The notes under the pieces are model-generated. The model was not told the origin of the DNA and made no database searches. It saw only the letters and a list, made by a program, of their open reading frames with translations. From Candidatus Omnitrophota bacterium (GTDB lineage Bacteria; Omnitrophota; Gorgyraeia; Aquiviventales; Aquiviventaceae), in contig JACPTX010000055.1 of the NCBI GenBank assembly GCA_016192545.1, forward strand, positions 1-42,921: a DNA stretch of 42,921 nt, in the 5' to 3' direction. Positions 1-42,921 of the stretch are shown piece after piece (within the stretch, counting starts at the first letter, position 1; each line of letters opens with the position of its first letter). The translations under genes and the position numbers were made by a program.

Positions 1-73
1 CGCATCGCAGGAGAAGGCTTATCATACCACAAAACAAAGAACCCCGGACCCGCCGCCCACGTTCTTTACGTCC

Positions 74-151
74 TCACGCGACGGATCCGGAGTTCTCACT
101 GATCCCCAGGGACATCCCGAACCTCCTTTCCCTGGTGGGGCACTTGCCCCA
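74..151 (-). promoter_or_regulatory. Structured leader: three abutting hairpins and a 13-codon leader ORF
   Basis: Three perfect stems lie side by side without gaps: 136-141 with 146-151, 106-112 with 129-135, and 83-87 with 101-105. On the minus strand the loop of the middle hairpin carries AGGAGG followed six bases later by an ATG at 115. This opens a 13-codon ORF ending in TGA at 74-76. The predicted start of transcription from the TATGCT at 157-162 falls near 150, so the transcript would begin at the first hairpin. This looks like a riboswitch or attenuator leader, but it matches no family I can name. Positions 1-73 and 200-329 hold nothing else I recognise. Confidence 0.35.
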
Positions 152-181
152 CTTTCAGCATACCTGATTTCCCCGGACGCA

Positions 182-199
182 CCATGACCAATATCACAC
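182..199 (-). promoter_or_regulatory. Candidate Crp/Fnr-type operator at the left edge
   Basis: The site has one perfect half (CCATGAC) and a degenerate second half (ATCAC), with the TGA-N6-TCA spacing shared by five better copies in this window. Read on the minus strand, a -10-like TATGCT lies at 157-162, 20 to 25 bases past the palindrome, which is where a class II Crp-activated promoter would have it. It would drive a gene beyond the left edge. The degenerate half makes this the weakest copy. Confidence 0.35.
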
Positions 200-329
200 T
201 GGGTCAACGCGGTGGTCTCCGGCACGCAGAGCCTTGATGGCGGCCTTGCGGGTCATCCGCTTCGGCCGGTTCGTCGGCAGCCGGCTCCAATACCGGCGTT
301 CCCCCTGTTGCGGCGGCTCAACCCGCCGT

Positions 330-1004
330 TCATTGACAGCCGCACACGACGTGTTTTTCCGACGGACGCGCCAGCCGGCGCGTCCCGGACGGGATGACCC
401 GCTCGAGCTGTTTCAAGAACTCCTCGCTGTCCATCCCGTGCCGCCAGGCGACTTCGTCCAGACAATCCGTGCCCTCGAAGGGGAGATTGATCAGGAACCG
501 CTCGAACACCCCCTGCGTCATCGGATACTCGTGGAGGACCCGGTTGACCGTCATGCACTCATCCAGATGGGCGCGCGGGGGGCGTGCCGGAGGGGCGGCC
601 GCCCGCTTGCCCAGTTCCCGCTCGAAGATGGGAAACAGCTCCGCCTCTTCCTCGGCCATATGGCGGCGCAGGCCCTGCACGACGCCGGTCAGGGCCGGCC
701 CGATCCGCTCGAGATGCTCCGCCGGCTCCGTCAGGAAGAGCCGGATGATCGCCTGCAGATGCTCGGGCTCGTCCCGGTGCTCGACGGCCATCTCCGCCAG
801 CACCTTCGGGTTCATGGCGGCGCGGCAGGCCATGACGAGCTCTTCCTCCCGCGCCATGTGGTTGCGCAGCTGCCGCGTCAGCGTCACGCAGACCTCGCGC
901 AGGACGTACCACGTCTCCGGGCCCATCCGCAGCATGGCCTCCACGACATCGAGTTTCGAGCGAAGGAGTTTGTGGTCCCGCTTCAACCGATTGACCGGAT
1001 TCAT
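330..1004 (-). CDS. Hemerythrin-domain protein with C-terminal DUF1858-like domain
   Basis: This 224-residue protein has an N-terminal four-helix hemerythrin (HHE) domain. The expected His and Glu ligand pattern is visible in the motifs DHKLL, NHMAREEE, VEHRDE and HMAEEEAE, which in this family bind a non-haem di-iron site for O2, NO or iron sensing and handling. After an Ala/Pro linker, roughly the last 70 residues (from MTVNRVLHEYP) resemble DUF1858, a small domain often found next to hemerythrins. The ATG at 1004 is preferred over an upstream in-frame GTG (1022) because AGAGG lies just ahead of it. It is the last gene of the pckA operon, 14 bases after the DUF2934 gene. The partner is unknown, but NO or O2 handling would fit the neighbouring nitrite metabolism. 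Confidence 0.85.
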   Translation of the reverse strand: MNPVNRLKRDHKLLRSKLDVVEAMLRMGPETWYVLREVCVTLTRQLRNHMAREEELVMACRAAMNPKVLAEMAVEHRDEPEHLQAIIRLFLTEPAEHLERIGPALTGVVQGLRRHMAEEEAELFPIFERELGKRAAAPPARPPRAHLDECMTVNRVLHEYPMTQGVFERFLINLPFEGTDCLDEVAWRHGMDSEEFLKQLERVIPSGTRRLARPSEKHVVCGCQ

Positions 1005-1018
1005 CTTGCCTCTTGGGC

Positions 1019-1222
1019 TCACGCTGGGGCCCCCTGGCGGCGCGCGCTCCGCTTCACGATCGCTTCAGCCTTCAGCCAATCATCGAGCGCGTACCCCTCC
1101 ACCCGGCCGCGCCGCTCATAGAACTCGTACGCCAGCCGGGCGATCTCCTGCTGCTCCGGCGCCGGTGAGGCCGCTGGAGACCGCCGGCGTTGCTTGAGCC
1201 ACCCCCGTGCGTTCGCCATCAT
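1019..1222 (-). CDS. DUF2934 domain protein
   Basis: This small basic protein of 67 residues carries the DUF2934 signature IARLAYEFYERRG followed by DDWLKAEAI. The family is short, soluble and of unknown function. The ATG at 1222 has GGAGG ahead of it, whereas the open frame upstream of that ATG lacks a good ribosome-binding site. It lies between the winged-helix gene and the hemerythrin gene in one apparent operon. No catalytic residues are evident. Confidence 0.75.
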   Translation of the reverse strand: MMANARGWLKQRRRSPAASPAPEQQEIARLAYEFYERRGRVEGYALDDWLKAEAIVKRSARRQGAPA

Positions 1223-1262
1223 GTCCGCCTCCCGCGTTACGGGCCGATCCCGCGCGCCGTCG

Positions 1263-1544
1263 TCAGCCGCCCCGCACTTCCACCACGACTTCCAACTCAT
1301 GCCGGATGGCGCGCACCAGCCCCTCCCGCACGAGCGCGCCGACCGCCATCATGACCATCGGGGCCGGCCATTCCAGCTCGCGGATCAGCTGCCGCAGGGT
1401 CGTGGCCCCGCGCGCCTCCAGATAGGTCAGCGCTTCCCCTCCGACCACCCCCAGTTCAGTCATGAGCGATCGCCCTTCATGCTCCCAGTGGAGGGGCGGC
1501 TTCCTCCACTCCTCTTCCACCATCGGCAGCAACGTCTCGCTCAT
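1263..1544 (-). CDS. Small winged-helix (DUF2582-like) protein
   Basis: This 93-residue protein has a helix-turn-helix core resembling DUF2582 winged-helix proteins: GEALTYLEARG, then TLRQLIRELEWPAPMVMMAVG, then a basic beta-wing. Family members are single-domain and presumed to bind DNA, but their targets are unknown. The ATG at 1544 follows GAGGGGG. It lies just downstream of pckA, separated by a pair of GGGGTC palindromes (1563-1611), and may be read from the pckA promoter. It has no effector domain, so what it senses, if anything, cannot be seen. Confidence 0.65.
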   Translation of the reverse strand: MSETLLPMVEEEWRKPPLHWEHEGRSLMTELGVVGGEALTYLEARGATTLRQLIRELEWPAPMVMMAVGALVREGLVRAIRHELEVVVEVRGG

Positions 1545-1562
1545 CGCCCACCCCCTCTTCAA

Positions 1563-1611
1563 GGGGTCAGACCCCTCAAGAACGACGGGTTACCCGACGG
1601 GGTCTGACCCC
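1563..1611. repeat. REP-like pair of GGGGTC-palindromes at the pckA 3' end
   Basis: Two 13-base palindromes, GGGGTCAGACCCC at 1563-1575 and GGGGTCTGACCCC at 1599-1611, flank the pckA stop codon (TAA at 1590-1592). The second copy is translated and forms the last residues of PckA. The same palindrome occurs twice at 20592-20622 after the ferredoxin gene. The arrangement suggests a REP/BIME-type element that also acts as a 3' end signal. No U-tract follows, so a classical terminator is unlikely. Confidence 0.7.
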
Positions 1612-3218
1612 GGTTTCCAGAGCGAGGGCCGCGCCTCGCAGACCGCTAAGGGTTCGCAGTCCGCAAACTGCACGAAGTTCTCCCGGAACTTGGCCGCCAG
1701 CTCCTGCGCCTTCGCGTCGTACGCCCGGGGATTCGCCCAGGCGGCGCGCGGGTTTAAGAACTCGTCCGGCACCCCGGGGCATTTCCGGACCGCGGCAAAC
1801 CTGAAGAGCGGGTCCGGCTCGGTGGGAGCGTCGCGCAGCGCGCCGCTGAGCGCGGCCTCCACCATCGCGCGGGTGTAGCCGATCCGGATGCGGCTGCCGA
1901 TCCCGTAGGGCCCGCCGGTCCAGCCCGTGTTCACCAGCCAGCACTGCACGCGATGCCGGGCGATCTTCTCGCCGAGCAGCTTGGCGTAGACGCAGGGGTG
2001 CAGCGCCATAAACGGCGCGCCGAAGCACGCGCTGAACGTCGCCTGCGGCTCCTTGACGCCCCGCTCCGTCCCCGCGACTTTGGCCGTGTAGCCGGACACG
2101 AAGTGGTACATCGCCTCTTCAGGCGCGAGCTTCGCGATCGGGGGCATCACCCCAAAGGCATCGCACGTCAGCATCAGCACGTTGGACGGATGCCCCGCCG
2201 TGCCGGCCGTGCTGGCGTTGGGGATAAAGCCCAGCGGATAGGCCCCGCGGGTGTTCTCCGTCAAGGACTCGTCGTGCAGATCCAGCTCCCGGGTGACGGG
2301 ATCCATCGCCACGTTCTCCAGGATCGTGCCGAACCTCCGGCTCGTCGCATAGATCTCCGGCTCAGCCGTGGGTGACAGGCGGATCATCTTGGCGTAGCAA
2401 CCGTTCTCGAAATTGAACACCCCCTGGTCGCTCCATCCATGCTCATCGTCTCCGATCAGGGTCCGGCATGAATCGGCCGACAGCGAGGTCTTGCCCGTGC
2501 CCGAGAGGCCGAAGAACAGCGCGACGTCGCCGGCCGGTCCCACATTGGCCGCGCAGTGCATCGACAGGACGCGCTCGAGGGGGAGGAGATAGTTCATGAT
2601 GGTGAAGACGGATTTCTTGATTTCGCCGGCGTAGCTGGTGCCCCCGATGAGGATGAGGCGCTTGCCGAAATGGACCAGGATGAAGGTGGGGGAGTTCGTG
2701 CCGTCGCGCTCCGGCTCCGCCTGGAAATGCGGCGCATGGAGCACGGTGAATCCCGACGGGGCAGGTTCGGGCCGCTGATCCCGCTCGGCGCTGCGGAAGA
2801 GCGTCCCGGCAAACAAGCTGTGCCAGGCGGTTTCGGTGATGACGCGGATGGGGCGCCGATAGGCCGGATCCGCGCCGACCGCGCAGTCCTGCACGAACAG
2901 CTCTTTCCCCTCCAGGTACGCCAGGACGCGCTGGTGAAGCGAGTCAAACCGTTTCGCGTCGAAGGGCCGGTTGACCGCCCCCCACCAGATGTGCTCCTGG
3001 CTGGAAGGCTCCCGGACGATGAACTTGTCGTTGGGGGAACGGCCGGTATGCTGGCCGGTGCGCACGACCAGCGCCCCGCCCTGGGCCACCTGAGCCTCAT
3101 GCCGCTGCAGGATTTCGGCATAGAGCGCGGGCGCGCTGAGATTCCACAACACCCGGGCGGGATTGCGGATGCCGTGTTGGAGCAGCGCGGCGCCTGGATC
3201 ATCCGGAAACTGCGGCAT
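1590..3218 (-). CDS. pckA: ATP-dependent phosphoenolpyruvate carboxykinase
   Basis: This 542-residue protein catalyses oxaloacetate + ATP to PEP + CO2 + ADP and is the usual length for the ATP-type family. Visible motifs are RTGQHTGRSPNDK near residues 53-65 (substrate-binding Arg), GGTSYAGEIKKS (metal and substrate Lys), the P-loop GLSGTGKTSLS, and the kinase-2-like LIGDDEHGW. The ATG at 3218 has GAGGG just upstream. The C-terminus is odd: the final residues KPGSDPVG and the stop come from a GGGGTC palindrome. A Crp-type operator lies about 66 bases upstream (3276-3293). It heads an operon with the winged-helix, DUF2934 and hemerythrin genes. In an autotroph it would link the TCA cycle to sugar synthesis. 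Confidence 0.97.
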   Translation of the reverse strand: MPQFPDDPGAALLQHGIRNPARVLWNLSAPALYAEILQRHEAQVAQGGALVVRTGQHTGRSPNDKFIVREPSSQEHIWWGAVNRPFDAKRFDSLHQRVLAYLEGKELFVQDCAVGADPAYRRPIRVITETAWHSLFAGTLFRSAERDQRPEPAPSGFTVLHAPHFQAEPERDGTNSPTFILVHFGKRLILIGGTSYAGEIKKSVFTIMNYLLPLERVLSMHCAANVGPAGDVALFFGLSGTGKTSLSADSCRTLIGDDEHGWSDQGVFNFENGCYAKMIRLSPTAEPEIYATSRRFGTILENVAMDPVTRELDLHDESLTENTRGAYPLGFIPNASTAGTAGHPSNVLMLTCDAFGVMPPIAKLAPEEAMYHFVSGYTAKVAGTERGVKEPQATFSACFGAPFMALHPCVYAKLLGEKIARHRVQCWLVNTGWTGGPYGIGSRIRIGYTRAMVEAALSGALRDAPTEPDPLFRFAAVRKCPGVPDEFLNPRAAWANPRAYDAKAQELAAKFRENFVQFADCEPLAVCEARPSLWKPGSDPVG

Positions 3219-3275
3219 CGTGCCCTCGCATGGTGGTGGGTCGCCTCCTACCCTATCGCGGACGTCCCCGCGATT

Positions 3276-3293
3276 CTATGATGTACGTCATGC
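3276..3293 (-). promoter_or_regulatory. Crp/Fnr-type operator upstream of pckA
   Basis: The palindrome is ATGAT-N4-GTCAT with the TGA-N6-TCA core, centred at 3284.5, about 66 bases ahead of the pckA start. A GATAGG hexamer at 3252-3257 sits 19 to 24 bases past it on the minus strand and could be a degenerate -10. The motif is shared with 8952-8969, 29743-29760, 31716-31733 and 40097-40114. The rest of the 128-base gap (3219-3346) shows no gene. Confidence 0.6.
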
Positions 3294-3346
3294 TCTGAAA
3301 ACGCAAGGGGAGAATGCGGGGGCGGCGGGGCGCGCTGACCGGATGA

Positions 3347-4408
3347 TCACGCAAGCGAGGTGGGGCGGGGCTCGTAGGCGCAGCAGGGCTCTTCGGCGAG
3401 ATAATCCCCTGTCGCGGCGTACGCGCGGGCGCGGCAGCCGCTGCAGATTTGCCGGAATTCGCAGACGCCGCACTTGCCTTTCAGAAAATCCGCATCCCGG
3501 AGCGTCGCCAGGATGAACGAGTGCTCCCAGATCTCCGGAAACGGCTGCTCCCGGACGCTCCCGCAGGCAACCGGCAGATAGCCGCACGGGAAGACCTCGC
3601 CCTGATGGGACACGAAACAGATGCCGGTGCCGGCGAGGCACCCCTTGGTCATCGCCGACAGATGCGAGGCCGAGCGGTACCGGCCCAAGAGGTGCTCCTG
3701 GGCCAGCACCCGGAAGTACTGCGGCGCGCAGGTGGCCCGGATGAACCGTTCCTGGGCCCGGGATTTGGCGGCGATCCACTCCAGCACCTGCTCATACTGC
3801 TCGGCGGCAAGCTGCTGCTCCTCCGGGATCTCCAGCCCGCAGCCCACCGGCACGAACATGAACAGGTGCCAGGCATCCGCCCCGATCACCTCCACCAGGT
3901 CATGCATCGCGTCCAGCTGACCCAGGTTATGCTGCGTCAGCGTCGTGTTGACCTGGAGGCTGACGTGGCGGGCGTGCAGCCGCTCAGACCCGTCGAGGGC
4001 CTTCTCAAACGCCCCCGCCTGGCCCCGAAACGCGTCATGCGTCGCCGCATCGGCGCCATCGAAGCTGATGGCCACCCGGTCGAAGCCCGCGTCTTCAATC
4101 GCATCCGCCATGGGCATGTCGATCAGCGTGCCGTTGGTCGCCAGCGCAATGGGCAGCTCCCGGGCTTTCGCATAGCGGGCCAGCTCGAACAGGTCCGGAC
4201 GCAAGAGCGGCTCTCCGCCGGAAAACACCAGCACCGGCCTCCCCACGCCGGCCAGCTCCTCGATCAATCGCCTGGCCTCACCGGTGGTCAGGTCGGCCTT
4301 CGAGAGCTCGCGGCTCACGTCCAGCCGCCGGCAGTGCCGGCAGGCGAGATTGCAGCCGGCGGTCGTTTCCCAGAACACCAGACGCAACTCAGGGAGTTGC
4401 GCGATCAT
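3347..4408 (-). CDS. ahbD: AhbD-like SPASM radical SAM enzyme (haem b synthase or NirJ-type)
   Basis: This 353-residue radical SAM protein has the 4Fe-4S motif C19-x3-C23-x2-C26 in AGCNLACRHCRR, then GGEPLL. Its SPASM-type C-terminus carries clustered cysteines (KGCLAGTGIC, CGYLP, KCGVCEFRQICSGCRARAYAATGDY). The C-terminal pattern and the N-terminal LRLVFWETT match AhbD, which decarboxylates Fe-coproporphyrin III to haem b in the sirohaem-dependent pathway. NirJ of haem d1 synthesis is closely related and cannot be excluded. The ATG at 4408 is preferred over the longer frame; it follows AGAGGGAAG and overlaps the Cys-rich gene by 20 bases. It is last in the csd/radical-SAM operon, whose first SPASM member resembles AhbC/NirJ1. 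Confidence 0.7.
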   Translation of the reverse strand: MIAQLPELRLVFWETTAGCNLACRHCRRLDVSRELSKADLTTGEARRLIEELAGVGRPVLVFSGGEPLLRPDLFELARYAKARELPIALATNGTLIDMPMADAIEDAGFDRVAISFDGADAATHDAFRGQAGAFEKALDGSERLHARHVSLQVNTTLTQHNLGQLDAMHDLVEVIGADAWHLFMFVPVGCGLEIPEEQQLAAEQYEQVLEWIAAKSRAQERFIRATCAPQYFRVLAQEHLLGRYRSASHLSAMTKGCLAGTGICFVSHQGEVFPCGYLPVACGSVREQPFPEIWEHSFILATLRDADFLKGKCGVCEFRQICSGCRARAYAATGDYLAEEPCCAYEPRPTSLA

Positions 4409-4631
4409 CACGGCTTCCCTCTTCCCGGTAGGACAGCCATGTGCTCTGGAACGGCCACTGCCCCCCATCCATCGTGAAGGCGCATCCTTGGTCGTAACAG
4501 GCGTGATCCTTATCCAGACAGTTGACGATCTGCCAGCTCCCGTCGGCTTGCTTCACCACGATCGCCCACACCTCCCGCTTCAGGAATGGGCACTGCTGGG
4601 GGAGATATTTCATATCCGCTCGTTCGCCCAT
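4389..4631 (-). CDS. Small Cys-rich protein between radical SAM genes
   Basis: This protein has about 80 residues and no recognised domain. Four cysteines stand out in the stretches QQCPFLKREVW and VNCLDKDHACYDQGCAF, a spacing that could hold a metal or an Fe-S cluster. The ATG at 4631 follows GGGAGG; a second ATG at 4613 has a weaker site. It is 50 bases downstream of the B12 radical SAM gene and overlaps the AhbD-like gene by 20 bases, so it is co-translated with tetrapyrrole-type enzymes. It could be an accessory electron carrier, or less likely a substrate peptide of the SPASM enzymes. The function is unknown. Confidence 0.6.
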   Translation of the reverse strand: MGERADMKYLPQQCPFLKREVWAIVVKQADGSWQIVNCLDKDHACYDQGCAFTMDGGQWPFQSTWLSYREEGSRDDRATP

Positions 4632-4681
4632 CTTCGGTCCGCCTCCCTGCAGAGACGACGCCTCTGCCTCACGCCGAGCTG

Positions 4682-6442
4682 TCAGGCCTCTTGCCCGCGT
4701 CCGGTCACCCATTTGATCGGCGCAGGAGGAAACGGCCAGTGCCGCCTGTGACGCGACATCGGCGCATTCGCCTCATAAAACGTCGGCGGCTCGTACGTCA
4801 CCCCGGCTTTCAGGCGCTGGGCCTCCTGCCGCAGTTTCGACCAGACGAGCCGCCCGCCGAGCGGCGCGACCAATCGCGCCCTGATGCCGACTTCCCGCTT
4901 AATTTCCTCCAAGAGCCCGGAGAGCTTTCGCACCAGCTCAGGGTTGCGCTCCTGGAACCATCGCCGCGCCGCCCAGAGCGCCGCGGGGAACGTGATCGTC
5001 AGATCCCTCGCCTCCCAGGCAAAGCGGCTCCGAATGCACGGATCGGCATGATGCTTATACCGCCGCCACCCCGACAGGACGGTCCGCGCGATGCGCAGGA
5101 CGCTCGGCCCGTTCACCTCGAAATCCCGCCGAAACGCCCTCAGGATGATCTCGGTCTCCTGTCCTCTCGGGATATGCGGATGGCGGTGCCTGAAGATGAA
5201 CTGCCCGTGGACATCCCCCTCCTGATAGTCGCCGGGATCGAGGAGCGTCCTGTTGGCCAGGTGCTCCGCATACAGCGGCGTGCCGGGAATGGGCGTGTAG
5301 AGCATGAACTGGTGAAAGTCGGTGCGATGGCTGACGGCGTACTCGATGACGTCGGTGATGTTGTCGGGGGTGTGCTCCTCGAGCCCGATGATGCTGGAGC
5401 CCAGGACCCGGATCCCGTGCGACTGGAGGGTGCGCACCAGCTCACGGGTGTCAATGCCCTGCAGCTTGGCGTACCGGCTGTCCTTGCCCTCCAGCCCCAT
5501 CCACACCCACGAAATGCCCAGACGCACCAGTTGTTCGATGGGGTAGGAGCGCACCACGTGCGCCGAGCTGAAGACGTACAACGACCACGACTTGCCGTGC
5601 TCCTCCATCAGCTCCAGGAGCCGCAGGGCGCGCTTTTTGTGCAGCAGGAAGTTCTCATCCATGACAAAGAACGACCGGACCCCCATGCCCTGCTCGATGC
5701 CGCACATGACGCGGAACAGCTCATCGCCGGTCTCATAAAAATTGATGAACTTGCCCTTCCCCCCGAACATCGCGGACGTCGCGCAGAAGTTGCAGCCCAT
5801 GGGGCAGCCGACGGAGGGGAGCAGAGCGGCGGCCACGTTCCGCCCGCTGTTCGGCGCCTGGAACCCCATCACCCGCGTGCCGACGGCGGAGGAGATCAGC
5901 GGATGCCGGATCGGCTGCGTCGCGTCCTCGCCCAGGAACCGGCGGAACCACCGCACGCCCTCTCCCGGCACAACGTAGTCCGCGTCAATGTACCGGGCGA
6001 GCCCCGGCCGGTTGGCGATATGGCCCCCCACGACAATCGTGGCGTGCGGCAGATGCTCCCGCACCAGGCGGCACATCGTTTTGACCTTCTCGATATTCGG
6101 CAGGATCGAGCTGATCCCGACGACGTCATAGGGGAAACTCTGCAGCTCGCTGACGAAGCGCTCCAGCGTCGGGAAATCCAGCAGCGTGCAGGGCGCCGCG
6201 ATGTTGGCCTGGATCAGCATGATGCCCCACGAGCGGTGGAACATGCGCAGGGAAAACGGCCCCTCCGCGCGCGTGACCTGGTTCTGGTACAGCTCCATCG
6301 GATTGATCGCCCGGCTGCCGTACTCATCATCCCGGGCATACGGGCCGAACACGCTGGTCAGCAGGATGGTGGCGCGCGAGCCAAGCGGATGGACCGCCCC
6401 GGCCCGGCTGTCCGCGCGGAGCGTGTCAGTCTCAAGACTCAT
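4682..6442 (-). CDS. B12-binding-domain radical SAM protein
   Basis: This 586-residue protein has an N-terminal Rossmann-like region (about residues 25-170, with DVVGISSI and TIVVGGHIA) typical of cobalamin-binding radical SAM enzymes. The radical SAM core follows with C213-x3-C217-x2-C220 (GCPMGCNFC), then a C-terminal region without cysteine clusters. No DxHxxG base-on motif is visible, as in many class B methylases and related enzymes such as HpnR, BchE and HpnJ. The ATG at 6442 is supported by GGAGGGGGAAA upstream and an ATGA overlap with the preceding gene's stop. It sits between AhbC-like and AhbD-like SPASM enzymes, so it probably modifies a tetrapyrrole, lipid or peptide. The substrate is unknown. 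Confidence 0.8.
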   Translation of the reverse strand: MSLETDTLRADSRAGAVHPLGSRATILLTSVFGPYARDDEYGSRAINPMELYQNQVTRAEGPFSLRMFHRSWGIMLIQANIAAPCTLLDFPTLERFVSELQSFPYDVVGISSILPNIEKVKTMCRLVREHLPHATIVVGGHIANRPGLARYIDADYVVPGEGVRWFRRFLGEDATQPIRHPLISSAVGTRVMGFQAPNSGRNVAAALLPSVGCPMGCNFCATSAMFGGKGKFINFYETGDELFRVMCGIEQGMGVRSFFVMDENFLLHKKRALRLLELMEEHGKSWSLYVFSSAHVVRSYPIEQLVRLGISWVWMGLEGKDSRYAKLQGIDTRELVRTLQSHGIRVLGSSIIGLEEHTPDNITDVIEYAVSHRTDFHQFMLYTPIPGTPLYAEHLANRTLLDPGDYQEGDVHGQFIFRHRHPHIPRGQETEIILRAFRRDFEVNGPSVLRIARTVLSGWRRYKHHADPCIRSRFAWEARDLTITFPAALWAARRWFQERNPELVRKLSGLLEEIKREVGIRARLVAPLGGRLVWSKLRQEAQRLKAGVTYEPPTFYEANAPMSRHRRHWPFPPAPIKWVTGRGQEA

Positions 6443-7710
6443 GCGATTTCCCCCTCCGTTAAGTAGCACGCCGGATCCGGCGCCCATGGATCCCCATGAG
6501 CCTGGAGCGCCCGGACACGAAACGACCCTCCGCACAGCGGTTTCCACCGGCAGGAGCCGCACCGGCCGGTCAACCGCGGCAGCCGGTCGCGCAGGCCCGC
6601 GAGAATCGGGTCATCGTTGTCCGTCCAGATCTCGCTGAACGGGCGCTCCCGGACGTTGCCCAGCGTATGCGTCTGCCAGAACTGGTCCGGATGGACGCCG
6701 CCGGCCGCATCAATGTTGGCGATCCCGATGCCGGAGGAATTCGCCCCGCCTCCGTTCCACTCGAGCGCCCGCAGGGTCTCCAGCGCCCGCCGGGGATCCT
6801 CCTGCTTCAATTTGAGATAGACATACACGCCGTCGACGTGGTTATCCACGGTGAGCACCTCCACGGGCAGCGACCGGTCCGCCAATGCACGGGTCCAGGC
6901 GCAAATCCGGTCAAGCGCCTCGCGCGTTTCCTGGCGGCTGAGATCATCCTCCGCCAGGCGGCTGCCCCGGCCGGAATAGACCAAGTGATAGAAACAGACC
7001 CGGTTGATGCCTTCCTGTTCGACCAGCGCGAAGATGTCCTCCAGCGCCTCGAAGTTGCGGCGGGTCAGCGTGAAGCGCAGGCCCACTTTTTGCCCCACCG
7101 CCTTCAGGTGGCGCACGCCGGCCAGGGCCGCCTCAAACGCGCCGGACCGGCCCCGGAACCGGTCGTTGATCTTCCCGAGCCCATCGAAGGAGATGCCGAC
7201 ATAACTGAAGCCGGTCCGTGCGATGCGCTCAGCCGCCGGGCGGTCAATCAGCGTGCCGTTGGTGGAGATGGTCAACCGCAGGCCGAGCCCTCTGGCATAG
7301 CCGGCCAGCTCGAAAAAGCGCGGGTGGAGCAGCGGCTCTCCGCCGGAGAGCAGGAGCGCGGGAATCTGAAACTGCGCCACGTCCTCCAGCATCCGCCGGG
7401 CTTCGTCCACGGTCAGCTCGCCGGGATACTCGCGGTTGTCGGAGTCGGAGTAGCAATGCACGCAGTGCAAGTTGCAGCGCCGGCTCATCGTCCAGACCAC
7501 GATGGGCTTGCGCGCCCGGGCAGACGCAGGCGCCTGAGGGCCGGCACCGCCGTTGCGGCGGCCCTGAGAAATCGCGCGAACGCGATTTCCAGAACTCAGT
7601 CCCGGACCCCCCTTCTTGCTTTCGCAAGAAAGCAGGGGGGTCACGGGGCCATAGCGGAGCGCGTCGCTGCCGCCGGCGAGGCCGCAGTACAGCGTCGTGA
7701 CGTCAATCAT
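6439..7710 (-). CDS. ahbC: AhbC/NirJ1-like SPASM radical SAM enzyme with palindromic insert
   Basis: This 423-residue protein opens with MIDVTTLYCG and DALRYG, the characteristic N-terminus of AhbC and NirJ1 proteins, which remove acetate side chains from (didecarboxy)sirohaem. The radical SAM triad is C79-x3-C83-x2-C86 (RRCNLHCVHC), and the SPASM region ends with CGSCRWKPLC and a final Cys in PDPACYL. The start overlaps the upstream csd stop by ATGA. Residues about 22-66 are unusual: they lie where the family has a short linker and are encoded by two strong hairpins (7568-7642), so this looks like an in-frame palindromic insertion. Haem b or haem d1 synthesis is likely. No cd1 nitrite reductase is in the window. 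Confidence 0.7.
   Translation of the reverse strand: MIDVTTLYCGLAGGSDALRYGPVTPLLSCESKKGGPGLSSGNRVRAISQGRRNGGAGPQAPASARARKPIVVWTMSRRCNLHCVHCYSDSDNREYPGELTVDEARRMLEDVAQFQIPALLLSGGEPLLHPRFFELAGYARGLGLRLTISTNGTLIDRPAAERIARTGFSYVGISFDGLGKINDRFRGRSGAFEAALAGVRHLKAVGQKVGLRFTLTRRNFEALEDIFALVEQEGINRVCFYHLVYSGRGSRLAEDDLSRQETREALDRICAWTRALADRSLPVEVLTVDNHVDGVYVYLKLKQEDPRRALETLRALEWNGGGANSSGIGIANIDAAGGVHPDQFWQTHTLGNVRERPFSEIWTDNDDPILAGLRDRLPRLTGRCGSCRWKPLCGGSFRVRALQAHGDPWAPDPACYLTEGEIA
7568..7642. repeat. Double hairpin inserted in frame in the AhbC-like gene
   Basis: Hairpin one is a perfect 9-bp stem, 7568-7576 with 7581-7589 (GAAATCGCG, loop CGAA). Hairpin two has an outer 8-bp stem, 7605-7612 with 7635-7642 (GACCCCCC), and an inner 7-bp stem, 7613-7619 with 7624-7630 (TTCTTGC, loop TTTC). 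Both are inside an open reading frame and are translated into the linker between the conserved N-terminal motif and the radical SAM domain. Confidence 0.65.
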
Positions 7711-8918
7711 CGGCGTGCCGCGGCGCTGACCGGCCGTCGGCCGGCCGCCGCCGGCGTCGAGGGCCTCCTGACTCGGCCGGCGACGTGGCGAAGGGCGTCG
7801 AGCGCTTGCGCGATCTCCGCCTCGGCCGTGAAATACCCGGGGCTGAGCCGCACGGTCCCGGTCGGGAAGGTCCCGATGGCGCGATGCGCGCCGGGGGCGC
7901 AGTGCAGGCCGGTCCGCACCGCGACGTGGAAGGTCTGAGACAGCATCTCGCCGATCTCATCAGGGGCCACGCCCGGAATATTCAGCGACACCACGGCCAC
8001 CCGGCGGGACAGCACCGCCGGCCCGTACAGCAGAAACCGCCCGTCAGCCTGCAAGCTCACCAGGAGCTGATCCGTCAACGCCATCTCGCGCGCCCGGATC
8101 CATTCGACGCCGAACTGGAGGATGAACCGGACCGCCTCACCCAGCAGCGCGATCCCGAGGGTGTTGGGAGAGCCGGCCTCGAGCCTCAACGGCAGCTCCT
8201 CCGGTTGAAGCGGCGCCTCCGACATGACGCCGGTCCCGCCTTCCCGCCACGGCCTGACGGCCGCCCGAGGGCCGACGTAGAGCCCGCCGGTACCGGGCGG
8301 GCCCATCAGGGCCTTGTGCCCAGGAAACGCGAGCAGGTCGATGCCGGCGGGCTCGACGTCGATCGGGTACGCCCCGGCGGTCTGGGCGGCATCCACGAGC
8401 AACAGACGGCCGGCTTCGCGCACGATCCGGCCGATGGCGGCGATGGGCTGCAAGGTCCCGGTGACGTTGGAGGCGTGGAGCATGACGACCAGCCTCGTCC
8501 GGTCCGTGACGGCCCGGCGGACATCCTGCGGATCCACCAGGCCCTCGCGCGAGGTCGGCACGCGGATCACGCGGATGAGGCCGTCGCGCTCCAAGGCGTT
8601 GAGCGGCCGGTTGACCGAGTTGTGCTCCATCACCGTCGTCACGACATGATCGCCCGGCTGCAGCACGCCTTTGATCGCCATGTTGAGGGCGTCGGTGGCG
8701 TTCAAGGCGAACACGATGCGACGGGGATCAGACGCGCCGAACAGCTCCGCGACGACGCGGCGGGTCGCCTCGATCACGGCCTCGGCCTGCCGCGCCATCT
8801 CGTGGCTGCCGCGGCCCGGACAGGCGCCGTATTCTTCCAGGAACCCCCGGATCCGCTCGTACACCCGCGGAGGCTTTGGAAATGACGTGGCGGCGTTATC
8901 CAGATAGACCGCGGGCAT
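7707..8918 (-). CDS. Cysteine desulfurase-family class V aminotransferase
   Basis: This 403-residue PLP enzyme has the SufS/Csd fold signature: N-terminal YLDNAATSFPKP, VMEHNSVNRPL, the cofactor-binding region DAAQTAGAYP, the PLP lysine in FPGHKALMGPPG, and the candidate catalytic Cys in RTGLHCAPGAH. It is close in type to the EF2568-like subfamily rather than IscS. It likely supplies sulfur for Fe-S clusters of the downstream radical SAM enzymes. No ribosome-binding site precedes the ATG, and the predicted transcription start is only a few bases upstream, so the mRNA may be nearly leaderless. The C-terminal tail after the domain is short, basic and rich in Ala/Arg. First gene of its operon. 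Confidence 0.85.
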   Translation of the reverse strand: MPAVYLDNAATSFPKPPRVYERIRGFLEEYGACPGRGSHEMARQAEAVIEATRRVVAELFGASDPRRIVFALNATDALNMAIKGVLQPGDHVVTTVMEHNSVNRPLNALERDGLIRVIRVPTSREGLVDPQDVRRAVTDRTRLVVMLHASNVTGTLQPIAAIGRIVREAGRLLLVDAAQTAGAYPIDVEPAGIDLLAFPGHKALMGPPGTGGLYVGPRAAVRPWREGGTGVMSEAPLQPEELPLRLEAGSPNTLGIALLGEAVRFILQFGVEWIRAREMALTDQLLVSLQADGRFLLYGPAVLSRRVAVVSLNIPGVAPDEIGEMLSQTFHVAVRTGLHCAPGAHRAIGTFPTGTVRLSPGYFTAEAEIAQALDALRHVAGRVRRPSTPAAAGRRPVSAAARR

Positions 8919-8951
8919 GGACGCAGTGTATCGTACGAGGTCAGGAAGGTT

Positions 8952-8969
8952 CTATGACGGAGGTCAGCT
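8952..8969 (-). promoter_or_regulatory. Crp/Fnr-type operator upstream of the csd/radical-SAM operon
   Basis: The site reads ATGAC-N4-GTCAG with the TGA-N6-TCA core, centred at 8960.5, 42 bases ahead of the csd start. TACGAT (8930-8935) or GATACA (8927-8932) is a possible -10 for a class II activated promoter. That would put the transcription start almost at the ATG. Confidence 0.55.
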
Positions 8970-8974
8970 AGGGG

Positions 8975-10765
8975 TTACGCGGCGCACTCGCCGGGACCCA
9001 TGCCGCCCAGCGAGAAATCAGTCTCCGCGCCCCAGTCGCGGTAGGCCTCGGGCGAGGCCTCATAGGGCGGGAGACCGGTGAAGGCCTCGAACGCCTGTTT
9101 CCAATAGCCGGTTCCGACGCGCAGGGCGAAGGCCCGGAACGCTTCTTGCGGGGACTGGCGGTCTTGGCGGTAGAGCTCGAGCATCCGCACGACCGCCTCG
9201 GGGATGCGGCGCGCCGGCAGCTTGAGGATCGGCTTGCCGAATTCGGCTGTGCCCTCGTCGGTGAATCCCCCGAGCAGCAGCTGGAAATGGGGGACCAGGC
9301 GCTCGTGGATCTTCCGCGCGCCGCCGAAGAAGCCGATGTCCGCGAGATGATGCTGGCCGCAGGAATTGGGGCAGCCGCTCACCTTGATGCGGATGCGCTC
9401 AAGATCCTCGCCGGACAGGCCGGCTTCTTTCAACTTCGCTTCCAGCGCCCGTGTCAGCCCGCGCGAGGCCGAGATCCCTAACTGGCAGGTCTCCGCACCG
9501 GGACAGGAGGTCACGTCGTAGATGGTCCCGGCTTCAGGCTCGGCCAGGCCGAGAGGCTTGAGTTCGCTGTAGAGCGAGGCGAGCTGGTTGTCGCGGATCC
9601 ACGCCAGCGCGAGATTCTGTTCGATCGTGACGCGCAGCCGCCCCCCGCAGTACCGCCGGACAATCCGGGCCAGGGCCCGCATCTGCGCGGCCGTGATGTC
9701 GCCCAGCCGCAGCTTGATCGTCACGACGGAATAGCCGGCCTGCTTCTGCCCCATGACGTTGGTGAGCATCCAGCGGCTGAACAGCCCGTTCACGGAGCCG
9801 GACATCCCTCGTTCCTCGGGACTCCCTCGCTGGCGCTCGGTCGCGGGCGGTTGCTCATCCGTGTCCGTCACCTGCATGTCCGGATAGCTGTACGGCGGCA
9901 GCTGCTTGCGCTCGGCGAACACCTCCTGGCGGAACGCGTCAGGCCCCAGCCGCTTGACGACGAATTTGATCCTGGCTGTGGCCTTGTTCTTGCGGTCGCC
10001 CAGGCGGTCATGGACGCGCACGACCGCTTCGCAGGTCCGCAGGAGGTCCGTCGTCGGCGTGAACGGCTCCAGGAGGATCGCCTGCATCGGCGCGGCTCCC
10101 AACCCGCCGCCGACGTAGATCCGGAAACCCAGCGTCCGCCTGCCGCCCTCCTCGCGGATGGCCGCGACCGCGCCGATGTCGTGGATCGCGGTCCTGGCAT
10201 GATCCACCGGGCAGCCCTCAAACGCGATCTTGAATTTCCTGGGCAGCTTCTGGCTGACCGGGTTGCGCAGGAAATGGCGCGTGACGGCGGAGGCGTGCTG
10301 GGTCACGTCGAACAGCTCGGTGGGGCTGACCCCCGCGAAGTGGCACGCGGTGACGTTGCGCACGCTGTTGCCGCAGGCCTCCCGCGTGGTCAATCCGACC
10401 CGCGCGAGCGCCGCCATCGCCACGGGCGCTTCCCTCGTCGGGATCCAGTACAGCTGCATGTCCTGGCGCGTAGTGAGGTGGCCGATGCCCTTGGAATAGG
10501 TTTCCGCCAAGTCCGCGAAGCACTCGAGCTGCTCCGCGTTGAGCCGGCCCTGCGGGATTTTGATCCGCATCATGTGGATGTCCTTCACCCCGCGGATCCC
10601 GTAGGTGCCGAGCTGCAGGCGGCAGGCCTTGAACTCATCCGGGGCCATCTGCCCGAGGAAGTACCGCTCCACGGCCTGTTGGAACTGGGCGATTTCCTCC
10701 CGGCTGGCCTGCGGCACTTCCTTCAGGAACTCTTCAAGGCGCTTTTGAGCGAGCGTCTCAGTCAT
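8975..10765 (-). CDS. Sirohaem-type ferredoxin nitrite/sulfite reductase
   Basis: This 596-residue enzyme has the duplicated half-domains of the NirA/CysI family. The sirohaem and 4Fe-4S ligands are visible as C421-x5-C427 (SCPGAETCQLG) and C465-x3-C469 (GCPNSCGQHH). It reduces nitrite to ammonia or sulfite to sulfide in the cytoplasm by six electrons. Surrounding nitrite genes favour nitrite, but the motifs do not decide. Residues about 307-322 (ERQRGSPEERG region) form a Gly/Arg-rich loop encoded by a repeat-like stretch at 9804-9845. The start at 10765 follows GAAGGA. It is transcribed from its own sigma70 promoter (10828-10856) and ends 57 bases before the csd start, leaving room for the csd operator. 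Confidence 0.9.
   Translation of the reverse strand: MTETLAQKRLEEFLKEVPQASREEIAQFQQAVERYFLGQMAPDEFKACRLQLGTYGIRGVKDIHMMRIKIPQGRLNAEQLECFADLAETYSKGIGHLTTRQDMQLYWIPTREAPVAMAALARVGLTTREACGNSVRNVTACHFAGVSPTELFDVTQHASAVTRHFLRNPVSQKLPRKFKIAFEGCPVDHARTAIHDIGAVAAIREEGGRRTLGFRIYVGGGLGAAPMQAILLEPFTPTTDLLRTCEAVVRVHDRLGDRKNKATARIKFVVKRLGPDAFRQEVFAERKQLPPYSYPDMQVTDTDEQPPATERQRGSPEERGMSGSVNGLFSRWMLTNVMGQKQAGYSVVTIKLRLGDITAAQMRALARIVRRYCGGRLRVTIEQNLALAWIRDNQLASLYSELKPLGLAEPEAGTIYDVTSCPGAETCQLGISASRGLTRALEAKLKEAGLSGEDLERIRIKVSGCPNSCGQHHLADIGFFGGARKIHERLVPHFQLLLGGFTDEGTAEFGKPILKLPARRIPEAVVRMLELYRQDRQSPQEAFRAFALRVGTGYWKQAFEAFTGLPPYEASPEAYRDWGAETDFSLGGMGPGECAA
9804..9845. repeat. REP-like stretch inside the sirohaem reductase gene
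   Basis: The stretch contains repeated CCCTCG units and resembles a palindromic family seen in many uncultivated bacterial genomes. It encodes an extra Gly/Arg-rich loop between the two halves of the enzyme. The palindrome is imperfect, so this is a weak call. Confidence 0.35.
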
Positions 10766-10827
10766 TTATATCCTTCAAATTCAGTAAACTTTAGTTTTGT
10801 TTTTTGCTAACAACATTGATTTAATTT

Positions 10828-10856
10828 ATCATATATAAATCCGCCGCTCTTGTCAA
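10828..10856 (-). promoter_or_regulatory. Sigma70-like promoter of the sirohaem reductase gene
   Basis: On the minus strand a perfect -35 TTGACA (10851-10856) is followed after exactly 17 bases by TATGAT (10828-10833), five of six bases matching the consensus -10. The start of transcription would be near 10821, giving a leader of about 55 bases. The leader is AT-rich, unlike the rest of the window, and contains the short palindrome AAACT-AA-AGTTT before the GAAGGA ribosome-binding site. No Crp-type palindrome overlaps it. Confidence 0.7.
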
Positions 10857-10862
10857 TGATTT

Positions 10863-12128
10863 TTAGGAAACCCGAATAGGCCGCAGGAGCCGGCGCTTCG
10901 CTTCTTCGTGGACGCGCTCAAAGGCGTCTGGCGCAAGAGGCCGGGCCACGTACGGCAGGATGAAGACCAGCCAGCCCAGTCCGGCCGCCAACCAGCACAC
11001 GGCCGCCACGCCCAGCCATGGGAAGAACGCGGTGGGCGCCAGCTCGGCGAGCACGCGCGCGGCCAGCGCCCCACCCAGGCCCGCCTCGACAACGCGAAAG
11101 ACCCAGAGCGGCTGGCGCAGCCTGTGCGCCTCACCCGCATGACTGAGCACTACCATCGTCCCGACCGCAAACGTCATCAGGCTGAATCCGCCCAGGAACA
11201 CCAGATGGAGCATCATCACCCGGAAGCGCGGCACGATTCCGGCGCCCCACAATCCCGCCGCCATCAGCCAGATGGAGAGCCAGAGCAACCGCACGTACCG
11301 GTCGGGCGGCGCGGGGGGACGATGGAGCTGTGACGTCCACAGAAACTCCCCGGTGAAGACCGCCGCGCGCAACAGGTACGCCGGACCAACCGCGCCGGTT
11401 CCTTCGATCCAAAACGTGGCGAGGAACACCAACCCGGCGAGGCCGTGAAGCCGGATGCGACGGCGGCGGATGGCCTGCGCGCGCCCCGGCGTTACGCCTA
11501 GCGTCGCCGCCCGCAGCGTCTCGCGCCCCATCAGACGGGGCGCCATGAATCCCGCGACCCCGAGGATGATCCCCAACAAGAATCCCTGCTGCACCATGGG
11601 ACGCGCCATTCCGATGACCCAGGACGGCGCGATGCCCGACTGCCCCAGGATCAGCAGGACGCTGCCCGCAAGCCCGCACAGGATCGCGAACGGAATCCAC
11701 ACGAATTCCGTCGGCGGCGCCACGCTCGCCGGCTTGGCGGCGAACCGCCTGCCGGCAAACACCGCAAGCAAGACGAGCAGGCCCGCCAGACATCCCTCGG
11801 CCAGCATCCAGCGCTGTTCCCACAGGGCCGCCGCCTGCATCCCGAGCAACCCGAGCGCCAGCCCCAGCTCCAGGTTGGACGCGGGCTGTGCCGCGGCAAA
11901 CCTCGGCAGCGCCGTCATGAGAAACCCCGCGATGAAGCAGGTCATGTACGCCCCGACCTGCAGGGAGGCGTGATAGAATCCTGAATACGACTCCCGCCAG
12001 CCCAGGGCATACCCTAACCAGTGCCCCACGCCGGCGCACCCGAACACGACGGCCAGCGGGAACAGCACGCGGAACGGCTCCCGCCGCAGATCGCCCCACT
12101 GCACCATGCCGCCCTGCGCCCCCCTCAC
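10863..12128 (-). CDS. nnrS: NnrS family haem-copper membrane protein
   Basis: This polytopic membrane protein of about 420 residues has roughly twelve hydrophobic segments and the NnrS hallmark MLHLVFLGGFSLMTFAVG near residue 310. NnrS is linked to nitric oxide tolerance and often lies beside nitrite and NO reductase genes. A GTG at 12128 overlaps the nirK stop (GTGA), and an ATG at 12107 behind GAGGGGGG is an equally good start. Being translationally coupled to nirK, it probably protects against NO made by NirK. It is the last gene of the long Moco/Tat/nirK operon, and its end nearly touches the -35 box of the next promoter. Confidence 0.88.
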   Translation of the reverse strand: MRGAQGGMVQWGDLRREPFRVLFPLAVVFGCAGVGHWLGYALGWRESYSGFYHASLQVGAYMTCFIAGFLMTALPRFAAAQPASNLELGLALGLLGMQAAALWEQRWMLAEGCLAGLLVLLAVFAGRRFAAKPASVAPPTEFVWIPFAILCGLAGSVLLILGQSGIAPSWVIGMARPMVQQGFLLGIILGVAGFMAPRLMGRETLRAATLGVTPGRAQAIRRRRIRLHGLAGLVFLATFWIEGTGAVGPAYLLRAAVFTGEFLWTSQLHRPPAPPDRYVRLLWLSIWLMAAGLWGAGIVPRFRVMMLHLVFLGGFSLMTFAVGTMVVLSHAGEAHRLRQPLWVFRVVEAGLGGALAARVLAELAPTAFFPWLGVAAVCWLAAGLGWLVFILPYVARPLAPDAFERVHEEAKRRLLRPIRVS

Positions 12129-13189
12129 GGATGCACGAGGCAGCCGGGGCAGGTCACGCCGTCATCCTGCGAGACGTAGAGGTCATGGCGCGGTTCCCCC
12201 TCGACGTTCAGGAAGCCGACCGCGCCCTTCTCGACCCTGAAGATCGCATGATCGACCAGCGTGTAGCTGCCCGGGACCTCGACGCCGAACTCCACGACCG
12301 CAGCACCCCCGGCCGGCACCAGCGTCGTCTGGATGCTGCGGCCTGGCGGGCTCACCAGGTCCGCCTCCCGGTAGACGCGGTCAAAAATTTCCCCGATCAC
12401 ATGGAACGAGGAGATCAGGTTCGGCCCGGCGTTGCCGAAGTAGATCCGGACCCGCTCGCCGGTCTTCGCCGTGATGGCACCCTCCCCGACCAGCGAGCCC
12501 ACGCGGCCGTTGAACACGACAAACCGCGGATGCTCCCGCACGCCCTCGTCGTGAGCATACTCAAGTTGCGTGGCGCCTTCCATGGGCTCCTTCGTATAGA
12601 ACTCGCTCTGCAGCACGTAGAACTCCCTATCCACCTTCAGCAGCCCCTTCACCGGCTCGACCAGGATGAGGCCGTACATCCCGTTGGCGATGTGGTCCAT
12701 GACCGGCGGGGCGGCGCAATGATAGATGAACAGCCCCGGATGCAGCAGCTTGAACCACGCCACCCGCTCCTCCCCCTGGGTCACCGTCGTCACCGGCGCC
12801 CCGCCGCCAGGGCCGGTCACGGCGTGGAAATCCACGTTGTGGGGCATCCCGCTGGCGTCGCTGTTGGTGTGATGGACCTCCAGCGTATCGCCCACCCGCG
12901 CGCGGATGAACGGGCCCGGCACATGGCCGTTAAAGGTCCAGAACTGATACGTGACGCCTGCCGTCAGCTCCGTTTCGTGCACGGAGGAATCGAGATGGAC
13001 CTTGACGAGTGCCGGCGTCTTGCGCGCGATCGGCGGCGGCACCTCCGGCGCAAACGTCAGCCGGGCCTCCTCCACCGGCAACGGCTTGGGCGCCTTCGCA
13101 AGCGCCTCTCCCGCCGTCCACACGCTGAGCAGGCCAATCACCACTATCACCCAGGCAGAGGAGAACGCGCGGAACACGCTTCGCATCAC
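12125..13189 (-). CDS. nirK: Copper-containing nitrite reductase
   Basis: This 354-residue two-cupredoxin-domain enzyme reduces nitrite to NO in the periplasm. It has an N-terminal signal peptide (hydrophobic residues about 10-31, cleavage likely after ALA). Type 1 copper ligands are H117, C158, H166 and M171. Type 2 ligands are H122, H157 and H314. The catalytic Asp (D120 in HNVDFHA) and His (H263 in SSFHVIG) are present, so it looks active. The GTG at 13189 is seven bases after a perfect AAGGAGG, and an ATG three bases later is the alternative. The C-terminus ends with a CPGC motif five residues from the end, which I do not know from typical NirK. It overlaps mobA upstream and nnrS downstream. 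Confidence 0.95.
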   Translation of the reverse strand: MMRSVFRAFSSAWVIVVIGLLSVWTAGEALAKAPKPLPVEEARLTFAPEVPPPIARKTPALVKVHLDSSVHETELTAGVTYQFWTFNGHVPGPFIRARVGDTLEVHHTNSDASGMPHNVDFHAVTGPGGGAPVTTVTQGEERVAWFKLLHPGLFIYHCAAPPVMDHIANGMYGLILVEPVKGLLKVDREFYVLQSEFYTKEPMEGATQLEYAHDEGVREHPRFVVFNGRVGSLVGEGAITAKTGERVRIYFGNAGPNLISSFHVIGEIFDRVYREADLVSPPGRSIQTTLVPAGGAAVVEFGVEVPGSYTLVDHAIFRVEKGAVGFLNVEGEPRHDLYVSQDDGVTCPGCLVHP

Positions 13190-13812
13190 CTGAAGTCCTC
13201 CTTTCGCATCTGCTTGTCCTGCTTGATCAGCAATGCCTTGGCAACATCCTCCCTGGTGTTCACGTTGAACAAGCTTAATTCTTCAGGGTCGAAGTCATGG
13301 ATGTCGTCGGCCTCAACAACAAGAGCGCGAACCTTCGGCACCAACGCCTTCACGTCCCATTGCCGATGGGACAGCTGTCGCTCAATGGCGCCAAGCGCAG
13401 TCTTTGCGTACACGGCGTGGAGCGCCTCGAGCCCCCGCGCGGTCTTCGGGATGACGAGGTCATAGCCATCGGCCTGCCCCACGAGGAAGCGAATGAGCTG
13501 CGGATTCAAAAACGGCGCGTCGCAGCCGCACACAAAGCCCAGCTCATGCGACGCCGCCCGTAACCCGGTATAGAGCCCGCCCAAGGCATGCGCATCCGGC
13601 ACGCAATCTTCCACGACCGTCGCCCTGAGGTGCCGGAAGGCCCGCGCATCCTTCACCGCCACAATGAGCTCATCCGTCACCGGGCGCAGCCGTTCAAGCA
13701 GATGCTCGATGAGCGTGGTGTCGCCCCACGGCAGAAACGCCTTGTCCCGTCCCATGCGACGGCTGTCGCCCCCAGCCAGAATGATGCCGCTCACCCCTTC
13801 ACCCCGCCCCAT
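13186..13812 (-). CDS. mobA: Molybdenum cofactor guanylyltransferase
   Basis: This protein of about 208 residues attaches GMP to molybdopterin, making the bis-MGD form needed by NxrA. The nucleotide-binding signature GIILAGGDSRRMGRDKAFLPWG follows the start directly, and CGCDAPFLNP carries the metal-binding Asp. The start is uncertain: ATG at 13812 or GTG at 13794 (VSGIILAGG) both lie just before the domain. The frame stays open to 13911 only through a palindromic element (13800-13904). The gene's last base overlaps the nirK start. Its place after tatC and before nirK in the Moco operon fits a molybdoenzyme exported by Tat. Confidence 0.9.
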   Translation of the reverse strand: MGRGEGVSGIILAGGDSRRMGRDKAFLPWGDTTLIEHLLERLRPVTDELIVAVKDARAFRHLRATVVEDCVPDAHALGGLYTGLRAASHELGFVCGCDAPFLNPQLIRFLVGQADGYDLVIPKTARGLEALHAVYAKTALGAIERQLSHRQWDVKALVPKVRALVVEADDIHDFDPEELSLFNVNTREDVAKALLIKQDKQMRKEDFR

Positions 13813-13904
13813 GGAAGCCGCGCCTGTGAGGGTGGGCAGAAAAGACGAAGTATTCCGAAGGCTCCTTCCCTGAGACGAGGGCTGTAAGATCATGGGGCGG
13901 GGTT
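13800..13904. repeat. 105-bp element with 13-bp inverted ends between tatC and mobA
   Basis: Arms ACCCCGCCCCATG (about 13801-13813) and CATGGGGCGGGGT (about 13892-13904) flank some 78 bases. The element starts at the tatC stop codon and ends at the probable mobA start, so the right arm supplies the mobA start region (ATG and the G-rich ribosome-binding site). It keeps the frame open in the mobA phase. Confidence 0.5.
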
Positions 13905-14698
13905 CACGCATCGCGGCGAGGCCTGGGTGCCGCGAGCTGAGCGATCCAGATCGAGACTTCGTAGAGTGCGCACATGGGCGCGGTCATCAGCAACAGGGTC
14001 GCCACGTCCGTCGTCGGCGTGAGGATGGCCCCGACCACCAGCATGCCCACCACGGCATGACGCCATTTGCGCCGCAGCATCTGCGGGCGGATCACGCCGA
14101 GCTTCGCCAGCAGGAAGACCGCCAGCGGCCACTGAAACACCACGCCGCAGGCCAGGATCACCATCGTGGTGAACGACAAATACCGGCTGATGGAAATGAC
14201 CGGCTCAAGCTCCCCTCCGCCAAACCCCAGTAGAAACCGGAGCGACACCGGCAGGATGACCCAGTACGCGAACGCGCCTCCTGCGAGAAACAACGCGCTG
14301 CCCCACCAGATGAAGACCAACCCGTAGCCACGCTCCTTCCTCGCGAGGCCAGGCCGCACGAAGGCCCACAGTTGAGACAGGACGACCGGCACGCACAAGA
14401 CCAGTCCAGCCATCACGGCAACCTTCATGTACGCCAGGAGCGCCTCGGGCGGGCTGAAGAACGCCAGCCGCGGCAGCAGGGCTCCGGCCGGGCGCTTCAG
14501 CCAGTCAATCAGCTGGCCAGTCCACGCAAAGCTCAGCCCTGAGCCAAGCAGGATGGCGCCGACGCAGATCCACAGCCGCCGCCTGAGCTCTTCCAGATGC
14601 CCGGTGACCGGCAGGCGATCGTCCTCATCGGGTGGCGGGCGACGCTCCCTCGAGGCTATGGGCTGGCTTGGCGAGGGCTCAGCGAGTCCTGTGTCCAT
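13904..14698 (-). CDS. tatC: Sec-independent translocase subunit TatC
   Basis: This 264-residue inner-membrane protein has the conserved cytoplasmic motif GHLEELRRRL near residue 32 followed by six membrane segments, the TatC topology. It recognises twin-arginine signal peptides together with TatA/B. The start at 14698 is chosen because it overlaps the moaE end by about 20 bases, and residues further upstream in that frame are low-complexity Arg/Ser without support. Its place in the Moco operon, with tatA in the nxr operon, ties it to export of NxrA, whose Tat signal is clear. The terminal basic tail RPRRDA is encoded next to an inverted-repeat arm. Confidence 0.95.
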   Translation of the reverse strand: MDTGLAEPSPSQPIASRERRPPPDEDDRLPVTGHLEELRRRLWICVGAILLGSGLSFAWTGQLIDWLKRPAGALLPRLAFFSPPEALLAYMKVAVMAGLVLCVPVVLSQLWAFVRPGLARKERGYGLVFIWWGSALFLAGGAFAYWVILPVSLRFLLGFGGGELEPVISISRYLSFTTMVILACGVVFQWPLAVFLLAKLGVIRPQMLRRKWRHAVVGMLVVGAILTPTTDVATLLLMTAPMCALYEVSIWIAQLAAPRPRRDA

Positions 14699-15095
14699 TC
14701 GTTTTCCAAATCGGGACGTCTCGTTTGATGGCCTCGATGAGAAATCGGCAGGCCTCAAAGGCCTGCTCGCGGTGAGCCGCCGCCACACCGATGAGGACAG
14801 CGACCTCCCCCACCGGCACCGTTCCCACGCGGTGCCGCACAAGCACCTGGTGAAGCCCCCAACGCGCCTTCGCCTCCTCGATGAGCCTTCCAATCATCCG
14901 ATCGGCCATCGGCTCATAGGCTTCGTAGCGCAGCGCGGCGATCGGGTGATCCGCTTCGGTTCCGCGGACAATCCCGAGGAACTCCACCGAGGCGCCATCA
15001 CGGAGGTCAACAGCCTGCTGCTGCCACGCGAAGCGATCAATGCGATCGCGCGTCAGATAGTCCATCGTCAGCCGACTTCCCGATTCGCCGCTCAT
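14679..15095 (-). CDS. moaE: Molybdopterin synthase catalytic subunit
   Basis: This 138-residue protein is the large subunit of molybdopterin synthase. It transfers sulfur from the MoaD C-terminus to cyclic pyranopterin monophosphate. Family motifs are VEFLGIVRGTE, HRVGTVPVGEVAVLIGVAAAHR and the active-site region KRDVPIWK. The ATG overlaps the moaD stop (ATGA at 15092-15095), which fixes the start and implies coupled translation of the two subunits. The C-terminus overlaps tatC. The motifs look intact. Confidence 0.95.
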   Translation of the reverse strand: MSGESGSRLTMDYLTRDRIDRFAWQQQAVDLRDGASVEFLGIVRGTEADHPIAALRYEAYEPMADRMIGRLIEEAKARWGLHQVLVRHRVGTVPVGEVAVLIGVAAAHREQAFEACRFLIEAIKRDVPIWKTNGHRTR

Positions 15096-15337
15096 CCTCC
15101 GCTCACCGGCGGGATGATCACCACCTCATCGCCGTCATGCAGCTCGGCGTCGGCCGGCACATACTCGCAGTTGACCGCCAGGCGGGAGACCTCAAGCAGA
15201 GGCTCCACCTGGGGGTGACGGTTCTTCAACAACCGGAGGAGATCGCGACCTGTTGCGCCGTTCGGAAGCGGCACGGCCGTCTCCGAGCCGCCGATTCGGC
15301 CCCGAAGCTGTGCGAGGCACAGCACCTTGACAGTCAT
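15092..15337 (-). CDS. moaD: Molybdopterin synthase sulfur-carrier subunit
   Basis: This ubiquitin-like protein of 81 residues ends in the required Gly-Gly (PPVSGG), which is adenylated and thiocarboxylated to carry sulfur. The beta-grasp pattern VKVLCLAQLRG to DGDEVVIIPPVSGG is typical. The ATG at 15337 overlaps the mobB stop by ATGA, like its neighbours; an ATG at 15361 with GGGAG upstream would add eight residues. It is followed immediately by its partner moaE. The activating enzyme MoeB is not in this window. Confidence 0.92.
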   Translation of the reverse strand: MTVKVLCLAQLRGRIGGSETAVPLPNGATGRDLLRLLKNRHPQVEPLLEVSRLAVNCEYVPADAELHDGDEVVIIPPVSGG

Positions 15338-15867
15338 TGACGGGCTGATGACTGCCGACATGGCTCGCGCTCCCTGAGCACCGAAACACAGAAGGTCGTG
15401 ATCTGCTCCAGTTCGGCCGGCAGCAGCGTGCCGGGATGCACCCCAACCCGACAGGCGTCTGCGCTGATCTCAAGACGCTCCCCCGTCCCCGGCTCCAGCT
15501 GGATGGGGGGATGGGCGGCGTCCCGTTTGCAGCCCTCAACGAGGACCAGATCGACCCGGCCTGCCATCGGCTCAAGAGCCAAATCGACCGAGAGCTCTTC
15601 GGGCGTCCGGAGGACCCACGCGGCGCGCTCCGGTGAGATCACCGCGACCGCCTCCGCCCCTGCGTGGGCATGACGCCAGCTATCTGTTCCAGGCCGGTCC
15701 GTTTCGAAGCCGTGGTGCGCGTGCTTGACCGTGCCGACGCGGATCCCCGTTGCCCGCAGTCGTGGGATCAGGCGCTCGATCAGCGTGGTCTTTCCGGAAT
15801 CCGAGGCGCCGACCACACGCACCACCCCCGGCTGTTTCTTGCCGCTACGCCCTGAATCGCAGCACAT
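15334..15867 (-). CDS. mobB: Molybdopterin-guanine dinucleotide biosynthesis adapter MobB
   Basis: This 177-residue GTP-binding protein has a P-loop GASDSGKTTLIERL near residue 20, the following GTVKHAHHGFETDRPGTDSWRHAHAGA block typical of MobB, and VDLVLVEGCKRD (Walker B-like). MobB assists MobA in forming the MGD cofactor. The frame opens inside the end of moeA with a 23-base overlap. It sits between moeA and moaD in the operon. Function is inferred from family motifs. Confidence 0.9.
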   Translation of the reverse strand: MCCDSGRSGKKQPGVVRVVGASDSGKTTLIERLIPRLRATGIRVGTVKHAHHGFETDRPGTDSWRHAHAGAEAVAVISPERAAWVLRTPEELSVDLALEPMAGRVDLVLVEGCKRDAAHPPIQLEPGTGERLEISADACRVGVHPGTLLPAELEQITTFCVSVLREREPCRQSSARQ

Positions 15868-17062
15868 CCACCTGTTCTCCTGCCGGGATCTCCTGCCGGC
15901 CTTCCGGGACTACGACGAAGGCGTTGGCCTGGGCGAGGGCCTGCATCATGGCCGAACCTTGTTTCTCCGTTGGCGTGGCCTCCAGGCGGCCGTCCGGTGA
16001 AGGCGCCACCTGAGCCGTCATGAAGTGCCGGCGCCCATCCTTCTTTGACACGACGCTCTTCAGGAGCGCTCGCGCATACCGTGGTTGCGCGTCACGTTCG
16101 CCTTCCAGGCGTCGGATGAGCGGCTCGATGAACACCAGGAAGCCCACGACGCACGAGATGGGGTTGCCCGGCAGGCCAAAGACCCAGCGGTCGTTGAGCC
16201 GTCCACACAGCAGAGGTTTGCCCGGCTTCATCGCCACCCGCCAAAACACGGTTTCCATTCCGAACGCTCCCAGGACGTGCTTCACGTGATCATGCGCCCC
16301 AACCGACACCCCTCCAGAGATGAGGAGCAGATCGGCTGACAGGCCCGCACGGATGCGCTCAGCAATCTCGGATGGCTCATCGGGGACGACCCCCAAGTCC
16401 TCACAGCGGCTGCCCGTCTCCTGGAGCAGGGTCCGCAAGACAATCCGGTTGCTGTCGTAGATCTGCCCGGGGGCCAAGGGGGCCCCCGGCGCCACAAGCT
16501 CGCTCCCCGTCGCAACGAGGCTGACCTGTGCCTGCCGATACACCAAGACCTCTGCAATCCCGCTGTTGGCCAGCAGCCCCAGCCGCTGGGCGCTGAGGCG
16601 CAGGCCGGGCTCAAGCAACACCTCATCGTGTCGCACATCTTCCCCCCGCCGACGGATGTGTTGGCCGACCGGAACCGGCGCACGGACCTCGACGCATCCA
16701 TTGCGCAGCCTTCCGTCTTCCAGCATCAGCACCGCGTCGGCTCCCGGAGGCAGCGCCGCGCCGGTCATAATCTTCACCGCTGTGCCGGGCGCGACGGGCG
16801 TCTCCTGCCACCCTCCGGCCGCCACTTCGCCGGTCACCGTCAGCCTCACGGGGTTCTCCGCGCGGGCTTCGTTGGCATTCGCAGCGCGCAGGGCATAGCC
16901 GTCCATCGCCGAGTTGTCAAACGGCGGAAGATCCATGGGGGCTCGTACCTGATCAGCCAGCACCAAACCTGCCGCCTCTTCAAGCCGCCGACGCTCGACG
17001 GGAAGGGGCCCGGCCATCGCGTGAATTTTCGCCCACGCCTCATCCACGCTGATCATCGTCAT
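15845..17062 (-). CDS. moeA: Molybdopterin molybdenumtransferase
   Basis: This protein of 405 residues inserts molybdate into adenylated molybdopterin. Motifs include PPFDNSAMDGYALR (about residue 50), KIMTGAALPPGADAVLMLED, HIRRRGEDV, SNRI, ISGGVSVGAHDHVK and VFGLPGNPISC. The true start is the ATG at 17062, overlapping the upstream permease stop (ATGA). The frame is open for another 240 codons upstream, but that part is a shadow of the permease gene. Length is normal for MoeA. Confidence 0.95.
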   Translation of the reverse strand: MTMISVDEAWAKIHAMAGPLPVERRRLEEAAGLVLADQVRAPMDLPPFDNSAMDGYALRAANANEARAENPVRLTVTGEVAAGGWQETPVAPGTAVKIMTGAALPPGADAVLMLEDGRLRNGCVEVRAPVPVGQHIRRRGEDVRHDEVLLEPGLRLSAQRLGLLANSGIAEVLVYRQAQVSLVATGSELVAPGAPLAPGQIYDSNRIVLRTLLQETGSRCEDLGVVPDEPSEIAERIRAGLSADLLLISGGVSVGAHDHVKHVLGAFGMETVFWRVAMKPGKPLLCGRLNDRWVFGLPGNPISCVVGFLVFIEPLIRRLEGERDAQPRYARALLKSVVSKKDGRRHFMTAQVAPSPDGRLEATPTEKQGSAMMQALAQANAFVVVPEGRQEIPAGEQVDVLRFRA

Positions 17063-17811
17063 CCCACCAGCGCCATCCTGAGCAGCTTGAGAGATGCCAC
17101 GAGCAGCACGACAGCGAGCAGCCGCCTGAGCAGCGCCCCGGAGAAATGATGAGCCCCAAGGCGCGACCCGACAAGACCCCCGCCAAAAGCCGCCATGAGC
17201 AGCGGCCACAGCGTCCCATAATCCATGGCGCCGCGCGTAAAGCGTCCGGCAAGGCCCGCCGCTGAATTGACCAGGATGAAGCAGGCCGAGGTAGCGGCGG
17301 TCTGCTTCACATGGGCCCATCGCAGAAGCAACAGCAGGGGGCTCAAGAAAATCCCGCCGCCGACTCCAACAACCCCGGAGAGCCATCCGATCCCTGCCCC
17401 CACCGGCGCGGCCACCGCCCAGGCCGGTGGTTCCATCGAATCCTCTTTCCGGCGCCGTACGGCCATCACGAGGCGCAGGGCGGCAACCAACAGCGAGCCG
17501 GCCAACAGCACCGCGTACACCCGCACGGAAACCGGCGTCACGCCCCCCACGAAGGCCGCTGGAACGGAGGTCGCGAGAAACGGCCACGTCAGCCGGCCCA
17601 CGAAGTGGCCCGCCCGGGCGAACGCAAGCCACCCCATGCCGGCGACGACGAGGTTCAACGTCAGCGCGGTCGTCGCCATGTGATCCGGCGCAAGGGCCGC
17701 AGGCGCCAGCGACAGCAGCGCCAGATACCCGGAGGCTCCGCCGTGCCCGACGGAGGCGTACAGCGCCGCGACGACGAAAAGGCCAGGGACGAGCCACCAC
17801 AGGCTGTCCAT
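17059..17811 (-). CDS. TauE/SafE family permease
   Basis: This 250-residue integral membrane protein has about seven to eight hydrophobic segments. The two family repeats are visible as SVGHGGASGYLALL (N-terminal half) and SGVVGVGGGIFLSPLLLL (C-terminal half). TauE/SafE members export sulfite or other small organosulfur anions and are often annotated as sulfite exporters. Its place between a methyltransferase gene and moeA in a Moco operon raises the possibility of molybdate- or sulfur-related transport, but nothing in the sequence shows the substrate. The ATG at 17811 comes two bases after the methyltransferase stop. Confidence 0.85.
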   Translation of the reverse strand: MDSLWWLVPGLFVVAALYASVGHGGASGYLALLSLAPAALAPDHMATTALTLNLVVAGMGWLAFARAGHFVGRLTWPFLATSVPAAFVGGVTPVSVRVYAVLLAGSLLVAALRLVMAVRRRKEDSMEPPAWAVAAPVGAGIGWLSGVVGVGGGIFLSPLLLLLRWAHVKQTAATSACFILVNSAAGLAGRFTRGAMDYGTLWPLLMAAFGGGLVGSRLGAHHFSGALLRRLLAVVLLVASLKLLRMALVG

Positions 17812-17813
17812 CG

Positions 17814-18452
17814 TTACGTCGGCGGACGCATCGCTTTCCGGGCCGTCACGCACAACATCCCATAGAGCGGCTCTGCGATGAAGCGAGAGGTTCCCTCGAC
17901 TGCAAGGCCCAGCTCTTCAGCCATCGCCTGGAGCTCTGCGAGGCGCGGCATGGTCGCATAGGTGCGGTCAACGGCTCTCAGCCAGTAATGCATCAGGCGG
18001 CAGTGCCAGAAATCCCGGCACCAGTCGACCACGATCAACTGCCCGCGCGGACGCAGGACCCTCACCCACTCCCGGAGCGCCTGTTTGGGCGCGTGGAGAT
18101 GGTGGAGGGTATTCGTGCACACCACGGCGTCGAATGCCTCAGCGCCGAACGGCAACGTGTCAGCCCAGCCCACGTGGAACGTGACGCCGGGACATCCGGC
18201 GAGCTTCGCCTGCGCCAACTCGATCATGGCCGGCGTCGCATCGATCCCGACGATGGTCACCTCGGGGAATCGTTCGATCGCCATCCGCTCAAACTCTCCC
18301 GTGCCACAGCCGACATCGAGCAGACGTTCCTTCCCAGACAATCTCAGGGCACCCAAGGTGTGTTCCAGCGTCTGCCTCACGTACACCCGCCAGCGGCGGT
18401 CATACTGTCGGGCAAGTCGATTATAGTGTCTCGCGACGCTGGTGGATAGCAT
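17814..18452 (-). CDS. Class I SAM-dependent methyltransferase
   Basis: This 212-residue protein has the Rossmann motif I LLDVGCGTGEFE, an acidic motif II end (VGIDATP), and the downstream VVCTNTLHHLHAP typical of UbiE/Methyltransf_11 enzymes. The ATG at 18452 has GAGGAG upstream and overlaps the end of moaB by 32 bases; the long upstream frame is a shadow. The substrate is unknown. Being embedded in the Moco operon, it might act on a quinone or small molecule, or simply be a passenger. Confidence 0.8.
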   Translation of the reverse strand: MLSTSVARHYNRLARQYDRRWRVYVRQTLEHTLGALRLSGKERLLDVGCGTGEFERMAIERFPEVTIVGIDATPAMIELAQAKLAGCPGVTFHVGWADTLPFGAEAFDAVVCTNTLHHLHAPKQALREWVRVLRPRGQLIVVDWCRDFWHCRLMHYWLRAVDRTYATMPRLAELQAMAEELGLAVEGTSRFIAEPLYGMLCVTARKAMRPPT

Positions 18453-18945
18453 GGGGCTCCTCACGGCCTTTGCCTGTGAGCATCTCCAAGGCATGTGGCA
18501 GAAGCGGCAGCAGGACGCGTAGACATTCTTCAGCTCCCTGCGGACTTCCAGGGAGGTTGATGATGAGGGTACGGCCCCGCAACCCGGCAACGGCCCGTGA
18601 GAGCCACGCCAGGGGGTTGTGTTGCGCGGTCGCGGCACGCATGGCTTCGGGAAGACCTGGGATCTCCCGAGCCATCACGCCGCGCGTCGCCTCCGGCGTC
18701 ACATCCCGAGGGCCGAAGCCTGTTCCTCCGATCGTGAGAACGAGCGGCAGCTTGAACCGATCAGCCAGATCGATGAGTCGCTCCCGGATCTGCTGGCGGT
18801 CGTCTGGCGCCAACATCGATTCGCGTACGAGAAACCCCGCCCGCTCCATCAGGCGACGAATGAGCGGCGTCGCGGTGTCAGCCCGGATCCCTTGAGAGCG
18901 CGTGTCGCTGACGGTCAGAATCCCCACCTGCCACGGTTCACTCAT
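18421..18945 (-). CDS. moaB: MoaB/Mog family molybdopterin adenylyltransferase
   Basis: This 174-residue single-domain protein has the MPT-binding signatures GILTVSDTRSQG, LTIGGTGFGPRDVTPEAT and LIINLPGSPQGAEEC. The family adenylates molybdopterin (Mog) before MoeA acts, and the MoaB and Mog names are used for close relatives. The ATG at 18945 forms an ATGA overlap with the moaC stop. Order in the operon: moaA, moaC, moaB. Confidence 0.93.
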   Translation of the reverse strand: MSEPWQVGILTVSDTRSQGIRADTATPLIRRLMERAGFLVRESMLAPDDRQQIRERLIDLADRFKLPLVLTIGGTGFGPRDVTPEATRGVMAREIPGLPEAMRAATAQHNPLAWLSRAVAGLRGRTLIINLPGSPQGAEECLRVLLPLLPHALEMLTGKGREEPHAIHQRRETL

Positions 18946-19415
18946 GCGTTTCCTCGTCGCAGCCACGCGCCGCTCTTCCCCCCAGACTTACTCACCAGAT
19001 ACAGCTGTCGAATCACGAGACCCCGCTCGATGGGTTTGCACATGTCGTAGACTGTGAGAGCCGCGACGGCCGCCGCCGTCAACGCCTCCATCTCCGGGCC
19101 GGTCGGCGCTGTGGTCCTGACTTCCGCCTCGATCACGAGCCGATCGGCGTCCAGCTTGGCCCGCAGTTCAACGTGGCTCACCGGGATGGGGTGACACAGC
19201 GGTACGAGTTCCGCCGTGCGTTTTGCCGCGAGGACCCCCGCGACCTGGGCGACCGGCCACACGTCGCCCTTCGGCAGCTTGCCCGCTCTGATGGTCGCGA
19301 GCGTCCTCGGCTTCATCACCAGCTCGCATCGGGCGACGGCCGTTCGAACCGTCTGAGGCTTCGCGCTCACGTCGGCCATGCGAACGTGGCGCTGTCGGCG
19401 CGCGGTCGTTCCCAT
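18942..19415 (-). CDS. moaC: Cyclic pyranopterin monophosphate synthase
   Basis: This 157-residue enzyme works with MoaA to convert GTP-derived 3',8-cyclo-7,8-dihydro-GTP to cyclic pyranopterin monophosphate. Motifs are MADVSAKPQTVRTAVA, LCHPIPVSHVEL, GPEMEALTAAAVAALTVYDMCK and the C-terminal SKSGGKSG. The ATG at 19415 is preceded by GGGAGG and lies three bases after the moaA stop. A second ATG (residue 13) at MADVS is possible. Confidence 0.95.
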   Translation of the reverse strand: MGTTARRQRHVRMADVSAKPQTVRTAVARCELVMKPRTLATIRAGKLPKGDVWPVAQVAGVLAAKRTAELVPLCHPIPVSHVELRAKLDADRLVIEAEVRTTAPTGPEMEALTAAAVAALTVYDMCKPIERGLVIRQLYLVSKSGGKSGAWLRRGNA

Positions 19416-19418
19416 CCT

Positions 19419-20396
19419 TCAGCCTCCCACGCCAGCCATGCAGAACCGCGGGGTCCCCACTTCTCGTTGCGCCATCGTGTGCTGCTCCGGCTTGCTGAGG
19501 ACGGCCTGTCGAAACAACCCCGTTAATTGCGCGCGATCGACTGCTGGGCGCACGGCTGGCAGCAGATCCACCGCTGCCGTCTCATCGAGGCAGGGGCGGA
19601 GCCGGCCGCTTGCCGTCAGCCGCAGCCGGTTACACGATGCGCAGAACGCCTGCGTCACCGCTCCGATCACGCCGACCGTCCCGGCGGCTCCCTCCCACGC
19701 ATATGCTCGTGCCGGCCCACAGCCGCCTGGGCTTGTCACCGGCTCAAGCGGCCCAAGTGCGCTCAGCCGACTCAGGATCTCCTCAGCCGGCACCAGCTTC
19801 TCCCGAGAAAAATACTCCCCGATCGGCATGAGCTCGATGAATCGAACGTGCAGCGGGCGGTCCCAGGTCAGCCGACCGAGCGTGACGATCTCATCGTCAT
19901 TCACGCCGCGCATCACCACCACATTGAGCTTGACGGGGAACAGCCCGGCGTCGAGGGCGGCGTCGATTCCGGCCCAGACATCGGCGATCGTGCCAAAGCG
20001 CGTGATCCGGCGGAACCGATCGGGATCGAGCGTGTCGAGACTGATGTTGGCCCGCGTGAGCCCCGCGCGGGCCAGCCGATGGGCCTGCTGAGCCAAGAGC
20101 ACGCCGTTCGTCGTCATGGACAGATCCTCAACGCCCGGAATCGAGGCGAGCATCTGCACGAGCTCCGCCAGGCCCTCGCGGATGAGCGGCTCCCCGCCCG
20201 TCAGCCGCACCCGGGTGATCCCGAGTGTGGCGCCGATCCGGACGACCTCGCGGATCTCTTCGAATCTCAGGATCTCCTGACGCGGAAGCCACCGGACCCC
20301 GGTCGCCGGCAGACAGTAGACACACCGCAGGTTGCACCGATCCGTCACCGAGATGCGCAGGTACTCGATGCGGCGGCCAAACCGATCACATAACAT
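19419..20396 (-). CDS. moaA: GTP 3',8-cyclase
   Basis: This 325-residue radical SAM enzyme performs the first Moco step. The N-terminal cluster is C-x3-C-x2-C (DRCNLRCVYC), the second Fe-S cluster is FCASCNRLRLTASGRLRPC, and the essential C-terminal Gly-Gly is present (GVGG). The ATG at 20396 follows GAGAGG; a GTG five codons upstream lies on that ribosome-binding site and is rejected. It heads a twelve- to thirteen-gene operon reaching nnrS. A long structured leader (20411-20525) precedes it. Confidence 0.96.
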   Translation of the reverse strand: MLCDRFGRRIEYLRISVTDRCNLRCVYCLPATGVRWLPRQEILRFEEIREVVRIGATLGITRVRLTGGEPLIREGLAELVQMLASIPGVEDLSMTTNGVLLAQQAHRLARAGLTRANISLDTLDPDRFRRITRFGTIADVWAGIDAALDAGLFPVKLNVVVMRGVNDDEIVTLGRLTWDRPLHVRFIELMPIGEYFSREKLVPAEEILSRLSALGPLEPVTSPGGCGPARAYAWEGAAGTVGVIGAVTQAFCASCNRLRLTASGRLRPCLDETAAVDLLPAVRPAVDRAQLTGLFRQAVLSKPEQHTMAQREVGTPRFCMAGVGG

Positions 20397-20410
20397 CTCG
20401 TTGCCTCTCA

Positions 20411-20525
20411 CCGTGCTTCAACACAACAGGCCAGCTCCTCGCAGAAAAGGAGAAGCTGGCCCGCTCACGGAAACCGCCCATCTCCTTTCCAAACACGAGG
20501 AGGCGAGGTCGTTTCCTTCCTCGCC
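20411..20525 (-). promoter_or_regulatory. Structured leader upstream of moaA
   Basis: Nested stems are visible: outer CCGTG/CACGG (20411-20415 with 20466-20470), an 8-bp GGCCAGCT stem (20429-20436 with 20454-20461), and a separate 7-bp GGCGAGG/CCTCGCC hairpin (20502-20508 with 20519-20525). The structure ends just before the moaA ribosome-binding site. Moco-sensing RNA motifs are known upstream of moaA in other bacteria, but I cannot match this one to their consensus by eye. Confidence 0.4.
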
Positions 20526-20531
20526 CGGTCC

Positions 20532-20556
20532 CTTTGCTTCGCTTTGCGAAGCAAAG
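20532..20556. repeat. 10-bp perfect hairpin between the nxr and moa operons
   Basis: CTTTGCTTCG (20532-20541) pairs perfectly with CGAAGCAAAG (20547-20556) across a five-base loop. No U-tract follows on either strand, so it is not a textbook terminator, though it stands between two operons read in the same direction. Confidence 0.5.
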
Positions 20557-20591
20557 CGTTGGGACAGGGGCCCAGGCGCCATGTCTGTCTT

Positions 20592-20622
20592 GGGGTCAGA
20601 CCCCTCGCTGGGGTCAGACCCC
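20592..20622. repeat. Tandem GGGGTCAGACCCC palindromes after the ferredoxin gene
   Basis: Two identical 13-base palindromes (20592-20604 and 20610-20622) lie one base past the ferredoxin stop codon. They match the pair at the pckA 3' end. This is likely a REP-type element at the end of the nxr operon, where it could stabilise the transcript end or stop transcription. Confidence 0.7.
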
Positions 20623-20623
20623 G

Positions 20624-21034
20624 CTAGAGGTAGGCGCCGGGGCTCGGAGTGTGATTCAGATTGTCATCCAGCGCAAGTCGAATCGCCCCAACGTCGTTGA
20701 CGGTGCGGCACGCCTCGACGCACACGCCGCATCCATTACAGGCCGAGGCCATCACCAGCGGCCTGCCATCATCCAACATAATCGCCTCATCGCGAAGCGG
20801 ACAGCGCAGGTAACACGCTTGACAGGGGCTCGCACCCCAAGCCAAGCATCGCGTGACATCAATGACCGCAAGCCGTCGTCCGCCTACAGACGCTGTGGTC
20901 TGTGCTCCCGCGACGCCGCTCGGGGACCCCTCGGCGATGAGCTCCCTCACGCCAGCAACCATCTGACGCGGCAGCCATCTGAGGAAGGTCCGCCGGCTCA
21001 CCGCCGCGTGCTGCGTCTCGTCGAGGAGGGTCAT
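20624..21034 (-). CDS. Tat-signal 4Fe-4S ferredoxin-type protein
   Basis: This 136-residue protein has an N-terminal twin-arginine motif SRRTFLRWLPRQ and two Fe-S-type cysteine groups, RCLAWGASPCQACYLRC and ACNGCGVCVEAC. The layout resembles NapF/NapG-like or MauM-like ferredoxins. The RR motif suggests export with or beside the Nxr complex, but the following hydrophobic stretch is short, so it may stay in the cytoplasm. The ATG overlaps the upstream gene's stop (ATGA at 21031-21034). It is the last gene of the nxr operon and a candidate electron carrier or assembly factor for Nxr. Confidence 0.75.
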   Translation of the reverse strand: MTLLDETQHAAVSRRTFLRWLPRQMVAGVRELIAEGSPSGVAGAQTTASVGGRRLAVIDVTRCLAWGASPCQACYLRCPLRDEAIMLDDGRPLVMASACNGCGVCVEACRTVNDVGAIRLALDDNLNHTPSPGAYL

Positions 21035-21870
21035 GCCACGACCTCCACCCGCTGCCGCCGTGCCAGCGTCAGCAGCTCATCCTGGGTCCAGCGGTCTCGA
21101 CCGCTCACCGTTGTGGACAGCTCCCGGCGAGCAGCGGCATCCAACGATGCAAACGCCCGCTCCACTTCCTGACCACGGGCATCGTCGGTGAGAACCGCCT
21201 GCCAGCCCATGCGGCGCAGGCGGGCATGCACCCACAGATCCCACAGCACGCGGAAGCGCTCTCGGATGAGCTCGTGTTCAGGCTCGCACTCCCCGCCGAC
21301 CCCACGCCCTGTCGGAGCGCCATCGGCGCCGCCGCATTGCGGCGGGTCGCTTCCAGCGACCCCGGCAGGGCGTGGGGCGAACGCGGGATGCGGATCGTAC
21401 ACAAAGGCGGGATCAAGCATGTCGGCCACATGCATCAGCTCGTGTCGGAGGAAGGCGGTCAGCTTCCCACGGTCAAGGCAGCGAACGGCCTGCAACCCGA
21501 TCAAGAGGGTGGTCGAGACTTCCAGGGCCGGTCGCGCTTCCCCGGGCCGGCCGACGTACAGCTCCACCTGCTCATCCTTTCTATCCCAGACCCGCCGGAT
21601 GACGGCGAGCTCAAGCCGGCTCGACAGCCGAGGAAACTCCGAAAGCCGCTCAGCGAACAACTCGGACAATCTGAGCGCTTGAAAGTAGCGACGCGCCAAC
21701 TGTTGAAACGCGGCTTCTCGTTGCTGCGCATCCGGCAGCTCATACACGGCCTCGCGCGCTCGGTGGAAGGAGGAGACCGTCTGGTGGCTCCCCGCGGTGG
21801 TCAGCCGGTTCAGCTCCAGAAACACCGCCTCCTCGACAAACGCTGGGTCAAACCGAAGCTCAACAGCCAT
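21031..21870 (-). CDS. HExxH-motif protein of the nxr operon, unknown function
   Basis: This 279-residue soluble protein has no domain I can name. It contains LRHELMHVADMLDPAF, an HELMH zinc-metallopeptidase-type motif followed by an acidic residue. There is no signal peptide. The ATG at 21870 overlaps the chaperone gene by 11 bases; the long open frame upstream is a shadow. Residues after PHPAFAPRP are interrupted by about 26 Gly/Pro-rich residues encoded by a palindromic element (21300-21377). Operon position suggests a role in maturation, trimming or quality control of Nxr, which is inference only. Confidence 0.65.
   Translation of the reverse strand: MAVELRFDPAFVEEAVFLELNRLTTAGSHQTVSSFHRAREAVYELPDAQQREAAFQQLARRYFQALRLSELFAERLSEFPRLSSRLELAVIRRVWDRKDEQVELYVGRPGEARPALEVSTTLLIGLQAVRCLDRGKLTAFLRHELMHVADMLDPAFVYDPHPAFAPRPAGVAGSDPPQCGGADGAPTGRGVGGECEPEHELIRERFRVLWDLWVHARLRRMGWQAVLTDDARGQEVERAFASLDAAARRELSTTVSGRDRWTQDELLTLARRQRVEVVA
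21300..21377. repeat. 78-bp palindromic element inserted in frame in the HExxH gene
   Basis: Perfect 12-bp outer arms (CCCCACGCCCTG at 21300-21311 and its complement at 21366-21377) enclose a 7-bp hairpin (21330-21336 with 21338-21344) and another 7-bp hairpin GGGTCGC/GCGACCC (21344-21350 with 21356-21362). The 78 bases equal exactly 26 codons and keep the frame. Confidence 0.7.
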
Positions 21871-22639
21871 CACCCGGTTTCCCCCGCTGGAGGGCGCACG
21901 CGGCGCATCCCACCGCCTCCTGCTCCTTTGGAGAGCGCAACGGCAAGTCGCAGGAGCCCAACGGAACGCCCATCCGCGCGCACTCCTGCGAAAGCCACTC
22001 CAGCAAGAATGCTCCAACGGCGGCCAGCCCCTCCCCCTCGGCTGAGCGTGTGAGCCGAAGGGCAAACGCCGGTCCCCACCGCCCGAGATGGTCGGCCAGG
22101 AAGCGCCGGCCGGCTTCCTCGCATACCTGCGCCTGTTCAGCAGCCTCCTCATCAGCTGCGCAGGCCTGCTTGTACAGGAGGTAGTGCAAAAATTCACACT
22201 CTGTGCCAATGTGATCCACCCGCTCATGCGCCCTTGCGGCTACCTGAAGCCCGAAGGCGGTATAGAAGGCGGCGATATCACTCAATTCTTGCGGCTGCCG
22301 ATGGCTGTGCTCTTCGCCGTATTCGAGCTCATAGGGTGGTGCGGTACCCTGTACCGTGTGGCCAAATATCCGCTCGTGCTGGCGTGTCAGGTCGGGAAGT
22401 GTCGTCGTGTCCAGCATCTTCATCAGGCGACCAGCCAACTCCAACAGGCGGCCATCGTCTCCGAGTCGCCCAAGCACTTCGGGCAGCCGATGGTGTTCGC
22501 GTGCCACCAACCACTTCACCGTCTCCGCGCCTGGATGGCGCAGCAGCACCGAGAGCGCGTGATACACGGCGCTCCGAGCCAGCAGCTCCTCGACTGTTCG
22601 GGCCGCCTGGGAAAATGGGGACGTTTCTATTTTTCCCAT
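21860..22639 (-). CDS. TorD/DmsD/NarJ-type molybdoenzyme chaperone
   Basis: This protein of 259 residues is all-helical, with the family-type pattern PYELEYGE, HIGTECEFLHYLLYKQACA and FLADHLGRWGPAFALRL. Such chaperones bind the Tat signal of the catalytic subunit and hold it for Moco insertion, so NxrA is the obvious client. The ATG at 22639, with GGAGAGG ahead of it, lies in the loop of a 26-bp hairpin (22611-22678), and the first nine codons come from one hairpin arm. If this start is right, the N-terminal MGKIETSPF is repeat-derived. Extra cysteines near the C-terminus (SCDLP, GCAACALQ, final Cys) are unusual. Confidence 0.85.
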   Translation of the reverse strand: MGKIETSPFSQAARTVEELLARSAVYHALSVLLRHPGAETVKWLVAREHHRLPEVLGRLGDDGRLLELAGRLMKMLDTTTLPDLTRQHERIFGHTVQGTAPPYELEYGEEHSHRQPQELSDIAAFYTAFGLQVAARAHERVDHIGTECEFLHYLLYKQACAADEEAAEQAQVCEEAGRRFLADHLGRWGPAFALRLTRSAEGEGLAAVGAFLLEWLSQECARMGVPLGSCDLPLRSPKEQEAVGCAACALQRGKPGDGC

Positions 22640-22678
22640 CTTCTTCCTCTCCGGAAAAATAGAAACGTCCCCATTTTC
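22611..22678. repeat. 26-bp perfect inverted repeat between nxrB and the chaperone gene
   Basis: Arms 22611-22636 and 22653-22678 are perfect complements with the core GGGGACGTTTCTATTTTTCC. On the minus strand the 16-base loop (22637-22652) reads GGAGAGGAAGAAGATG, that is, a ribosome-binding site plus the chaperone start codon. The nxrB stop codon (22679-22681) touches the right arm. The core resembles REP elements that accompany REP-associated transposases in other bacteria. No such transposase is in this window. Confidence 0.85.
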
Positions 22679-23944
<1,266 letters not shown>

Positions 23945-23948
23945 GGTC

Positions 23949-24221
23949 TTATCCCTCCGGCCGTACCGGATGAAAGCGTGCGCGGACCTCACGAATCACG
24001 TCGTCCACGTAGGCGTCGCCCTTCTCTCGCCAGACGAGGTAGGGCCCGCGGTAGAAGGGGTTCTTGAACATCGCCAAAAGCTGCGCATCGGACCAGCCGT
24101 CCCGCAGGAACTCCTCGACGAAGCACGCCGCCATCTCCCTCATGGACGTCTCATCCTGGGCCGGCACGAGGACCCCCTTCAGCTCGAACGGGTCGTCAGG
24201 TTCCGGCTCCTTGTACGGCAT
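23949..24221 (-). CDS. Small conserved-type protein between nxrA and nxrB
   Basis: This 90-residue acidic protein begins MPYKEPEPDDPFELKG and continues through FVEEFLRDGWSDAQLLAMFK. It has no cysteines, signal peptide or membrane segment. The ATG at 24221 is five bases after the nxrA stop, and the gene ends four bases before nxrB, so the three are surely co-translated. The helical N-terminal half and NPFYRGPYLVWREKG suggest an assembly factor or small subunit. I recognise no named family. The frame is open further upstream only as a shadow of nxrA. Confidence 0.75.
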   Translation of the reverse strand: MPYKEPEPDDPFELKGVLVPAQDETSMREMAACFVEEFLRDGWSDAQLLAMFKNPFYRGPYLVWREKGDAYVDDVIREVRARFHPVRPEG

Positions 24222-24226
24222 GGGGA

Positions 24227-27200
24227 TCAGGCGGCGACAAATCCGCCGTCGATGTACTTGCGCATCGTCTCGCTCTCGGCCCCCGGGGTGTAGCCGGTCG
24301 TGGCCGGCGCCCACACGCCTGTGCCGCCCAGGCCGCCGTCCTCCGCTTTGGTCACGCGCACCAGCGTCTCCTTCGGCACCGTGTTGACCGCGTGGTTGTC
24401 CGCCTCCCCGCCGAAGATGAACGCCATCGCCACCTTCGCCTTGTGGAAGAGCGAGTCCGTCTGGTGCATCGGCATGTGCCAGTTGCGCGTCACGCTCTGC
24501 TGCGAGCCGTAGCGAAAGTTGGACTGGTAGCCCAGCTCCGAGAGCGCCCGCTTGTCTTTGCGGGTCTCGTGCGCCTTGACCGACCGCTCGGTCGCGATGT
24601 AGGGGGCGTGCTTCATCATGACGATGTGGTACGGGTAAGCGGGGTTGTATTTGGCCCGCAGCATCAGCCGCGACACCTTGTAGAACGCCTCCTCGGGCTT
24701 GGCGCCGAGGTAGGGCCGGTCGGCGGGGTTGGCGTCCACGTAGACGTAATCGCCGTCGCTGATCCCGAGGTCCTTGGCCGCCTGTGGGTTGATGTGGAGC
24801 TGGTTCTCGCCGACCCACGGGGTGCGCTTGTCCATCCGGTACGGGTCGCCGAAGTTGGAGTCCCAGATCATGTGCCAGTCCACGTTGCTCCACATCGAGT
24901 GCACGCGGTGGCGGGTCTTGGGCGTCAGGCAGAAGAACTGAAAGCCCTTGTCCCATAGGAAATTAGTCGTCTGCTTGACCTGCTCCCACGGCAGCTTGAC
25001 GTTGCGCACGGTGCGCTCGTCCCAGTGCTCGGCCTGCATGGGAATCCCATAGTCGTTCGGGCGGATGTACGGATTGCTGGACACAATGACATTGGGCAGA
25101 TAGGGGGTGGCCTCCGGACCTTCCCGGTGCACGATGAAGTTCTCGCCGTAGTCGATGGCCTCCGGCACATCCGCGTACGCCTGGAGCCGGCCGTGGTCGG
25201 TGTAGAAGGGAACGTCCTCATGCACCTGCTCCCAGAACGGGATGCGCGGATAGGTGCGAAAGAGCATGAGCGCTCCGCCCGGCGGGCCGTACTTGCCCGC
25301 CATGATGTCGGAAAGTTGGTAGCCCGTCGTCGTCGTGCAGGAGTCCAGCAGACGCTGGATGTAGATCTCCCTCTTCCCCTCAAGGGCGAACTTCCAGTAA
25401 TCCCTGAAGCGCGGATCCCCGGTGACCTGTCCGAGCGCCTCTGCCATCTGTGCCAGAATGACCAGGTCATCCCGGCTGTCGAACAGCGGTGGAATGCCGC
25501 CCTTCCAGACTTGCAGGAACGGGTTGGAGCAGGAGGCGGTGACTTCCAGCCCTTCGAACTCCAGCCAGCTATTCGCCGGCAGGGCGATGTCCGCGTACTC
25601 GATGGAGGCGGTGATCTGAATGTCGATGGAGAGAATCAGCTCGACGTTCGGGTTGACGTGCTTGATCATCTCGTAGACCCACTTGGCGTTGTTGATGAGG
25701 TTCACGTTCGTGAAGAGCATCGCCTTGGTGGGAGTCGGCATGTGGGTCTTGCCGGTGAACACCTTGCGGCCCTCCCTGGGCGTGTCCACGATGAGCGGCC
25801 TGTCGCCGTGGTTCCAGTACGCGGGCTCCTCGTCCTTGAAGTAGGCGTGCGGGTGGACGTCCCGGCCATGCGCCGCGGGGTCCAGGTTCGGCTCAAACGG
25901 GTCCTCCGCGACCCAACCCTTGAAGCCCGGCCCGGTCCAGGGCGAGCCCTGAAACAGCGCCGCCTTGTAGTTGCCCGCCCAGGTGTGGCAGCCGGCGCCG
26001 GGCTTGCCGATATTGCCCGTGAGCATGAGCGGCAGGTAGGCCGCCCGGTTCATCTCCGTGGCGTGGAACCAGTGATTGATCCCCTCGCCTTGGTGAATGG
26101 CGACCGGCTTGATCGTGGCAATGTCCTTCGCCAGCCGCTCGATGAGCTCTTTCGGCGCGTGCGTGATGTCCGCCACCGCGTCGAGATCGTAGTCCTTCAG
26201 GTGGATCTGATAGAGCGACCAGAGGGTCATCACCTCAACGCGCTTGCCCTCAACGGTCTTGACCGTAAACGCCCCCTCAAGCGCCGGGCGGACGCCTCGT
26301 CGGCTCAGGCGCCTGCCGACGTCATCGCGGCTGATCGCCGCCGGTTTGCCTGCCGCGTCATCCCAGACGACGAAATCGCCGAGCTTCTCGTATTGCTGAT
26401 CCGTGAGCCCTTGAATCGTGTAGCTCGGACCGTCTTTGGACAGCCGGCCGCGATAGTGCGGGAAGATTTCATGCGCCCGCAGCCGCGTGAGGGTGTCCGT
26501 GCGGACCAGGAGGGGAAAATCGGTGAAGCCCAACACGAATTCGCGGTCGTACCATCCGCGCTCGATCATCACGCGAGCGATCCCCAGCCACAGGGCCGCG
26601 TCGGTCTGCGGCCGGATGGGGATCCAGTAGTCCGACTTCGTCGCCGGCGGGCCGTACTCCGGCGTGATCGTGACGAGCGTCGCCCCCCGCTCCATGCACT
26701 CGATGAACCAGTGGGAGTCGGGCATCTTGTTCTCGACGAGGTTCTTGCCGTCCTGGATGATCAGCTTGGAGAAGCGCAGGTCGTTGAAATCGCAGTCGGA
26801 GGCCTGCAGGCCGTGGACCCACGGATGCCCGGGCGCCTGGTCGCCGTGCCACGTGTAGTTGGACCAGCCCCGGCCGCCTTTGGCCTGATCCGGCCCGACA
26901 CCGCGCAGCCTCGCGTCCAGCAGCGCCATCGTGTTGGCCAGGCGGTACATGCCATATTTCCCGAAGACACCCAAGAGGCCCATCCCGCCGCGGAACTTCA
27001 GCGTCCGCGTCCCGGCGCCATCCATGGCCTCGATCATCTCCTCCGGATAGCCCTGGGCGCGCAATCGCTGCCTGCCGTCCTCGCCGTTGTAGCGCGTGGC
27101 GATGGCGACCAGACTCTTGGCGAGGTAGTCATAGACATTGTCCCAGGCGATCTTCTCGAAGGCATCCGTGCCGCGAGCGTCAAACTTGTACTTGGCCTTG

Positions 27201-27664
27201 TTCTCCGGCGTCAGCTCGGGAAAGCCGTCATCGGCCCATTGCTTCCAGCCGCGACGGATGATGGGGTATTTAAGCCGGTACGGGCCATAGAGGATGCGGT
27301 GGAATGTGTAGCCCTTGGCGCATTGCCTGGGATTCCAGTTCGGCGTGGCCTTGTTGCCGTAGAGATCGGAGTAGGCCTGGTAGTCGTACTGCGAGCCCAG
27401 GCGCGTGACAATCCCGTTTCGCACATACGCCAGCACCCGGCAGGCATGCGTGTCATTGGGCGAGCACACCCAGGAGAAGGTGTCGTCATAGCGGTACTGG
27501 TCGCGATAGAGCTTCTCCCAGTCCCGCGAGGGATAATAGGCGAGCGGGTTGTCAACCTCGGTCACCGGCTCAAGCGCCCAGAGCGACAGCTCGCGCGACG
27601 CGAGATACAACCCGATCCCGGCCGCCCCGGACAGCTTCAAGAATTGACGCCGCGTCACATACAT
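24227..27664 (-). CDS. nxrA: Nitrite oxidoreductase alpha subunit (molybdopterin)
   Basis: This 1145-residue catalytic subunit is of the type II DMSO reductase family and the same length as Nitrospira NxrA. It catalyses nitrite to nitrate, or the reverse, at a Mo-bis-MGD centre. The N-terminal Tat signal is VTRRQFLKLSGAAGIGLYLA. Candidate ligands of the first Fe-S cluster are near C67, H73, C75 and C115 (WVCSPNDTHAC and NPRQCAKG). The Mo-coordinating Asp region is SDCDFNDLRFSKLIIQDGKN. The ATG at 27664 lies two bases after the cytochrome gene stop, with GGAG 12 bases upstream. The Tat signal places the enzyme on the periplasmic side. No frameshift or missing motif is seen. Confidence 0.93.
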   Translation of the reverse strand: MYVTRRQFLKLSGAAGIGLYLASRELSLWALEPVTEVDNPLAYYPSRDWEKLYRDQYRYDDTFSWVCSPNDTHACRVLAYVRNGIVTRLGSQYDYQAYSDLYGNKATPNWNPRQCAKGYTFHRILYGPYRLKYPIIRRGWKQWADDGFPELTPENKAKYKFDARGTDAFEKIAWDNVYDYLAKSLVAIATRYNGEDGRQRLRAQGYPEEMIEAMDGAGTRTLKFRGGMGLLGVFGKYGMYRLANTMALLDARLRGVGPDQAKGGRGWSNYTWHGDQAPGHPWVHGLQASDCDFNDLRFSKLIIQDGKNLVENKMPDSHWFIECMERGATLVTITPEYGPPATKSDYWIPIRPQTDAALWLGIARVMIERGWYDREFVLGFTDFPLLVRTDTLTRLRAHEIFPHYRGRLSKDGPSYTIQGLTDQQYEKLGDFVVWDDAAGKPAAISRDDVGRRLSRRGVRPALEGAFTVKTVEGKRVEVMTLWSLYQIHLKDYDLDAVADITHAPKELIERLAKDIATIKPVAIHQGEGINHWFHATEMNRAAYLPLMLTGNIGKPGAGCHTWAGNYKAALFQGSPWTGPGFKGWVAEDPFEPNLDPAAHGRDVHPHAYFKDEEPAYWNHGDRPLIVDTPREGRKVFTGKTHMPTPTKAMLFTNVNLINNAKWVYEMIKHVNPNVELILSIDIQITASIEYADIALPANSWLEFEGLEVTASCSNPFLQVWKGGIPPLFDSRDDLVILAQMAEALGQVTGDPRFRDYWKFALEGKREIYIQRLLDSCTTTTGYQLSDIMAGKYGPPGGALMLFRTYPRIPFWEQVHEDVPFYTDHGRLQAYADVPEAIDYGENFIVHREGPEATPYLPNVIVSSNPYIRPNDYGIPMQAEHWDERTVRNVKLPWEQVKQTTNFLWDKGFQFFCLTPKTRHRVHSMWSNVDWHMIWDSNFGDPYRMDKRTPWVGENQLHINPQAAKDLGISDGDYVYVDANPADRPYLGAKPEEAFYKVSRLMLRAKYNPAYPYHIVMMKHAPYIATERSVKAHETRKDKRALSELGYQSNFRYGSQQSVTRNWHMPMHQTDSLFHKAKVAMAFIFGGEADNHAVNTVPKETLVRVTKAEDGGLGGTGVWAPATTGYTPGAESETMRKYIDGGFVAA

Positions 27665-27666
27665 CG

Positions 27667-29241
27667 TCACCGCTCCAGGTTCAGCGTATTCCACATCGAC
27701 ACGCTCTTCTGGCCGTCTCGATCCTTCGCCTGGCCGTCCCAGACGGCGAAGGCCACGCTGACCTTCTGACCCGGACGCAACACCAGATCGCTGTCTTTAG
27801 CCGGTGCAAGCGGCCGCTGCAACACGACGCGCCACCGGCCCTCGCGCCACTCGCCGGTCGCCTGGACGCGCTGCATGGGCAAGGGCTTCGAGGTCAACGT
27901 GCCCAGCCCTTTCGCGACCGCTTCCTCCGCAGAGGAGGTGCGCGTGGGCGTCGAAAGTGGATTCTCCGCGCCCCAGCCGGCCATGTACAGCGGATCCTGC
28001 GAGGTCGTCTTCGCCTCACGCACCTCAAACGCCTCGCCGTGTCGGTAGTCGCGCTGGCCCGGGTACCAATCCACGGCGGCGTCCGGGTAGGCGGCCTCGA
28101 TATCCTGCCAGCCGGGCAGGTCTTGTTGCCAGGCGGCCTTCCAATGCCAGATCGCCACCGCCCCATGGTCGCCGCCCATCCCAAAGAACGGCGGATCAGG
28201 CTCGGTGGACAGCTGCACCGCGACCCCGTCGGAAAAGGCCTGCTGGCCCACCAGCGAGTCATCACGCGTGGGATCATCCCAAGAGCAGTGGAAGGCGAGC
28301 GCCTTGCCGTTGTGCAGCGCCTTGACTTCAAGACCCTCGAGGCGCTGATCGCGCCACCACAGCGGCGTCACCGCGACATAGACCGGCTGCGCGGTGTTCC
28401 AGACATCCGCCGAAGGATTGCTCGGAATATCGCCCCGCACCCGGCGCGCCTGGACGGTCTGGTGGCGCAGGCGCACGCGCCCCTCCACCCCTGGCGGCAC
28501 GAGCGACTGCACATAATGGATGAGGTCCCAGAGCTGCTCATCAGCGTAGACCCCGGCATAGCTTGGCATAGGACTGCCCGGCAGGCCCGCTACGACCCGA
28601 TAGTACAGATCCTGGCTCTCGGATGAGCCCTTGAAGATGCCGGCGGTCAGGTCGCGCGGCTTGATCGGAAAGCCGGCGTTGTCCGTCATGGCCTGCTGGC
28701 CGTCGCCGCGGCCCTGCGGCCCGTGGCACGAGGCGCAGGCCTGCGCAAAGAGTTGCCGTCCTCGCTCAAGGCCTTCTGAGGTCTTCGGCATCTCTGGAGG
28801 GACGTGGATGATGGAAGCCGGATCGATCGGCTCGCTCACACCCGTGAGGTGGCGGACGTAGTACACCAGGGCCCAGCGCTGTTCCGGGCTCAGACGCTCC
28901 CACGGTGGCATCGCGGAGCCGGGCATGCCGCGCGTGATCGTGAGGAAGAGATCCTCGTCCGTCGCCTCCATGCTGTTTGTCGAGACGAGCCGGAATTCGT
29001 TCTGTGTAAAATCCCGCGGCTTGGGATACAGGAGATAGGCCGCCGGCCCGTCACCAGCGCCTGTGGGGCCGTGGCAGACCGCGCACTGCTTGTTGTAGAG
29101 CTGGCGGCCCATGTCAACGAGCTGGGGGGTCGGAGACGGCCTGGCCGTCGAGCGCGTGGCGGGCGGCTCCTTCGCACACCCGGAGCCCACCGCCACCATC
29201 ACGCTCAGGATGCTGATGCGCATGCTCAACGCCGTCGTCAT
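27667..29241 (-). CDS. Dihaem cytochrome c fused to NxrC-like gamma subunit
   Basis: This protein of 524 residues starts with a short hydrophobic N-terminus ending in VGSGC, probably a lipoprotein signal. Two cytochrome c domains follow with CAVCH (53-57) and CASCH (169-173) and axial-Met candidates near MPGSAMPPW and LPGSPMPSY. From about residue 260 the rest resembles the haem b-binding gamma subunit of type II DMSO reductases (EbdC/NxrC), ending FAVWDGQAKDRDGQKSVSMW. It would pass electrons from NxrAB to a terminal acceptor or quinone-linked carrier. The start at 29241 is uncertain: an ATG at 29223 also fits, and neither has a strong ribosome-binding site. It lies just upstream of nxrA. 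Confidence 0.85.
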   Translation of the reverse strand: MTTALSMRISILSVMVAVGSGCAKEPPATRSTARPSPTPQLVDMGRQLYNKQCAVCHGPTGAGDGPAAYLLYPKPRDFTQNEFRLVSTNSMEATDEDLFLTITRGMPGSAMPPWERLSPEQRWALVYYVRHLTGVSEPIDPASIIHVPPEMPKTSEGLERGRQLFAQACASCHGPQGRGDGQQAMTDNAGFPIKPRDLTAGIFKGSSESQDLYYRVVAGLPGSPMPSYAGVYADEQLWDLIHYVQSLVPPGVEGRVRLRHQTVQARRVRGDIPSNPSADVWNTAQPVYVAVTPLWWRDQRLEGLEVKALHNGKALAFHCSWDDPTRDDSLVGQQAFSDGVAVQLSTEPDPPFFGMGGDHGAVAIWHWKAAWQQDLPGWQDIEAAYPDAAVDWYPGQRDYRHGEAFEVREAKTTSQDPLYMAGWGAENPLSTPTRTSSAEEAVAKGLGTLTSKPLPMQRVQATGEWREGRWRVVLQRPLAPAKDSDLVLRPGQKVSVAFAVWDGQAKDRDGQKSVSMWNTLNLER

Positions 29242-29272
29242 CGGCCGATTGACCAGGGCTGCCGCGTTCGAC

Positions 29273-29473
29273 TCAGACCTTCTTACTATCGTTGACGTCT
29301 CGCTCGATCTCCTTGACGCCTTTCTTGAACTCCTGAATCGACTTCCCCAGCGACCGGGCGATCTCCGGCAGCCGCGCCGCTCCGAACAACAGCAGCACAA
29401 TCAGCAGGATGACCAACAACTCCGGGAACCCGATGTTCTGCAAGAACGCCAGCATCGGAAGGACGTCCACCAT
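29273..29473 (-). CDS. tatA: Twin-arginine translocase TatA/TatE subunit
   Basis: This 66-residue protein has one N-terminal membrane helix (FPELLVILLIVLLLFGAARLPEIARSLG) and an amphipathic helix with the conserved FGxxxLPE pattern and a charged tail, the TatA family layout. It forms the pore of the Tat system with TatC (13904-14698). The ATG at 29473 follows GAGG; a GTG at 29482 overlaps the XRE gene stop. Its position directly before nxr structural genes points to export of NxrA. Confidence 0.94.
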   Translation of the reverse strand: MVDVLPMLAFLQNIGFPELLVILLIVLLLFGAARLPEIARSLGKSIQEFKKGVKEIERDVNDSKKV

Positions 29474-29478
29474 CCGCC

Positions 29479-29703
29479 TCACCCCCTCTCGGCCTGTGCC
29501 TTGCCGTATCTCGCGATGAAGTGATCAATCGCTTTCAAGACCACGCGGCTCTTGGGAAACGACTCGCCGCGCTCCCACCGGTTGAGCGTGGAATAGGTCA
29601 CCCCGAGATGATACGCGCAGACCTCTTCAGACCATCCCAGCCGCCTGCGGACGACTGTGAGCTGCTGGATCTTCTCCCGGACCTCGGCCTCCGCTCCGTC
29701 CAT
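29479..29703 (-). CDS. XRE-type helix-turn-helix regulator heading the nxr operon
   Basis: This 74-residue single-domain protein has an HTH core LGWSEEVCAYHLGVTYSTLNRWERGES of the Cro/C1 (XRE) type, with a short helical tail. It is probably a dimeric DNA-binding repressor. The ATG has AGGAG directly adjacent, which is unusually close. The gene is first in the nxr operon, and a palindrome CTACAGC-N4-GCTGTAG (29719-29736) lies between its start and a Crp-type operator. Autoregulation of the operon is likely but inferred. Confidence 0.8.
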   Translation of the reverse strand: MDGAEAEVREKIQQLTVVRRRLGWSEEVCAYHLGVTYSTLNRWERGESFPKSRVVLKAIDHFIARYGKAQAERG

Positions 29704-29718
29704 CTCCTACGCCAAAGC

Positions 29719-29736
29719 CTACAGCAGATGCTGTAG
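29719..29736. promoter_or_regulatory. Palindrome at the nxr promoter, candidate XRE operator
   Basis: A perfect 7-bp palindrome, CTACAGC-AGAT-GCTGTAG, is 16 bases ahead of the XRE gene start. It overlaps the place where the -10 of the Crp-type promoter would lie, so binding here would block transcription. Confidence 0.5.
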
Positions 29737-29742
29737 GTGCGT

Positions 29743-29760
29743 CCATGACGGAGGTCATGG
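29743..29760 (-). promoter_or_regulatory. Crp/Fnr-type operator of the nxr operon
   Basis: This is the most symmetric copy: CCATGAC-GGAG-GTCATGG, with 7-bp arms and a TGA-N6-TCA core, centred 48 bases ahead of the XRE gene start. It lies in the short gap between the truncated porin and the nxr operon. Centre-to-start spacing is like that of the crp site. Confidence 0.65.
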
Positions 29761-29764
29761 AGAG

Positions 29765-30922
29765 TCAAAAACGCAGCTCGGCCTCCAGGTAGGCAAAATT
29801 GGCGCTGGCCCCCGCATAGATGGCTTCGATCACGCTGCCGCCGAAGACGTGGCCGTAGTAGCCGTACAGCGTCAGGAAGGGGGTTGGCGTGTACGTCACG
29901 GCAAGATCGACGAGATGCCCGAGGCCGCGCTTGCCCTGACTATGCCTTCCCACGAAGCCGAAGAGCTGTCCGCGTTCCTGAGTCGCCCCGGCGCCGCTGT
30001 ACCAGCGGTCGTTGCGTTCGGCCAGGCTGAGCCAGTGCCAATCCGCGCGGACCGTGACGTCCTTGTGGGGCTTGAGGAAACCCTGGACGAACAGGTCTGA
30101 GCTGTTCATGAGGTTGTAGAACGGGAGTTGCGCGTACTTCCTGGCGGTCGGGAGTATCTGGAAGAAGGTCCCGTGTCTCCTATCGCCTGGCTCGCTGTCG
30201 CCTGAGCCGTAGAGCCAGCCCGCCCGCACGTGTGGCTTCCATGCCGCTTGAGTCCACTGATAGCCGCCCTCCACAGCCAGGGCGATGGCGCTGTGGTCGA
30301 GCTCGTACCAGTCCCCTTCCTGAAGCGCCACCCATCCGAGCAGATCGAGCTCACCCACCGCGATGGGGTACGCGCCGGTCGCTTCCACGCCGTAGGTATT
30401 GATCGCGAGGTGGACCTTTGGGGCCGCCGCGGCTACGTTGTCCACCCGCTGCGAGACGTTACGCTCGTCGTCGTAGCGAAGATAGAAGAGTCGAGGCGCC
30501 GTGTGAGGCAGCCGGGCAGAGGGTTTTAAGGTCAGCGACGCCGCCAGCAAGCCGATGGGGTCGATGGTCTCGCCGGCTTTTTCCTCGAAGCCGCCCTGGG
30601 TGGGACGGCTGACCATCGTCGTCCAGTTGAAGCGTGGCTGATCGACACTTACCTGCACCCCGTCGAAGCTGCGCTGGAAGGCCGACCAACCAAACGGCCC
30701 AAGCAGCCGTTCAGAACCCCGGACACGCTTCACCCAATCCAGCTTCGGCTCCCCAGTCAGCGTCTCCAGGCCGTCTTGATAGGCGAAACGCCCCAGTTTC
30801 AGATGGATGCCAGGAAGCCCTGGGGCAAGAAGATCCCGGAGCTCCAGGTTGAGGTGCTTGATGAAAAAGGCCGTCGCTGAGCGGTCGCCGGTGTGCTGGA
30901 AATAGGTCGCGCCGGTTCCCAA
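29765..30922 (-). CDS. Alginate-export-family porin, N-terminally truncated
   Basis: The open frame of about 385 residues matches the C-terminal part of alginate_exp-type outer-membrane beta-barrels (LTLGRF-like LKLGRFAYQDGLETLTGEP, ERLLGPFGWSAFQRSFDG, and a final strand FAYLEAELRF ending in Phe). The family normally begins with a signal peptide and roughly 100 or more residues before this point. Here the frame is closed upstream by the crp stop codon (TAA at 30977-30979), and no signal peptide or ATG exists; the first possible start is TTG at 30922. The 5' part therefore seems lost, perhaps by a deletion that joined crp to it. It is probably non-functional, or the copy is a remnant of a larger gene. 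Confidence 0.7.
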   Translation of the reverse strand: MGTGATYFQHTGDRSATAFFIKHLNLELRDLLAPGLPGIHLKLGRFAYQDGLETLTGEPKLDWVKRVRGSERLLGPFGWSAFQRSFDGVQVSVDQPRFNWTTMVSRPTQGGFEEKAGETIDPIGLLAASLTLKPSARLPHTAPRLFYLRYDDERNVSQRVDNVAAAAPKVHLAINTYGVEATGAYPIAVGELDLLGWVALQEGDWYELDHSAIALAVEGGYQWTQAAWKPHVRAGWLYGSGDSEPGDRRHGTFFQILPTARKYAQLPFYNLMNSSDLFVQGFLKPHKDVTVRADWHWLSLAERNDRWYSGAGATQERGQLFGFVGRHSQGKRGLGHLVDLAVTYTPTPFLTLYGYYGHVFGGSVIEAIYAGASANFAYLEAELRF

Positions 30923-30976
30923 TGCCCCTCGCGGTGCAGGAGCGACGGCTATGTCAACTAACTTATGTCCGTGTGC

Positions 30977-31678
30977 TTAGTGATCGCTCGCCGTCTCGTT
31001 TCGGCCCGCGATCCCATATCCACCACTGACCGATCTGAGCAACGCTCGAAGCTGCTGAGGATTGAGGATGGTCATTTTGCCGCGGGAGGTGGCCACCCAC
31101 CGCTTCCGTTTGAAGCTGGAGATGGTCCGAATCGAGGTCTCCCACCGGGTGCCGGCCATATGGGACAGCTCCTGATGGGTGACCGGCACCGTCTTGCCGA
31201 AGGTGGCCCTCAAACGAAGCAGGACGTAGGCTAGGCGTCGCTCGACGGGAGCTTGTGCCAGGCTGATGGCATCCGCCATGTGGCGCATGCGGGTGTGATA
31301 GAGGGCCAGGACCTTTTCGGCAAAGCCGGGTTGATCTCGAAGGAGCCGAGCGAAGTGCGTATGAGGAACACGGATGGCTGCGGTGTCAGTCGCCGCAATG
31401 GCGGAGGCGTAGTAACGGCTCTGGCCGACGGCGGCGGAGAAGCCGCAGATGACGTCTTCCGGCGTGACCGTGAAGATTGTCACCGGGGTTCCCTGCGGGG
31501 CGCGCTTCACGAGGTAGACCCACCCCCGCTCAATCAGCCACACGGAATCGGCCGGCTGGCCCTCGTCAAAGATGGTCTGGCCCTTCTGAAACCGGCGCAG
31601 CTCACAGGCCTGCCCGAGCTGCTTCCGTTCCGATGCCGGCAGCGCTCGGAATAATGGGATCTTCGCCAGATTCAGCAT
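30977..31678 (-). CDS. Crp/Fnr family transcriptional regulator
   Basis: This 233-residue protein has an N-terminal cyclic-nucleotide-binding-type beta-roll (FDEGQPADSVWLIERGWVYLV) and a C-terminal winged helix. The recognition-helix region is GTRWETSIRTI, with the Glu and Arg that read the GA of TGA half-sites in Crp and Fnr. It lacks the N-terminal cysteine set of Fnr, so a 4Fe-4S oxygen sensor is unlikely; a haem, NO or nucleotide ligand is possible. A palindrome CCATGAC-type site lies 46 bases ahead of its own start, suggesting autoregulation. It stands next to the nxr operon and is the natural candidate for the window's regulon. Confidence 0.92.
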   Translation of the reverse strand: MLNLAKIPLFRALPASERKQLGQACELRRFQKGQTIFDEGQPADSVWLIERGWVYLVKRAPQGTPVTIFTVTPEDVICGFSAAVGQSRYYASAIAATDTAAIRVPHTHFARLLRDQPGFAEKVLALYHTRMRHMADAISLAQAPVERRLAYVLLRLRATFGKTVPVTHQELSHMAGTRWETSIRTISSFKRKRWVATSRGKMTILNPQQLRALLRSVSGGYGIAGRNETASDH

Positions 31679-31693
31679 GCGTCACGTCTACCT

Positions 31694-31709
31694 TATGCAA
31701 TCGCGCATA
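31694..31709. promoter_or_regulatory. Short palindrome overlapping the crp promoter
   Basis: TATGC-N6-GCATA (31694-31698 and 31705-31709) overlaps the predicted -10 (CATAAG, 31692-31697) of the crp promoter. It may be a second regulator site or chance. Confidence 0.3.
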
Positions 31710-31715
31710 CACCTA

Positions 31716-31733
31716 CCATGACAGAGATCATGG
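31716..31733 (-). promoter_or_regulatory. Crp/Fnr-type operator upstream of the crp gene
   Basis: CCATGA-N6-TCATGG, perfect 6-bp arms around the TGA-N6-TCA core, centred 46 bases ahead of the crp start. A CATAAG -10 candidate (31692-31697) lies 19 to 24 bases further on, as expected for class II activation. Confidence 0.65.
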
Positions 31734-31750
31734 ACAATGCGGTTGTTGGC

Positions 31751-32371
31751 TTATCCCCGGAGCGCGACGGCGAGGTAATAGCCTCCGACCAGGACGGCGC
31801 TCAGCGTCCCGATACGCTGGAAGCGAGGCACCCGCGTCAGGGGACTGACCCCCAACAGCGGCAAGGTATACAAGCTGGTTCCCGCAAAGAACCCGAGGAA
31901 GAAGACCGCGCCGCTTGTCAGGCCGCCCACCTGCAACAACCGCGCCACCGCCACGAGAAACGGCGGGCAGATGTTGATCCCGATCAGGAATCCCAGCGCC
32001 ACCGGCATGCGCACCATCGGCAGCCGGCGCAACGCCCAGGCACAGAGCGTCCAGTGCGGCAGGCTTTTCACCAACGCGTACAGGAGCATGAGCGCAGCCG
32101 TCGCCCCAAGCGCCAGCGACGCGGCCTGCTGCGTGAGGTGCGGCTTGAGCCACCCGCCGATCCACCCCACCCCCGCCCCGAAGAGCAGATAGGCCAGAAA
32201 CCGTCCGAGGAGGAACTCCCCGATGACCCGCGCATTGGCGCTCCACGTGGGCCTGCCCTCAGCGAACAGGTACGGAATCATAAAGGGCATGCAGGCGCCC
32301 AGGCAGTAGGGCCCGGTCGAGAGACCCAAGAGCCAACCTTCAGCAATCAGGCGAACCATGAGAAGACCCAC
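31751..32371 (-). CDS. Polytopic membrane protein (CcdA/TauE-like), thiol motif
   Basis: This 206-residue membrane protein has about six hydrophobic segments and conserved-looking cysteines in LSTGPYCLGACMPF near the start and GINICPPFLVA in the second half, a pattern of CcdA/DsbD-type or 'sulfite exporter TauE/SafE' heavy-metal proteins. Such proteins move electrons or thiols across the membrane or handle metals. The start overlaps the end of the NapH-like gene by 13 or 25 bases (ATG at 32359 or 32371), so the two are coupled. A function in cytochrome or Fe-S maturation is plausible but not shown. Confidence 0.65.
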   Translation of the reverse strand: MGLLMVRLIAEGWLLGLSTGPYCLGACMPFMIPYLFAEGRPTWSANARVIGEFLLGRFLAYLLFGAGVGWIGGWLKPHLTQQAASLALGATAALMLLYALVKSLPHWTLCAWALRRLPMVRMPVALGFLIGINICPPFLVAVARLLQVGGLTSGAVFFLGFFAGTSLYTLPLLGVSPLTRVPRFQRIGTLSAVLVGGYYLAVALRG

Positions 32372-33486
32372 CGCCAGAGTTTGAGCAGCACTTCAGGCAC
32401 AAACAACAGCGACACGGCCCCGGCGACCAACCACGCGGACAGCAGGAACGCGATCCGCGCAACCCCCGGCGCAAGCGCGAACGGCTTGCGCCATCCCACC
32501 GCATAGTCAATCGCCCCTGTGGGGCAGGCATCCATGCACTCCCCGCAGCGGTTGCAATACGGCGACACCTGATGCTGCTTCAACCCCTCCTGGTCAATGC
32601 AAAAGGTCGGGCAGGCCTTGACGCAGAGCTGGCACTGGACGCACGCCTCCGGCTTGATGTGAACCCGGTACGGATTGACCTGACCGAAGAACGCCTGCCA
32701 GGCTCCGAAGGGGCAGATGAGCCCGCAGAAGGCGCGCTTCTTCGTCAGCCACGGCAGGACGATCAGGAAGACGACGCCGACCGTGGCAAACATCCCCAGT
32801 TGGATGATCCGCGTCGTGTTGTTCGGATCGAGAAAACCCGTGCCCAATTTGAGCGGGCAGGCCCAGAGGCAGAAAATTGGTTTGAGGGCGACGAGCGACA
32901 ATAACAGCATCGCCACGAGAATCCCGGCGGGAAGATCGCGCAACGCCTTGGGCACTCGCTCCCACTTGATGAGTGGTTTGCGCCGCAGCCGAGCGAACCC
33001 GGTGTCCAGCCCGCCGTAAAAGCAGGCCCAGGAACACCAGGCCTGGCCCAGTACCAGGGTGATGCCAAGCCACAGCGCGCCCCAGGTGAGCGGCGACCAC
33101 GCCTGCCAGGCGCCGCTCATGAGCGCGAGGTATTGCTGATAGACGTGATTGAGAAACGAGGAGGCGATCGCGATATGGCAATACGGCACCTCTTGGATGT
33201 CTTGGGTGACGAACGCGCGCCCCGTGAGTCCGATCAGGTTGGCTTTAAACTGGACGATGAAGGCCCAGGCAAGGATAATGAAGAAGACCGAGCGCCACCG
33301 GCTGATCCGCCCCGTCACGAACACGCGAGAGGCCATGACCGCCACCACAGCCGCCCAGACCCACCTGGCGAGAAGCCATGCCCCATCGGCATTGAACGTG
33401 GACAGCCACGCGAGGGCCAGAAACAGTCCGCATGCCAGCGCGGCGCTGGTTCGCCCGGAGAGGGCGGCCTGATGTTTCTGCATCAT
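32347..33486 (-). CDS. NapH/NosR-like 4Fe-4S membrane electron carrier
   Basis: This 379-residue protein has several membrane segments, two CxxxCP-type motifs (WCSWACFYGG and FCGLICPFGAWQ), and two ferredoxin motifs (CVQCQLCVKACP and CNRCGECMDACPTGAI) near the C-terminus. This is the NapH/NosR/CcoG layout: quinol oxidation or electron transfer at the membrane to a periplasmic or cytoplasmic acceptor. Two adjacent ATGs (33486 and 33483) follow GAGG. The start is head-to-head with the plus-strand gene at 33472, overlapping by 15 bases. Its target reductase is not obvious here. Confidence 0.85.
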   Translation of the reverse strand: MMQKHQAALSGRTSAALACGLFLALAWLSTFNADGAWLLARWVWAAVVAVMASRVFVTGRISRWRSVFFIILAWAFIVQFKANLIGLTGRAFVTQDIQEVPYCHIAIASSFLNHVYQQYLALMSGAWQAWSPLTWGALWLGITLVLGQAWCSWACFYGGLDTGFARLRRKPLIKWERVPKALRDLPAGILVAMLLLSLVALKPIFCLWACPLKLGTGFLDPNNTTRIIQLGMFATVGVVFLIVLPWLTKKRAFCGLICPFGAWQAFFGQVNPYRVHIKPEACVQCQLCVKACPTFCIDQEGLKQHQVSPYCNRCGECMDACPTGAIDYAVGWRKPFALAPGVARIAFLLSAWLVAGAVSLLFVPEVLLKLWRWVFSWFA

Positions 33487-35715
33487 GTGTCACGGCCTCG
33501 AGCCGCTGCGGCGCTGGCCTTCTTCGTCTATGGCGCCTGCGCGCTCATCGCGCAACTCCTCTGCCTCCAAGAACTCCTCCTCATCTTCGCAGGCTATGAG
33601 CTGTTCCTGGGCTTCTCCCTTGCCGCCTGGATGGCGTGGGTTGGGCTGGGCAGCTGGCTCGCGCGCCGGCAGCCGTCCGTCCCACTCGGCGCGCTCGCGG
33701 GGTGGGCGATCCCCCTGCTCATCGCCAACCTCATGGCCATCCGCCTGACGAAATGCGTCTTTGGGTTCGGCATGCTCATTGGGCTGTTGCCGATGCTGAT
33801 GCTCACCGTCGTCTGCCTTGCCCCGATCGGGCTGGCCGTCGGCGCCCTCTTTACCTGGGGCTGCGAGCGAAGCAGCGCCCGAGGCGGATGCGGCGTCGGC
33901 GAAGCCTACCTGTGGGACACGCTCGGCGCCGCCGTCGGCGGCATCCTCTACTCCGCGCTGCTCGCCGGCCGCGTCGAGCCCCACTGGACGGTGGTCGCCC
34001 TGGCCGCGCCGGCGGCGATGGTCACCGTGGGCCTGCTTCCGCCGCACAAGCGGCCGCTTGGCCTGGCTGTCCTGGTCCTGGCGGGTGCGTTCGCGGCCTC
34101 CGCCCTGCCTGGGTGGACGCGCCGGCTTCAATGGCGGGGCTACACGCTGCTCGCCGAGCGCACCTCGCGGTATAGCCATCTCGCCCTTGCCCAAACGGGC
34201 AGCCTGACCAGCCTCTTTGAGAACGGCCTCATCAGCGCGCACGTTCCTGACCCTGCCGCGTATGAGGAGCTGGTCCACTGGCCCCTGCTGGCCCATCCCG
34301 CCCCGCGCCGCATCCTGATCATCGGGGGCGGGGCGAGCGGCTCCCTGACGGAAATCCTGAAGCATCCTGTCGCGCAGGTTGACGACGTGGAGCTCGATCC
34401 GGCGGTCATGGAGTTGCTGAAGCCGGCGCTCGGCGCGCGCGATCGCGCGTCGCTGGATGATCCCCGCGTCCGCTTCATCCACCAAGACGGCCGCCGGTGG
34501 CTTGCACAGACTTCCGAGCGGTATGACGTCATCCTGCTGCAGCTTCCCGAGCCGCTCAACGCGCAGATCAACCGGCTCTACACCCTCGAGTCCTTCCAGC
34601 TCATTCGCCGGCGTCTGGCGCCCTCCGGCCTGTTGGCCTTCACGATCCCCTCCTCGGAGAACTACCTCTCGCCCGAAACGCTCTACTTCAATGCGAGTCT
34701 CTACCAGACGCTCAAGGCCGCGTTTACGTCCGTCGAGCCCATTCGACCTGGCTCAGGGCTCGACCCTGAGGGAACTCGAAGGGTCGAGCTGGTCGCCGGC
34801 GATCCGCTCCTGTTGCTGGCGAGCCCTGACGACGTGCGCCTGGAGCTGCCGCTGCTGCTCCGGCGCTATCAGGAGCGCCGCCTCCGCACGAGCGAAGTCG
34901 TGCCCAGTTACTTCCCGATCAAGCTTGACGAGCAGCGGCGCGCCCTGCTGCTGTCGCAATTGACCGCCACCCGCCTGACGGGCATCAACCGGGACTTCGT
35001 CCCGGTCTGCTACGCGTATGCCTGGCGTGTGTGGCTGGCGAAGTTCGTGTCCCCCGCGTACTTCCTTGGCCTGCTTGGCCTGATCGGCCTCGTCGGATGT
35101 CTCCTTCGACTGCCCTGGCAACGACGCGCGGCGCTGACACGCGCCCCAGGCCCCATGGCGCTGTTCTTCCTCGGGTGCGCCGGCATCGTCTATGAAACGG
35201 TGCTGCTCCTGGCCTTTCAGGCCATCAACGGCTACGTGTACTGGCAGCTCGGGTTCCTCTTTGCCGCCTTCATGCTCGGGCTCGCGCTCGGCAGTTGGCG
35301 TTCGGTACGTCGGTTGTCGGCGCTCACCGCCCACCACGCCCACCAACGGCTTCGCGCGCTGTTGCTCATCACCGGGCTGGAGGGCCTGGCGCTGGTCTGG
35401 CTCCTTCCCGCCCTGCAGCACCTGCCGAGCCGACTCCCCGCGCTCGTGCCTGTCGGCGCCCTGCTCCTCATCACCGGCCTCTGGCTTGGCCTCGCCTTCC
35501 CGCTCGCCACCCGCCTCAGCAGTCCTCAGCGCCCGTCGGACGTGGCCGGCATGCTCTACGCCGCTGACCTGTGGGGCGCGGGCCTTGGCGCGTTCTTCAC
35601 CGGAGCCTTCCTGGTTCCGCTCCTGGGTCTGTTGGCCACCGTCGGGGCCGCGGGGCTTGTGCTGCTCGCCGCGGCCTGGAGGCTGCCACCGCACCGGCCG
35701 GCCGTCACGAACTAA
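33472..35715 (+). CDS. Multi-pass membrane protein with spermidine-synthase-like domain
   Basis: This protein of 747 residues has about seven N-terminal membrane helices (from AALAFFVYGACALIAQ), a cytosolic methyltransferase-like domain resembling spermine/spermidine synthase (ILIIGGGASGSLTEIL and DVELDPAVMELL, around residues 280-320), then about seven more helices. Such fused proteins are common in environmental bacteria and their substrates are unknown; polyamine synthesis is not assured. The ATG at 33472 follows GGAGAGGG. Residues about 425-440 (PGSGLDPEGTRRVE) are encoded by a palindromic element (34752-34789). It is the only clear plus-strand gene and ends overlapping the amrS stop by four bases. 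Confidence 0.85.
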   Translation: MFLHHVSRPRAAAALAFFVYGACALIAQLLCLQELLLIFAGYELFLGFSLAAWMAWVGLGSWLARRQPSVPLGALAGWAIPLLIANLMAIRLTKCVFGFGMLIGLLPMLMLTVVCLAPIGLAVGALFTWGCERSSARGGCGVGEAYLWDTLGAAVGGILYSALLAGRVEPHWTVVALAAPAAMVTVGLLPPHKRPLGLAVLVLAGAFAASALPGWTRRLQWRGYTLLAERTSRYSHLALAQTGSLTSLFENGLISAHVPDPAAYEELVHWPLLAHPAPRRILIIGGGASGSLTEILKHPVAQVDDVELDPAVMELLKPALGARDRASLDDPRVRFIHQDGRRWLAQTSERYDVILLQLPEPLNAQINRLYTLESFQLIRRRLAPSGLLAFTIPSSENYLSPETLYFNASLYQTLKAAFTSVEPIRPGSGLDPEGTRRVELVAGDPLLLLASPDDVRLELPLLLRRYQERRLRTSEVVPSYFPIKLDEQRRALLLSQLTATRLTGINRDFVPVCYAYAWRVWLAKFVSPAYFLGLLGLIGLVGCLLRLPWQRRAALTRAPGPMALFFLGCAGIVYETVLLLAFQAINGYVYWQLGFLFAAFMLGLALGSWRSVRRLSALTAHHAHQRLRALLLITGLEGLALVWLLPALQHLPSRLPALVPVGALLLITGLWLGLAFPLATRLSSPQRPSDVAGMLYAADLWGAGLGAFFTGAFLVPLLGLLATVGAAGLVLLAAAWRLPPHRPAVTN
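34752..34789. repeat. Palindromic element in frame in the spermidine-synthase-like gene
   Basis: Two interlocking stems: CTCAGGG/CCCTGAG (34752-34758 with 34764-34770) and a 9-bp GCTCGACCC/GGGTCGAGC (34758-34766 with 34781-34789). The sequence resembles a palindrome family built on CCCTGAG and GGGTCGA that recurs in many environmental bacteria. It is translated as part of a loop. Confidence 0.6.
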
Positions 35716-36869
35716 ACCCAGATCCCGGGAATCCTCGTGCCATCATAGGGACAGCGTCCTCCCGGAGCGAGATCGTAGCCCAGCACCGCGTAGCCATGCC
35801 GCCTGATCAGGGCGCGGCCGCAGGTCGGACAGTAGGTGTGCTCCGCGGGATGGCCATGGACGTTGCCGATGTAGACGTACCGAAGCCCCTCATGGCGCGC
35901 GATCGCGTGCGCCTGCTCAAGCGTCTCGACCGGCGTGGGCGGGAGGTTCTGGAGCCGATACTGCGGGGTGAAGCGCGAGAAGAACAGCGGCGTGTCCTTC
36001 CCCAGCTCCTGCACAACCCAGCGGCACATCCGCCGGATCTCATCTGGATGATCATTGAGCGTCGGCACCACGAGGTTGACGACCTCCATCAACACGTTGT
36101 GCCGCGCCAGTTCCTGCAGCGTTCGCAGGACAAACCGCAGCTCGCCTTTCACGACGCGTCGGTAAAACCGCTCGTTGAAGCCCTTGAGATCGATCTTGAT
36201 GATGTCAAACAATGGGACCAGCTCCGCAAGCGGCTCGGGGTTGATATAGCCACCAGAGACCAAGACGTTGCGAAGACCCGCGCGTTTGGCGAGCACAGCG
36301 GTGTCATAGACATACTCGTAGAAGACCACCGGCTCGGCGTACGTGTAGGCGATCGAGCGGCAGCCGGTCGCTAAGGCGTGATGCACGACATCGGCGGGTT
36401 GCAAGGGTTCGCCGCGGGCATGCTCCGGCTGCGCCTGGGAGATCTCCCAGTTCTGGCAGAAGGCGCATCTGAGGTTGCAGCCGACGGTGGAAAGGGAGTA
36501 CGAACGCGAACCGGGATAGAGGTGATAGACAGGCTTCTTCTCGATCGGATCGATGTGGACCGAGACCGGCTGCGCGTAGACGAGGGTATAGAGCTTCCCG
36601 CCGACGTTCTGGCGGACGTTGCAGATGCCGCGGTGGCCTTCGGGCAGGAAGCACTCGAAGGGGCAGAGCGTGCACTGCACCCCGGCGCAGGCGGTCTTCC
36701 ACCAGCGCGCCTCGCGCAGCAACGGAAGAGCCCGTTGGGCGGTCCCGCGCAGGGTCGTGGGCGGGGGGAATTTCGAGATGAGCCACGAAGCCGCCCCCGG
36801 AACCGCCAACACGCCCGCGAGCCGCAGCGCCTGCCCCAGAAACGCCCGCCGACTCACCGGCTTGTTCAT
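35712..36869 (-). CDS. amrS: AmmeMemoRadiSam-system radical SAM enzyme with Tat signal
   Basis: This 385-residue radical SAM protein has the AmrS layout: CTLCPFECFL, GHRGICNVRQN, GKLYTL and the 4Fe-4S motif C-x3-C-x2-C in VGCNLRCAFCQNWEIS, then the pyruvate formate-lyase-activating-like core and a C-terminal zinc-type CPTCGR pattern. It begins with SRRAFLGQALRLAGVLAVPGAASW, a twin-arginine signal, which is unexpected for an oxygen-sensitive cytoplasmic radical enzyme. The other AmmeMemoRadiSam members (AMMECR1-like, Memo-like) are absent here. The start at 36869 is 11 bases after the DtxR-type gene. It is the last gene of the feo operon. Confidence 0.88.
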   Translation of the reverse strand: MNKPVSRRAFLGQALRLAGVLAVPGAASWLISKFPPPTTLRGTAQRALPLLREARWWKTACAGVQCTLCPFECFLPEGHRGICNVRQNVGGKLYTLVYAQPVSVHIDPIEKKPVYHLYPGSRSYSLSTVGCNLRCAFCQNWEISQAQPEHARGEPLQPADVVHHALATGCRSIAYTYAEPVVFYEYVYDTAVLAKRAGLRNVLVSGGYINPEPLAELVPLFDIIKIDLKGFNERFYRRVVKGELRFVLRTLQELARHNVLMEVVNLVVPTLNDHPDEIRRMCRWVVQELGKDTPLFFSRFTPQYRLQNLPPTPVETLEQAHAIARHEGLRYVYIGNVHGHPAEHTYCPTCGRALIRRHGYAVLGYDLAPGGRCPYDGTRIPGIWV

Positions 36870-36880
36870 CCGGAAGGGGG

Positions 36881-37591
36881 CTAGGGGGATGGAGACCCCG
36901 GCGGACGGCGCCTGACGAAAATCTCTTGACCGGCCTGGGGGTCAAGCGCCAGCTCGGTCTCGCCGACTTGAATGACGAGCGCGGGTTGGGTCTGCCGCAC
37001 GCTCAACGAGACCCCTGGCGCCACGCCGAGCGCGCTCAACCGCTGGAGATACACATGCCGCTTCGTATGGATGAACGCAAGGGTGGACTGTTCGCCGATC
37101 GCCAGGCGGGCCAACGGCACGAGGAGCGGCTGCACGCGCGCCTGGGACGCCTCGCAACAGCGGCCCGGAGGAATCGCGCGGCCGTGCGGACAGGCGGGCG
37201 GATGCCCCAGAAACGCGCAGACCGCCTCGGTCACCTCCAGGTTGAGGATGTGCTCCACCTGGCAGGCGGTGGATTCCATCGAGGCGTCGGACACCTGCAG
37301 GACGTTGCGCAGGAGCACCTCCGTCAGCCGGTGGCGCCGCACGATCTCCCGCGCCCGCGAGACGCCCGCAGGGCTCAGGCGGATCCGCCGCCCCTCCGCC
37401 AGCACCAGCCCCTCGCCAATCATCGCCTCAATCGTGTCCTGCTCGAGGCCGCCGTCCGGCTCAATGGGGTGCGGCAGGAAGCAGACCAGCTGCGTGGGCA
37501 GGCGGTCGCGGTCCAGCGGCACGAGGCCGTCCTCGGCCGCGGTCCAGCACAGCTCAAGTAATTCTTCGATAGGTTCGGAACGCACGCTCAT
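36881..37591 (-). CDS. DtxR-family metal regulator with FeoA domain
   Basis: This 236-residue protein has an N-terminal winged helix and the DtxR/MntR dimerisation and metal-binding region ACQVEHILNLEVTEAVCAFLGHPPACPHGR, followed by a C-terminal SH3-like FeoA domain (LSALGVAPGVSLSVRQ). DtxR proteins bind DNA when loaded with Fe(II) or Mn(II). As the operon contains feoB, it likely senses iron. The ATG at 37591 follows GGAG and overlaps the zinc-ribbon gene by 38 bases. A free-standing FeoA gene is not present, so this domain may supply it. Confidence 0.88.
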   Translation of the reverse strand: MSVRSEPIEELLELCWTAAEDGLVPLDRDRLPTQLVCFLPHPIEPDGGLEQDTIEAMIGEGLVLAEGRRIRLSPAGVSRAREIVRRHRLTEVLLRNVLQVSDASMESTACQVEHILNLEVTEAVCAFLGHPPACPHGRAIPPGRCCEASQARVQPLLVPLARLAIGEQSTLAFIHTKRHVYLQRLSALGVAPGVSLSVRQTQPALVIQVGETELALDPQAGQEIFVRRRPPGSPSP

Positions 37592-37760
37592 CCGGGCTCC
37601 GGTGCCGCCTCCACCACCTCGCCAGACTCGGTTCGTCCACCCATTCGTAGCCGCATCGGGGACAGCGCGTCAGCTGACAGCCGCGCGCCAGCGGACAGCG
37701 CCGGCAGGCCGCCGTCGAGTCATCCGCCTCAAACCCATAGCCGCACAAGGGACAGGCCAT
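37554..37760 (-). CDS. Small zinc-ribbon protein of the feo operon
   Basis: This 68-residue protein has three cysteine pairs: CPLCG near residue 3, CRRCP around 19-23 plus an isolated Cys, and CPRCGYEW around 33. These are zinc-ribbon or rubredoxin-like knuckles. The ATG shares one base with the feoB stop (TGATG). FeoC or FeoB-associated Cys-rich proteins often occupy this place, and this one could fill the role, but no similarity is certain. Confidence 0.75.
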   Translation of the reverse strand: MACPLCGYGFEADDSTAACRRCPLARGCQLTRCPRCGYEWVDEPSLARWWRRHRSPDERAFRTYRRIT

Positions 37761-39748
37761 CAGACCGCAAGCCCGAGGCTGGTGAGCGCCCGGAAGACCA
37801 GCCCGCCCACTGTGAGCGCGACGCCGATCACAAACGCCGCGGTCAGGTTCGCCGTCCTCCAGCCGCGCTCTTTCACCATCATGAAATACTGCGCGATGCA
37901 CGGGATGAGCAGCGTGATGGTGACGAGCGCCGTCACGGTCTGCACGCCGGAGAGCCTCCCCTGCCGCTGCAGCGCGAAAAACCCCGCCGCCCCGAAATCC
38001 CGGCGGAGGAACCCGACCAGCAGGGCGGCGGTCGCCTCGACGGGCAGCCCCAGCCACGACACGACCAGCGGGGAGGCCGCGCGCTCCAGCACGGCCAGCA
38101 GTCCCGTCGTGTGCAGGACAAACAACACCAGCGTCCCCAGAAAGAAGAGCGGCACCGCCTCCTTGACGTACCATTCCAGGCGCCCCAGCGTCTTGAGGAG
38201 GATGTTCGACAGCTTGGGACGGCGCAACGGCGGGAGTTCGTAGAGGAACGGGCTCTCCTCCCCCGGCAAGACCCTGGCAGCCGCCTGCCCCACCACGACC
38301 ACCACCGCGGCCACCACGCCCAGCCAGACCGCCGCCGCCAGCGGCGGGCGCCCGGCGAGCATCGCCAGGATGACCCCCAGCTGCGCGGAGCACGGGATGC
38401 CGAGCGCCAGCAGCAGCGTCACCAGGACGCGGTCGCGCCTCGATTCCAGAATCCGGGTCGTCATCGTCGCCATCGTGCCGCAGCCGAGCCCCAGCACGAG
38501 CGGCAGGACCGCCTTGCCGTTCAGGCCCAGGAGGCGGCAGAACCGGTTGGCCACGACCGCCAGCCTCGGCAGATACCCCACGTCCTCGATGAAGCCGAAG
38601 CAGAGGAAAAACATCCCGACAATGGGCAGGATGATGGCGAACGCATACGGCAGCGCCATGGTCAAGAGCCCGTAGGGGCCGACGAAGAGCGCTTGCAGCC
38701 AGGCCCACGGCACGAGCCCCTCCACGACCCAGCGGATCGCGGGAATCAGGTAGCGCCCGAAGATCACCTCCTCAAAAAAGTCCACGCCGCGCTGGGCGGC
38801 CAGATCCCCGACCAGGACATACATCGCGGCCAGCGTCGCCAGCAGGACCGGCACGCCCCACACCGGATGCATGGCCAGATCCCCGGCCCGCTCCAGCCAC
38901 GGGCGGCGTGTCCGGACCGCCGTGGTCATCACCTGTGTCACGAGACGACGCGCCTCCTGGAGCCGGGCATCGCTGATCAGCCGGCTCAGGGAGACGGCGG
39001 TGCGCTCCTGCGCCTTGGCCCGAATCCGGGTCAAGGCGGCGAGGGCCTCGGCGGGCTCCTGATCCGTCAGCTGCGCGATGACGGCGGGATCACCGGCCAG
39101 CCAGAGCAGCGCCAGCGCCCGACCGGCTCGGCAGTCCTGCGGGAGGATCCGTGCCGCCTCCGCCGCCGCCTCCTCAATCACCGACGGGTAGGAGACGCGC
39201 CGGCGGGCCGCCCGCGCCTGCGGGATCGCGCGGCGCAGACGATCGAGGCCCCAGCGCTGGGTCGCGATCGTCTCGACCACCGGGACGCCCAGCAGCGCGC
39301 TGAGCCGGTCGGCATCAATCGCGATGTCCCGTTCGCGGGCTTCGTCCATCATGTTCAGCACCAGCACGGACGGGATCTCGGCTTCCGCCAACTCCAAGGC
39401 CAGCAGGACCGCCCGCAGCAGGTTCTTCGCATCCCCCACCTGCAGGACGGCGGCCTGGCGGCGCAGGAGGAGCTCCCGCGCCACGACCTCGTCCTCCGAC
39501 GACGCGGCGAGGCTGTTGAGCCCCGGCGTGTCGTAGATGCGCGCCGCCACGCCGTCCAGCGACGTCCGGCCTTCGGACACCATCACCGTCGTCCCTGGAT
39601 AGTTGGAGACGGCGGCGTAGCGTCCGGTGAGCGCGTGGAAGAGGACGCTCTTGCCGACGTTCGGGTTGCCGGTGACGATCAGGGACGCGGGCCGCCGTTC
39701 CAGGCGCGCGCTAGGGCTTGGGGGCGTCAACGCGCTGGATGGCGTCAT
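37760..39748 (-). CDS. feoB: Ferrous iron transport protein B
   Basis: This 662-residue protein has an N-terminal GTPase with the family motifs GNPNVGKS (G1), NYPGTTV (G2), DTPGLNSL (G3) and NMMDEA in place of NKxD (G4), then membrane segments with the Gate motifs LGLGCGTMATMTTRI and LGIPCSAQLGVILA. It imports Fe(II) across the inner membrane. The ATG at 39748 overlaps the upstream Cys-rich gene by 38 bases; the frame is open further upstream as a shadow. The N-terminal extension before G1 is short. The operator at 40097-40114 would control the operon. Confidence 0.95.
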   Translation of the reverse strand: MTPSSALTPPSPSARLERRPASLIVTGNPNVGKSVLFHALTGRYAAVSNYPGTTVMVSEGRTSLDGVAARIYDTPGLNSLAASSEDEVVARELLLRRQAAVLQVGDAKNLLRAVLLALELAEAEIPSVLVLNMMDEARERDIAIDADRLSALLGVPVVETIATQRWGLDRLRRAIPQARAARRRVSYPSVIEEAAAEAARILPQDCRAGRALALLWLAGDPAVIAQLTDQEPAEALAALTRIRAKAQERTAVSLSRLISDARLQEARRLVTQVMTTAVRTRRPWLERAGDLAMHPVWGVPVLLATLAAMYVLVGDLAAQRGVDFFEEVIFGRYLIPAIRWVVEGLVPWAWLQALFVGPYGLLTMALPYAFAIILPIVGMFFLCFGFIEDVGYLPRLAVVANRFCRLLGLNGKAVLPLVLGLGCGTMATMTTRILESRRDRVLVTLLLALGIPCSAQLGVILAMLAGRPPLAAAVWLGVVAAVVVVVGQAAARVLPGEESPFLYELPPLRRPKLSNILLKTLGRLEWYVKEAVPLFFLGTLVLFVLHTTGLLAVLERAASPLVVSWLGLPVEATAALLVGFLRRDFGAAGFFALQRQGRLSGVQTVTALVTITLLIPCIAQYFMMVKERGWRTANLTAAFVIGVALTVGGLVFRALTSLGLAV

Positions 39749-40046
39749 AGACGAGGGGCAGATAGCGGTAGAGGCAGCATTCGGCGTTTTCCCTGACCTG
39801 ACAGGCCCCGAGCCAGCTTTGGTGGCCGCATTGGAGGCAGATCGTGTGCTCCACGGCGATTTCAAACCCGGCGCCGTTCCGGGGCCCGGCCGCCTTCGCC
39901 AATTCCACCAACTCCGGCAGATAGCGGTCGATCCGGCACGCGGCTTCCGTCTTGAGGGAGGAACGCGGATCGAGATTGCGGTCAAGACAAATCCCGTGGA
40001 CGTGCGTGGCCACGGCATCCCGATAGGCTTGCAACGAGTCGCTCAT
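39711..40046 (-). CDS. Cys-rich protein heading the feo operon, unknown
   Basis: This 111-residue protein is of no family I know. It has cysteines at ICLDRN, ACRIDRYLP, TICLQCGHQSWLGACQ and ECCLYRYLP. The stretches CRIDRYLPELVEL and CLYRYLPLVYDAI look like a partial internal duplication. The spacing suggests a bound Fe-S cluster or zinc. The ATG follows GGAGGGCGGG. A Crp-type operator lies 59 bases upstream. It may be a regulator or iron-binding partner of FeoB. Confidence 0.7.
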   Translation of the reverse strand: MSDSLQAYRDAVATHVHGICLDRNLDPRSSLKTEAACRIDRYLPELVELAKAAGPRNGAGFEIAVEHTICLQCGHQSWLGACQVRENAECCLYRYLPLVYDAIQRVDAPKP

Positions 40047-40096
40047 CCCGCCCTCCTGCGCTCGTGAGCAGGCTACCAGGTTCCGTCAGGCGGGGT

Positions 40097-40114
40097 CTAT
40101 GATTTGCGTCAGGA
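40097..40114 (-). promoter_or_regulatory. Crp/Fnr-type operator of the feo operon
   Basis: Half-sites ATGAT and GTCAG with the TGA-N6-TCA core, centred 59 bases ahead of the Cys-rich gene. The rest of the gap 40047-40159 holds nothing else clear; a GGTAG-like -10 lies 20 to 25 bases further on. Confidence 0.5.
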
Positions 40115-40159
40115 AGGAATCAGCCGGGCGGCGGGCGGTGGGTGCGGTCGGATGGACGC

Positions 40160-41680
40160 CTAAAGCCCGCTGGTGCCGGTGTGGCAGTCGCTGCAATTCA
40201 ATTCGGTGACGTCCATCCCCAGGTCCACCGGATGGCGGAAGGGCTGCTCCTGCAGCATCGAGGTCCGCGTTTCCTCCGGCGGTCCCTGGGCCAGGATGGT
40301 GTGGCAGGCGTTGCAATCCTTGGTGATGACCTTCCCGTCCCGGCTCCGATGCAAGCCGTCGTGGCACCGGAAGCAGCCCAGTGCGTTCAAGTGCCCGACG
40401 TGATTGGGATGCGCCCGCCAGTCGGCCTGCATGTCTGGAAAGATGTTCCGCGAGAAGATGCGCTGGAGCTCTTCGGTCGCATGCTGGATGGCCAGGGCTT
40501 TCTCGCGGGCCAGCTCCGGATACTCCGCCTGATAGAACCTCGAGAGGCCGGCCAGGATGGCGGCGTGCGCCTCCTCCTCGGAGGCGTGCTCCTGCGCCAA
40601 CAGCCGGATGGCCTCCCGCTTCAAGTAGGGGAGCCCGCGGTCCAGGCGGCCGGTGTCAAAGACCTGCTCCACGGCGCGGTCCGGCGGGAAAAAGACGTGC
40701 GAGGGCCGGTTGTGGCAGTCAACACAGTCCATGCGACGGACCGGGGCCCCGGTGAGCTGCTCAGGCGTCAGGGGCTGCTCGGTGGACATGTAGTCCGTCA
40801 CGCGGCCTTCAGGATCCACGACGCGCACCCAGGGGATGATCTCGCGCGACTCATCCGCCGCGACATAGGAGATCTCGTTCTTGATGTTCATGTGCCAGTG
40901 GATGCCCGCCGGCGCCCCGAGTTTCGGATCCCCGCCGCCCACCTTCATGAGCATCTGGATCTGCCAGGGGCTGTTGTGCTCGTCGGCCAGATAGTGGGAA
41001 AAGGTCTTCTGCTGCGCGCCGAAGAATTTCGCCGGCCAGTGGCACTGCTCGCATGTCTCCTGCGCCGGACGCAGATTCTTGACGGGCGTCGGGATCGGCT
41101 GGGGGTACTTCCGGAACGCCACCGCGTACACCTGATACGCCCCCGTGATCTTTGAGCGAACGAACCAGCTCGCCCCCGGCCCCACATGACACTGGGTGCA
41201 GGCCACCCGGGCATGCGGGGAGTGCTGGTAGGCGGTGTATTCCGGCTTCATCACCTGGTGGCACACCAGGCCGCAGAATTTCACCGACTCGGTAAAGTGA
41301 TAGGCCTGGTAGCCGGTGACCGACAGCAGCACGACCACGATCATGCTCGCGGCGAGGGCCCCGACGACCGCGACCTGGTGAGCGGGCTGGTTGAGGTCGA
41401 GACGGGGCAGGGGCGGCACGATCTGGTCGGGCCGCCGCCTGCGTCGGTGGCGCTCCCAGACCACCCCCAGGATGATCAGACCCACCCCGCCGGCGGCGAC
41501 GAACGGCAGCACCAGGTAGATGAGGACCGCCAGATACGGGTGGGCGCGACGGCTGAACATGTCGATGAACATCATCGGCAGGCCAAACGCCGTGCTGACG
41601 GACGCCACCGCCATCCCGAGGAAGCTGAGTGGGTTGCGCAGGAGGCTCGGAGGCTTGGCGGCGGGAGGAGGGATGGTCAT
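40160..41680 (-). CDS. NapC/NirT-type multihaem cytochrome c
   Basis: This 506-residue membrane cytochrome has two N-terminal membrane segments and a third near residue 105-120, then a haem-binding region. Seven haem motifs are visible: one C-x3-CH (FCGLVCH at 136-141) and six CxxCH (CTQCH, CEQCH, CVDCH, CFRCH, CNACH, CSDCH). The stretch SPHARVACTQCHVGPGASWFVRSK is typical of NapC/NirT-type quinol-oxidising cytochromes. It likely passes electrons between quinol and periplasmic carriers. It is 21 bases downstream of the other multihaem gene and forms a pair with it. Confidence 0.9.
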   Translation of the reverse strand: MTIPPPAAKPPSLLRNPLSFLGMAVASVSTAFGLPMMFIDMFSRRAHPYLAVLIYLVLPFVAAGGVGLIILGVVWERHRRRRRPDQIVPPLPRLDLNQPAHQVAVVGALAASMIVVVLLSVTGYQAYHFTESVKFCGLVCHQVMKPEYTAYQHSPHARVACTQCHVGPGASWFVRSKITGAYQVYAVAFRKYPQPIPTPVKNLRPAQETCEQCHWPAKFFGAQQKTFSHYLADEHNSPWQIQMLMKVGGGDPKLGAPAGIHWHMNIKNEISYVAADESREIIPWVRVVDPEGRVTDYMSTEQPLTPEQLTGAPVRRMDCVDCHNRPSHVFFPPDRAVEQVFDTGRLDRGLPYLKREAIRLLAQEHASEEEAHAAILAGLSRFYQAEYPELAREKALAIQHATEELQRIFSRNIFPDMQADWRAHPNHVGHLNALGCFRCHDGLHRSRDGKVITKDCNACHTILAQGPPEETRTSMLQEQPFRHPVDLGMDVTELNCSDCHTGTSGL

Positions 41681-41701
41681 GGGCGTTGCAGAAAGACGGG
41701 C

Positions 41702-42921
41702 TTACCGAGGAGGCGTCGTGCGGTCCATCTCCCGGATCTTGATCAGCAACCCGACGACGAGCAAGGCGATGATGCCCAGCGTCACCCACAGCCCGTGGCG
41801 GCGGAAATGAAATTCCCCGATGGCCTGCTGGCCCGCCTCCTCAGCCCGGCTGGCATGCTGGACGCCTTCCTCGGCGATCGGCTCCAAGGCGGAGGCGGAA
41901 AAGGAGTGGATGTAGGTGCGGGTCTGCGTCAGCTTGGCCTGCGCCTCGTGGACTTCGAACTGCGCCTCGCCGACGTCCATCCCGAGGTGGGCGGCGTGCG
42001 CGACCGTGGCCTCCGCGCGGGCCGCCTCGGCCTTCAGCCGCTCGATCGCCCCGCGCATCCGCTGGGCGGTGACGAACCCCTGCGAGCCCGGTTCATGACA
42101 CGTCACGCACAGCGCCTGCGGTCCGGTGCCCAGCATGTCGTCGCTGGGCCGCTGGATCAAATGCTTGCCGTGGCACACCTCGCACTCTGGAAGCCCAAAG
42201 GCCTCATGGGCCACCTTGTGCGGACTCTTCGCAAACAGATCACGCGTCAGGCCGTGGCACTGGGCGCAGACGTTGCCGATGGCGACGGCTTTGGGCCTTG
42301 AGGCCTCATGCGAGCCGTGGCAACTGGCGCAGTGGGGCGCGGCGCGATCCCCCCGGACGAGCAGCGCCTGCCCGTGTACGCTCTGCGAGTACTCCCGGTG
42401 CTGCGTCGCGGGAAGCCCGTGCCGCTCCATCAGCGTCGCATCCGCGTGGCACGTCGCGCAGGTCCCAGGGATGTTTGTCATGTAGACGGGTGAACGCGGG
42501 TCCCGCTTTCCGCGAATGCCATGGGCGCCATGGCAGCTCGTGCAGACCGCGACATCGACATCCCCTTGACTGAGCCGCTTGCTGTGCTGGCTGATGAGAT
42601 ACTTCGCGTACTGGTCGGTCGGCAGGTTTGGGTTGTACTTGCGCATGTAGGCCGGGTCGCCGTGACAACGCGCGCAGAACTGGGGGATGTCCTGCCGGGC
42701 GGGTGCGCCGAGGAACCCGTTGGCCGGATCCATGGCGACCGCCGGGTCCACGGAGGCGGAATCCCCCCCGTGGCAGTCCGCGCACGACAACCCCCGCTGG
42801 GCGTGGATGTCGTTGGCGAACAGGGCGGCCGGGCCGCGCGCCTCGCCCTCCATCTGGCGGTGGCACTCGACGCAGCTGTTCGATGGCGGCTCAGCCCTCG
42901 CCAGGCCGGGCGCCAGCGCCA
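41702..42921 (-). CDS. Nonahaem-type membrane-anchored cytochrome c (5' end cut)
   Basis: The frame runs off the right edge. Visible are nine CxxCH motifs (the first CVECH lies just before the first ATG in the frame at 42853), in the usual order of an extended multihaem cytochrome, then a region rich in charged helices (about 100 residues, HASRAEEAG) and one C-terminal membrane anchor (LWVTLGIIALLVVGLLIKI). The residues ahead of the first haem, ALAPGLARAEPPSNS, look like the end of a signal peptide, so little is missing. It probably serves as a periplasmic electron conduit with the NapC-type protein. Confidence 0.85.
   Translation of the reverse strand, partial: ALAPGLARAEPPSNSCVECHRQMEGEARGPAALFANDIHAQRGLSCADCHGGDSASVDPAVAMDPANGFLGAPARQDIPQFCARCHGDPAYMRKYNPNLPTDQYAKYLISQHSKRLSQGDVDVAVCTSCHGAHGIRGKRDPRSPVYMTNIPGTCATCHADATLMERHGLPATQHREYSQSVHGQALLVRGDRAAPHCASCHGSHEASRPKAVAIGNVCAQCHGLTRDLFAKSPHKVAHEAFGLPECEVCHGKHLIQRPSDDMLGTGPQALCVTCHEPGSQGFVTAQRMRGAIERLKAEAARAEATVAHAAHLGMDVGEAQFEVHEAQAKLTQTRTYIHSFSASALEPIAEEGVQHASRAEEAGQQAIGEFHFRRHGLWVTLGIIALLVVGLLIKIREMDRTTPPR

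Follow-up and report, generated by a model that had tools for sequence, protein, structure and literature searches.

A 78-bp palindrome within an HExxH protein gene is one copy of a family of mobile, cloverleaf-folding DNA elements in Omnitrophota

Although first recognized as a single in-frame palindrome, the 78-bp sequence at positions 21300-21377 of a 42,921-nucleotide stretch of Candidatus Omnitrophota DNA (assembly GCA_016192545.1, contig JACPTX010000055.1; hereafter the window) is one copy of a family of mobile elements that fold as four-way cloverleaves and that insert between overlapping genes, or in frame inside genes, without breaking them. Longer relatives of these elements encode a GIY-YIG nuclease of the Slx1-like type, which we infer to be the likely driver of their movement. 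We found no description of palindromic elements in Omnitrophota or of inverted-repeat GIY-YIG elements in the open-access literature, although subscription journals, preprints and ISfinder were outside this search.

The observation made in the sequence-only reading holds, and its position and palindromic nature are right, but the anatomy is richer than described there. The outer arms (21300-21315 and 21362-21377) are 16 bp long, comprising 12 exact pairs, one T.G wobble and 3 more pairs, rather than 12 bp, and they enclose three hairpins rather than two, each with a 3-nt loop: hairpin 1 at 21317-21329 (5 bp, loop ATC), hairpin 2 at 21330-21344 (6 bp, loop ATT) and hairpin 3 at 21345-21361 (7 bp, loop TCC). 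The single-stranded DNA folds at -42 kcal/mol (z -7.6), with no shuffled sequence as stable, and the RNA of the coding strand at -64.4 kcal/mol (z -5.9). The host gene (21031-21870, minus strand) encodes a 279-residue HExxH protein without a Pfam match and lies in an operon with a NarJ-like chaperone, a NarH-like 4Fe-4S protein and another 4Fe-4S protein; it carries 27 extra residues APRPAGVAGSDPPQCGGADGAPTGRGV. Two other repeats were seen in the window. A 26-bp perfect inverted repeat, GAAAATGGGGACGTTTCTATTTTTCC, with a 16-nt loop, lies between the NarJ-like and NarH-like genes (22611-22678) and is REP-like but unrelated to the cloverleaf family, whereas two tandem copies of GGGGTCAGACCCC between moaA and the ferredoxin-like gene (20592-20624) represent a motif seen in other dispersed repeats and possibly another repeat family.

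Comparison with homologous genes, the check set beforehand for an insertion, shows that the stretch is absent from relatives. Homologues in six genomes of the same family, five of which were aligned, match query residues 1-165 and about 192-275 with nothing between. At the DNA level, the empty sites in three of these relatives' genomes (G017, G008 and G020) read GCGTTTGGCGGCGAG where the coding strand of the window reads GCGTTCG[78 bp]TCGGCGGGGAG. The insertion is therefore of exactly 81 bp, that is, the 78-bp element plus a 3-bp target duplication, CGA on the plus strand (left copy 21297-21299, right copy 21378-21380), and it adds 27 residues in frame, not the 26 first proposed, right after HPAF and about 20 residues behind the HExxH motif. 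Although the intact reading frame would be compatible with a native loop that happens to be coded by a palindrome, this reading is all but excluded by the absence of the residues from homologues that align closely on both sides, by the 3-bp duplication and by a similar copy at an unrelated place in G020; no distant homologue with the same residues was found.

That copy in G020, found in a BLAST search that also gave partial matches elsewhere, is full-length (78 nt), 76% identical and has the same CGA..CGA flanks. A structure scan of the regions retrieved showed that many are cloverleaf palindromes, and the genome of the window holds at least 18, as counted from a pattern search and individual stretches. 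The arm TCCCACSMCCTGC occurs up to 56 times per genome in most genomes of the family, and almost never in other families of the class or as the reversed control. A scan of 84,980 species genomes for the two-arm pattern returned 46 contigs, of which 44 are from Candidatus Omnitrophota. A hit in Thiohalomonas (locus L139) has one hairpin and no duplication and was excluded, whereas a cloverleaf element with a TGA duplication in a MAG labelled Elusimicrobia (locus L149, 2915-2993) comes from the same groundwater sample series as Omnitrophota hits, so that it may reflect horizontal transfer or a binning error.

In total, we collected 110 distinct elements, of which 91 have an identical 3-bp duplication (TCA 45, TGA 32, TAA 4, TTA 3 and others 7) and none has one of 2, 5 or 6 bp. 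Their base pairs are kept by compensatory changes: in the 107-nt subfamily, 98.5% of cells pair and 9 pairs are changed on both sides, compared with 0 of 500 shuffles and 0-2 in slid controls. Interior hairpins alone are more stable than shuffles in most elements (median z -3.6) although their sequences differ, so structure is kept rather than sequence. An apparent 5.8-kb element between two arms in locus L191 holds ordinary unlinked genes and was taken as chance. Tandem arrangements also occur: in G008 (locus L203, 1928-2207, contig C8) two cloverleaf elements lie within 280 bp at one ATGA junction, joined by a short spacer holding an extra GGTGGGATCATCCCACC palindrome, and in genome G000 (locus L104, contig C19 near 67913) a solo end-like remnant (GGCAGGTAGTGGGATGA) stands in front of a gene whose homologue in G008 is preceded by the double element.

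Most copies do not sit inside genes but in the ATGA stop/start overlaps of operon genes. Using a simple codon-model gene caller on sequences from which the element and one target copy were removed, we find that 58 of 104 copies lie exactly at a start codon, 45 of them also at the stop codon of an upstream gene, and that 11 are internal to genes. Of the 75 copies with TGA/TCA duplications, 50 are at junctions, 16 in genes and 9 intergenic, against 2.1, 66.1 and 6.8 expected from random TGA/TCA sites in the same stretches (Fisher 2e-57 against all sites, and 7e-21 even against intergenic sites only). All genomes are draft MAGs and the gene calls are approximate, and because copies are related by descent, these and the other P values are indicative; the preference itself could reflect insertion bias, selection or both. 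In the operon of the window, the junction between the HExxH and ferredoxin genes is an empty ATGA in G017 and a TGA overlap in G020, but carries a 152-bp element in G008, which also has an 81-bp element at the N-terminus of its HExxH homologue. A conserved host regulatory RNA, such as an attenuator or leader at operon junctions multiplied by duplication rather than transposition, could account for the strong RNA fold, the junction position and the compensatory changes. It is, however, very unlikely given the precise 3-bp duplications, the empty sites in relatives, the in-frame copies inside genes, the unrelated neighbouring genes and the absence of a matching family in Rfam.

The sequence of the junction copies shows how both genes can be kept. 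In ATGA the duplicated target is TGA; the left TGA stays as the upstream stop, and the element ends in A, so that this A plus the right TGA gives ATGA again, a start for the downstream gene. The old start codon now reads ATG ATC CCA CGC CCT GCC ... GTG GGA TGA, an open mini-ORF through the element that, for lengths of 2 mod 3, ends at the right TGA and overlaps the new start; as read from the sequence, stop, start and coupling are thus all re-made and the element becomes a tiny coupled cistron. Long copies are 2 mod 3 in 60 of 72 cases (p 3e-18), over some fifteen different lengths, and the mini-ORF is open in 46 of 48 such junction copies, against 22 of 48 for the antisense in the same phase (p 5e-8) and 26 and 28 for the other sense phases. 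Conservation of the peptide as a function of the mini-ORF was rejected, as pN/pS is about 1.0 in every frame; it is the open frame and not the peptide that is kept. Internal copies are instead mostly 0 mod 3 (9 of 11), as is the copy in the window, and 12 of 17 in-frame copies in or near genes (p 0.0019), the window's included, use the same codon phase, xTC CCA.

A candidate for the autonomous parent was found in genome G011, in which a 317-bp element (locus L197) with a TGA duplication at an ATGA site carries, in the same reading frame and in place of the middle hairpin, a complete GIY-YIG nuclease domain (PF01541, E 1.1e-12). Relatives in genomes G023, G010, G022, G009 and G049 have the same layout, and other Omnitrophota families have GIY-YIG ORFs with other arms (ACCCAGCCCC, ACCCCGCACCTT, ACCCCGTTAGACCC) and TGA duplications, again starting in the host's ATG and reading through the arm. 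A further arm family of the same architecture is represented by GIY-YIG ORFs in several Omnitrophota families (loci L276, L279, L280 and L281) that are flanked by a shared end, CCCCCACACCAAT/ATTGGTGTGGGGG. In a control with mismatched flanks, the best inverted-repeat scores had a median of 7 and a maximum of 13, whereas the ten closest homologues scored 15-22; many GIY-YIG genes in the class nevertheless have no flanking repeats, with 14 of 30 loci exceeding the 95% control. In G047, a genome from another family, a nuclease element lies next to mini-elements with the same ends, and further mini copies are dispersed. There (locus L259, 1501-1985, contig C91), a 55-bp mini-element, a 332-bp GIY-YIG element and a 90-bp mini-element form a tandem row joined by TGA and starting at an ATGA, and the stop of the first mini-ORF overlaps a GTG start of the nuclease ORF. 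The three genomes with most arms (G010, G022 and G023) all carry the full-length form (p 0.012), but the genome of the window, an 86% complete MAG, has no GIY-YIG relative at E<=1e-6, perhaps from incompleteness or loss.

Ten members of the nuclease family share invariant Y30, R40 and E76, among other residues, in keeping with the conserved Tyr, Arg and Glu of the GIY-YIG superfamily. Both sequence and predicted fold place the protein with UPF0213/Slx1, treated as the Slx1 branch and distinct from the UvrC/I-TevI homing lineage (PMC1564403); the best matches are Slx1-family structures, and I-TevI was matched only at E about 1.

ALTERNATIVES. DDE_Tnp_1 transposases (PF01609) were found in only 2 of 28 genomes, none of them the element-bearing G000, G003 or G008, and neither locus holds the arms. 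Inverted ends plus a 3-bp TNA duplication do resemble DDE transposition of the IS5/IS1031 type, in which case the palindromes would be MITEs of a conventional transposon and the GIY-YIG ORF a passenger. We consider this unlikely, as several arm families each pair with a GIY-YIG ORF in the same frame and position, and a DDE transposase would not explain the conserved inner hairpins. Even less likely is a REP/RAYT-type system in which a Y1 (HUH) transposase mobilizes the hairpins as single strands: hairpins suit HUH enzymes and Y1 transposases occur in 21 of the 28 genomes searched, but none was found in G000, G003, G015 or G017, which carry elements, and Y1/RAYT movement does not normally leave 3-bp target duplications.

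Taken together, the interpretation that we favour with fair confidence is that the palindrome is a non-autonomous copy of an Omnitrophota mobile element family. The analysis itself establishes the insertion with a 3-bp duplication (consensus TGA/TCA), the cloverleaf kept by compensatory change, the dispersal in many copies, the position of most copies in ATGA overlaps with stop and start re-made and an open frame between them, and the existence of full-length relatives that have the same kind of ends, duplication, site and frame but carry a nuclease ORF closest to Slx1/UPF0213. What we infer, no movement having been observed, is that this nuclease mobilizes both forms by recognizing and cutting the extruded four-way junction of the donor and/or by cutting at TGA in the target, that the 78-140 bp forms are deletion derivatives moved in trans, and that the open frame is kept because ribosomes must pass the very stable hairpin to reach the next gene. 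The mechanism is suggested by the activity of Slx1 on branched DNA and by the four-way junction that defines the element, although a 3-bp target duplication is not the classical product of GIY-YIG homing enzymes.

We regard it as somewhat more likely than not that this is a new class of mobile element, in which an Slx1-like GIY-YIG nuclease flanked by palindromic ends moves itself and a swarm of cloverleaf mini-elements by acting on the extruded four-way junction, and targets the ATGA overlap such that the insertion becomes a translationally coupled mini-cistron, or an in-frame domain, and leaves host operons working. What would be new is the anatomy, an inverted-repeat element encoding only a GIY-YIG nuclease, with frame-keeping mini-forms in ATGA overlaps; the mobilization mechanism remains unproven. 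If correct, this would be a mobile element whose only protein is a structure-specific nuclease, in a large uncultivated phylum in which a common transposase family, DDE_Tnp_1, is nearly missing from the genomes searched. It would show how a selfish palindrome can spread harmlessly through streamlined, operon-packed genomes, by rebuilding both stop and start codons and carrying an open frame that lets ribosomes pass. It could also explain some of the short GIY-YIG genes in such genomes and be a source of new protein loops and mini-genes, and the pairing of a cloverleaf substrate with a branched-DNA nuclease makes the idea amenable to direct biochemical testing.

The family is MITE-like in form and RPE-like in one of its two outcomes, but its candidate parent, target and mini-cistron strategy match no family that we know or found. 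The sequence-only interpretation, which likened the element to the Rickettsia palindromic elements (RPE), is partly supported: both are small, dispersed palindromic elements inserted in frame in unrelated genes (PMC10969869), but this captures only a minority of the copies described here, as most lie in ATGA overlaps rather than inside coding genes. They also have a fixed 3-bp TGA-type duplication, a conserved four-way cloverleaf of 78-140 bp against about 150 bp, ends of their own and nuclease-bearing long forms, and they belong to Omnitrophota and are not shown to be related to RPE; the comparison holds as an analogy, not as membership. Bacterial MITEs, such as Chunjie of Geobacter, which is inserted in an operon, are likewise short, non-autonomous and multicopy, with inverted ends and direct repeats and no transposase ORF; here, however, the inner hairpins are conserved by compensation, the mini-ORF is open, start and stop are re-created, and no DDE element with these ends was found, the candidate parent encoding a GIY-YIG nuclease instead of a transposase. 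GIY-YIG homing endonuclease genes of the I-TevI type and free-standing seg genes are also selfish elements encoding a GIY-YIG nuclease, but the nuclease described here is of the Slx1/UPF0213 branch and is flanked by inverted repeats with a 3-bp duplication at many unrelated sites, rather than homing to one allele. REP/REPIN-RAYT systems share dispersed hairpins with a trans-acting enzyme, but differ in enzyme class, target duplication and site choice. Finally, mitochondrial byps and double-hairpin elements are mobile hairpins tolerated inside genes, whereas the elements described here need no translational bypass, because they are inserted in frame or as a mini-cistron.
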